A stretch of DNA of 39,523 nucleotides from positions 1-39,523 of IMG/VR virus record IMGVR_UViG_3300030098_005730. One strand, 5' to 3'. Shown one piece after another: positions 1-39,523 of this stretch. The DNA comes from a virus. The notes under the pieces are model-generated. The model was not told where the DNA came from. It saw only the letters and a program-made list of their open reading frames with translations, and did no database searches. The number at the start of each line of letters is the position of its first letter. Positions within the stretch are counted from its first letter, which is position 1. The translations under genes and the position numbers were made by a program.

Positions 1-1
1 C

Positions 2-193
2 TCTACGGCCACTGATGCGGTGGGCAACTTGGACACAGAGTGCTCATCGGTGAATCAGGCTCAGTGTGACCGTGCGGGTTCGTCGAGCTATTCGGCGGGT
101 GATGGGTTGAGTGTAAAGATCACGACAAATTCTGGATGTGGCGGTAGTGGCATGAAGGGGTGGGGCTGCGTCATCCGGTACAGCTATGATTAA
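2..193 (+). CDS. C-terminal end of a tail-fibre-like protein (5' truncated by window edge)
   Basis: The frame is open from base 2 to a TAA at 191-193, giving 63 residues without a start. The sequence is Ser/Gly/Thr-rich and has four cysteines, including the ending GCGGSGMKGWGCVIRYSYD. This fits the C-terminal tip of a secreted or adhesin-like fibre. It is very probably the end of a fibre of the kind that begins at 37804 and runs off the right edge, since both are Cys-rich. Joining the two window ends directly is one base out of frame, so some sequence must lie between them or the two belong to different genes. The downstream hydrolase gene overlaps the stop (ATGATTAA). Confidence 0.65.
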   Translation, partial: STATDAVGNLDTECSSVNQAQCDRAGSSSYSAGDGLSVKITTNSGCGGSGMKGWGCVIRYSYD

Positions 194-791
194 GTTTCTT
201 GTTGCGCTTTTCGCCCTACTGGTGATGGGGCAAGGATGCCCCCCGAAGAAACTCGTCCTGGTGGGTGATTCGACCATTGCCTGTGACAAATATTTCGATC
301 CGGCGATTTCCGCTCAAGAGGAGCTCGGGCCTGGGTGGGTAGTCGTCAACGAGGCGATCCCGTCCACTTCGTCCTATTCTTGGAGGGAAGAGATAGCCCA
401 GATCGTGAAGGACCGTCACGGGGCTGCCCACTATTTCGTGATCCTCGGGATCAACGACTGGTTCCTCGAGGAGTGGGAGATCGTGGTGCCCTGGGGGACA
501 ACGGAGGCGAACGAGGCGTTGGATCAGATCGGGGTGATCCTGGGTCCGAATACATGGATTGCGGAGCCTACGCCCGTTGATCGTTCAGTTGAGGTTTCCT
601 GGCCGATACCCGGGAAGCCTGACATTACGATTCACGATTATGCAGATTGGTGGGATGAGCTCACGCCGACCCGGCAGTGGGCTACGAGTTTCCCCCCATT
701 CTCGAAATACGATGGCTTGCACCATGATAATGAGGGCTGTGAAGCTCTCGGATCAGCTATCGGACAGTTTGTGAAAAACTCCTCATCCTGA
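186..791 (+). CDS. SGNH/GDSL-family hydrolase with N-terminal export signal
   Basis: 201 residues. The SGNH blocks are visible in order: block I LVGDST with the nucleophile Ser29, a block III-like GIND at 88-91 carrying the Asn of the oxyanion hole, and a block V DGLH at 176-179 with the Asp-x-x-His pair. Such enzymes cleave ester bonds, often acetyl groups on polysaccharides. Residues 1-18 form a hydrophobic signal segment ending in VMGQGC, which resembles a lipobox with Cys18, although Gln at -2 is atypical. The ATG overlaps the stop of the preceding fibre-like gene by 8 nt and no clear Shine-Dalgarno is present, so translational coupling is likely. I infer a role in deacetylating host capsule or O-antigen beside the fibre. 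The substrate is unknown. Confidence 0.75.
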   Translation: MIKFLVALFALLVMGQGCPPKKLVLVGDSTIACDKYFDPAISAQEELGPGWVVVNEAIPSTSSYSWREEIAQIVKDRHGAAHYFVILGINDWFLEEWEIVVPWGTTEANEALDQIGVILGPNTWIAEPTPVDRSVEVSWPIPGKPDITIHDYADWWDELTPTRQWATSFPPFSKYDGLHHDNEGCEALGSAIGQFVKNSSS

Positions 792-827
792 TCCGTACTT
801 GCGTTATCGGTGTTTATTCGTGCATAC

Positions 828-983
828 ATGGATCCTATGAAGCGTCACAATCTTCCCAATATTGTCCGTAGGGGGAAAACCCCCCTGTATTGCGGAAAGC
901 GTCAGGGCCGAACTCCATTCACGGATATGGCTACTTCGGCCCCTAAGCACGTAAGTCCGAGTAAGCACCTCAAGCGGAAATGA
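828..983 (+). CDS. Small basic hypothetical protein (51 aa)
   Basis: ATG at 828 opens a 51-residue frame ending in TGA at 981-983, which overlaps the next gene's ATG (AATGAA). It is rich in Lys/Arg/His, starts MDPMKRHNLPN and ends KHLKRK. It fills the gap between the hydrolase and the next gene almost exactly. The start is uncertain: an internal ATG at 837 and a GTG at 810 are alternatives, and none has a convincing ribosome-binding site. Function not recognised. Confidence 0.55.
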   Translation: MDPMKRHNLPNIVRRGKTPLYCGKRQGRTPFTDMATSAPKHVSPSKHLKRK

Positions 984-1501
984 ATCTGGAAGAATTGGAA
1001 ATGATTGATCGCTTGTCCTCTGCAATGGCCGAGCGTATTCCCCAGGACGTAAAGAGTGCTCTGGGGATGTACGTAGAAATGCGCCGTTCTCGACTGCGAA
1101 CCAACATTTCCTCACGTCCAGATTATGAAGTGCAGGATATTGGGAAGAGGCTAAAGGCCCTTCGCGACCTGAACGAAGTAATCTCGAATGAGTCAGAGTC
1201 TGAGGCTCTGCCCCATCGGCCCCCCGAAGGGGAGTCGGTAGCTCGGTATCAGGCCTATCTCTCTGATCTGCTTACGCCGGATGGGTGGGAAGACGAGCTT
1301 CTTCCGACCCTAAAAGAGATCCTGAATGCCTGCGATCTCACCTTTGAAGAAGGTGGGGACGTCAGTGGCGCAAAGGCATTGAGAAAAGAAATCGAGATTC
1401 TGATTGCAGTTCTTCAGAATATCGCGAGGAATGGGCGTGGAGCCCGAGTCGAATTGTTTGAAAAGGAGATGAACAATGGCTGGACAGCCCAATCCCGCTG
1501 A
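980..1501 (+). CDS. Uncharacterised acidic, helical protein before the scaffold gene
   Basis: 173 residues, predicted mainly helical and charged (MNLEELEMIDRLSSAM at the start, acidic LPTLKEILNACDLTFEEGG in the middle). The start overlaps the preceding small gene by 4 nt and its 3' end overlaps the scaffold-like gene by 26 nt, so it belongs to the head-gene operon. No family recognised. Its position just ahead of scaffold and coat suggests a head-assembly or head-tail role, which is inference from order only. Confidence 0.7.
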   Translation: MNLEELEMIDRLSSAMAERIPQDVKSALGMYVEMRRSRLRTNISSRPDYEVQDIGKRLKALRDLNEVISNESESEALPHRPPEGESVARYQAYLSDLLTPDGWEDELLPTLKEILNACDLTFEEGGDVSGAKALRKEIEILIAVLQNIARNGRGARVELFEKEMNNGWTAQSR

Positions 1502-2177
1502 CCAAGTACGTGCCGAGTTGAATGCCACTTTGGGCAAATTTGCCCAGAATCAGGCAAAGCAACAGGAACAGATCCAGCAACTGGCCCAGGTCGTCCGTCA
1601 GCAGAATGAGCAGAAAGCTCCTCCTCCTCCTGCTGGGACTGCTGAGAAACTGGACCAGGACATCTTTGATGAGTTCTCGAAATCCCCGTCTGCGTACACC
1701 CAGAAGGTGATGTACGGAGCAAAGGAGCAGGCGAAGACCGAGCTTCGGGAGGAGATGAAGAAGGAGCTGGAAGAGGTAGAGAACCGACGTTCCGAAGAGA
1801 ATTTCTTTGGCCAGGTCTGGAACAAGAACCGGGATATTACCGGAATGTTCCGCCGTGCTGTGGTCGACCGCTACAACGAAATGCCAGTGGAATCTGGCAC
1901 TCGCTCAGAGCGGATCAACCAGGCCATCAAGGAAATGCGGGAAGAGCTGGCGTCTGAGCAAGCCAATGCGATTGAGCTCCGTGAGGAGGAAGAAGCGCAG
2001 AAGCGGCTTCAGTCGAGCCCTGGTGGTCAAGCTCCCTGGACGAACCTGTTTGGCAAACAGCCTGCACAAAATGAAAATGGCCAAGTCGTAAATCCGAGTC
2101 AGGTAACTGCGGACTGGGCCAAGGAACAAAACGAAGCAATGGCTTCGCGACGCGTTGGGGCTGGCTTACGCCGATAG
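1476..2177 (+). CDS. Putative capsid scaffolding protein
   Basis: 233 residues directly upstream of the major capsid gene. The composition is typical of phage scaffolds: Gln/Glu/Lys/Arg-rich coiled-coil helices (KQQEQIQQLAQVVRQQNEQ near residues 28-46, a Glu-rich stretch near 90-110), a Pro-rich linker, and a short basic C-terminal tail ending RRVGAGLRR. Scaffolds of podoviruses use a basic helix-turn-helix at the C-terminus to bind coat protein, and the tail here is compatible with that. The ATG is preceded by AAGGAGATGAACA. The call rests on composition, length and position; no sequence family was confirmed. Confidence 0.65.
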   Translation: MAGQPNPADQVRAELNATLGKFAQNQAKQQEQIQQLAQVVRQQNEQKAPPPPAGTAEKLDQDIFDEFSKSPSAYTQKVMYGAKEQAKTELREEMKKELEEVENRRSEENFFGQVWNKNRDITGMFRRAVVDRYNEMPVESGTRSERINQAIKEMREELASEQANAIELREEEEAQKRLQSSPGGQAPWTNLFGKQPAQNENGQVVNPSQVTADWAKEQNEAMASRRVGAGLRR

Positions 2178-2181
2178 CCCT

Positions 2182-2201
2182 TCACCCGGGTCCGGGGGTG
2201 A
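2182..2201 (+). other. Hairpin in the leader of the major capsid gene
   Basis: TCACCC (2182-2187) pairs with GGGTGA (2196-2201) around an 8-nt G/C-rich loop, in the 59-nt gap before the capsid ATG. There is no following T-run, so it is more likely an mRNA-stabilising or processing element than a terminator. The capsid start has its own AGAGG ribosome-binding site 3' of the hairpin. Confidence 0.35.
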
Positions 2202-2236
2202 CCCTTCATAACCTCGCCGCTCGAGAGGTGTGAGAC

Positions 2237-3223
2237 ATGGCAGTACCGGGCCAGAGCTTTGGAACTCAGGCTGCGGGTGCCTATTTCACCAATCAGACTC
2301 TCTCGAAAGAGCTTCGCTCCGTAGCGCAACCTCTGGCGCGTTTCCGCCAGTTTTGCCGGAAAGATCCTCAATTCGGGAAGCGATCTGGAAGCAAGCTCCT
2401 CTTCAACAAGTTGAAGAATATCGGTGCTACGGCATCGACGGGAGCGATCATTGGTGAAGGGCAACCGATTCCTCGAGATGGTTTCGAGATTACGCAGGGC
2501 GAATGCATCGCCGTGCCGTCAGGTCAGGCTATCCCCTGGACGGAGGAGTACGAGGTCCAGTCGGAGTTTGAGCCACGCGATCCGATTGAAAGTCGGATTG
2601 TGGACCACATGGCGAAGTCGCTCGACTATCGAGCGTCTGTGCCGTTCCTCAATGGCGAGGTGGTTTACACCCCGTTGTCAGGAACAAATTCAAGCCTGCA
2701 TCACGATGGAACCGGTGGCACTATTGCTGATCGGGATTTCAAGCTGTCTGACGTGAAGAACATGGCCGATACCGCTCGTTCGGGTCGGTATGGGTTCACG
2801 GGCGGCACGGAGCGACTTCCTCCGATGCCTCCATTTGACGGGCAGAATTACATTCTGCTTGCCGACGTTAAGTTGGCGCGTGGCTTGAAAGACGATTCTT
2901 CTTGGGAAAATGCCCAATACTACGGGGACCCCGAAAAATTGTTTTCTGGGGAAACTGGTAGAATTTACGGAGTAAGAGTGATCGAGGAAAATCACATCCT
3001 CGAAACCTTCTCTGGGATCAGCGCCAATCTTGCTCAAGGGATCTTTTTCGGGGACGACCCAGCAATCGAATGTGTTGTGACTCCAGAGGAAGTTCGTGTG
3101 GATATTCCTCGGGACTTTGGTCGAGATATGGCGATGGCTTGGTACTACCTCGGAGGCTTCTCTGAGGTCTGGTCGCACGCTAGTGATGGCGACAACCGGA
3201 TGATCCGCATCGGCGGAACCTGA
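2237..3223 (+). CDS. Major capsid protein (N4 gp56-like HK97 fold)
   Basis: 328 residues. The region at about 50-105 has the pattern of the N4 gp56 major-capsid group: a block reading KLLFNKLKNIG, then a conserved EGQPIPRD turn (74-81), then ITQGE and GQAIPWTEEYE (96-106). The rest contains the expected mixture of helices and strands, with a C-terminal domain around the IFFGDDPAIE and DFGRDMAMAWYYLGGF blocks. It forms the icosahedral shell and follows a scaffold-like gene, as usual. It is somewhat shorter than the roughly 380-420 residues common in this group. The ATG has AGAGG upstream, and the downstream gene has the strongest ribosome-binding site of the region, consistent with high expression. 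Confidence 0.85.
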   Translation: MAVPGQSFGTQAAGAYFTNQTLSKELRSVAQPLARFRQFCRKDPQFGKRSGSKLLFNKLKNIGATASTGAIIGEGQPIPRDGFEITQGECIAVPSGQAIPWTEEYEVQSEFEPRDPIESRIVDHMAKSLDYRASVPFLNGEVVYTPLSGTNSSLHHDGTGGTIADRDFKLSDVKNMADTARSGRYGFTGGTERLPPMPPFDGQNYILLADVKLARGLKDDSSWENAQYYGDPEKLFSGETGRIYGVRVIEENHILETFSGISANLAQGIFFGDDPAIECVVTPEEVRVDIPRDFGRDMAMAWYYLGGFSEVWSHASDGDNRMIRIGGT

Positions 3224-3253
3224 TCCGAAATCTGAAGGAAAGGAGGAAAAGAC

Positions 3254-3787
3254 ATGGCAGGACAAAGCTATGGAGATTCTGGCGCGTTTGCGCTTCAGAG
3301 TGGACCTGTAGATCCAGATGAATGGGTAGTGTTGCCAAGCACTGCGGATCCTACTCTCGTTGAGATCTGCGCGGGCTCTAACGGCCTGGTCGTTACTGGC
3401 GTCGACTTCATTAACGACGTTGCGGGCACTACTGCGGCAGAGGTCATTACGTTTGAGCAGCGCCCTCGTCCCGGTACCGAAGCAGGGGACGTTGAGCTTG
3501 GGCGTGCTACGATTTCGGTGGCGCAAATGACCACAGTTGGTGACGTGGTTCGATGCGTATTCCAACCATACGGCCAGTCCGGGGTGAACCAGTTCGGGTT
3601 TACGATCCCTCCGGGCCAGTCGTTTGTGGTTGCCTCGACGGGCAGCTCCACGGATTGGAAGTGCGTCTGTATCGTGCGTGGCTACACCATCCCGTGGGGG
3701 TCTGAGAAGATCGACTCGGATGGTGAGCTGATCGAGTCGGACGGCACCAAGAAGATCTACAACGTCTTGATCGCAGCCGCTGCGTAA
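3254..3787 (+). CDS. Beta-rich structural protein, possible capsid decoration protein
   Basis: 177 residues beginning MAGQSYGDSGAFALQSG, with a strong AGGAGG ribosome-binding site 10 nt before the ATG. The sequence alternates hydrophobic and small residues and is rich in Thr/Val/Gly, which fits a beta-sandwich (for example GLVVTGVDFINDVAG). It follows the capsid gene immediately, the usual place for head decoration or stabilising proteins. A distant resemblance in style to the product at 37370 (GKSFVV versus GQSFVV before long beta stretches) may reflect a shared fold. The stop overlaps the next ATG (TAATG). Confidence 0.6.
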   Translation: MAGQSYGDSGAFALQSGPVDPDEWVVLPSTADPTLVEICAGSNGLVVTGVDFINDVAGTTAAEVITFEQRPRPGTEAGDVELGRATISVAQMTTVGDVVRCVFQPYGQSGVNQFGFTIPPGQSFVVASTGSSTDWKCVCIVRGYTIPWGSEKIDSDGELIESDGTKKIYNVLIAAAA

Positions 3788-4098
3788 TGGACATTGCATT
3801 CGGCAGACAGTCTGGAGGGAGGGAGGCTCAAAAGGCCTCCCCCCCGAAGGAAAAGAAGGCGGGCCAATTCCAGGTCATGCGTGCCCGAGCTCGCGCAGGA
3901 TCGCTCGTCAAAGCCGATAACAAGCGGGATTCCCTGCTCGGAGGGGATACCGTGCGAACAAACGTAAAACCGAAAACGGTAAAAGTTTTGGAGTCAGAGG
4001 CGACGAAGCATGCCATCAACTCGGCACGCTCCAGCAACGACCCGTACAGGCGGGACAAGGAGCGTACTCTAAAGCCGGGAGCGGGGTACGTTGGCTGA
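3787..4098 (+). CDS. Small basic hypothetical protein
   Basis: 103 residues, Lys/Arg-rich (KEKKAGQFQVMRARARAG, then many R/K to the C-terminus), probably disordered at the N-terminus. It is coupled upstream by a 1-nt overlap (TAATG) and overlaps the adaptor gene by 8 nt downstream. No family recognised. Its location between decoration-like and adaptor-like genes suggests a head or neck role, which is inference. Confidence 0.65.
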   Translation: MDIAFGRQSGGREAQKASPPKEKKAGQFQVMRARARAGSLVKADNKRDSLLGGDTVRTNVKPKTVKVLESEATKHAINSARSSNDPYRRDKERTLKPGAGYVG

Positions 4099-4819
4099 GA
4101 CTTTCAGCAATATGCAATCGGTGGTGCTGGAGAATCTTGACAGGATTTCTCCAGCTACCGCTGAAACCACCCAGGCGGGGCGCTGGATCAATCAGTGCAT
4201 CCGAGAGGATATTTGCAATCTTGTAAATTTCCCCTGGATGGAGGCAATCGAGAACAAGACTACGGTGAAGGATCAGTCGATCTACACCTGGACGGATCAG
4301 ACCAAATTCAAAGACGTCCAGTACATCTATTTCCGTAAAGCGGCGACAGATGAGTGGAGACGATTGGATGAAATCCAGCCCGTAGCTCTACATGACCATT
4401 ACATTACAACAGAAAACTCAGAGCCTGTTGTCTGGGCCAGGGTCTACAGCTCTGGCAACCATGGGTTTGATCTCCGGGGCGTTCCCTCTACAGCGGGATG
4501 GTTGATCCGGGCCTATCTCTGGAATTACCCAGCGGAATTGACTGGCAGTAATACCAACGAAATCCTGGATACCTACCCCGGCCTGGTCGAAGCAGGGGCC
4601 TGTGCTCGAGGAGCGTTGCACTACAAGAATCTGGACGCAGCTTCGATGTGGACACTGCGGTTCCAGGCTCAAAAGCTCGCAATGCTCCGTGCCGAGCGTG
4701 GGCGAAGAGATCAATCGCGCCCTGTTCTAAGAATGAGTGCTGCGTCGGGACGGCCATCCAGCGGCAGGCGGCGAGGCTCTCGCAACCACGGTGGATCGGC
4801 CTATGACTGGCTCCCCTGA
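4091..4819 (+). CDS. Putative head-tail adaptor (connector) protein
   Basis: 242 residues from a TTG start at 4091 that overlaps the upstream stop; no ATG is available near the conserved N-terminus. The first 45 residues read like podoviral adaptor proteins that dock beneath the portal: a helix (NMQSVVLENLDRI), an A-G-R-W-I-N-Q helix, then ICNLVNFPWME. A beta-rich centre follows, then a helical block and an Arg/Ser-rich C-terminal tail (GRRRGSRNHGG). Position between coat genes and the nozzle-like gene agrees. Confidence is limited because the call comes from pattern and order. Confidence 0.55.
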   Translation: MAETFSNMQSVVLENLDRISPATAETTQAGRWINQCIREDICNLVNFPWMEAIENKTTVKDQSIYTWTDQTKFKDVQYIYFRKAATDEWRRLDEIQPVALHDHYITTENSEPVVWARVYSSGNHGFDLRGVPSTAGWLIRAYLWNYPAELTGSNTNEILDTYPGLVEAGACARGALHYKNLDAASMWTLRFQAQKLAMLRAERGRRDQSRPVLRMSAASGRPSSGRRRGSRNHGGSAYDWLP

Positions 4820-5321
4820 TAACACGATCCTCCTGGGAGGAGTTGTTTCCGAGAGGGAAAAGAAACTCGACCAGGAGGTGTCCGATCTTTCCCAAGTTCG
4901 GCAGATCCCAAGCAGTGTTGTCGTCAGCCTCCCGGGCTTAAACCGGGGTGGGTATTTCCCGTTTGCGGGAAACGTAACAGGTAGCATTGCTACCCCCACA
5001 AATGGACTAGCCGCTGTGACGCCCTCACAGCCTCTCAGGCTGCGTGGCGGGCGGGTGACTATGATGGTCACCAATCAGCTGGAAGCCTCGTCTCCGGGCG
5101 TTCTGGGCGTCTACGACGGTGCTACCAACACGTTGCTGGCTACCCTGGTCGGGCACTCCTCTACGCAATCGGCCTCCACCCTCCTTGCCTCAGAACTGGA
5201 GTTCGACTTACGGGAGGGATTCTCGGCCACTGGTCCGTATTACATAGCCGGTACTCAGAATATCGGGGGTGGAATTATCCACGTCTCGGGCCTCTTGTAT
5301 GGGGTGATTTCCAGTGGCTGA
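4803..5321 (+). CDS. Beta-rich tail/neck protein of unknown function
   Basis: 172 residues. I chose the ATG at 4803 because GGTGGA sits 7 nt upstream and the residues before it in frame are a shadow of the adaptor tail; the overlap with the adaptor gene is then 17 nt. After a short charged helix (SEREKKLDQEVSDLSQVRQI) the protein is Gly/Ser/Thr/Val-rich with strand-like segments (GGRVTMMVTNQ, GVLGVYDGATNTLLATLVG). It lies between the adaptor and the nozzle and its stop overlaps the nozzle GTG by 8 nt. No family recognised. Confidence 0.6.
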   Translation: MTGSPDNTILLGGVVSEREKKLDQEVSDLSQVRQIPSSVVVSLPGLNRGGYFPFAGNVTGSIATPTNGLAAVTPSQPLRLRGGRVTMMVTNQLEASSPGVLGVYDGATNTLLATLVGHSSTQSASTLLASELEFDLREGFSATGPYYIAGTQNIGGGIIHVSGLLYGVISSG

Positions 5322-7431
5322 TCCGAAGAATCAAGAACAGCGAACGTTTCGCCTGGAAGGTTTCCAAGACCTACTTGGAACAATGGAATCCAGGGAAGCG
5401 GCATCAGCAGGCCGCCAGGCAGCGGGTGCGAATGTAGAACCTGTTGATTCGGAGTGGTGGGTACGTCCTGGATATTTCCCCATTCACGATGAGGATCGTC
5501 AGGATGCTTTCCCCAATCTGGGCTCAATACCTTGGTGGACCGTTGTTGATCCAGGGGAGCAGACCAGTGGCGATATTTTCGTTTATCTCGTTAATCCGTT
5601 TTATGTTCTCAGATTCAAGAGGACTGGCAGCTTTGATGTTCGTGCAGCTTATTTACCCGCAGCGACGGGAATAGAAGTATCTTTTACGAATAACAGCAAA
5701 TCAGCCACCCGAGTTGACGCAGCTACAATTACAGTCGGTCAGCTTCTCCTGGTGGATGGTAGTCACTTGAGTCGGGCTGATGCGGTATATCGAGTAGTTG
5801 CTTACTCAGATCCGACTATCACTTTGGATCGTGTCTATGCCGATTCTACTGGATCCAAAACCAACTGTAGTTTTGTAAATCCGATTACGGATCCAACAGC
5901 ATATTTTAGCGGAGCTGGTAATCGCGACGTTGCAGACTTGGCAACAAACGGAAAGTTTGGAGTCGCAGTTATCGACCAGTCGGTAACTCGTAGCGGCTCG
6001 ACACTCGGATACGCGAACGAGGCTACTGTAGCTGGGGATCAGTACCTGATTATTACAAGCGAGGTTGCTGCACCTGCGGCTGTGAATCTCAGCGATTTCT
6101 CGAAGCCCCTGGACGATGACTTCTTTCGAGATACTTCAGTTGAAGATGGATCTGGTAATCCAGCACCAACAAAAAACCTACGTGGTTGGGTTTGTTGTAC
6201 TTGGCAGAACCAGTTGGTGATTGGCCATGCTGGCGATGCAAATGGGGAAGCAACAAACCGTTCTATCTGGCTTTCGCAGCCATGGGATTACCAGTCGTTC
6301 CATGATGGAACTCCGGGAGAGAACGCTAGTTCCAGAGACTTTAATCGCGATGGTTTCGATGATCCGATTCTTGCGGTGTTGCCACTGGGGCGGGATCTAA
6401 TCGCTCACCGTTCTCGGTCTCAAGATATTGGAAGCCCCTATGAAGACCCACCTGTTATTTGGACGAGAAACCAACAAGGCTTTGGTGCAGTTAATTGTCG
6501 ATCAATCGTTGCGGCTAACAACGTGCACTACCTGTGGTCTCAGGTTGGGCCGGCGGTCTTCAACGGAGTATCGGTGGCACCTCTGGCAATTAAATACCGA
6601 GAATATCTCAAGAGCTTAGGTCTTTGGGCCATCAGTCCATTGATGGCCTATGATGATCGGCTGCGATCTCGAGTATGTTGGGTATTTAATGATCGGAAAT
6701 CTCGGTATTTGAGCGAGGTTAAAGGCGCGTCTTCCACAGTTTCTGTGCCTATTACGGCATCTGATACCGACACTACTTTGAAGGATCGCTGCACTGTTGT
6801 CTGTTTTGACTACACGCGCAATTACCTCTGGATTGAGGATTCCCCCACATTCGTAGGTTCTGGTTTGCGAGATGATAGGACTTACCTCGCTGGGGTTTAT
6901 GGAAATATCTACGACACCTCTGAAATATTCGAAGATAACACTGTCGGAAAAGACACCCTGCATACCGGAAGCACAGAGGTAGTTCCTGCTTTTGTTGAAA
7001 CACCCTGGTTCAATCTCAATTCAATAAAAAGAAAGCATCTTCATACGCTGTACGTAGAGCTGCGTGCTTTGAGTACCACTGACAATACTAAGCCTTGGGA
7101 GATTGAGGATCTTTGGTCTGGTACCAGTGACGCTCTTCGTTTCTGCAATGTCGAAATCTTTGCCGATCACGAGACTGACGTAAAGCAGACGCTAACCGGA
7201 TGCCAGCTAACTGTCAGTACAATGCTGAATCTAGCGGCAGATGCAGATAGAAATCATCCCATCATGTTGATGCAGCTATCGCCTCGGGTGTCGGGGAATG
7301 AGTTCAAGTTGCGGTTTAACAACCTTGGTATTTCAGCTCCGACGAAACAGGGTCATTTTCGTATCTCTGCTGTTGAGGGAGTTTACGAACAGGAACAAAG
7401 CTCTCGTTACCGTGAGCCTTTGAACAAGTAG
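5314..7431 (+). CDS. Putative tail nozzle / tail tubular protein (beta-propeller type)
   Basis: 705 residues from a GTG start at 5314 that overlaps the upstream stop. The sequence shows hallmarks of the nozzle proteins of short-tailed phages (T7 gp12 and P22 gp10 type): repeated beta-blade-like segments, the phrase NRSIWLSQPWDYQSFHDG (residues about 313-330), where such proteins list an object and its coordinates, an ISPLMAYDDRLRSRVCWVFND blade, and a late FNLNSIKRKHLHTLYVELR block. Nozzles extend the portal-adaptor channel and gate DNA. Length fits that group. Assignment to one of the two named families would need a profile search. Confidence 0.65.
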   Translation: MADPKNQEQRTFRLEGFQDLLGTMESREAASAGRQAAGANVEPVDSEWWVRPGYFPIHDEDRQDAFPNLGSIPWWTVVDPGEQTSGDIFVYLVNPFYVLRFKRTGSFDVRAAYLPAATGIEVSFTNNSKSATRVDAATITVGQLLLVDGSHLSRADAVYRVVAYSDPTITLDRVYADSTGSKTNCSFVNPITDPTAYFSGAGNRDVADLATNGKFGVAVIDQSVTRSGSTLGYANEATVAGDQYLIITSEVAAPAAVNLSDFSKPLDDDFFRDTSVEDGSGNPAPTKNLRGWVCCTWQNQLVIGHAGDANGEATNRSIWLSQPWDYQSFHDGTPGENASSRDFNRDGFDDPILAVLPLGRDLIAHRSRSQDIGSPYEDPPVIWTRNQQGFGAVNCRSIVAANNVHYLWSQVGPAVFNGVSVAPLAIKYREYLKSLGLWAISPLMAYDDRLRSRVCWVFNDRKSRYLSEVKGASSTVSVPITASDTDTTLKDRCTVVCFDYTRNYLWIEDSPTFVGSGLRDDRTYLAGVYGNIYDTSEIFEDNTVGKDTLHTGSTEVVPAFVETPWFNLNSIKRKHLHTLYVELRALSTTDNTKPWEIEDLWSGTSDALRFCNVEIFADHETDVKQTLTGCQLTVSTMLNLAADADRNHPIMLMQLSPRVSGNEFKLRFNNLGISAPTKQGHFRISAVEGVYEQEQSSRYREPLNK

Positions 7432-7447
7432 GACGGGAGAAGAGCCA

Positions 7448-9487
7448 ATGGCACCGAAAGCCAAAGTTGATGCAAAGGTTCACAGCAAGACCATGTGGCC
7501 AGATGATGTTGCTGCCCTGGAGAAGATGAGTCCTGCGGACAGAAAAGGCCTTCGGGAGCTTCAGGGTTTAGATCCCAAGAAGCTCAAGGATGCTTATTGG
7601 GCCGAGGCGGTGAACGAAGCGGCAATCAAAAAGCATGGGAAGAAAAAGGTCGACGAGTTTTACGACAGCTTTCCACAGAAGCCGACTCCTACACCCCAGC
7701 CGGTAGAGTCGAAGGATCAATACGCGCGTCGGCGGCAAAAGAGCGACTTCAATATCTACAAACTCTATCAGGCTTACCGTGATGGTACGGGATACCTTCG
7801 TATTACCGGGACTGGGCCGAAGAGTAGGCATGAGTGGACAGCAGAAGATGTCCAGCGTGCTTTCAGCTCAGATAGCCCCCAGGGCGAACGTCGTCTGGAG
7901 CATTTCAAGCGATGGAAAGCTGGCGAAGTAGAGATTGGGGGTTTCACGTTTGATGATGAATGGACTGGAGAAGGTCCTGGTCCAGATCCAACACAGCCGA
8001 CCTGGACGGAACGTGAGGAATCAGACCCAGTAACCAGTCCTACTCGCCCTCCTCAACATCTCGATGAGCAGTGGGAAGGGCCAAGCTGGAAGGTTGGAAT
8101 CTTTGGCTCCATTGCCCACGGTACAGGCTGGATTGATGTAACTGGCGCTGTCGGACCGAAGGGAAAGTATTACAACCACTTCCAAGTTCGGCAGATGTGG
8201 GAAGACAATCCGGATTGGCAAACTGATCGGGATGCTTGGCGTACAGCAAATGGTTTTGTTCCAGGAGAAGGCTGGACAGAGGGGCCTCCCGCAGCCGGAA
8301 CAGGCAGCATAAGTCAAATTTTCGACCTGTGGTATCGCGCTAAAGCCGAGAACGGTGGCAAGCCACTAGACGACGATTTCGATATTGGCAATGGCATGAC
8401 GGCTGGAGAGGTCAGGGAGATCGTTTCCTCTCGCCCCAGCATCCAGCGTGAACATGACCGATGGCTGGAGAAGCATGACTGGGCGGGAGGAGAGCCTCTT
8501 GGTGAACCCGATACGAATCGAGAAGAGGAGCCTGAATACACAGGTCCAACTCATCTTCGTCCATCTGCCCGAGAAGATCTGACGGGCCTGGCGCAACGTC
8601 TTATTTCCGAACACGATGCTGCGATGAAAGAGGGGGAAGACGTTCACGATCTAGTGCGACTGACGCAAAATTTTGAGAAGAGGATGGCTATTCTCGAAAG
8701 GCGCGGCACTATTGATTGGGACAATATTACTTGGGACAGCAGTCGGTTCCACAACCCGGAAGCAGAAGACATGGACTTCCGGGAGCGAATTTCAAGCGGA
8801 CAACGAGCTGGATGGGAACGAAAAGGACGTCGTTATAATCCGTGGATTTGGGCACAAGGAGAACTTGAAGAATTTGGGAGCCTTGGTCCTGCTCGGCGAG
8901 AAGAGGCGATTCGTGGACTTAAAAGGGGAGAACGGTATTTGGGTTCTCGGCCTGAACCTCAACCTGAAGAACCAACTGAAGAAGAGATGCGACCTATCCC
9001 AGATAGAACCTGGGAGCTTTGGATTAAGGATGCAGAACGTCGCAATCTCACCCCAGGGATAATCAGGCAAGAAGCCTATGCTCATTTCCAGCCTGAGTTC
9101 ACAACAGAAGAAATTGACAAGATGCTAGGCGTCTACTTCGGAGAAGACGTTGATCCCCCGGTTGCGCGCAATCAGGCGCAAACTACTCCGACAACCGATG
9201 AAAAAACAGCAGACAATCGCTTCATACTCCCCGAGGGGGATGCCCAGTTTGGAAAAGGGCCAATGAATGATTGGACTGCTATCGCCGATATGGGTTCTCC
9301 AGCAAAACCCAGAAGGCAAGATCGCAGCCAGGCTGATTGGATGCTTGGGCAAGAACCTGAGTATAGGCCTGAAGCGGAGATGGAAGGACCAAGGTCGGTC
9401 TCTCCTTCTGTAGATTACATTTTGCCGAGTGGCGCTCCCAGGATGATACGTCCTGGAGGCAGAGCGGATTACGATCCCAATGCGTGA
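7448..9487 (+). CDS. Large Trp/Gly-rich virion-operon protein with degenerate internal repeats
   Basis: 679 residues, ATG preceded by GGACGGGAGA. It is hydrophilic and unusually rich in Trp, Glu, Pro and Asp. Two segments of about 65-70 residues look like divergent copies: one starts GTGYLRITG near residue 113 and ends DEWTGEGPGP, and one starts GTGWIDVTG near 225 and ends GEGWTEGP. A third, weaker copy lies near 300-350 (TAGEVREIV, DRWLEKHDWAGGEP). The C-terminal third is Pro/Glu-rich and probably disordered. It lies in the tail/ejection segment, so an internal or tail-associated virion protein is plausible. No family recognised. Confidence 0.6.
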   Translation: MAPKAKVDAKVHSKTMWPDDVAALEKMSPADRKGLRELQGLDPKKLKDAYWAEAVNEAAIKKHGKKKVDEFYDSFPQKPTPTPQPVESKDQYARRRQKSDFNIYKLYQAYRDGTGYLRITGTGPKSRHEWTAEDVQRAFSSDSPQGERRLEHFKRWKAGEVEIGGFTFDDEWTGEGPGPDPTQPTWTEREESDPVTSPTRPPQHLDEQWEGPSWKVGIFGSIAHGTGWIDVTGAVGPKGKYYNHFQVRQMWEDNPDWQTDRDAWRTANGFVPGEGWTEGPPAAGTGSISQIFDLWYRAKAENGGKPLDDDFDIGNGMTAGEVREIVSSRPSIQREHDRWLEKHDWAGGEPLGEPDTNREEEPEYTGPTHLRPSAREDLTGLAQRLISEHDAAMKEGEDVHDLVRLTQNFEKRMAILERRGTIDWDNITWDSSRFHNPEAEDMDFRERISSGQRAGWERKGRRYNPWIWAQGELEEFGSLGPARREEAIRGLKRGERYLGSRPEPQPEEPTEEEMRPIPDRTWELWIKDAERRNLTPGIIRQEAYAHFQPEFTTEEIDKMLGVYFGEDVDPPVARNQAQTTPTTDEKTADNRFILPEGDAQFGKGPMNDWTAIADMGSPAKPRRQDRSQADWMLGQEPEYRPEAEMEGPRSVSPSVDYILPSGAPRMIRPGGRADYDPNA

Positions 9488-9695
9488 GTTGGGAGATAAG
9501 TCTCTGGGGCGTAGCCAGATGGAGAAAGAGAATCCCACTCGAGTTCGGGATGCTCAACTTTTGCAGGCGTACCCTGGTCGAAGCAGGTTAGGTGCCTCTG
9601 TAGATTCTCGGGCTAGAGGAGTTGTTGCTGTTTCAACAACGCTTGTTCCCCCTGCTGGTAGCCGAAGCAGAGAACAGCGTCGTGGGGAGACCTGA
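9480..9695 (+). CDS. Small Arg-rich hypothetical protein (71 aa)
   Basis: 71 residues starting MRELGDKSLGRSQMEKE and rich in Arg/Ser. It overlaps the upstream stop by 8 nt and ends 2 nt before the next ATG, so it exactly fills the only gap between two large virion-operon genes. This strongly favours it being real. Function unknown. Confidence 0.6.
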   Translation: MRELGDKSLGRSQMEKENPTRVRDAQLLQAYPGRSRLGASVDSRARGVVAVSTTLVPPAGSRSREQRRGET

Positions 9696-9697
9696 CA

Positions 9698-11437
9698 ATG
9701 AATGATATTTTGCGCCCAGGCGGATCTGGTGGAACGGCTTCCAAGCCGAAGAGAAAGAGTAAGCAAGAAAACCTGCTAGATGTTGCAGAAAACAACGACA
9801 TCATGCGTCCACCCAAGGCATTTCAGCCGAAAGAAATTACGTTTTATAGCGAACCCGGCAAAATGAGAGAGGAGCATATTGCTCCTGGCCCAAATGTCGC
9901 TGGTGCTGGTGCGTCTCAACGTAATCTTCTTTTTGGAACATCAGGGGGAGAGTTCAAGGCTGGGTTTAGGAATGATGGAACGCCATTCATTCTGAATCCC
10001 CTGGACCCAGAGCATAGCTATAGCCCTCATGATTTTTTCAAGTGGCTGGCCAACGCTCAACTTTTTTCCGGGCAGGGTGGAGTTGTTGATCCCTCTCAGG
10101 GCTTGTTGACGGGAGTTGATTGGGCGCAGGGAAGGACCGGCGTTGAGGATTTTGACAAGTGGATGCAACCTTCCCAGGACATACTGAGGGATCGAGTCGG
10201 CCAGGACTGGAATATCGCAGATCGAGCAGCAGAGTCGGACATGTTCCGAACAAATGCCGGAATCATGCAGCTCGCGAATATGCAGAATGCTCCGTATTTC
10301 GATCCGGTTTCGGGAACGAGCATGGGTGCTGGAATTGAAGAGACCTATGCACGCATGGGACCGGAAGCAGCACTGGGCTGGCAAGCCCTGGCCAACAACC
10401 AGGCTCTCGATGCTTTCAATGCTTTTGGTGGGAATAACCTCCTTGCTGGTATTCAGGCATCCGACCTTGATCGACTGATCGGTGGAGGCCAGGGAAGCAT
10501 CAGCGTAGGTGGGGGTGCTCCTCAATGGGCTGATCGGGTTTTGAATCAAGGAACCCCTCGTCTCGATGCGATGTTCGATGAGATGGATCGACGTCGGGAT
10601 CAGAGCATTTCTTCTGGCACGCAGAAGATTGCACAGGATGCAGCGAGGCTTGGCTTCCGAGGCGGCTTTGCCCAGGGCAAGGGTGCCGATGTCATTCGAG
10701 AAGCGATCACACGCAACGAAGGCGAGCAGGCCCAGATCCGAGCTCAAATGGAGAATGAGCTGCAAAACCGATACGCCTCCGCCCTCAACGCAGAAGGAGC
10801 GGCAGGAGCCCAGGTCGCCTCGTCTGCCGCATCATCCGCTGCAAGTATGCACAATGCACTGGTGGGAGCGCGGACTGGAATCCTGGGTGATCTTATCGGG
10901 GAACGAGGAGCTGCCGCCCGAGCAGCCCAGGGTGCAGTCTATGATCGAGTCAACCAAGGACTGCTTCTCGGTCACGATAGCCTGGAAGGAAGCCGAGAAC
11001 GGCTTGCTAACCTTTTTGGGAACCGCCTTGGTGCCCTGGACCAGAGATACATGAGCGATATGGATCGCCATGCGAACCTTCTTACCAGCGCGGAAGACTT
11101 GAGGCTGCGGGGCTTGGCTGGTCAGGATGCAGCGCGAAGTCAGGCTTTCCAGGAAATGCAGCAACTCTTCGGCAATCGTGATGCTCTCGAGCGTCAGCGC
11201 ATGATGGACTACGTGACGATGGACGAGCAGCTTCGGGCGATCAACCAGGCTCGACTTGATGGAATGTTTGAACTGGCTTCCATTCCGTTCCGCACAGAGC
11301 AGCAGATCGCAACGGGAACTGCGACTGGGCCTGTATTCCAGCCCAGAGGCACTGGCAATAATTGGATGCAGGCTCTGCCTGCAATCGCTCAGTTGGGTGG
11401 CCAGGTTCTTGGTGGCCCATCTTACGAACAAATTTAG
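9698..11437 (+). CDS. Putative internal virion / ejection protein
   Basis: 579 residues, preceded by GTGGGGAGACCTGACA. A disordered basic N-terminus (SKPKRKSKQENLL) is followed by an Ala/Gly/Gln-rich, mainly helical body with heptad-like segments (for example EAITRNEGEQAQIRAQMENE and LEGSRERLANLFGNRLGALDQ). Long helical, Ala-rich proteins placed after the nozzle genes are typical of podoviral ejection proteins that leave the capsid to form a trans-envelope conduit. The call rests on composition and gene order; there is no recognisable enzymatic motif. Confidence 0.55.
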   Translation: MNDILRPGGSGGTASKPKRKSKQENLLDVAENNDIMRPPKAFQPKEITFYSEPGKMREEHIAPGPNVAGAGASQRNLLFGTSGGEFKAGFRNDGTPFILNPLDPEHSYSPHDFFKWLANAQLFSGQGGVVDPSQGLLTGVDWAQGRTGVEDFDKWMQPSQDILRDRVGQDWNIADRAAESDMFRTNAGIMQLANMQNAPYFDPVSGTSMGAGIEETYARMGPEAALGWQALANNQALDAFNAFGGNNLLAGIQASDLDRLIGGGQGSISVGGGAPQWADRVLNQGTPRLDAMFDEMDRRRDQSISSGTQKIAQDAARLGFRGGFAQGKGADVIREAITRNEGEQAQIRAQMENELQNRYASALNAEGAAGAQVASSAASSAASMHNALVGARTGILGDLIGERGAAARAAQGAVYDRVNQGLLLGHDSLEGSRERLANLFGNRLGALDQRYMSDMDRHANLLTSAEDLRLRGLAGQDAARSQAFQEMQQLFGNRDALERQRMMDYVTMDEQLRAINQARLDGMFELASIPFRTEQQIATGTATGPVFQPRGTGNNWMQALPAIAQLGGQVLGGPSYEQI

Positions 11438-11446
11438 GGGAGGCCG

Positions 11447-12727
11447 ATGGAGAGTCCGGAACCGATTACGCTAGCGGCTGTTCTCATTGGCGGTCTCATT
11501 GCCAGTGGGGCTGCTGTTGTTGCCAAGGGTATCTACGATTCGGCAGTAACGGGTAACTGGGGATTCAAATACGTCCACGCCAGGGACACTGCCAATCTTC
11601 TTGGGTCCGTTGTCCCGGCTGGTGAAGCCATGGGCTTGGGGAATTTTGTTCGGAGAAACACCGGACAAGAGGAGGTGGAGTTAGATGGAGTCGGGCTCGC
11701 TCTCAATATTCTCAGCGGCGTTATGCAAGTGGCAGGTGCGGCTGGCGCAACTGGTGGATTTGGCGGTGGAGCATTCGGTGGTGGAGGAGCCGGTGGCGAT
11801 TTTGGAGCCAGTGGAGCTACAGCCATCGCAACCCCGGGCTCGAACCTCGGGTCGGAAATCGCGAAGCAAACGCTCGCGTCGCCGGACGCCTTCAACCAGT
11901 TCCACAACCCACTAGGCATCAGTATCAATGAGGCGCTGAGTGCGAACCTTGTCGATCCAGCCAGTGGAATTATCAAGACCTACGGCCTGGAGAACATTGG
12001 CACTCCTGCCGGTGCGGCTGGTGCAGCCCAGGGTGTAAAGAGTGTTGCCGAGCTCGGTGGCGCAGCCCCAACCGACGCCATTGCTATTGGGACAGCCAAG
12101 ACTCCTGGTGCTGTTGAGCAGGCTATGAGGCAAACGAACATAGCCAATGAGATGACCTTTGGAGATGTGAAAGTACCTCCTGCCAACTGGGTCCAGCGCA
12201 TGGGTTACGGAGCCCAGGAGGGCCTGAAGGGTGCGAGGGACAGCATCAGTGAAGTTTACCAAGCTCCCTTTGATGCCCTCGGCGAGAACACCACTCCGGC
12301 TGTTGGGGAATTTGCGAAGAACGCCACCATGGAAATGGGCATGAATGCCCTGGCGGAAACCGGACGTGATGATCCCGACTATGGTCGGGCGATTCTCGGA
12401 GGGCTGGCTGGAGCTGGGGCGAGCTATGCTGGAGCGAGTTTGCTCAGTCCCGGCAAGGCATTGGCCAACGAGCTTCAAGCTCGAGGTGGGCGGGGAATGA
12501 GGGCACACCCCGCTACGGTAGACCCGGTGGCTGGCACATACGGGTCGGCAATCAACAGAGCGGTGTCAGGCGGTACGGCGGGTATTGGCAGTGCTGCGCG
12601 AGCTGGGGTCCAGACCGCCATGACTCCTGAACCGCCAGTACGCAATACGCCGCCTGTCACCAATCCCTACAGGATGTTGTACCCTCAACGGTACATCAAT
12701 CGCTTTAACCCGAGGATGTTGGGATGA
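11447..12727 (+). CDS. Putative membrane-active ejection/internal virion protein
   Basis: 426 residues, GGGGAGGCCG before the ATG. The N-terminus has a hydrophobic helix at about 8-28 (TLAAVLIGGLIASGAAVVAKG). An Ala/Gly-rich hydrophobic stretch near 80-125 (NILSGVMQVAGAAGATGG, then GGGG-rich) and a further small-residue segment near 315-330 could cross membranes. Such amphipathic Gly/Ala-rich sequences occur in ejection proteins that open the envelope. It overlaps the following gene by 4 nt (GATGAC). Function inferred from context. Confidence 0.5.
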   Translation: MESPEPITLAAVLIGGLIASGAAVVAKGIYDSAVTGNWGFKYVHARDTANLLGSVVPAGEAMGLGNFVRRNTGQEEVELDGVGLALNILSGVMQVAGAAGATGGFGGGAFGGGGAGGDFGASGATAIATPGSNLGSEIAKQTLASPDAFNQFHNPLGISINEALSANLVDPASGIIKTYGLENIGTPAGAAGAAQGVKSVAELGGAAPTDAIAIGTAKTPGAVEQAMRQTNIANEMTFGDVKVPPANWVQRMGYGAQEGLKGARDSISEVYQAPFDALGENTTPAVGEFAKNATMEMGMNALAETGRDDPDYGRAILGGLAGAGASYAGASLLSPGKALANELQARGGRGMRAHPATVDPVAGTYGSAINRAVSGGTAGIGSAARAGVQTAMTPEPPVRNTPPVTNPYRMLYPQRYINRFNPRMLG

Positions 12728-14622
12728 CTCCTGAAGAGAGAAGACGTGAGATAGCGAGATTTTCTCGTCATCTACCTGATGCGCTGGTACCCGGCTCTGC
12801 GGTTTCGGTAAACCTACAGGGGCCTGATCCCTATCAGGGTGGGTCTCTTCCTGGTCGTAGCCGTGTTGTCCGTGGACGTACGATTCGGGAAGATCCGAGA
12901 CTCGCGCCTCGTCCGATGGATGTCGTGCTGGATCCGTTGATGGCCAATGGCTTGCCTCGAATGGGGACAACGCCATTTCAAAATCTCTACGGGCTCTACA
13001 ATACGCTCAAGGATGTAGATCTCACTCGAGTGGGCGATATGGCTCGCCCTCTACTTGGGGCCTATTCAGCAGCAGCTCGGCCTTTTCACGAAGGTTTGGC
13101 TGATGCCATAGATCGTTATCGGAATCAGGCGTCTTCGGGATCGGGCAAAGACCCGATCAGTGGTTGGGATCTGGATGCAAATGAAGACATCCTAGCCGAC
13201 CAATTCTTGACTGAGCTTGGGATGACAGGCTTGGACAAGCGACAGCTTGCCGAACTTGGTCACATGCAAATGAGCGGGGCCTCGGAGACGGACATCCGTG
13301 CCCGAGCCGAAGAGATCCGGGGGGGCACTCCCGATCCTGTAATCACGGAAGACTCCGAAGAAGGGTTCTTGAATCCAGGGCCTGTCGAAAACCCATATGC
13401 TCGCTTCCCTGCCGAAGAAGTTGAGACTCAGCAATGGGCGAGGCCTGCTGTATCTGACGAAGAGAGGAAGCGGCTCGACTCATTTACCAAGGATGAATAC
13501 TGGCGGGATCTCTTTGGCACCGACCAGGCGGTGGGTGTTGAGTCTAATTTTGACACCTCCGACTGGGATACTTTGGATTGGATCGGGAAGGGGGCTTTCG
13601 TCCCTATCAACATGCTGGACACGATGTTGGCCGAAGTTGGTTTGGGGCCAGAGTTCGAACGGCAGAGAACGATGATGGCCCTGGAAGCACAAGAGATCAT
13701 GGCCAAGAACCAGATGAATGATGCCCAGGTTGGGATGATGTCGCCGGTTACGGAAGAGGAGCGACGAGCCCAGCAGATTCAAGCTGCAATGCTTGCGGGT
13801 GCCCAGCAGGCTTGGGGTACATCTAGTTCCCCGGATAGACCAACTCCAAAGCAGAAGAGCTGGATCGAAACCCTGTTTGCAAGTCGTAAAGACCGGGATC
13901 GCCAGTACATGAATCAGAAGGCGCGAACCGCACAGGCTGTCCAAAGATCACAGCGACTCCAAAACAACTTGGATCAGACCATTGCTCAGGCTCAAACAGC
14001 CCAAGCCAGTCGTTTTGATGCGAAGCAGGACTGGCGACAGGACCAACTTCTGAATCTGGAGAGGGCTAGCCAGCAGAACGAATTTCGTCGTGGAGAGTTC
14101 AACGACAATTTGAAGTTGGCTCAAACGATCATCGGCCTCCAGGGGCAGCTTGCTGACAATGCACAAGCGAACCGGGAGGCGGCGATGAAAACGATGATTT
14201 ATCTGTCCGATATGGATGACGAGCGATTAAAAGAAATTCGGAAAATCGCCAACAGTAAGAACATGACCGAGGAGATGAAGCGGAGCCTCATCAACCAGTA
14301 TGTCCCGACGGTGAATGCTCCAAGTCTTTGGGGGGCTGGGAAGCAGATGGTCACGCAGAATCGCTATCAAGACGATCTGGGTCGGAAGGAAGCTGCTTAC
14401 CAGGATTACTTGGCTGCGGACGAGGACACCCGTTATTACCAGGGAAATCTTGAAAATTCTATGCTGCAACTGGAGGGGGGACAGGAAGAGTCTGGAATTA
14501 CCCTCTCTCCAGAAGATGACATGAAGATCCGCTGGCAGGATTACGTGGCCAAGAATGGCCATCCTCCTTCGGAAGCCGAGGTTGAGGAGTGGATTGAAGA
14601 GTACCGTGCGGGTGCAGAATGA
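12724..14622 (+). CDS. Putative internal virion protein, coiled-coil rich
   Basis: 632 residues, coupled to both neighbours by 4-nt overlaps. The N-terminal 250 residues are Pro/Arg/Asp-rich. From about residue 320 on the protein is helical, with Gln/Arg/Lys heptads (AVQRSQRLQNNLDQTIAQAQ and the following LLNLERASQQNEFRRGE). It sits between two candidate ejection proteins. No catalytic motif recognised. It could be a structural core component of the internal head proteins or a chaperone for them. Confidence 0.5.
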   Translation: MTPEERRREIARFSRHLPDALVPGSAVSVNLQGPDPYQGGSLPGRSRVVRGRTIREDPRLAPRPMDVVLDPLMANGLPRMGTTPFQNLYGLYNTLKDVDLTRVGDMARPLLGAYSAAARPFHEGLADAIDRYRNQASSGSGKDPISGWDLDANEDILADQFLTELGMTGLDKRQLAELGHMQMSGASETDIRARAEEIRGGTPDPVITEDSEEGFLNPGPVENPYARFPAEEVETQQWARPAVSDEERKRLDSFTKDEYWRDLFGTDQAVGVESNFDTSDWDTLDWIGKGAFVPINMLDTMLAEVGLGPEFERQRTMMALEAQEIMAKNQMNDAQVGMMSPVTEEERRAQQIQAAMLAGAQQAWGTSSSPDRPTPKQKSWIETLFASRKDRDRQYMNQKARTAQAVQRSQRLQNNLDQTIAQAQTAQASRFDAKQDWRQDQLLNLERASQQNEFRRGEFNDNLKLAQTIIGLQGQLADNAQANREAAMKTMIYLSDMDDERLKEIRKIANSKNMTEEMKRSLINQYVPTVNAPSLWGAGKQMVTQNRYQDDLGRKEAAYQDYLAADEDTRYYQGNLENSMLQLEGGQEESGITLSPEDDMKIRWQDYVAKNGHPPSEAEVEEWIEEYRAGAE

Positions 14623-17600
14623 CCCTGGAGGAAGCCCAAGCCAAGGCCAGGGCGCTCTCTAAGAGGCCCAGGAAGGCGCGTAAGCCCCGTTCCCAGGAGG
14701 ACAGGGCAAGAGCCCAGGCGGCGATCTTGAGGCTCGCAGAGGGCCAGGAGAGGCCTCCTGCGAGGGGTGTGGCCAGGCCCGAGGGTGAGTTTTCTCGTGA
14801 TCGGGAAGGAATCTCCCGGTCCGAGATCGAAGAAGCGGGGGCTCCAGAGGAAAGTTGGGGAGATTTCGGGGCTCAACTGGCTGGTGACGTGGTTCTTGGG
14901 ACGCCTGCGGCTGCGCTCACCCTTGCCGTCACGTCCCCCTTGGGGCCATGGGTATCAATCCCGGCAGCGGGGGCGGTCGGGGCTGTTACCGGCGGCATTG
15001 GTGGGCGCGTTATTGATAACCTGATTGGCGAGGACGAAGCTGCTGCGCCGCTGGACCCCAGTGAGATGGCCTTCGACGCTTTGTTCGGCGGCGGTCTTGG
15101 TTTGGCAGGGAAGGCGGTGGGTGCTGGCGTTCGCCGGTACAGGCACGGCAGAGGGGAAAGCGGTTCGGCTTTCGTCCGCTGGTTGGAAGACCAGCCTCAA
15201 CCTGCGGTGAGTGGAGAGGATCTCGATATTCGAGATCCGTACCAATCCCTGGAGAGGAATTTCACCCAGACTCCGCAGCAACGCGAGGGCCGTTTGAGAG
15301 CTTTGATGCAGGGGCCGCTGGGGCAGACGGCCACGGTGAAAGAGATTATTGCCGGGCGGGGTCGGGCTGTAGCCCAGAAGAAACTTCGCAGGGATGAGTA
15401 TGCCCGGAAGTGGCTAAGTGATCGGTCTGAAGCTGAGTGGCTGAGTTCGCCCAACGAGCTCCGAGAGCACGCTCGCAAGATGGGCTTGTTGTCTCCAGAC
15501 GAGAAGACTCGATACGAAGGCTTTGTAGATCGGGGCGGTGTCCTCCAGGAGAAGTTTGCGAAGCTGGCACGAGAAGAGACGGGCAAGCGTCAGCTCCTGA
15601 CGGATCGGGAAGAGCTTCCCAATAGCGGCTGGGATTTCGTAAAGACGGCGGCGCAGATGGTCCAGAGTCGGATGTTCAAGTTCAAACGTCCGAACGCAAT
15701 GTTCCGTGGTCAAGATGCGACGGACACCGACAAGCTGATCTCCAAGGTACTGGAAGCTGTCGGGGTCGACAGTGTTGCCGTGGAGCAGACGTACCAAGCT
15801 CTCATCAATCAGATCGGAACCCATGGGTCCAAGGGATTCCAAGATCGGTTCTATGATTACGCGATTGGGGACTTGTCAGTAGGGCCTCTTACCGAAGTCG
15901 ATTACAAATTGCTGACCCGATACTGGAAACTTCAGACAGAGATCTTCCAGCAGGCCGACCTGGAGAACATCTTGGTTCTTCACGAAGGTAAGGGGATGGA
16001 CGCTCTCCACAAAGCCATGGGCAAGGGTGATTCGTTCCTCGAGCCCATGATGCCGAAGTGGGAGAAGGGGAAAGTTGGGCGTTACGCAGCCCAATATGTA
16101 GACCCCAAGAAGGCAAAGGGGATGGAGGACGAGCTCGCGAAGAAGTTCCCGGGCTCAATGCAGCACGACGTTTCCCGTGGGTTTGCCCACATGTTTGGTC
16201 GAGTTAATCCGATTCCCGATGAATATCTCATCAAGGATTTCAAGCGACTACTGAGCAGGCAGAAGATCCAGCACGCCCATACTCTTGCCCAGGGTCTGAA
16301 CCTGGGTGGGCATGTGTCTGATTCCTTGGGTCAGATCACAATGCGTGGTCAGCACGCCTACGTGCATGGCTGGCTCAAGGCTTTCTTTGAACACACCCAG
16401 CGCAAGGGGGATCTAGGTCAGTCGAACATGCTTCGTGAGGTCATGTCCGATTTCTACGACGCCGAACAAGACACAGAAATGCGCGGGACAATGGCGGTGC
16501 TCAAGGATATGGCGTCGCGTGTCTACCTTCCTCGCAACGCAATCCCACAGCTTACCGAGGCCATGAATGTGTTTGGTTTCTCCCGGATCAGCGATTTGAC
16601 TCAGGGGAGAAAGTACCACAAGCGCTTCGGTCTCAAGGAGCAGTGGGCGCGGAGCATGGGTAGTGTCCAGGACCAGATCGCAGAGGGCCTGAGTTCTCAC
16701 GAAAAGCACCAGGTCACGGCTATGATGGCACGAAAGGCAGATCGGGGTGCTCGTCGGTTTGCTATTGAACCTCTCACGGGAAAGCTCCTCCGCATGGCAC
16801 GAGAGGCAGGAGACAACCCGACGGCGGCTCAACTCTGGGAGGCCTCGGAGGCCTTCAGCCTTGAGGTCTCGGACATGGATGCGTGGCGGAAGCTGCGTAA
16901 GATTGGAGATGGATCCACCGAGGAGCAGCAAGAGCTTCTGCGTGAGGGAGTCGACAATCTGATCCGTCGTCAGATGCACTTGTTCACAACCACCACACGT
17001 CCCCCCATCATGGGGAACCCCGCTTCTTCCATGGTCCTTCAGTTCAGGAACTTCAGCTTGAATGCAGCTGGTCGTTTCTACGAGGACATCATTGGACCGA
17101 TTCGACATGGCAAGCAGATGGCTAACATAGGCCGCCAGACTGGGAACAAGGAGATGAGGGATCAGGGTCGAGACCTGGCCATGCTGGGGGTCAAGAGGTT
17201 TGGCCGTGCAACTATGATGGGCTTTGCTCCCCAGACGGCGGGCCGAGCTCTTCGGACGGTCTTGGATAAGAACACCGAAGGTTGGGAAGCTGAAGATTGG
17301 ATCTGGTATCTGGCGGCATACGGGGCGAAGGATACCGCTGGAATGCAGATGGGTGTCTACGCTGATATGGCCAGCGTTTTTGTGAATGCTTTGGCTGGGG
17401 ATACTCGAGAGATGGATACGTTTGTCGGGCGTATTCCGGCAGTAGGCGTGGCCTGGGATACGGCGGGGCGGGGTGTCGTTGGTACAGGGCAGATCGCAAG
17501 AGGGCTATGGAATGACAGGCCCGAGAACGTACAGTCAGGATTGAATCAGGTGCTGAAGGGTGGGCTGAACATGGCTCGAGTCCTGGCACCCCACAGCGTG

Positions 17601-17672
17601 ACTGCGGCGCTCCTACCGAGCCCTACTTCGGGAACGGTAAGAGCACTACAGGACGCAATCCTTGACGATTAG
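14619..17672 (+). CDS. Very large internal virion / DNA ejection protein (1017 aa)
   Basis: 1017 residues, the largest gene in the window and the last of the rightward late block. After a basic Lys/Arg-rich N-terminus (EEAQAKARALSKRPRKARK) comes a hydrophobic Gly/Ala segment at about 95-135 (VVLGTPAAALTLAVTSPLG and GAVGAVTGGIGGRVI), which could insert in the membrane. A long helical body follows, including PASSMVLQFRNFSLNAAGRF near 805-825. A block of the form MxxQFKxFxxxxxxR recurs in large internal proteins of many short-tailed and jumbo phages, and this is my main family clue. No lytic-transglycosylase motif is seen inside it; separate murein enzymes are encoded on the minus strand. Confidence 0.6.
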   Translation: MTLEEAQAKARALSKRPRKARKPRSQEDRARAQAAILRLAEGQERPPARGVARPEGEFSRDREGISRSEIEEAGAPEESWGDFGAQLAGDVVLGTPAAALTLAVTSPLGPWVSIPAAGAVGAVTGGIGGRVIDNLIGEDEAAAPLDPSEMAFDALFGGGLGLAGKAVGAGVRRYRHGRGESGSAFVRWLEDQPQPAVSGEDLDIRDPYQSLERNFTQTPQQREGRLRALMQGPLGQTATVKEIIAGRGRAVAQKKLRRDEYARKWLSDRSEAEWLSSPNELREHARKMGLLSPDEKTRYEGFVDRGGVLQEKFAKLAREETGKRQLLTDREELPNSGWDFVKTAAQMVQSRMFKFKRPNAMFRGQDATDTDKLISKVLEAVGVDSVAVEQTYQALINQIGTHGSKGFQDRFYDYAIGDLSVGPLTEVDYKLLTRYWKLQTEIFQQADLENILVLHEGKGMDALHKAMGKGDSFLEPMMPKWEKGKVGRYAAQYVDPKKAKGMEDELAKKFPGSMQHDVSRGFAHMFGRVNPIPDEYLIKDFKRLLSRQKIQHAHTLAQGLNLGGHVSDSLGQITMRGQHAYVHGWLKAFFEHTQRKGDLGQSNMLREVMSDFYDAEQDTEMRGTMAVLKDMASRVYLPRNAIPQLTEAMNVFGFSRISDLTQGRKYHKRFGLKEQWARSMGSVQDQIAEGLSSHEKHQVTAMMARKADRGARRFAIEPLTGKLLRMAREAGDNPTAAQLWEASEAFSLEVSDMDAWRKLRKIGDGSTEEQQELLREGVDNLIRRQMHLFTTTTRPPIMGNPASSMVLQFRNFSLNAAGRFYEDIIGPIRHGKQMANIGRQTGNKEMRDQGRDLAMLGVKRFGRATMMGFAPQTAGRALRTVLDKNTEGWEAEDWIWYLAAYGAKDTAGMQMGVYADMASVFVNALAGDTREMDTFVGRIPAVGVAWDTAGRGVVGTGQIARGLWNDRPENVQSGLNQVLKGGLNMARVLAPHSVTAALLPSPTSGTVRALQDAILDD

Positions 17673-17763
17673 CGACCGCCTTTGAGGGCGGACTTCTTAC
17701 TCGGGCTTGCGATAAGCGAGCCGCTGTCCGACGAGCAGTAATGCTTTTTCTTTTTCACGCTGT
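17673..17763. terminator. Convergent-gene terminator region with two hairpins
   Basis: The 91 nt between the converging late (+) and leftward (-) operons contain CCGCC/GGCGG (17676-17680 with 17687-17691) followed by ACTTCTT. A 7-bp stem GGCTTGC/GCGAGCC (17704-17722, loop GATAA) follows. A T-rich run (CTTTTTCTTTTTC) lies at about 17744-17756. Neither hairpin is directly followed by a textbook U-tract, so the terminator call relies on position plus structure. Confidence 0.45.
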
Positions 17764-18123
17764 TCACTGATCTTTCCTCCTGTTCCAGGGACGCCACCCC
17801 CCTATTCTTACTGCGAGCCAGCAGACGTAGGCCTGGCTTCTTCGTACTCCAGTATAGATCATGATTTCCCAGAAGATGTGATCTGCTTCTTTCCGGGTGC
17901 AGGGCTGATTTACGTAGAGGTAGTCGTGCACCAGGGCGGCGGGTAGCAGGTGGTCGTCGTCATCGACGTACCACTTGGCGACTCCGGGGATCGAGGCTCC
18001 GTCGAAGATGAAGCCCGCCGGGATCGAATACCCCATGATGAAGTAGTCTTCTAAGAGGATCTTCTGGTGGGGATCCCCAAGGATGTTTTGGATCTTGGGG
18101 TATTTCCACTCTGAAGTAGGCAT
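17764..18123 (-). CDS. DUF1353 family protein
   Basis: 119 residues. The DUF1353 signature is clear: IPAGFIFDGASIPGVAKW at about 34-51, the AALVHDYLYVNQP block with the conserved His-Asp at about 62-74, then KEADHIFWEIM. The family is widespread in tailed phages and has no agreed function. It often lies near lysis or virion genes, as here next to an SLT transglycosylase. It is the last gene of the leftward operon. Only 6 nt separate it from the transglycosylase stop. Confidence 0.8.
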   Translation of the reverse strand: MPTSEWKYPKIQNILGDPHQKILLEDYFIMGYSIPAGFIFDGASIPGVAKWYVDDDDHLLPAALVHDYLYVNQPCTRKEADHIFWEIMIYTGVRRSQAYVCWLAVRIGGWRPWNRRKDQ

Positions 18124-18129
18124 GGCGGC

Positions 18130-18774
18130 TCAAGCTCCGGGATCGTAGAGGTTCTTGCTCGAGGGCTTTTTCTTCTGAAGGAAATGCAGGCTGTCTTTGG
18201 TATCGGCGGCCTGAAGGTATTTGGCAATGGCGAAGACAGCGTTGTTGTCATGGTCCAGGAGGAGGTCTTGCCACCCGGCGTCGTCGAGCTCGACGAGCTG
18301 CTTCTTTGTTTTGCCAAGGAGCTTTAATGCTTGAGGCCCGATGAGCCCGGAAGTCTTGGTGATGCTGCGAGCTGTTGCCGGTTCGACTTGCCAGATCCCT
18401 CGAGCTGGTCCGGTTCCAGTGGAAGTCTTGTCACTGCGCTGGATCAGCCAGTTGGGGTGCCCCCCTCTTGATTCCACTTTGGCCGTAGCAGCGAGCAAGG
18501 GGGTCAGTACCTGGGGGTTGATGTCTTTGTCGTATTCATCCTTGTCTTCTGAATAGAAGACCGACAGTGCGTTTTTAATAGCGGGCTCTACTGTGGGTTG
18601 TAGTGGGATGCCTTGAGCCTGAGCAAACATCGCCAGCTTGGCAGGCTTTTCTCGTTGATCCCCCGCCCAGAACAAGTCGGCCCACATTTGATCTGGCTTC
18701 ATTTGGCCAGCAGTCGGGTCGTAGTCGGACGTGTCGGGAGAAAAGGGATTTCCGTTTCTCGGATTTGGTTCCAT
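18130..18774 (-). CDS. SLT-type lytic transglycosylase (candidate endolysin or virion muramidase)
   Basis: 214 residues. The SLT lysozyme-like core is visible: LLAATAKVESRGG with the likely catalytic Glu101, then ARGIWQVEPATA (124-135), equivalent to the G-x-x-Q-x-x-P-x-T-A motif, and later NAVFAIAKYLQ, equivalent to the substrate-groove helix. It would cleave the MurNAc-GlcNAc bond of peptidoglycan. There is no signal peptide or membrane anchor, and the first 60 residues are hydrophilic. As a soluble enzyme next to small membrane proteins it could be the endolysin; a virion role is the alternative. The upstream neighbour ends 11 nt away. Confidence 0.75.
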   Translation of the reverse strand: MEPNPRNGNPFSPDTSDYDPTAGQMKPDQMWADLFWAGDQREKPAKLAMFAQAQGIPLQPTVEPAIKNALSVFYSEDKDEYDKDINPQVLTPLLAATAKVESRGGHPNWLIQRSDKTSTGTGPARGIWQVEPATARSITKTSGLIGPQALKLLGKTKKQLVELDDAGWQDLLLDHDNNAVFAIAKYLQAADTKDSLHFLQKKKPSSKNLYDPGA

Positions 18775-18785
18775 TGACCCTGCTC

Positions 18786-19076
18786 CTAGCTGTCCGTCTG
18801 TCGAAGTGCGCCTTCGATACGAGCGACGGCCTTACTGTTTTCTTTGTTCTCTTTCTCCAGTTCGTCCATGCGAGTGGAGATTGAGGTAGCCAGGGTTGTA
18901 ACTTCACGCAGGGTCAGATGGATACCCGTCATGGTATTCCGTAAGTCGTGAAGATTGGTAGTAATTCTGGTCCATTCCCTCTTGGTAAAGAAAAAGAAGA
19001 GAGAGGCTGCGCTTAGTGTGATGGCAAACAGACTCTCGGCCAAGACCAGGAGATACTGTGTCGTATGGTTTTCCAT
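18786..19076 (-). CDS. Single-pass membrane protein with coiled coil (holin or inner-spanin candidate)
   Basis: 96 residues. An N-terminal transmembrane segment at about 9-31 (LLVLAESLFAITLSAASLFFFF) is followed by a charged, heptad-like helix (MDELEKENKENSKAVARIEG) to the C-terminus. This plan fits an inner-membrane spanin or a small single-pass holin. It sits directly upstream of the SLT gene in transcription order, which supports a lysis role. An AGGA lies 4 nt before the ATG. No overlapping lipoprotein partner of the Rz1 type was found in this gene. Confidence 0.6.
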   Translation of the reverse strand: MENHTTQYLLVLAESLFAITLSAASLFFFFTKREWTRITTNLHDLRNTMTGIHLTLREVTTLATSISTRMDELEKENKENSKAVARIEGALRQTDS

Positions 19077-19083
19077 GGAGTCC

Positions 19084-19314
19084 TCATTGGATGCAGCCTC
19101 CAGTGATCTCTCCGTCTCGAAAGATCAGGATGCCGTAGTTGCAGTGGACCCCATCCACCACCAGGGTTTTAGCCATCATTCCGTTGGGCTGGTTTTGCAT
19201 GGACAATTCGAAGGTGCGTTGGTTTTCCATGGCGACAGCTCTGTCTGACCGAGCAGCAATAGACATCATTGTGGCTAGAGCGGCGGCAACGAGTATGACT
19301 GTGAGTTCCTTCAT
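19084..19314 (-). CDS. Small secreted protein with signal peptide
   Basis: 76 residues. The first 28 residues form a signal sequence (MKELTVILVAAALATMMSIA, then ARSDRAVA with an A-V-A cleavage-like end). The mature part is short, has two Cys (positions about 58 and 74), and ends TGGCIQ. The gene ends 7 nt before the coiled-coil membrane protein and is overlapped at its 5' end by a second membrane ORF. It may act in the periplasm in lysis or exclusion. Family not recognised. Confidence 0.55.
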   Translation of the reverse strand: MKELTVILVAAALATMMSIAARSDRAVAMENQRTFELSMQNQPNGMMAKTLVVDGVHCNYGILIFRDGEITGGCIQ

Positions 19315-19393
19315 TGATCCATTTCCGTAACCAGATACCGGAATACCATATTCCTATGAAGAGAATTACAGCTAAAGCCGCAAACCAGGCCAT
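19169..19393 (-). CDS. Possible overlapping small membrane protein
   Basis: An alternative frame encodes MAWFAALAVILFIGIWYSG followed by a basic Cys/His-rich tail, 74 residues in all; a start at 19405 is also possible. The hydrophobic segment covers the 57-nt gap between the genes at 19084 and 19372, which would otherwise be empty. The frame then runs inside the 5' end of the secreted-protein gene. A clean Trp/Ile-rich transmembrane helix in an intergenic gap is suggestive of a holin-like protein, but the ribosome-binding site is weak and the tail may be a shadow of the overlapping frame. Confidence 0.35.
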   Translation of the reverse strand: MAWFAALAVILFIGIWYSGIWLRKWINEGTHSHTRCRRSSHNDVYCCSVRQSCRHGKPTHLRIVHAKPAQRNDG

Positions 19394-19866
19394 TTGTCCA
19401 GGCATACGAGGTTGCGTTTGGGAATGAAGTAGGCCTCTTCCCTGCCTCCATATTCCTTGAGCCACTTTTCCTGACGGCAGGCTCTCCCATCTGCGATCCC
19501 TTGGACCAGGAAGAGGTTCTCTCTCGTGTCGGGATCGTTGGTGACCAGCAGATAGAGGCGATCTTCCCGGTCGGACTTCCTTACGAGAAGATCGTAGTGG
19601 TGCCGGGTGCGGGTGCGGACTTCTGTTCGTTGTCCGATGTCCGGCTGGTTGGTGGAGTATTGCCGCATCCGGGGCTCCCAGTAGATATTGGCGGCTTTAC
19701 AAGCGGCCATTTCTCCCAGGGCTCCGATGATATTCTTGTTTTTGCCACCTTCCTCTGGACAGCCATGGGCGTTTTGGCAGCCATCCTTGGTGGCCTGGTT
19801 GTGTCTAGCTCGGCCGACGGCTTGAGCCAGACTCATCTCGATCTTGCTCAGATGTACTTCGATCAT
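19372..19866 (-). CDS. Putative nuclease-fold protein (weak PD-(D/E)XK-like pattern)
   Basis: 164 residues with GAGAGAAAAGC before the ATG at 19866. The centre carries an IIGALGEMAACKAANIYW helix with a conserved-looking Glu, then a P-D-I-G, then TEVRTRTRHHYDLLV strands. This resembles restriction-nuclease-like folds (E...PD...ExK), but Arg stands where the catalytic Lys is expected. It overlaps its upstream neighbour by 62 nt. Activity is therefore uncertain; it could be a degenerate or divergent nuclease. Confidence 0.45.
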   Translation of the reverse strand: MIEVHLSKIEMSLAQAVGRARHNQATKDGCQNAHGCPEEGGKNKNIIGALGEMAACKAANIYWEPRMRQYSTNQPDIGQRTEVRTRTRHHYDLLVRKSDREDRLYLLVTNDPDTRENLFLVQGIADGRACRQEKWLKEYGGREEAYFIPKRNLVCLDKWPGLRL

Positions 19867-20113
19867 GCTTTTCTCTCATCTCCAGGACCATGAGAGCACG
19901 ACAGATCATGTTGCGTAGGTGGTCTTCATCCTTGTTCCCTTGCAGGAACTGAACGTAATGCCCACTCAGGTGGGTGATGAGATCGGAAACATCGAGCTGC
20001 TTCCATGCCTCATCTGCTTCGTGGGTATCTGCTCCGTCCTTCATGCCTTGAGTGACGGCAGCAATAGCTCGAGGGAAATGCCGCATGAGGATGAGGTTCC
20101 GTCGGGCGCTCAT
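19805..20113 (-). CDS. DUF5664-like (dATP/dGTP diphosphohydrolase-type) small protein
   Basis: 102 residues from an ATG at 20113 preceded by AGAGAGAACC. The residues RHFPRAIAAVTQGMKDGAD, then AWKQLDVSDLITHLSGHY, then DEDHLRNMICRALMVLEM follow the layout of the phage family annotated as dATP/dGTP diphosphohydrolase (DUF5664): a Gly-Ala turn, a Trp, a conserved His helix, and a D-E-x-H helix. The His/Asp/Glu residues would bind metal and nucleotide. The Ser/Arg/Asp-rich C-terminal tail lies in the overlap with the next gene. Nucleotide-pool function is inference from the family name. Confidence 0.5.
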   Translation of the reverse strand: MSARRNLILMRHFPRAIAAVTQGMKDGADTHEADEAWKQLDVSDLITHLSGHYVQFLQGNKDEDHLRNMICRALMVLEMREKHDRSTSEQDRDESGSSRRPS

Positions 20114-20123
20114 GGTTCTCTCT

Positions 20124-20591
20124 TTATGCTCGCATCCAGCGAACGTGGGCTTGTTTGAACTGTGCCTTGGTAGGGGGTTTTCCAGGACGCCAGACCCGGA
20201 GGTAGGTTTCGTACACTGCGTCCCAGTCTTCCAGTTTAGGTAGCGGGTGGGGGTCGGCCAGGAGGAGAAGGCGTGCGTACCAAGTGGCGCACTTGAGGTC
20301 GGTGCGTAGTTCGTCCAGTGGGGCATTGTGGTACGTTCCCCTTGCCCAGATGAACGGTGCCTTGGTGGCATCGGGTTGAGAGAGACGCACCCATCTGTCG
20401 ACTAGGTTCTTGGTGGGTGGTTCCATCTGATACGGACCCATGGCCGGGCCTCTGATTTGTTGCATGTAAGTACCGCCCAAACTCTCATGGGCAGCGAAGG
20501 CCATGAGGCATTGCTCTGCCTTGACTGGTGTCGGGAAGTGCTTGGTGATGGGCCGCACTGCGTATTGTTTGAACTGTCGGTAGTTAATCAT
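20124..20591 (-). CDS. Second lysozyme-like (SLT-type) cell-wall hydrolase candidate
   Basis: 155 residues from the ATG at 20591, chosen because AAGGAG lies 6 nt upstream. The pattern LMAFAAHESLGGTYMQQI with Glu36, then GPAMGPYQMEPPT (49-60), matches phage lysozyme-superfamily proteins that read H-E-S-x-G-G ... G-P-A-x-G-x-x-Q-M-E-P-x-T. This would be an endolysin-like glycosidase. It overlaps the preceding gene by 8 nt. Together with the SLT gene at 18130 it gives the phage two wall hydrolases about 2 kb apart, one of which may be virion-associated. Confidence 0.6.
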   Translation of the reverse strand: MINYRQFKQYAVRPITKHFPTPVKAEQCLMAFAAHESLGGTYMQQIRGPAMGPYQMEPPTKNLVDRWVRLSQPDATKAPFIWARGTYHNAPLDELRTDLKCATWYARLLLLADPHPLPKLEDWDAVYETYLRVWRPGKPPTKAQFKQAHVRWMRA

Positions 20592-20940
20592 CCCAGTCTC
20601 CTTCAGGGTCGTGCTCGACATCATCCCCGAGAATCAACTCACGGAAAGCCTGGTCGATACAACTGTCGAGTGCGATGGCTTGACCAGAGCAGGTGCGGCA
20701 CCACACATTGTGCCAGCCTACGTCTACCACCACTTCCCCCAGGTTTCGGAGCTTCTGGCCGAGCATGGAGGATACGACCCAATGCTCGAGTACTTCCTTT
20801 GGGTGAAGCTCGTAGAACAGTTCTTCTTCATCCTCTAGATCAATCATCTCAACGAAGGTACTCACATTGAGGATCACCTCCTGGTCCACGAACCTTGTCA
20901 GCCTCCTCCAGAGTTCCGGGTCTTCGTGTGTCTGTTTCAC
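20584..20940 (-). CDS. Acidic hypothetical protein
   Basis: 118 residues from a GTG at 20940 that overlaps the upstream TGA (GTGA). It is acidic, with Asp/Glu clusters in the middle and at the end (DDVEHDPEGDWDD). A WCRTCSGQAI segment has a Cys-x-x-Cys that could bind metal or be redox active. The ribosome-binding site of the next gene lies inside its 3' end. Family not recognised. Confidence 0.55.
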   Translation of the reverse strand: MKQTHEDPELWRRLTRFVDQEVILNVSTFVEMIDLEDEEELFYELHPKEVLEHWVVSSMLGQKLRNLGEVVVDVGWHNVWCRTCSGQAIALDSCIDQAFRELILGDDVEHDPEGDWDD

Positions 20941-21365
20941 TGGAGTTTATCTCCTAGGATTTCAATCGTGTTCTGGATCTCGGCGATCTGATCGGCTCGA
21001 TCCTGGCTGGTTTGAGCTGTCAGATTGAGGCGGATAGGAGCTTTCTGGATTTCGCCAGTGAAACGAAAGCCGTCTTCCCAGTACACGGGGTGCTCTTCGC
21101 GTTCCCAGTAATAGCGATCAAAGTTCCGAACCCAGCCTCGTACTTTCGTGGGTAGATAGATCAAGTGAGTGTACCCAAGCTCTCCCTTGTCATACTTGGT
21201 GCCTGCTTTGAGCAGGATGGCTTCGTGACAGACCGCAACTTGACGTGGGTCTTTTACTTGGAATGCTCGTCGAACGGCGAGAGCAAGGGCGCAGTGACTA
21301 CAGTCGAAGGGTTTTCCCTTCTCCATGTCGTCAGGCAGAACTGTGATTTGCTTCATGCGTGACAT
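20937..21365 (-). CDS. Uncharacterised conserved-type phage protein
   Basis: 142 residues. I place the start at ATG 21365 because CGGAGG lies just upstream; the longer frame upstream is a low-complexity shadow. The protein has a KPFDCSHCALALAVRRAF helix with two Cys, a strand-rich YTHLIYLPTKVRGWVRNFDRYYW centre, and a helical acidic end. The D-C-S-x-C-A-L-A pattern resembles small phage proteins with a Cys-rich helix next to an amphipathic domain, but I cannot name the family. Confidence 0.5.
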   Translation of the reverse strand: MSRMKQITVLPDDMEKGKPFDCSHCALALAVRRAFQVKDPRQVAVCHEAILLKAGTKYDKGELGYTHLIYLPTKVRGWVRNFDRYYWEREEHPVYWEDGFRFTGEIQKAPIRLNLTAQTSQDRADQIAEIQNTIEILGDKLQ

Positions 21366-21386
21366 AAATCCTCCGAGGGGTGGGGC

Positions 21387-21424
21387 GGGGAGCAGGACGA
21401 GAGGGAAGTTTCGCCCTGCCCCCC
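21387..21424 (-). other. Intergenic hairpin in the leftward operon
   Basis: GGGGAGCAGG (21387-21396) pairs with the complementary CCTGC and CCCC segments at 21415-21424 with one mismatch, around an 18-nt loop. It occupies the 83-nt non-coding gap (21366-21448) between the genes at 21449 and 20937. There is no T-run on either side. It could be a partial terminator, a processing site or an mRNA-end stabiliser. Confidence 0.35.
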
Positions 21425-21448
21425 TGAGCTCTGACTTAGTGTGCGGTT

Positions 21449-21886
21449 CTAAGACAGAGCCTTTCCAATACGAGCAAGGAGATCGTCGAGATTGTCCACG
21501 GCGATTCCCTGGGCATCGTTGCTGGCATTGAGTGCAGCGTTTTGTGCGAGAAGGATACGAAGAAGTTTCTCGAGGAAAATTCCCCGGCAGAAAACCCAAT
21601 GATCTTTGTCGACGTTCTTCCGTCGAGTGAACAGCAGATCAGCATCGCCCAGGTGTAGCCGCAGCATTCTGGTTTTATCTGTGGTCTTGCTGCGGAACTT
21701 ACACTCGATCCGAGTTTCGTTTCCCATCCCTGGGATCTCGGTCACGATGTCGTCCGGGTAGGACTGAATGGCTCCTGACATTGGAACCCGCTTGGTCTTA
21801 CTCAGGCCGAGCTTCTTCAACCATTCTACGACTTCCCTTTCGTAGCTGTCCCCAGAGCGACGGGACTTCTTTCCTTCTCCTGGCAT
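21449..21886 (-). CDS. PD-(D/E)XK nuclease, Holliday-junction-resolvase-like
   Basis: 145 residues. The catalytic pattern is intact: GDSYEREVVEWLKKLG with Glu16/Glu18, then PDDI at 44-47 and IECKFR with the Glu61-x-Lys63 pair. This is the layout of archaeal-type Hjc/VRR-type resolvases and small phage nucleases. An RVPMSGA turn between the first helix and PDD also fits resolvases (R-x-x-x-S-G). In a recombination operon with SSB and an annealing protein, resolving branched DNA before packaging is the likely job. The ATG directly abuts the upstream TAG. Confidence 0.7.
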   Translation of the reverse strand: MPGEGKKSRRSGDSYEREVVEWLKKLGLSKTKRVPMSGAIQSYPDDIVTEIPGMGNETRIECKFRSKTTDKTRMLRLHLGDADLLFTRRKNVDKDHWVFCRGIFLEKLLRILLAQNAALNASNDAQGIAVDNLDDLLARIGKALS

Positions 21887-22249
21887 CTACTTGAACTTCC
21901 TCAAGGCCTGTTCGATGTCGGCTACCCTGGCCTTGGTGACCTTGTTGTCAAACTCTTCCGGGCTTTGCTTCAGGATCTTCTGCACTTTTTCCCCGAGAGA
22001 GATGATGGTTTCTCCGTGCTGTTCATAGAAATCATGTACGATTTTGGCCTCGGTTTCCGTCCCGCTCTGTAGAAGCAGGATACTGGCACGAGGGTAGTTG
22101 ACCTGTTGAATGGCCTCGACGGCTTGGAGCATGTTCACCGCACGATAGCGGAGATTATTCATCAGCTCGTTTTGTAGCTCGCCAAGGCGCTGGGCCTCCT
22201 CCTGGATCTCAGGAGGAAGCCCGTCCACCAACTTCTGCGCCTCTGACAT
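21887..22249 (-). CDS. Hypothetical helical protein
   Basis: 120 residues, almost entirely helical and charged (MSEAQKLVDGLPPEIQEEAQ, ending VADIEQALRKFK). Its ATG directly follows the SSB stop (TAAATG) and its stop directly abuts the resolvase-like start, so it is embedded in the recombination set. An accessory of SSB or of the nuclease is conceivable, but no family is recognised. Confidence 0.55.
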   Translation of the reverse strand: MSEAQKLVDGLPPEIQEEAQRLGELQNELMNNLRYRAVNMLQAVEAIQQVNYPRASILLLQSGTETEAKIVHDFYEQHGETIISLGEKVQKILKQSPEEFDNKVTKARVADIEQALRKFK

Positions 22250-22633
22250 TTAGGAGAAGTCCAGGTCGTCGTCGCCAGGTACCGAGAAGGGAATGTCACT
22301 ATCCCCTTTGCGGTCTGCATTCGTCGTGCTGTCCTTCTCAACGAAGGTCCAGTCGTTGACATCCATGGCGACACGAGTGGTGCCCTCGCTGTCCCACTGC
22401 CGGAGCTTACCCGTCACGATGATGGGCTTGCCCTTGACGAAGAACTTGCAGAGGGTTTCGGCCATCTTCCCCCAGGCCATGCAGTTCCACCAGTAGGTCT
22501 CCTCCTCCCACTTGCCCTGCTTCATTACCTTCTGCTTCTCGGCGATGGAGAACGACACATAGGTCTTGTCATTCTTGTTCCGCTTGGGCTCAGGGTCTTT
22601 CCCGAAACGTCCTTGTACGGTGAAGCTGTTCAT
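22250..22633 (-). CDS. ssb: Single-stranded DNA-binding protein
   Basis: 127 residues from ATG 22633, with AAAGGGG upstream; a longer frame upstream of this ATG is the antisense end of the neighbouring nuclease region. The OB-fold pattern is clear: FTVQGRFGKDPEPKR, then YVSFSIAEKQK, then YWWNCMAWGKMAETLCKFFVKGKPIIVTGKL. A disordered acidic stretch and a tip ending DDDLDFS follow, like the acidic C-terminal tip that recruits partner proteins. It coats single-stranded DNA in replication and recombination. It starts 14 nt after the rearranged nuclease gene. Confidence 0.85.
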   Translation of the reverse strand: MNSFTVQGRFGKDPEPKRNKNDKTYVSFSIAEKQKVMKQGKWEEETYWWNCMAWGKMAETLCKFFVKGKPIIVTGKLRQWDSEGTTRVAMDVNDWTFVEKDSTTNADRKGDSDIPFSVPGDDDLDFS

Positions 22634-22647
22634 ATCATGCCCCTTTC

Positions 22648-23301
22648 TTAGAGCTGCCCCCAGACCGCGCGTTCGTTGGCAATGATCGCCAACTCCTGCC
22701 GCTGTAGGATTTGCTGCCATGTGAATAGGTACCTCTCGATGACATCGGCAGCTTCTTTGTCATCCAGATTCTTCAGGGCGTTCAGTACATCCTCGCCCCG
22801 GTGAGCGGCTTCGACCCATTCATGGATGCCAGTCCCGAAGGTGGCGAATGGGCTTTCAGTTCCTGTGTTTTTGTACTTCCTCTTCTGCCCCGTAGCTTCC
22901 AGGAACTCACTGACTCCCGGTATCCTGGTCAGGGTCTGCTTCTTCTTGAGGTAGTAGGTGTGTCCATCTGGCTCGAATAGAAGCTGGTAGTCCTCGAATG
23001 GTTCTTCGATGCTGACTTCGTATTCGACCGGCAGTTTGGCCAGGATCGCATCGTATTCTTCGTTGGGGATTCTTTTGTGCCAGCGAATGTACGATTGATC
23101 CTCGTTGATGGAGAGGTACACGGCAGCCAGGGAAGGGAAACGAACCTTCTTCCCCACTCGCTTCATCTCATTTTCAAGTAGGCGAGCGTAGGTTTCGAGC
23201 TGCGTTCGATGCCAGTCGGCTTCTGCTCCGGTCTTGATGTCGAGTACCGTGAGCTTCTTCCCCTGGGCAATGACATCTACCCGGCCTCCGAAGATCCTCA
23301 T
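22648..23301 (-). CDS. RecB-like PD-(D/E)XK exonuclease with circularly permuted domain order
   Basis: 217 residues. The N-terminal half contains what normally ends a RecB/Cas4-like domain: FGGRVDV (4-10, metal Asp9), TVLDIKTG (18-25, Asp21 and Lys23), QLETYARLL (34-42), then a strand-rich block. The C-terminal half contains what normally begins one: an HTYYLKKKQTLTRIPGVSEFL block (114-134), GTGIH (156-160) with the metal His, and NERAVWG (209-215), which usually runs directly into G-R-V-D. The order is therefore the reverse of the family. The start at 23301 is well supported, since its ATG overlaps the stop of the upstream peptide (ATGA). A processive or structure-specific DNA exonuclease partnered with the annealase is the likely function. 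Confidence 0.7.
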   Translation of the reverse strand: MRIFGGRVDVIAQGKKLTVLDIKTGAEADWHRTQLETYARLLENEMKRVGKKVRFPSLAAVYLSINEDQSYIRWHKRIPNEEYDAILAKLPVEYEVSIEEPFEDYQLLFEPDGHTYYLKKKQTLTRIPGVSEFLEATGQKRKYKNTGTESPFATFGTGIHEWVEAAHRGEDVLNALKNLDDKEAADVIERYLFTWQQILQRQELAIIANERAVWGQL

Positions 23302-23372
23302 GTAAGTGCGATCCCTATGAGAAGGGCTGCTGCCAGAGCTCCAGCTAGAGCTGCGTAGAAAAGATCGTTCAT
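23298..23372 (-). CDS. 24-residue transmembrane micropeptide between annealase and nuclease genes
   Basis: ATG at 23372 overlaps the TGA of the annealase gene (ATGA), and its own TGA overlaps the nuclease ATG (ATGA). The 24 residues begin MNDLFYAALAG and are then almost entirely Ala/Leu/Ile, a single hydrophobic helix. Two perfect 4-nt overlaps in a row are good evidence of translation by reinitiation. Function unknown: a membrane tether or small inhibitor is possible, or the frame may serve only to couple translation of its neighbours. Confidence 0.5.
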   Translation of the reverse strand: MNDLFYAALAGALAAALLIGIALT

Positions 23373-24157
23373 TGCTTGATCCCTTTGATGATTGAGCCGA
23401 TCAGCTTGGATGCATCCTCCTGGCTCAACTCTCCCGACTCAGGCAGGCCTGCGTTCTTCCGGGCTTGGAGTGTGTCTTGTTTGTGCCAGCCTTCAGTCAG
23501 GGTCTTGAGAGCGAGTAGCTGGCTCTTTGTAATCCGGCCGGGCTCGTCTCCTCCCGGAGCTGGCGGGATGGTGGTGGTCTGCCGGATATGCCTGTCATCA
23601 TTCTTCATGGCAGCTTCCATCTCTTCACCTGGAGTAGCCTCAAAGGAGATCTCTTCTCCCTCTTCAGTGTGTCCAGGCTTGGCCTTCACAATCCATCCGA
23701 AGACCAGGCGAGCTGCCTTGTTGAATGCCCGAGTACCAGCCATGGACTTGATGGCTTGAGCACTGCGCTTGTCCCACGGGCGATCATCGGGACCACCGCA
23801 GCGAGCACTGGCCCGACTGACTACGAACCCATCGGGGCGGGTAAGCTCTACGGTCGCATCGTAAGCTACGCCGTGGAGCTGCTTTCCCGCTTCATCGTAC
23901 TTGGCCTCGAGCACCAGGTCGTTGCAAACTTCTCGAGGGAAGACACGCATCATGCTGCATGTCGCCTGCCAGCCCTCGGTACTGACATACAAGCCTTTGA
24001 TCTTGGGGATCCGGTGGTAGAGCTTGCTCCTGGCGATCAGATCCGTGAGTACCTGAGCAATCTGGACCCCCCTTTCTACGACAAGCTCAGGTTTGTACTC
24101 GTCAGAAACCAGGAAGTTTTGCGTGGTCGATGCCAGTTCGTTCTTAGGCTTCGACAT
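23369..24157 (-). CDS. Putative single-strand-annealing recombination protein
   Basis: 262 residues. The body follows the layout of a phage recombination family seen next to RecB-like nucleases: VSTEGWQATCSMMRVFP (58-74), a strand-rich region with YDATVELTRPDGFVVSRASA, a PW-x(8)-IKSMAGTRAFNKAARLVFGWIV helix (SMAGTRA at 138-144), a Pro/Glu-rich linker and a C-terminal helical KSQLLALKTLTEGW module. These proteins are thought to bind and anneal single strands after exonuclease resection (RecT/Rad52-type role). GGAGG lies 7 nt upstream of the ATG. It overlaps the upstream gene by 14 nt and the micropeptide downstream by 4 nt. Confidence 0.65.
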   Translation of the reverse strand: MSKPKNELASTTQNFLVSDEYKPELVVERGVQIAQVLTDLIARSKLYHRIPKIKGLYVSTEGWQATCSMMRVFPREVCNDLVLEAKYDEAGKQLHGVAYDATVELTRPDGFVVSRASARCGGPDDRPWDKRSAQAIKSMAGTRAFNKAARLVFGWIVKAKPGHTEEGEEISFEATPGEEMEAAMKNDDRHIRQTTTIPPAPGGDEPGRITKSQLLALKTLTEGWHKQDTLQARKNAGLPESGELSQEDASKLIGSIIKGIKQ

Positions 24158-24350
24158 CCGTAACCTCCATTTCCTCAGTCAGTTCGATCAGCGTTGTGCT
24201 CTCGTTATTGAGAACCTCAAGCTGGTTCAGGGACTGAAGAGAGATGCCTGTGCCTTGCCCGGATTCAGACAAGCGACAGGCAATCCACTTGAGATACCCC
24301 AGGACTGCTGCAAATAGAGCACGCATCACCAACCATTCTCCTTTTGTCAT
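24144..24350 (-). CDS. Small protein with a hydrophobic N-terminal helix
   Basis: 68 residues from ATG 24350, which overlaps the upstream TGA (ATGA) and has GGAGAGGGAAGA as ribosome-binding site. The first 25 residues (MTKGEWLVMRALFAAVLGYL, then KW) form a hydrophobic or amphipathic helix. The rest is acidic and Ser/Thr/Leu-rich. Its stop overlaps the annealase start by 14 nt. Function unknown. Confidence 0.5.
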   Translation of the reverse strand: MTKGEWLVMRALFAAVLGYLKWIACRLSESGQGTGISLQSLNQLEVLNNESTTLIELTEEMEVTDVEA

Positions 24351-24649
24351 TCTTCCCTCTCCTTCTTGTTCCGCCATCTGGCAGCGGCATTCGCTCCTGT
24401 TTCAGTCAGGAACGCTTGGCGACCAACCTGAAGCCACATCAGGGTGTATCGCCTGGGTCCTACTCCATGGACGAGGACAGCAGAGGTAGGCTGATACGCC
24501 CCGTATTCGGCGAACTCAGAGTGTTCATTGAGAACGTCATCTGATTCGACAGTCATGCCGTAGATGGCACGGTCCTCGTACTTCCACATGCCCTGGTCTC
24601 TCACGAGGATCCAGGCTGTGACGGGATAACGCAGGTCTGTATGCGTCAT
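24347..24649 (-). CDS. Hypothetical protein
   Basis: 100 residues from ATG 24649, coupled to the upstream stop (ATGA). The sequence has strand-like blocks (DLRYPVTAWILVRDQGMW, SAVLVHGVGPRRYTLMWLQVG) and a basic helical end (AAARWRNKKEREE). No family recognised. The same frame extends upstream but lies inside the neighbouring gene, so I use the coupled ATG. Confidence 0.5.
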   Translation of the reverse strand: MTHTDLRYPVTAWILVRDQGMWKYEDRAIYGMTVESDDVLNEHSEFAEYGAYQPTSAVLVHGVGPRRYTLMWLQVGRQAFLTETGANAAARWRNKKEREE

Positions 24650-24966
24650 GGGGTGACGTCTCTCACGTTGATGTTGTTGCAACGGAGGATGTCGGCCGCC
24701 CGCTCGTCTGACTTGTCCACCGTAGTCTTGACGACTTGGTAGAGGTGGACTCCCTGGCTCATGATCTGGTCGGCTTCAGCAAGTGCAGCGTCCAGGTGGC
24801 CAGTCACGAGCTCGCGCATTAGGTAGCCCAGGTAATCCTGCATGGCTACGATTGCATCGACGACGTGGGCGTTCAGTGCAGGCTTGTAAGTTCGGTCCAG
24901 TACCTTGGCTGATCTTCCAACGTTCGGCGTAGATGGATCCTCGTGCCAATCCCTTCGTGTCTCCAA
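24646..24966 (-). CDS. Hypothetical helical protein with TTG start
   Basis: 106 residues. The only start covering the conserved-looking N-terminus is a TTG at 24966 with GGAGAG 7 nt upstream. A helical middle (AHVVDAIVAMQDYLGYLMRELV, then AALAEADQIMSQG) dominates. It overlaps the upstream gene by 94 nt, unusually long for this operon, so the true start may lie further in. Function unknown. Confidence 0.45.
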   Translation of the reverse strand: METRRDWHEDPSTPNVGRSAKVLDRTYKPALNAHVVDAIVAMQDYLGYLMRELVTGHLDAALAEADQIMSQGVHLYQVVKTTVDKSDERAADILRCNNINVRDVTP

Positions 24967-25175
24967 TTTAGGACTCTCCGATCTTCTTCCCCGACAGCGA
25001 GCAACTGACAGGGGGCATGGTCTTCGCAGGGTTCGGTCTGACCTTGGGTCATGCGGTAATAGACCCAGACCGTTCTGAGGGGTTCGCCTGCAAATATCTC
25101 TGGTTCGATGACCCGTCCGGTGTCCGCATCCACCTCGACGGATATGTTGCCAATGATAACTGGCGTTGGTTTCAC
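24873..25175 (-). CDS. Hypothetical beta-rich protein with GTG start
   Basis: 100 residues beginning with GTG at 25175 (MKPTPVIIGNISVEVDADTG), with an AGGA about 10 nt upstream. The N-terminal 60 residues are strand-rich. The last 30 overlap the TTG-started gene downstream in another frame and may be less constrained. It contains CEDHAPC, a Cys/His pair that could bind metal. No family recognised. Confidence 0.45.
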   Translation of the reverse strand: MKPTPVIIGNISVEVDADTGRVIEPEIFAGEPLRTVWVYYRMTQGQTEPCEDHAPCQLLAVGEEDRRVLNWRHEGIGTRIHLRRTLEDQPRYWTELTSLH

Positions 25176-25212
25176 GCAGACATGTTCCTATTCTGCGGTC
25201 ACGGGGTCAAGG

Positions 25213-25884
25213 CTAGGGGTTCTCTTTCTCGTTTATTGACGGGACTAAATCCATCCAGTCGTAATTATTGTCGAACCGAGAGTGGTAGAACCCGAAGTCG
25301 TCTGGGTCATACCGACAGTGGAAGAACTCGGTAAACGAGAGGGGTGCATTCTGGTATTCGAGGAGGAAGTCCAGGTGGTCAATCACCACAGCAATCGGAA
25401 CTGGCCTGCTGTGGAATGAATGAGCCAGGCGGTAATGAATACCACCGTGGTCCTCGTTGTAGATCATGCGGTCATACCCATCGTTGTCGAAAACGTACAA
25501 GGCCTGACGTGGTGTGATCTGGAAGAAAGCGCAAACAGCTCCCCAGTGTTCTTCCCCTTTGTATTGGGGGATCAAGCGCCAGTAGTCAGAGGCTGGACGT
25601 CTTTCGTTTTTCTTCGAGTCGCTGTTGTAGATGTACCCGCGCACGAAATCCCAACCGGGTTCCAGTTCTTTCAGCGCCGGATGGTCGGAGAGCATGGCTG
25701 TTCCAATCGCACAGGCCGTAGAGCCGCATAGATTTTCAGGGAGCGGGTTCTTGTCCAGTTTCAGGTCTTCCGGGCCAAAGATTTTCGCCCATTGGGCAAG
25801 GTTGAACGACGGCCTGGTAGATGCGTCGTGAATGGAGAGCTTTTGCAGTTCCTCTCTCACAGCCTTCAATGCTTCAACATTCAC
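25213..25884 (-). CDS. Uncharacterised phage protein with Cys-Gly-Ser-x-x-Cys motif
   Basis: 223 residues from GTG 25884, chosen because GGAGG lies 9 nt upstream and the codon overlaps the preceding stop region by 11 nt. The protein contains AQWAKIFGP, then NLCGSTACAIGTAMLSDHPALKE, then a WGAVCAFFQIT block followed by ALYVFDNDGY. A C-G-[ST]-x-x-C-x-x-G signature after a Trp helix recurs in small uncharacterised phage and bacterial proteins, to my recollection. The remaining C-terminal 80 residues are aromatic and acidic. Function unknown. Confidence 0.5.
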   Translation of the reverse strand: MNVEALKAVREELQKLSIHDASTRPSFNLAQWAKIFGPEDLKLDKNPLPENLCGSTACAIGTAMLSDHPALKELEPGWDFVRGYIYNSDSKKNERRPASDYWRLIPQYKGEEHWGAVCAFFQITPRQALYVFDNDGYDRMIYNEDHGGIHYRLAHSFHSRPVPIAVVIDHLDFLLEYQNAPLSFTEFFHCRYDPDDFGFYHSRFDNNYDWMDLVPSINEKENP

Positions 25885-26143
25885 CGGTATAAACCTCCAA
25901 AGTGGGCTCGTCCCACCATTGTCTAGGGCACTGTCGTGTGGGGTATTGGACTTCGGCCACACGAGGTGCCGTTTTGGACCAACGCATCCGGCGACATAGC
26001 CAGATGAAATCGGGACTGGATGTTCCCTTCACGCGCACGATACGGCCCATGAAGGGGTGGTCCCGAAGGTCGTCGGGAGTGAGGTTGTGATCCCCGTATT
26101 TATCTTCGCTTGGCAGAGGTGGGGGGTGAATCCACTCTTGCAT
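25874..26143 (-). CDS. Hypothetical protein
   Basis: 89 residues, with AAAGGTG before the ATG at 26143. It is rich in Pro, Trp and Arg (MQEWIHPPPLPSED at the start, WLCRRMRWSKTAPRV in the centre). An 11-nt overlap with the downstream GTG suggests coupling. It follows a gap that holds a 9-bp hairpin. Family unknown. Confidence 0.5.
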   Translation of the reverse strand: MQEWIHPPPLPSEDKYGDHNLTPDDLRDHPFMGRIVRVKGTSSPDFIWLCRRMRWSKTAPRVAEVQYPTRQCPRQWWDEPTLEVYTGEC

Positions 26144-26179
26144 TTGTCACCTTTCAGAATGGGTTGATGAGGGGTGAGA

Positions 26180-26214
26180 GATAGGCCCACCTCCAGGTCG
26201 AAGGCGGGCCTATC
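26180..26214 (-). other. Hairpin between leftward early genes
   Basis: GATAGGCCC (26180-26188) and GGGCCTATC (26206-26214) form a perfect 9-bp stem. The 17-nt loop itself contains ACCT/AGGT. The hairpin lies just downstream of the gene at 26229 and upstream of that at 25874. No U-tract follows on the minus strand, so it may be an attenuator or an mRNA processing signal. Confidence 0.45.
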
Positions 26215-26228
26215 CTCGGTGCAGCTCC

Positions 26229-26540
26229 TTACGCCTCCTCTACCGCCGCCCCTGCTGCACTCTGTTGGGCTGCGCGTTCTGCTGCCGCGCGACGTTTGCC
26301 TGCTGCCTTCTTGATCTGGCGCTCGATGTAACAACGGTGGATTAGGGCATCGAAGCGTTCGGTGACGAAGTTGATCCCCCGGTTATAGGCCTGGAACTGC
26401 TTGGTCCCGGGCTTATACGGGCAGTTGGGCACACCGATGTGGGGACGGATGTGCTGACAGGCCAGCTCAAATGCTTCCCAGTCCTTCTGGTCGAAGTCAC
26501 GGGAGTTGTAGTTCGTGGCATTCGTGGTGGATGTGGACAT
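26229..26540 (-). CDS. Hypothetical basic/helical protein
   Basis: 103 residues from ATG 26540, preceded by GAGAGAGAATCC, a leader close to the AGGAGAATCC of the neighbouring gene. The N-terminus is Ser/Thr/Asn-rich. A middle segment (HIGVPNCPYKPGTKQFQAYN) follows, and the C-terminus is a basic Ala/Arg/Glu helix (IKKAAGKRRAAAERAAQQ). It could bind nucleic acid through the basic helix. No family recognised. Confidence 0.5.
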   Translation of the reverse strand: MSTSTTNATNYNSRDFDQKDWEAFELACQHIRPHIGVPNCPYKPGTKQFQAYNRGINFVTERFDALIHRCYIERQIKKAAGKRRAAAERAAQQSAAGAAVEEA

Positions 26541-26640
26541 GGATTCTCTCTCTGGGCACAAGCCCTGTTTGACCCGACGGAATTGCCAGGTGACCCGGAT
26601 CACTCCGGGGGAAATGCGGGAGACGGCGGAGACATCCCCC

Positions 26641-26724
26641 TAGAAGCCCCACATTTGGCTTCTACGAGGCTCTCCGGGGGGAGCCCCTACCTTGGGGTAG
26701 GTAGAGGCTCGGAGCCCCGGAGAG
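26641..26724 (-). other. Tandem strong hairpins in a 248-nt intergenic gap
   Basis: Two structured elements stand side by side. TAGAAGCC/GGCTTCTA (26641-26648 with 26657-26664) is a perfect 8-bp hairpin. Next to it is a three-tier structure: CTCTCCGGGG/CCCCGGAGAG (26670-26679 with 26715-26724), inside it GAGCC/GGCTC (26681-26685 with 26706-26710), inside that CCTACC/GGTAGG with a TTGG loop (26686-26701). There is no T-run. The rest of the gap (26541-26788) shows nothing else. A structured RNA, an attenuator or an RNase site is possible. Confidence 0.55.
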
Positions 26725-26788
26725 AGGAAAGCAGGCGTCCTCGCATGGCTACGAGGTGTGGAACCTGCGATCCAACCGGCAAGGAGAA

Positions 26789-27235
26789 TTACCGGTCCAG
26801 CCTCTTGACAGCGCACATTGTGTCTGTGGTGTCGATGCTTCGGCGGTCAGCCTGGTACATGAGCTGCCAGATTTTGGCGCTCGGAGTCGAGCCCGGCGTA
26901 ATCATGTCGGCCATGTCGTGACCTCGGTGCCAGGTGGTGCGAGTCACGGCCAGGATCGGGGGTACGGGACCAAGCGGGCGGGTCTCGTGGTACTGAAGCA
27001 TCCGAATGCCGTCGAGGGAGGTGAGGAACATCTGCCACGCCTCGTCGTCGTCCAGGTAACGCTGCAAGTGCGTCAGGATAAGCCGACGGTATTTGGGCGA
27101 GCTACGGAGGTGGAGCTCCTTGACCCAGGTGAAGTCTTTGCGACCACATGTGGGCCAGAAATACCAACGGCCGGACACATCTCGGGGCTTAGTGGCTAGG
27201 TTCATCATGTGCTGGAACATGTGCGATTCGGTCAT
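26789..27235 (-). CDS. Hypothetical leftward early protein
   Basis: 148 residues from ATG 27235 with a good AAAGGAGAATCC ribosome-binding site. The sequence starts MTESHMFQHMMNLATKPRDV and is rich in Met, Trp, Arg and His (SGRWYFWPTCGRKDFTW, LILTHLQRYLDDDEAWQMF). It is the second gene after the divergent axis. No family recognised. Early host-takeover proteins often look like this, but nothing here shows it. Confidence 0.5.
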   Translation of the reverse strand: MTESHMFQHMMNLATKPRDVSGRWYFWPTCGRKDFTWVKELHLRSSPKYRRLILTHLQRYLDDDEAWQMFLTSLDGIRMLQYHETRPLGPVPPILAVTRTTWHRGHDMADMITPGSTPSAKIWQLMYQADRRSIDTTDTMCAVKRLDR

Positions 27236-27341
27236 GGATTCTCCTTTGTGGGCTGGGTTGAAACGGCGGTGCCACTGTGAGCGACCCGGGCCCGACCGTA
27301 CTCTCCTGGCTGCTCCAACCCACTGAGGGCCAGGACAAACG

Positions 27342-27373
27342 AAAACCCCCACCCTCTTGCGAGAGCGGGGGTT
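27342..27373 (-). terminator. Rho-independent terminator after the zinc-ribbon gene
   Basis: Read on the minus strand: ACCCCCGCTCT, loop CGCA, AGAGGGTGGGGG, then TTTTCGTTT. A long G/C stem followed by a T-rich run is a textbook intrinsic terminator, placed 6 nt after the gene's stop. The equivalent position of the right arm of the inverted duplication (about 28905-28935) keeps part of the sequence, but its stem is broken. Confidence 0.75.
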
Positions 27374-27379
27374 CCGTTC

Positions 27380-27973
27380 TTAGGAGTTCTTCGTGGCGAT
27401 TCCTTGCTGACCCATCCTTTCCATCTGGAAGCCCTGTGTCACTCTGCGGGTTTCCGGGTTGTCCGGGTCATCGAACATTCCCAGACCGCACACGGTGCAT
27501 CCACTCAGCGTGGGGTGCTGGACTCGACCGGATCCGGGGCAGGTCGTCAGGCTCCCGTATTTCGGATTGAACCGCTTGTGGGGCCGCATGAACGCCGCTG
27601 GGGGCAGGTTGCAGTGCTGGCACGTGCCGTCCTCGCTGACCGGAACCTGGGAGCCGGCGCAGAACCCACCCCCGGAGAAATGTTTCGGCATCAAGGCCAT
27701 CATCGAGCCGGCGTCTTCGCCACATTCCGCGCAGGAGCCGTTTTCGAGTTCCTTGTGAGACCCAGGGCACGTTGGCTCGTCACGATTCAAGCGACGGTGC
27801 CATGGGGCCTTGGGAAAGTCGTCCCGACCGTCGAGTGCGGCGTTCTGACCTGGTTCGTTGTTGAACCATTCGTCGCCTACGGGGGATCCCCACTGCGGGG
27901 TGGTGACCTGGAGACCGATCTTGGCCCCGGTCTTCGGGGAGACCACATTCGTGGCCCTTTTTGAGTGTCCCAT
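27380..27973 (-). CDS. Multi-zinc-ribbon protein, first gene of the leftward operon
   Basis: 197 residues from ATG 27973, with TTAGGAG upstream. It carries three Cys units: C69, C81, C84 with H98; C105, C118, C121 with H132; and C145, C159, C162 without an obvious His. The spacing C-x(11-13)-C-x2-C-x(10-13)-H and the recurring C-x-G-S start identify repeated small zinc ribbons. The first 60 residues are basic and polar. Such proteins bind nucleic acid or proteins. As the first gene read from the divergent axis it is a good candidate for an early regulator. A frameshifted copy lies opposite at 28296-28892. Confidence 0.65.
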   Translation of the reverse strand: MGHSKRATNVVSPKTGAKIGLQVTTPQWGSPVGDEWFNNEPGQNAALDGRDDFPKAPWHRRLNRDEPTCPGSHKELENGSCAECGEDAGSMMALMPKHFSGGGFCAGSQVPVSEDGTCQHCNLPPAAFMRPHKRFNPKYGSLTTCPGSGRVQHPTLSGCTVCGLGMFDDPDNPETRRVTQGFQMERMGQQGIATKNS

Positions 27974-28012
27974 CTCTTGATTCTCCTAATGACCCTCCAC
28001 AGGGCCAGGTTG

Positions 28013-28041
28013 AAGGGAAATCGGGTTCTCCAATTTCCCTT
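28013..28041 (-). promoter_or_regulatory. Leader hairpin of the zinc-ribbon gene (left arm)
   Basis: AAGGGAAAT (28013-28021) pairs perfectly with ATTTCCCTT (28033-28041) over an 11-nt loop, about 40 nt before the zinc-ribbon start. The right arm keeps an 8-bp version, AGGGAAAT/ATTTCCCT (28224-28231 with 28242-28249). Conservation of the stem while the loop changes argues that the structure matters. Confidence 0.45.
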
Positions 28042-28080
28042 GGGTTGTGTCGTTTTCGTCATGCGCGAAGCGGTGCCGAC

Positions 28081-28102
28081 CGGCGAAGGTTGCGTGACAA
28101 AT
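28081..28102 (-). promoter_or_regulatory. Conserved 22-nt box, left arm
   Basis: On the minus strand this box begins ATTTGTCACGCAACC and ends TTCGCCG. It matches the right-arm box at 28167-28188 at about 19 of 22 positions, clearly better than the DNA around it. The symmetric placement on both sides of the axis suggests a protein-binding or promoter element. It is not a good match to sigma-70 or sigma-54 consensus spacing. Confidence 0.4.
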
Positions 28103-28111
28103 CGTTCCTGG

Positions 28112-28158
28112 CGCGTCGTGTGCCCACCCGCCGTACTTTGGCGGGCGCACACGGCGTG
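28112..28158. promoter_or_regulatory. Palindromic axis of the inverted duplication (cruciform-capable)
   Basis: GTGTGC/GCACAC (28118-28123 with 28147-28152) and CCCGCC/GGCGGG (28127-28132 with 28140-28145) form a near-perfect hairpin with a 7-nt loop. Pairing continues outwards with wobbles to 28112/28158. It lies exactly where leftward and rightward transcription part. I see no clear sigma-70 boxes here. An origin, a divergent promoter/operator or a cruciform site are the options. Confidence 0.5.
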
Positions 28159-28166
28159 ACAGGGTT

Positions 28167-28188
28167 ATTTGGCACGGAACGTTCGCCG
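28167..28188 (+). promoter_or_regulatory. Conserved 22-nt box, right arm
   Basis: The box begins ATTTGGCACGGAACG and ends TTCGCCG on the plus strand and mirrors the left-arm box at 28081-28102, differing at only about three positions. In the right arm it points toward the basic-protein genes, although a decayed gene copy lies between. Confidence 0.4.
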
Positions 28189-28223
28189 CAGCGGCACGAA
28201 CATGAAGAAAACGACACAGCCCT

Positions 28224-28249
28224 AGGGAAATGGAGGTTCCGATTTCCCT
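28224..28249 (+). promoter_or_regulatory. Leader hairpin, right arm copy
   Basis: AGGGAAAT and ATTTCCCT form an 8-bp stem around a loop that itself contains GGA/TCC. It corresponds in position to the left-arm leader hairpin at 28013-28041. Confidence 0.4.
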
Positions 28250-28295
28250 TCAAACTGACCCTGTGTGCCCCTGATGGTCTTAGGCGAATCAAGAG

Positions 28296-28892
28296 ATGGG
28301 AAGCTCAAGAAGGAATACGACATGGCGTCCCATCGAAGCCTGGGCCACGAGCGATTCTCCAGGGCACAACTCCGCAGTGTTGATCGCAACTCGAAAGCGA
28401 CGAAGGGGGTCAACGGCGGGCCGGGGCAGGACGGCGCGCTCGACGGTCAGGACGAACTTACCCTCGTGCTCCATGGAACCGACGATTGAGTCGTGACGAG
28501 ACAGCGTGAACTGGGCCTCACGAGGCTCGTAAATGTCGGATGCGGGGACTGTGACGAGACGCAGGGTCGATGATGGCATTGGTGACGAGACCTTCCTCCG
28601 AGGGCGGGTTGTGTGGCGGGTGCCAGGGGCTGGGCAGCGAGGTGGTGCGTGTCAGTGCTGCGGCCTGTCACCAGCGGGGTTCATGCGGGCGCGCAAGTGG
28701 TTCAATCCGAAGTGCGGGAGGATGATGGCATGCCCCGGTCCGTCGGGTCCAGCGACCCTGATGGGTGGAGGTGGCGTGTGTGGCCTGGGGATGGTCGGTG
28801 ATCCGGGCAACTCGGAAGCTCGCAGGGTGGCGCAGGGCTTCCGGGTGGAGAGGCTGGGGCAGCGACGGGATCGGCACGCTAGAACTCCTTGA
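28296..28892 (+). pseudogene. Decayed inverted copy of the zinc-ribbon gene
   Basis: The start context GAATCAAGAGATGGGA is kept, but the ribosome-binding site AGGAG has become AGGCG and the frame is broken by several indels. In successive frames one reads a GPGQDGALDGQDE block, then a CQCCGLSPAGFMRARKWFNP block, then CGLGMVGDP and RRVAQGFRVERLGQ, each matching the intact gene. Key ligands are lost: the His after the second unit is Arg, and a Cys of the third unit is Gly. The longest open part, 28533-28892, could still make a 119-residue remnant, but it has no good start signal. Confidence 0.7.
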
Positions 28893-29280
28893 GCGGAAGC
28901 CACGGTCTCGCAGGAGGGTGGGGGTTTACGGCTGGTCCTGGGCCGTCGGCAAGTCTCTCTCCTCTTCCGACTCTGGGGTGGAGTAGTCTCCACTCCAGTG
29001 GCACTCCCTCCCGTGGGTAGAGACAACGTTCGTTATGAAGACTCTTCTCGTAACGTAGGAAGCCCTGTCTTCGGTTTCCCATCAGGGTCGATGGACTGAT
29101 TACTCAGGGGACCCTATTCCGAAAATCTCAGAGTCACGTTTGTATTGGGACTCCAGTCTCTCTTTCTACGTACCTCCCCTTCACGAAAATATAGAAGGCA
29201 TGGAAAGTGGGGTCTGTTTTGAGTGTGTCCGCTCTACGTGATAGCTGTTTACGTTAAGACGTAACTGACGTGGGGTGACC
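28893..29280 (+). promoter_or_regulatory. 388-nt non-coding leader before the basic-protein genes
   Basis: I see no gene here. The first 60 nt are the tail of the inverted duplication, including the broken terminator. Small dyads follow: GTGGAG/CTCCAC at about 28978-28993 and a GAAGA/TCTTC dyad flanked by CGTTA/TAACG at about 29030-29055. Just before the first basic gene is TTACGT-TAAG-ACGTAA (29249-29264), an operator-like palindrome, with two further ACGT copies nearby. No convincing -35/-10 pair was found, so the promoter for the rightward genes remains unplaced. Confidence 0.4.
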
Positions 29281-30024
29281 ATGGGTGCAAAGCGCAAAAT
29301 CCTGAGCAAGCTGGCCAAGAAGCTCACCGGGAAAAAGACCAAGACGAAGACCAAGAAGAAAACTTCTTCCCGGAAGCCTAGATCAGGTCAGCGTGCCAAG
29401 CTCCGGGAGCAGGTGAAGAGTGCCGGGGTGGGCAACACTGTCGCAGGAAGTCGCCGAAGGAAGGCAGGCCTCCAGGCGGTGAAGGATCGCATGTCGGCTC
29501 GGAAACGCGCCAAGGGACGACCCCTGGGATCTCGGGGAAAGCAGCCCGGGAAGCCTCTCACTGCGAATCCCAGGAAGCTCGACAAGCTGGACGAGGCGAA
29601 CCTGCGTTCCGATCTTCGCAAGCAGGCGTATCTCCGCAAGCTGAATCTGATCCCGGGCACCAATAAATCTGGGGGCGGCCCTGGATCTCTTGGCTCTGTT
29701 TCTTCAGTTGGCGATCAAACCCTAAGATTCAAAAGGGCAAACCTGACGCGCTTTAAGAACACGGTCAGAAGTAGGGTTCGTAAGGAAAAAAAGGATCTTC
29801 AAAAAAATCGAGGTAAATGGGCTGGTTCCAAATGGCGCAGTAAAGCCGACAAGAACCTCATGAAAGCCAGGCTGGACGAGTTCTCTTCCAATACTGTGCA
29901 AGCGGTGCGGAAGGAGAAAGACAAATTGACTAAAGCTCGCAAGAAAGTGCGGAAGAGAGCAAAGGCAATGAAGTCGCGACTTAGAAAACCCCGGTATCCC
30001 CGGAAAAAGATGACGAGAAACTAG
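29281..30024 (+). CDS. Extremely basic protamine/histone-H1-like protein 1
   Basis: 247 residues from ATG 29281 (a GTG two codons earlier is an alternative), with GGGGTG upstream. I count about 84 Lys+Arg, 34 per cent, spread along the whole length; for example KKLTGKKTKTKTKKKTSSRK in the N-terminal part and KARKKVRKRAKAMKSRLRK near the end. A Gly/Ser linker near 125-140 separates two basic halves. No enzymatic domain. The start MGAKRKIL matches the next gene's MGAGRKIL, indicating paralogy. Probable role: non-specific DNA or RNA binding, perhaps condensing phage DNA or remodelling the host nucleoid. Confidence 0.65.
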   Translation: MGAKRKILSKLAKKLTGKKTKTKTKKKTSSRKPRSGQRAKLREQVKSAGVGNTVAGSRRRKAGLQAVKDRMSARKRAKGRPLGSRGKQPGKPLTANPRKLDKLDEANLRSDLRKQAYLRKLNLIPGTNKSGGGPGSLGSVSSVGDQTLRFKRANLTRFKNTVRSRVRKEKKDLQKNRGKWAGSKWRSKADKNLMKARLDEFSSNTVQAVRKEKDKLTKARKKVRKRAKAMKSRLRKPRYPRKKMTRN

Positions 30025-30044
30025 GGCAATAGGAGATTGGAGCA

Positions 30045-30857
30045 ATGGGAGCTGGAAGGAAGATCCTAGGCCGTGTGGTCAGAAAAGCTGCTTCAGGGAA
30101 GAAAAAGGCAGCTTCTAAAAAGCGCCGCTACAAGACCGAAGATGCCCTATCTGACGCGCGGAAGCGTGTTGCCAGGCGCAAGAAGCCTTCAAGGAAGAAG
30201 ACTCAATCCAGGAAAAAGTCTTCCAAATGGGATTTGAGGACTCATCCCCAGAAGGCTTCGCCGTCCCGGAAGCAAAATCCAGCTAAGACGTACGTTCCAA
30301 GCGCAAAAAAGAAGGCTTCTAGCTCCAAAAAGAAGTCTGGATCTGGCCTCATCTCCTCGAGCTCGGTGGGCCAGCCCAAGATCAGCCGTGATGACCTCAT
30401 GATGTTGAGGGAATACCCGGGTAGCCCAGCTCGGAAAGCTCGTGCGACAGCCAAGGGGAAGGCGACCAGGGCGAAGAACAAGGCTGCACGAGAGGAAAAG
30501 GCCGAGAATCTTCGGAAAGACAAGAACCGGGCGGCTCTAACCAAGCAACGCCTGGAGGCACGCCGTGCGGCTGCGGCCAAGAAGAAGATCAATATCAAAA
30601 AGGCCACCCAGGATGCTCAGGCTGCGAAAAAGGCCACAGCTAAGTCGAAACGCCGATACCAGTTTCGATCTGACCCCTACGAAAGTGGAAGCCCCCGCGC
30701 AGCGGAGCGGGCAGCGGCTCGGGCGGCTCGCAAAAGGGAAATCCAACTGGAACAGGGAAACAAAAAGACAGCCGCACAGAAGCGTGAAGCGGCCAAAGCC
30801 CAGCGGAAGCGCAAACGTACCAACCGTGTTGGCCGGATGAGGAATTGGACAAAATGA
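30045..30857 (+). CDS. Extremely basic protamine/histone-H1-like protein 2
   Basis: 270 residues, ATG preceded by AGGAGATTGGAGCA. It begins MGAGRKILGRVVRKAASGKK, sharing its first residues with protein 1. Ala/Lys/Arg blocks follow (PSRKKTQSRKKSSKWDLR, ARAARKREIQLEQGNKKTA) with Pro/Ser-rich spacers, like the tails of linker histones. A DDLMMLREYPGSPARKARAT segment near 115-134 may fold. Its stop overlaps the next small gene (ATGA). Probably nucleic-acid binding; no family assigned. Confidence 0.65.
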   Translation: MGAGRKILGRVVRKAASGKKKAASKKRRYKTEDALSDARKRVARRKKPSRKKTQSRKKSSKWDLRTHPQKASPSRKQNPAKTYVPSAKKKASSSKKKSGSGLISSSSVGQPKISRDDLMMLREYPGSPARKARATAKGKATRAKNKAAREEKAENLRKDKNRAALTKQRLEARRAAAAKKKINIKKATQDAQAAKKATAKSKRRYQFRSDPYESGSPRAAERAAARAARKREIQLEQGNKKTAAQKREAAKAQRKRKRTNRVGRMRNWTK

Positions 30858-31015
30858 TCGGCCCTGTTTCCCAGCCCAAAAGGCGGAAGAAGAAGGTGAT
30901 TAAGGGCAAAAAGGCGAATTTGAAAGCCAGATCCGCCCTAAAAGCCCTGAAAGAGAGCCCCCGCTTTACACGCATCAAGTCGCAATCCGCTCAAAAGCAG
31001 CCAAAAAGGAGGTAG
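30854..31015 (+). CDS. Small basic protein (53 aa) in the basic cluster
   Basis: ATG 30854 overlaps the preceding TGA (ATGA), and the frame ends in AAAAAGGAGGTAG, whose AGGAGG serves as ribosome-binding site for the next gene. The 53 residues include KRRKKKVIKGKKANLKARSA and end QKQPKRR. The perfect coupling upstream and the placement of the next gene's signal make it a real gene. Confidence 0.6.
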   Translation: MIGPVSQPKRRKKKVIKGKKANLKARSALKALKESPRFTRIKSQSAQKQPKRR

Positions 31016-31022
31016 TTTCCCA

Positions 31023-31721
31023 ATGCCAGGCTATGCAAAAGGCGTCGCGAAGAAGATCTACAAGACCCTAGCCGCCAAGAAAGCAACTCAGAAGGCCAAG
31101 AAGCCAACGAAGGGGCGTGTCCAGGCCACCAAAGCCAAACTTCGGACCAAGAAAAAGCGAGCGGCAAAGAAGACAACGACCACAGCGAAAGATATTGAAG
31201 GCGCTCGTCGGCGTAAGACAAAGCGTGGTCCTATAAAAAAAGCTGGTCGCAGCATGTCCCAACGCGCCGACCGCAAAGCGGATATTCGTAAAAAGCGCGA
31301 TATTTTGAAGGCAGGGGAACGTGATTCCTCAATGCCTGCTGTAAGGGAATGGCGTGAATCTGAGCGAGGATGGACCAGAAACTACCGAAAGCGAACAGCT
31401 GCTCAACGCAAAGATCCGAAGGGTGCAGTTGAAAAATCCAGAGCCCGCAAAATAGAAAAAGAGACGGGCCGGAAAGCACGTAAGCGTAAACAGCAACGCA
31501 AAGTGCGGAAAACCGAATTGAATAAAGTATCGAGTAGGGTGCGGAAAGGAGCGGAGAAGGAGCTTCTGACCGGGGACGCGTATCACAGTCTGGAATACCA
31601 AAAACAGCTCATGCGGGATACGACGAAGAAGGGTTCTCGCGCTACTGCCGGTTCACAGCTGAGACACAAGAAGCGAGTGACAGCTGCTCGCAAGCGCGCC
31701 GACTACCGCAAAAAGTACTAG
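31023..31721 (+). CDS. Extremely basic protamine/histone-H1-like protein 3
   Basis: 232 residues, with AGGAGG 10 nt upstream. The N-terminus (MPGYAKGVAKKIYKTLAAKK) leads into AKK/ATK repeats, as in linker-histone tails. The C-terminal two-thirds has Arg/Lys-rich helices (ARKIEKETGRKARKRKQQRK, RKTELNKVSSRVRKGAEKE). Last gene of the basic cluster, ending 14 nt from a convergent gene. Likely DNA or RNA binding. Whether it is packaged in the virion cannot be told from sequence. Confidence 0.65.
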   Translation: MPGYAKGVAKKIYKTLAAKKATQKAKKPTKGRVQATKAKLRTKKKRAAKKTTTTAKDIEGARRRKTKRGPIKKAGRSMSQRADRKADIRKKRDILKAGERDSSMPAVREWRESERGWTRNYRKRTAAQRKDPKGAVEKSRARKIEKETGRKARKRKQQRKVRKTELNKVSSRVRKGAEKELLTGDAYHSLEYQKQLMRDTTKKGSRATAGSQLRHKKRVTAARKRADYRKKY

Positions 31722-31735
31722 ACTAGATCATGCTG

Positions 31736-32101
31736 TCAGGGCGATGAAGTGGCTGTTGAGCACTGAGGACATACCCACAGGACGGTTTCGAGCCTTCCGT
31801 CCTGTATTGAGGGCCTGGCGTTACAGTACAGGCACTCTCCTATGCGGAATTTCTTCCGGGCTTCTCGCCTGACGTGACGCTCGAATAGCTGAATGGCAAA
31901 TTCATCCCGAGTTAGCCCTTTCCAACTCGGGGCATATCTGGTTACCCTGGGCTTCGATCCGATTTGAGTGGCGTCTTGGGCGGATGCCTTACCCTTCGGG
32001 GTTACCTCAATGGATTCTCCGGGAGGCGGGACCAGTCTGAGGGGGCTGGTTCCGTTTTCTTTTTCAGGAGAAGACTGCCGTGATCGCCTGGAACGCGCCA
32101 A
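31736..32101 (-). CDS. Zinc-ribbon protein (start uncertain)
   Basis: About 121 residues using TTG 32101, which has GGAG 9 nt upstream; the frame is open to a GTG at 32149. The C-terminal CLYCNARPSIQDGR-x(6)-VCPQC pattern is a C-x2-C-x17-C-x2-C zinc ribbon. Ahead of it lies a basic helix (FAIQLFERHVRREARKKF). It could be a DNA-binding or transcription-related protein. The 5' part overlaps the lipoprotein-like gene in another frame. Confidence 0.5.
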   Translation of the reverse strand: MARSRRSRQSSPEKENGTSPLRLVPPPGESIEVTPKGKASAQDATQIGSKPRVTRYAPSWKGLTRDEFAIQLFERHVRREARKKFRIGECLYCNARPSIQDGRLETVLWVCPQCSTATSSP

Positions 32102-32312
32102 GGAATAGATCTCCAAACCAGTGAATCCAGCCGTTGTAGGTTTCAACACGCTTGCCGATACATTCTGAAAGTTGCGTGCTGTCGGCTCCGCTCATTACCT
32201 GTTCGCAATGCTTGCGGGCGATGAAGGCGGTGCACCCAGAGAGCCCCACTCCTCCTGAGAGGGTTAGGAGCGGGGTTCTCCGTGGGAGGGTGCCCACTAT
32301 TGGGTGTTTCAT
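32064..32312 (-). CDS. Putative small lipoprotein
   Basis: 82 residues. Two Arg (11-12), a hydrophobic stretch (TPLLTLSGGVGLSG) and a lipobox LSGC with Cys27 form a complete lipoprotein signal. The mature part has two more Cys and a hydrophobic C-terminus (WFGDLFLGAFQAITAVF). GAGG lies 8 nt upstream of the ATG. An envelope role such as superinfection exclusion or outer spanin is conceivable; it lacks the Pro-rich region of many outer spanins and lies far from the lysis genes. Confidence 0.5.
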   Translation of the reverse strand: MKHPIVGTLPRRTPLLTLSGGVGLSGCTAFIARKHCEQVMSGADSTQLSECIGKRVETYNGWIHWFGDLFLGAFQAITAVFS

Positions 32313-32342
32313 TACTATGCCTCGTTTTGGGTATTTGAAAAG

Positions 32343-32537
32343 CTAAACCAGCTTAACGAGCCTTTTCAGGCATTCGTCATACCTGAATGCCCACCAAGAC
32401 TGAGAAGAGACCCGCTGTGCAGATTTGACCATGGCCATGCACTTCTTCATTTCTTCTCGGAGCTCGTCCTGCTTCAAGTCTGCCAGATCTTGGCATTCAT
32501 AGACTTGGGGATCTTCTGCTCCTGGAGGTCGTTTCAT
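32343..32537 (-). CDS. Small hypothetical protein
   Basis: 64 residues from ATG 32537, coupled to the upstream TGA (ATGA), with GAGG upstream. Charged helix with three Cys (VYECQDLADLKQDELREEM, then KKC) and a C-terminal SSQSWWAFRYDECLKRLV segment. Unknown function. Confidence 0.5.
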   Translation of the reverse strand: MKRPPGAEDPQVYECQDLADLKQDELREEMKKCMAMVKSAQRVSSQSWWAFRYDECLKRLVKLV

Positions 32538-32986
32538 AGGAGATACCTCGAGACGTCCCATTGTGATCCGTCGAGAACGGGTTTCAGCTTTTGAATCTCT
32601 GGCTGTTTCAGCTTCGCTCTCACATGCTGCGAAAACGTAGAGGGATCCGAGTAGATTTCAGAGTTTTTTACTCGCTCTGAGAACTCAGGAATGCAGAGAT
32701 TTAGCTGCTTGTCGCACCATTCATCCATCCAGTCCTTCCAACTGGATAGGCGTACCCATTCCAGATCGGAGTGGTGGCGCAGCGCACATTGGTAATGCCA
32801 GACCGGAGCACCCTCTTCCAGATCGACGGAAAGGATGGAGTTGCCTTGGTATTCCCAGGTCTCCTTGGGCTTGCTGGAGTCTCCAAGGAGCTCCGTTTTA
32901 ATCAGAGCTGGGTCTTTTAGTGGTTTCGATTGAGGGTTGTTCAGGGCCAGTAATTGTCTTCGGTTTGGACTCCACAAATTCTGCAT
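32534..32986 (-). CDS. Hypothetical protein
   Basis: 150 residues. Trp-rich strand-like core (PKETWEYQGNSILSVDLEE, WHYQCALRHHSDLEWVRL, SSWKDWMDEW) and a helical C-terminus. It overlaps the upstream gene by 89 nt, so the start may be internal, although no later ATG exists. Family not recognised. Confidence 0.45.
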   Translation of the reverse strand: MQNLWSPNRRQLLALNNPQSKPLKDPALIKTELLGDSSKPKETWEYQGNSILSVDLEEGAPVWHYQCALRHHSDLEWVRLSSWKDWMDEWCDKQLNLCIPEFSERVKNSEIYSDPSTFSQHVRAKLKQPEIQKLKPVLDGSQWDVSRYLL

Positions 32987-33314
32987 CTATCGCCTGCTCC
33001 TTTTGCTTGGCTCTTTCGAGAATAGCCTCGGCTTCAGCGAGTTTAGCCACGGTCGCAGCGATGACAGCGCCCTGGTCGAAGGATTCTCGGAGTTTTACTC
33101 CGGTCGTCCGGTAATTGTTTTCGACGCCAGACACGGTTTTGAGGATGTTTACGATCTCTCCAGTGTCCATATCCCTGGATCTCTTGAGCCTTCTGCGAAG
33201 CTCAATCAACGCCATCTCTGCGATCTTCCTGGAGTGGTGAGTCAGAGCGGCTACGGCAGCGGGGTCCGTCGCGAAAAGCACGGCTTGTAACTGCTTGGCT
33301 GTTAATTCGGCCAT
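32898..33314 (-). CDS. Helical protein divergent from the terminase (small-terminase candidate)
   Basis: 138 residues from ATG 33314. Almost wholly helical: MAELTAKQLQAVLFATDPAA, a basic IELRRRLKRSRDMD helix, and EIVNILKTVSGVENNYRTTG, then a charged Ala/Glu helix and a Pro/Thr tail. Small terminases have a DNA-binding N-terminal domain and an oligomerising helical core, which this could match. However, it is transcribed away from the large subunit, which is unusual. It may equally be an unrelated regulator. Confidence 0.45.
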   Translation of the reverse strand: MAELTAKQLQAVLFATDPAAVAALTHHSRKIAEMALIELRRRLKRSRDMDTGEIVNILKTVSGVENNYRTTGVKLRESFDQGAVIAATVAKLAEAEAILERAKQKEQAIDAEFVESKPKTITGPEQPSIETTKRPSSD

Positions 33315-33327
33315 ACTCTGGGTTATC

Positions 33328-34899
33328 GTGGACGAGGTGAAAGAAGACAACATCGAGAAGGAGCTGCGTGCTCTTCAGGAATCCATCTCCTACGAAGATC
33401 TGACAGCCGAAAAAGCAGAAAATGTTGATTTCTTTGGCTGGAGGCCGATGCCGTACCAGCAGGAATGGTTCGACAGTGAAGCCCAGATCAAGCTGATTCT
33501 TGCTGGAAATCAGGTAGGAAAGACCCTTTGCCTCATCATCAAGGTCTTAACCCTGGCCTTGGGGATCCTGCCCTACTCCCTTGGTGGCAGTGTCGGGCAG
33601 AAACCCGTGCGGGGCAGCAAGAAGGGCATTCAGATTCTTCTGGCTGGAGAGAGTGCAAAGGCGGTCAAGAAGACCTTTGTCACCAAGCTCGAGCACTTCA
33701 TTCGTCCTGAGTGGGTCGAGAAGACGAAAATGGGGAAGGAAGGGTATGTCGAGGAATATCGCCTCGTCACTGGAGCTACCATCACGATCTGGAGCTACAG
33801 TCAGCATTCCTCGACCTGGGAGGGTCCGCAGTGGAATTTTGCTGGATTTGATGAACCTCCCAAGAAATCCCACTTTACCGCCACCCAGCGTGGAACGATG
33901 AAACGGCAGGGTGAAATCTGGGTTACCGCCACACCCTTGAAAGAGGAGTGGATGGAAGATGACCTGATTGAACCCGCGCAAAACCCGGCTAGCGACCTCT
34001 TTGAACAGGCCGATTACTTTCGGGTGGATATGCACTCCAACTGCAAGGACTGCAACGGAGGGTACATTCCACATGATCGAATCATGTCCTACCTGGCCAC
34101 GCTCACCCCCGAGGAAAGGGCGGCCCGAGAACACGGTATGTTTCTCGCCAGGACGGGGCTCGAATTTGCCTATGTCCGAGAGGACACCCACGTAGTTCCA
34201 GACACTCCCATATCCTCCGACATGCCAGTCGTAGAGGTCATTGATCCCAGTACGAAGAGGGGGATTTGGCTTGGGCATTTTGTCTTCCTTCCTGATGGGA
34301 ATGTGAATTGGTTCCAGGCCGAGCATATTCCCGATGGCCCCTTTGCCTATATGTGCAGGAGCATCCATCGTTATCGGGGCAATCTTCCCTCTCGCCCGAA
34401 GATAGCAATCTGCGACCAGCGTGGCCTGACCTTCATGTCGAACAAGGATCAGGAGCGAACGTGGTTTGATGAATTTAGAAAATACGACCTGACCTATGTA
34501 CGGTCAGTTGAAGCTCTCCATGAAACTTTGCACGATTGGTTGAAACCATTACCGAATGGACGACCAAAGCTCTGTTTGACTAAAACCGTTGCAACCAGGA
34601 AAGAAGGACCATTATGGGCAACTCAGCGATACCGCTACAGTCCTCTCGACAGCGCGAAGAAGAGATACGGCCAAAAGGGGAAGGACTGGATCGACCTGAT
34701 GCGCTATCTGGCGGGCCAGCCGGGCCTGACGTACCAAAGGCTGTGCGGGCTCCAAAGCGACGAAAACCGGGCAGGCCCCGTAAGAGCGTATCAGCAGCAA
34801 AGACCAAGGCCGTATCAAAACCTCGTGCGGCAACAGGCAAGGCTACGAATCGGAGCAAATCGAGTAAAACGACTGAGACGTCGGGGCTGGAGCTTATAG
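33328..34899 (+). CDS. terL: Terminase large subunit
   Basis: 523 residues from GTG 33328; GTG 33337 and an upstream TTG at 33295 are alternatives, and no ATG is available. ATPase motifs: Walker A AGNQVGKT (59-66), Walker B FAGFDEPP with Asp175-Glu176, coupling motif VTATP (199-203). RNase-H-like nuclease acidic residues: VIDPST (Asp306), AICDQRG (Asp363) and DWIDLMRYL (Asp453, Asp456). It cuts and pumps DNA into the prohead through the portal. The last 55 residues after the nuclease domain are Gln/Arg-rich and are co-encoded with the overlapping AT-hook gene. Confidence 0.9.
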   Translation: MDEVKEDNIEKELRALQESISYEDLTAEKAENVDFFGWRPMPYQQEWFDSEAQIKLILAGNQVGKTLCLIIKVLTLALGILPYSLGGSVGQKPVRGSKKGIQILLAGESAKAVKKTFVTKLEHFIRPEWVEKTKMGKEGYVEEYRLVTGATITIWSYSQHSSTWEGPQWNFAGFDEPPKKSHFTATQRGTMKRQGEIWVTATPLKEEWMEDDLIEPAQNPASDLFEQADYFRVDMHSNCKDCNGGYIPHDRIMSYLATLTPEERAAREHGMFLARTGLEFAYVREDTHVVPDTPISSDMPVVEVIDPSTKRGIWLGHFVFLPDGNVNWFQAEHIPDGPFAYMCRSIHRYRGNLPSRPKIAICDQRGLTFMSNKDQERTWFDEFRKYDLTYVRSVEALHETLHDWLKPLPNGRPKLCLTKTVATRKEGPLWATQRYRYSPLDSAKKRYGQKGKDWIDLMRYLAGQPGLTYQRLCGLQSDENRAGPVRAYQQQRPRPYQNLVRQQARLRIGANRVKRLRRRGWSL

Positions 34900-35297
34900 T
34901 CCAGGCGATCTTCAAGCCCGAGGAAGTTGCCCAGGACGTCCAGGAGCACATGAAGGAACAACTCCGCAAGTCTCCGTTGATCGGGGAATTGTTGATTGAG
35001 TTGCAGTCGGAGTATCGAAACGACGTAGAAGCTCGAATGAGCCGCCTTCTTGAAGAACGAGATGAGAAGATTCGCGAGCTGACAGTCCAGCGAGACGCCT
35101 CGAAAGCCCAAGTCGAGGAGCAAGCCGATCAGGACCGAACGCCCCCGCACTGGTTGGTGAGCACGATTCGAGAGGTTGTGAGAGCGGAAATGCACAACCC
35201 GACATCGACCACGGCAGGCGGTGGGTTGAATCCGGGTATGGAGGAATACAACCCTACTGCGGGCCACGGCAGACCCCTCAGTCAGTGGGTTAGGTAG
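34614..35297 (+). CDS. AT-hook-containing protein overlapping the terminase 3' end
   Basis: 227 residues from ATG 34614 with AAGGA 6 nt upstream, overlapping terL by 286 nt in another frame. Residues about 48-60 read KRRKPGRPRKS, a canonical AT-hook (G-R-P core flanked by basic residues), followed by a Lys/Ala/Ser-rich stretch. From about 90 it is helical and acidic (FKPEEVAQDVQEHMKEQLRK) with a coiled coil (SRLLEERDEKIRELTVQRD). It would bind the minor groove of AT-rich DNA and oligomerise. Lying between terminase and portal, it could assist packaging. The stop overlaps the portal GTG by 1 nt. Confidence 0.65.
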   Translation: MGNSAIPLQSSRQREEEIRPKGEGLDRPDALSGGPAGPDVPKAVRAPKRRKPGRPRKSVSAAKTKAVSKPRAATGKATNRSKSSKTTETSGLELIVQAIFKPEEVAQDVQEHMKEQLRKSPLIGELLIELQSEYRNDVEARMSRLLEERDEKIRELTVQRDASKAQVEEQADQDRTPPHWLVSTIREVVRAEMHNPTSTTAGGGLNPGMEEYNPTAGHGRPLSQWVR

Positions 35298-37276
35298 TGG
35301 GTGCTCCTGCTCTTACACAAAACGTCTTTCCCTTAACAAATCCTTCTCGTCCGATGTGGGCGCAGTCGGGGAACCCAGAGGAACTGGGGATTGTTGACCC
35401 GATTGCGGTGGGGAATGTCACGACCGAAGAGGTTGTGCAGCAGATTATCGAGCGTCGAAACGAGAGTGAAAAGGCGAGGAAGCATCTCGAAATCAAGTGG
35501 CGCTATTTCGAGGATCTTTATCACCTTCGTAGTCGAAACCAGGAGAAGGAGGAATGGCAGGCCAACACTGTCGTCCCGGTTCTTTTCAACAAGGTGAAGA
35601 CTGCACGCAGCCTTTACGAATCGGCGTTGATGGCGATGCCGGATTACTTCAGCCTCGTTGGCGAGGGGGACCATTACCAGAACCAAGTCGCCCGGGAGCT
35701 GAAGAAGTGGATCAAGATCTCAGCCGAGATTGCGAACTTCAAGCCAGAGTTTCTAAACGCCGTCGAAGAGGCCACTCTTCTCTGTAGTTCGGCAGTAAAG
35801 ATTACGCTGGAGCCGTTCATGTCGTATCGGCCCAGGGTTCAGATGCAGCCGCTTTACGCTCCCGAGCAGATGCAGCAGGCCCAGATGATGGGCCGTCCTA
35901 CGACGCGCCCCCGTGTCGTTGCAGGCCCGGAGAAGCGTTGGAAGATTTGTGCGGAGCATGTTCCGCTTTGGCATCTTTATCCAGATCCGTACTCCAAGGA
36001 TTTCTACGATTCTTGGGTAGTAGAAGAGTACGAGGTTGACCAGGAGAAGCTCCAGGAACTCGTGGCAACTGGTCTTTATCGTCCGATGCCAGAGCTTGGT
36101 GATGGCGTTCGTTTGCAGCGCAGTGAGTTCCTGAGCCGCTGGCAGCGATACGAGCTGACCGAGACGCGCTCCAGCAACAGAAAACGCCACCTCGTTACGA
36201 AGTATACGGGGAACCTCCACGACCAGGACGGCAAGCTGATTTGCAAAAATTGGGTTGTTGATGTGGTGGACGAAAAGATCGTTGCTCGAGCTGGCCCGAA
36301 TCCACGATGGCATGGTGAAAACGGCTATGCCTGGATCAACCCGATGCCATTCCCTGGTCGGGTTTGGGGCCGCAGTCAGTGCGAGAGTGCAGCCGAGATG
36401 CAGGAGGAGCAGACCTATCTGTTCAACCTGACACTGGATGACGCCAAGTATTCGGTGATGTCGGCGTTTCTCCTTGATGACACGAAGGCCCTGGAGCCTG
36501 GGGATTACGAGTCCATTGAGCCTGGAAAGATTTACCGGGGCATGGATGACTTCATCAAGAAGCTCGATTTCAAATCACAGCTTCAGCACATCTGGCCGGT
36601 CTTGGGCTTTATGGACCAGCAAGTGGCAAAAACGACTTTCGTCAGTGAGACGATTGACGGCCAGCCCACATCGCGTGGGCGTCCGAGTGCGTTTGAGATC
36701 GACAACAAAACGCAGGCTGGGTTGCAGCATTTCCAGAATCTAGCGCGGGGTCTGGAAGAAGGTCCGATGGCCCATTGTCTGGAGATGATTCGCAATCTGG
36801 TTCTCCAGTTTGGTGATGAGTCTGGAGATCCCCGGCTCTCTGCCGTCATCAACAATCTGGGTGGTCCCCGGGCTCTACGGGATCAGCCTTCACGCTTGAT
36901 GCTTCTGTCCATTCCGCACCGGATTGAAGTGCGCGGCCTGACTACGATGCAAAGCCGTCAGCAACTCATCAAGAGTTACATGCAGGCTTTCCAGATTGGT
37001 CAGAACTTGGGAGTGCATCCTCTCGATATGATTCGCCCCTGGTACAACATGATTGCTCTGCTTGGTTTGAGCCCGGAGCAGATGGGCTTGCCTGTCGAAC
37101 CAGAGCAGTACCAGGGCATGAAGATGCGAATGCAGCAGCAACTTGCTGCCCAGCAGGGTGGAGCTCCGGGAACTGGAGGACCAGGAGGAGGAGCCCCAAG
37201 TCCCAATCCCCAAGGTGGTCAGGCCCAACCGGCTGGACCGGATTCCGTACAGACTCAAGCAGAGCAACCGGAATAG
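35297..37276 (+). CDS. Portal protein
   Basis: 659 residues from GTG 35297. Features of podoviral portals are present: a Glu/Lys-rich N-terminal helix (IIERRNESEKARKHLEIKW), VVPVLFNKVKTARSLYESALM typical of the wing, a long mid region with HLYPDPYSKDFYDS, then GRPSAFEIDNKTQAGLQHF and a C-terminal crown with Gln/Met-rich helix and a Gly/Pro-rich disordered end. It forms the dodecameric DNA channel and docks the terminase. Length and location right after terminase genes agree with P22-like portals. Confidence 0.8.
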   Translation: MGAPALTQNVFPLTNPSRPMWAQSGNPEELGIVDPIAVGNVTTEEVVQQIIERRNESEKARKHLEIKWRYFEDLYHLRSRNQEKEEWQANTVVPVLFNKVKTARSLYESALMAMPDYFSLVGEGDHYQNQVARELKKWIKISAEIANFKPEFLNAVEEATLLCSSAVKITLEPFMSYRPRVQMQPLYAPEQMQQAQMMGRPTTRPRVVAGPEKRWKICAEHVPLWHLYPDPYSKDFYDSWVVEEYEVDQEKLQELVATGLYRPMPELGDGVRLQRSEFLSRWQRYELTETRSSNRKRHLVTKYTGNLHDQDGKLICKNWVVDVVDEKIVARAGPNPRWHGENGYAWINPMPFPGRVWGRSQCESAAEMQEEQTYLFNLTLDDAKYSVMSAFLLDDTKALEPGDYESIEPGKIYRGMDDFIKKLDFKSQLQHIWPVLGFMDQQVAKTTFVSETIDGQPTSRGRPSAFEIDNKTQAGLQHFQNLARGLEEGPMAHCLEMIRNLVLQFGDESGDPRLSAVINNLGGPRALRDQPSRLMLLSIPHRIEVRGLTTMQSRQQLIKSYMQAFQIGQNLGVHPLDMIRPWYNMIALLGLSPEQMGLPVEPEQYQGMKMRMQQQLAAQQGGAPGTGGPGGGAPSPNPQGGQAQPAGPDSVQTQAEQPE

Positions 37277-37285
37277 GAGGAAAGC

Positions 37286-37333
37286 GTGGGGGTCGGGAAG
37301 AGCCTGGTTTGGTTGACTGAGCGGCCATCCTGA
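37286..37333 (+). CDS. Possible 15-codon minigene with strong ribosome-binding site
   Basis: A near-perfect AGGAGG stands 5 nt before a GTG whose frame (MGVGKSLVWLTERPS) ends after 15 codons in TGA at 37331-37333. The next real gene starts 37 nt later at 37370 with no visible ribosome-binding site. This could be a leader peptide that feeds ribosomes to the next gene, or the strong site may be a relic. Low confidence. Confidence 0.3.
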   Translation: MGVGKSLVWLTERPS

Positions 37334-37369
37334 TCGGGCACCCCGCTTTTCGGCCCTCACGCACTGATT

Positions 37370-37807
37370 ATGGACTACACACTTCTTCCGAGTGCAGATC
37401 CAGCATTAAACAAGCTGGCATCAGCAAAAGCCTCGAGTATCGGAAAAGGCGTAAGCGGGACAATTACCAACGCTGGAACGATTACGGTCTGGACTCCCGC
37501 AAGTGGGAAATCTTTCGTGGTTCACGGTTGGGACATCAAGGTTCTGATTACGACCACGCTAGGGGCTAGCTCCACGGGCTTTACGATTGGGCTCTATGAC
37601 GCGAGCGTATCCGATGCGAACCTCGTAGCGGGCATCACGTTGCTCCGTGGAGCCTCCCCTGCGGGGGAACTCTACACGGGTCATGTTGAGAATTGTTATT
37701 TCAAAAGTGCGGCTGCGAATCAGGCATTGATTCTTGGGCCGCACACCAGCCTGGGCGCAACGAATGCGATTCGCGTAGCAGGCACCGTCTGGGGAGCCGA
37801 AGTATGA
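37370..37807 (+). CDS. Beta-rich small virion protein before the fibre
   Basis: 145 residues. Thr/Gly/Ala/Val-rich with short strands (GTITVWTPASGKSFVVHG, FTIGLYDASVSDANLVAG), a beta-sandwich-like sequence as seen in decoration or tail-appendage proteins. The stop overlaps the fibre ATG (ATGA). It recalls the product at 3254 in style, but I cannot confirm homology. Confidence 0.6.
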   Translation: MDYTLLPSADPALNKLASAKASSIGKGVSGTITNAGTITVWTPASGKSFVVHGWDIKVLITTTLGASSTGFTIGLYDASVSDANLVAGITLLRGASPAGELYTGHVENCYFKSAAANQALILGPHTSLGATNAIRVAGTVWGAEV

Positions 37808-39523
37808 TTCTGATTATCGCCCTCGCGTTCCTGCTTCTGGCCTCCAATGCGGAAGCAGGAGCTGTCTGGGGTTGCTTTGGCCAGACTTGCCAGCATCTTA
37901 CTGCTCGGTCTGGTGATACTTTTAGTGCTCAGGATTCAGATTCTTCTATTCCCTGGCAAGTCGCAGGATCGGCACCAAGTTGCTCCTCAGAAGGACAAGC
38001 CTACTGGCACTCGAGTAACGACCGGATAAATGTGTGCGACGATAGTTCCTGGGTTACGTTTTATTCGGGAGCCCATACGACAGACACCGGGCCGAGTCCC
38101 GACTGCTCGGGCACATTGACGTACCAAGATGGCGAAGGGGCTTGCGACACCTACACCCTGGCGGGGAACACTACGGAACTCGCGACGGTCGCCAGTAAGA
38201 CTTCTGGCCGATGCGCTCAATTCGACGCGAATGGAAACATTGGAGCAGCGGGCGCTGCATGTAGTAGCGGAGGTGGTGGTTCTGTTGCCGGTAGCGACAC
38301 CGAGGTCCAATTCAACGACGGGGGGTCTGCATTCGGTGCAGATGACCGCTTCCGCTGGGTAAAGAGCAACCACCGGCTAGTCATTGGAGATGCGGACTAC
38401 GGCTGGGGAGCGATCTCTGCCTATGGCAGCGGGTCAACCGAGGTGGGCATTGTCAGTGCCTATGTGGGCTCCGGGGCCACTACTTCGGGGTTCAACGTCC
38501 TGGGCAAAGCGAGTGGAAGTGTCGGAAGCCCGGGGGCAGTTCCCGACGATGAGCTGATCGCTCGCTGGTGGGCCTTGGGTCACAACGGAAGCTCTTTTGT
38601 GAACTCCTGCCAGATGAACGTCTATGCGGACGGGGCCTTTTCGGGGAGCAATCAGGGGAGCGATTGGGAACTCACTTGTCCCTTGAACGATAATACGGGC
38701 TTGACGGCTCGTATCCAGGCCCTGGGCTCGGGGGAAATCCATATTCGGGACAAGACCATCTTTGGCCAGAACCTGGACAATACAACCCTGACGACAGCAG
38801 GGGATGAGTCGTACTTCCTGTTTCTGGATGATCTGGACATTGACGTGAGTCCAAGTAGCGGTGCGTCGAATCTGAAGATCATCGACATTAACTCGACTCT
38901 GCATTACGGCCAGTCGGCAGTGTCGTTGTCCACGTTCACCAGTTTTGCGAACGAAACTGTCTTCAACTACGACGACGCCAGCAACTCGGTGATCTTTGTC
39001 CCATGGACGTTCAACAATGGATCTACGGCTAAAAGGACAGCCAACGGAACCTTCCTGACCTTGGCTCAGTCGTATCGAGATACTCCGTCCTATGAGAATG
39101 GGGACGCGAGTGCCTGGACGGTGAACTCTCACACGACGCTGGTATCGTCTCCGATCATCAAGAACACCGGCTCAATGGGCGATATTACCCTGCTGGCTGG
39201 GAAGGGTGTGTCCAGTCAGCCTCAGTTCTCTTGTGGAAATGGGAATTGCACGATCACTAGCTGGGTGGATTTTTATGCCCCGAGTGCGGCCTATGGGTCT
39301 GGTGCGGGGACAGAAGACATTACGACTCGGTACGGCTTGCAGATCCTTGCAGACACTCGAGCGGACAAGCATTACGGGATCTACAATGAGGCTCTGACGC
39401 AGTTCCCCTCTGTGACCACAGCGATCTCTGCGACTTTTACGCTGACCCCCACCTCTACGTTTATGGTTCTCAACCCAGACGCGAGCATAACCAGCAGTGC
39501 TTCCACTGCGATCAATGACGGGG
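37804..39523 (+). CDS. Tail fibre/adhesin with Sec signal peptide (3' truncated by window edge)
   Basis: At least 573 residues, open to the window end. Residues 1-18 are a signal peptide ending in NAEA before GAVWG. The next about 160 residues hold eight Cys. Near residue 165 an EVQFNDGGSAFGADDRFRW block matches the repeated chain-start motif of many phage fibres. The rest is Gly/Ser/Thr/Asn-rich beta structure. It presumably forms a receptor-binding trimer. The signal peptide and cysteines are unusual for a virion protein assembled in the cytoplasm and suggest periplasmic or surface maturation. It is coupled by 4 nt to the upstream gene. Confidence 0.7.
   Translation, partial: MILIIALAFLLLASNAEAGAVWGCFGQTCQHLTARSGDTFSAQDSDSSIPWQVAGSAPSCSSEGQAYWHSSNDRINVCDDSSWVTFYSGAHTTDTGPSPDCSGTLTYQDGEGACDTYTLAGNTTELATVASKTSGRCAQFDANGNIGAAGAACSSGGGGSVAGSDTEVQFNDGGSAFGADDRFRWVKSNHRLVIGDADYGWGAISAYGSGSTEVGIVSAYVGSGATTSGFNVLGKASGSVGSPGAVPDDELIARWWALGHNGSSFVNSCQMNVYADGAFSGSNQGSDWELTCPLNDNTGLTARIQALGSGEIHIRDKTIFGQNLDNTTLTTAGDESYFLFLDDLDIDVSPSSGASNLKIIDINSTLHYGQSAVSLSTFTSFANETVFNYDDASNSVIFVPWTFNNGSTAKRTANGTFLTLAQSYRDTPSYENGDASAWTVNSHTTLVSSPIIKNTGSMGDITLLAGKGVSSQPQFSCGNGNCTITSWVDFYAPSAAYGSGAGTEDITTRYGLQILADTRADKHYGIYNEALTQFPSVTTAISATFTLTPTSTFMVLNPDASITSSASTAINDG

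Follow-up and report, generated by a model that had tools for sequence, protein, structure and literature searches.

The virus record analysed here over its full length of 39,523 bases, referred to below as the window, contains a large inverted duplication in which two reverse-complementary arms of ∼0.8 kb abut at a hairpin-forming axis near position 28136. The arrangement probably represents a fold-back inverted duplication of a 0.8-kb transcription unit, of which the left copy is still a working gene and the right copy is dead. Long inverted repeats are unstable and are expected to be rare in phage genomes. The record, which is without an exact end repeat, encodes a terminase, a portal/head-tail adaptor and a major head protein, as well as an SU10-type adaptor, SSB and PD-(D/E)XK nuclease-like proteins, and a tRNA-Asp (gtc) is predicted at 38415-38510 on the plus strand. 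The features located within the repeat are as follows.

27327-28133, minus strand: left arm, a complete transcription unit (upstream region, gene, terminator), delimited by alignment
27342-27375, minus strand: predicted intrinsic terminator-like hairpin of 15 pairs with a T tail, at the end of the left arm
27380-27973, minus strand: intact 197-aa ORF with three C-[PA]-G-S-x(7-10)-C-x-x-C motifs and the Shine-Dalgarno (SD) sequence GGAG upstream of the ATG (coding score z 4.3)
28014-28039, plus strand: left-arm dyad AGGGAAAT-N11-ATTTCCCT in the upstream region
28134-28138, unstranded: axis or spacer of ∼5 nt, the hairpin loop between the arms (from alignment and fold)
28139-28944, plus strand: right arm, the degraded inverted copy, delimited by alignment
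28224-28249, plus strand: right-arm copy of the dyad, AGGGAAAT-N10-ATTTCCCT
28289-28579, minus strand: 96-aa antisense ORF in the right arm with Shine-Dalgarno-like GGAGGAAGG, probably due to chance
28747-28765, plus strand: 19-nt patch, an inverted copy (95%) of 29078-29096 that is unlike the left arm
28795-28853, plus strand: 59-nt stretch in which all 12 differences from 27416-27474 keep plus-strand pairing, as T·G or G·T (permutation P = 0.0012, from shuffling of the observed differences)

Alignment of positions 27200-28135 with the reverse complement of 28136-29100 produced one continuous match, with 623 of 784 ungapped columns identical (79.5%), 161 mismatches and 43 gap columns. The local alignment score of the arms was 596, compared with a maximum of 30 among 50 shuffles, and the inverted repeat is the only self-match of the window at E<=0.01 in self-BLAST; a search of the virus record against its own sequence returned the same repeat. 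The initial annotation had described two moderately diverged reverse-complement arms of ∼0.8 kb at 27313-28955 and had called for self-alignment of the region. The description is confirmed, with coordinates correct to within about 15 bp and reverse-strand identity that spans ∼800 bp, far beyond ∼100 nt. The long hairpin that it placed at the centre is likewise borne out: the central 291 nt, folded as plus-strand RNA, reaches −189.8 kcal/mol (z = −14.8), and the minus strand of the same segment folds at −172.6 kcal/mol (z = −13.2).

The left arm constitutes a single transcription unit read leftwards, comprising ∼150 bp of upstream region, the SD sequence GGAG, the 197-aa ORF and the terminator, and the arms end just past this terminator. 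The cysteine motifs of the encoded protein (CPGSHKELENGSCAEC, CAGSQVPVSEDGTCQHC, and CPGSGRVQHPTLSGCTVC) suggest that it is zinc-ribbon-like, and no match to it was found in Pfam, PHROGs, NCBIfam or PDB. Homologues were also absent from viral contigs, prokaryote genomes, phages and plasmids in scans with 8-residue exact patterns or plain tblastn, which distant relatives can escape, and none of the neighbouring genes was usable as search bait.

The right arm keeps the layout of the left, read rightwards, and is damaged throughout. The SD sequence has changed from GGAG to GGCG, the zinc-ligand cysteine motifs are lost, the arm carries frameshifts, in-frame stops and about 26 indels overall, and the terminator stem is broken, with the terminator no longer detected; one copy of the unit is therefore intact and the other disabled. 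By codon position in the left-arm gene, substitutions occur at rates of 0.206 (first), 0.216 (second) and 0.242 (third), so that third positions are hardly preferred, and pN/pS between the arms is 0.66. Codon constraint on the divergence is thus only mild, which fits the comparison of a functional left arm with a decaying right arm. The possibility that the antisense ORF at 28289-28579 is a new overprinted gene was dismissed for lack of evidence, since an ORF of this length arises in 28% of simulated decays and no homologue of it was found; it is probably a chance product of decay. A single-sequence AlphaFold model of the ORF gave a pLDDT of 40, a low confidence that says little given an input that had neither a start codon nor an alignment.

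With arms that abut (28133/28139), an intact left unit and a broken right one, the sequence supports an earlier suggestion that the region is the scar of an inverted duplication. The gap of only ∼5 nt between the arms indicates a fold-back event at a hairpin, and the second inverted pair of 19 nt (28747-28765 and 29078-29096) points to further template switching at this site, the first member being a probable template-switch patch. The sequence CCATCAGGG occurs in the window in only three exact copies (28269-28277, 28756-28764, and 29079-29087), all within 820 bp, and two of these sit in parts of the right arm where it departs from the left. It is envisaged that a fold-back event, either hairpin-primed or acting at a hairpin-capped end, would have copied the zinc-ribbon-like unit in inverted orientation directly against itself, the mirror copy landing between the gene's own upstream region and the rightward operon for basic proteins at 29.3 kb. 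The left copy would then have stayed a working gene while the right copy, as a pseudogene, drifted to about 80% identity, a decay that would also have removed the instability of a long perfect palindrome. A leftward transcript starting to the right of 28.95 kb would include both arms, and their hairpin could sequester the start of the gene, in which case loss of pairing would be favoured. We infer the fold-back origin, this order of events and a partial role in the asymmetry (see below) for selection against pairing in the leftward transcript; no promoter for such a transcript was identified. The operon to the right (29275-31721, plus strand) consists of three consecutive genes for strongly basic proteins with K+R contents of about 34-36%, possibly DNA-binding or packaged condensing proteins. 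No family match was found for any of the three, and the first had no tblastn match in phages.

Searches with terminase, portal and capsid/head proteins as bait identified relatives at 36-68% identity, in addition to more distant ones; these include L003 (68% in the terminase), G001 (39.9 kb), G002, L004, and G010 (52% in the head protein). In G001 and G010, which share part of the phage gene set, neither a comparable inverted repeat nor a homologue of the left-arm gene was found; the other related records likewise yielded neither, although the sequences of L003 and L004 stop short of the region, so that absence there says nothing. Judged by gene order, G001 looks like a phage of the same kind that is circularly permuted relative to the window, and no long inverted repeat lies at its transcription divide (∼19.8-20.5 kb). 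The absence of both repeat and gene from G001 and G010 is consistent with a lineage-specific duplication. Short near-perfect palindromes are present in distantly related phage contigs (L009, 973-1026; L011, 2146-2177; G010, 28871-28892).

Divergence between the arms is strongly asymmetric with respect to strand, in a manner by which one DNA strand retains the capacity to form a 1.6-kb hairpin. Substitutions are given from left to right in the gene sense, a direction that leaves the ancestral arm unpolarised as there is no outgroup, and the gene differences then comprise 36 A>G, 21 C>T, 17 C>A, 14 C>G, 13 T>G and a small number of other changes. Loss of G affects 11 of 180 sites in the right arm, and one of 95 in the half remote from the axis. 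In the gene region, 57 of 130 differences keep G·T pairing on the plus strand compared with 10 on the minus strand (Fisher P = 1.7e-8). There is no deficit of transversions, of which there are 63 and which disrupt pairing on either strand. A bias of the plus strand towards G and T produces this pattern whichever of the two mirror-image arms is affected, and mutation bias is therefore the first null. Two compositions were used for the simulated nulls, that of fourfold sites in the leftward genes and one of 55% G; these nulls are simple, a single pair of arms is available, and the statistics were selected once the pattern had been noticed. The genome's own strand bias predicts ∼34 losses of G where 11 were observed (P<0.001, and still P<0.001 with 55% G), and the longest run pairable on the plus strand spans 59 columns, compared with an expectation of ∼30 (P 0.0015-0.007). 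Strand bias of this plain sort is consequently not enough to account for the entire asymmetry. RNA of the repeat folds at −1226 kcal/mol on the plus strand and −993 kcal/mol on the minus strand, a difference of −233 compared with −88 ± 30 kcal/mol in simulated decay; relative to these simulations the plus-strand fold is ordinary (within about 1 sd), whereas the minus-strand fold is weaker than expected by about 2 sd. The strand asymmetry is not what simple neutral decay would predict, and this counts against the fold-back explanation favoured here.

It is rather doubtful, if conceivable, that the divergence was shaped by pairing, through either a useful plus-strand hairpin RNA or a harmful minus-strand hairpin in a leftward leader; differences would then have survived or been removed by their effect on the hairpin of each strand, as G·T, G·A, and G·G mismatches on the plus strand and A·C, C·T, and C·C on the minus strand. 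The ordinary plus-strand fold, the over-weak minus-strand fold and the undepleted transversions lead to the hypothesis that minus-strand pairing is avoided rather than plus-strand pairing kept up, and the asymmetry is tentatively ascribed to selection against the hairpin in a leftward transcript. The version in which both arms form a functional plus-strand RNA, an imperfect hairpin of up to 1.6 kb maintained as a duplex by selection that tolerates G·U and not the opposite wobble, draws on the excess of plus-strand G·U pairs, the 59-bp stretch with 12 wobble-only changes and the difference in folding energy. It is unlikely, however, in view of the undepleted transversions and of a plus-strand energy that neutral decay would also give; moreover, such an RNA, where it crosses the left arm, would run antisense to a 10-kb block of leftward genes and no promoter for it was seen, and an Rfam search returned no known RNA family for the hairpin. 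A purely mutational cause of the asymmetry is a possibility, if not a probable one, whether through exposure of the right-arm plus strand as a displaced or non-template single strand that gains G and T through deamination-like A>G and C>T changes, or through a single error-prone round of fold-back copying. A>G and C>T indeed dominate, the mismatch set T:G, G:T, G:A, and G:G corresponds to mispairing of G with template C nearly error-free, and an excess of G on the plus strand is also seen at fourfold sites of minus-strand genes. The equilibrium of the observed spectrum would nevertheless be 74% G, which is absent from the composition of the genome, the adjacent noncoding region (28945-29270) has no G excess (skew −0.018), the deficit of G losses persists under the 55% G null, and the wobble-type changes are clustered rather than scattered. 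This account bears on the asymmetry alone and leaves the duplication unaffected, so that it and the fold-back explanation are not mutually exclusive.

Inverted chimeras belong to a known class of artefact, and the repeat could in principle derive from a chimeric fold-back read introduced in assembly or library preparation. Such a read would run into the reverse complement of the sequence to the left of 27327, but unique sequence that contains coding genes follows from 28945 instead, and a divergence of 20% that is dominated by substitutions and biased by strand is not expected of consensus errors, making this origin very improbable. There also appears to be only a slim chance that the axis is a replication origin, a telomere junction or a symmetric divergent promoter kept for its function, as had been proposed in part by the initial annotation. 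The strength of the hairpin, the divergence of transcription across the axis and the presence of the AGGGAAAT...ATTTCCCT dyad in both arms speak for such a role. The divide itself was only partly as described: ORFs at 17.7-28.0 kb run leftwards and those at 29.3-31.7 kb rightwards, but those at 0.2-17.7 kb run rightwards and those at 31.7-33.4 kb leftwards again. Against a bidirectional origin, plus-strand GC skew does not change sign at the axis, being positive to the left and to the right of 28.1 kb, and a telomere junction was rejected since a search of the record, which may be incomplete, found no match to the protelomerase family (PF16684). Retention of the repeat for a regulatory core was not borne out either, because the upstream and central region is 83% identical compared with 77.7% for the dead gene (Fisher P = 0.21), the innermost 50 bp, at 70%, are not the best-kept part of the repeat, and a search of the upstream and central region revealed no sigma-70-like promoter. 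An origin, a telomere or a selected regulatory core at the axis is thus not supported; a symmetric divergent promoter of some unfamiliar type is possible, without positive evidence in its favour.

Comparable systems are known. In Escherichia coli, inverted duplications that depend on a hairpin and have a palindrome at their centre have been shown by experiment (Darmon et al. 2010, PMC3315005) and share with the present repeat the inverted orientation and the hairpin-forming axis, a hairpin-capped end being replicated into the duplication; those, however, are large chromosomal duplications in sbcCD recA mutants, whereas the phage copy is 0.8 kb long, old and diverged, and its mechanism is deduced only. 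Template-switch mutation at quasi-palindromes (PMC3820800) resembles the 28747-28765/29078-29096 pair in producing patches templated by inverted repeats, but involves short events in yeast reporters, compared with the reading of one sequence here. Diversity-generating retroelements likewise have two diverged copies (TR/VR) and a base-specific asymmetry; in the phage repeat, by contrast, C, T and A are all altered, the copies are inverted, and a search with PF00078 found no reverse transcriptase. A retroelement was rejected on the latter ground and because the changes are not confined to the adenines of one copy.

As a type of event the duplication appears ordinary; its setting is unusual, and its divergence is oddly one-sided. 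The repeat has been caught in mid-decay and shows which differences between arms survive. Should the asymmetry be confirmed in relatives, it would provide a natural record of whether RNA self-pairing or DNA hairpin formation drives escape from a palindrome; otherwise the region would amount to an ordinary gene duplication with one dead copy. If the divergence was indeed shaped by pairing, the repeat would record selection on the self-pairing of a phage transcript.
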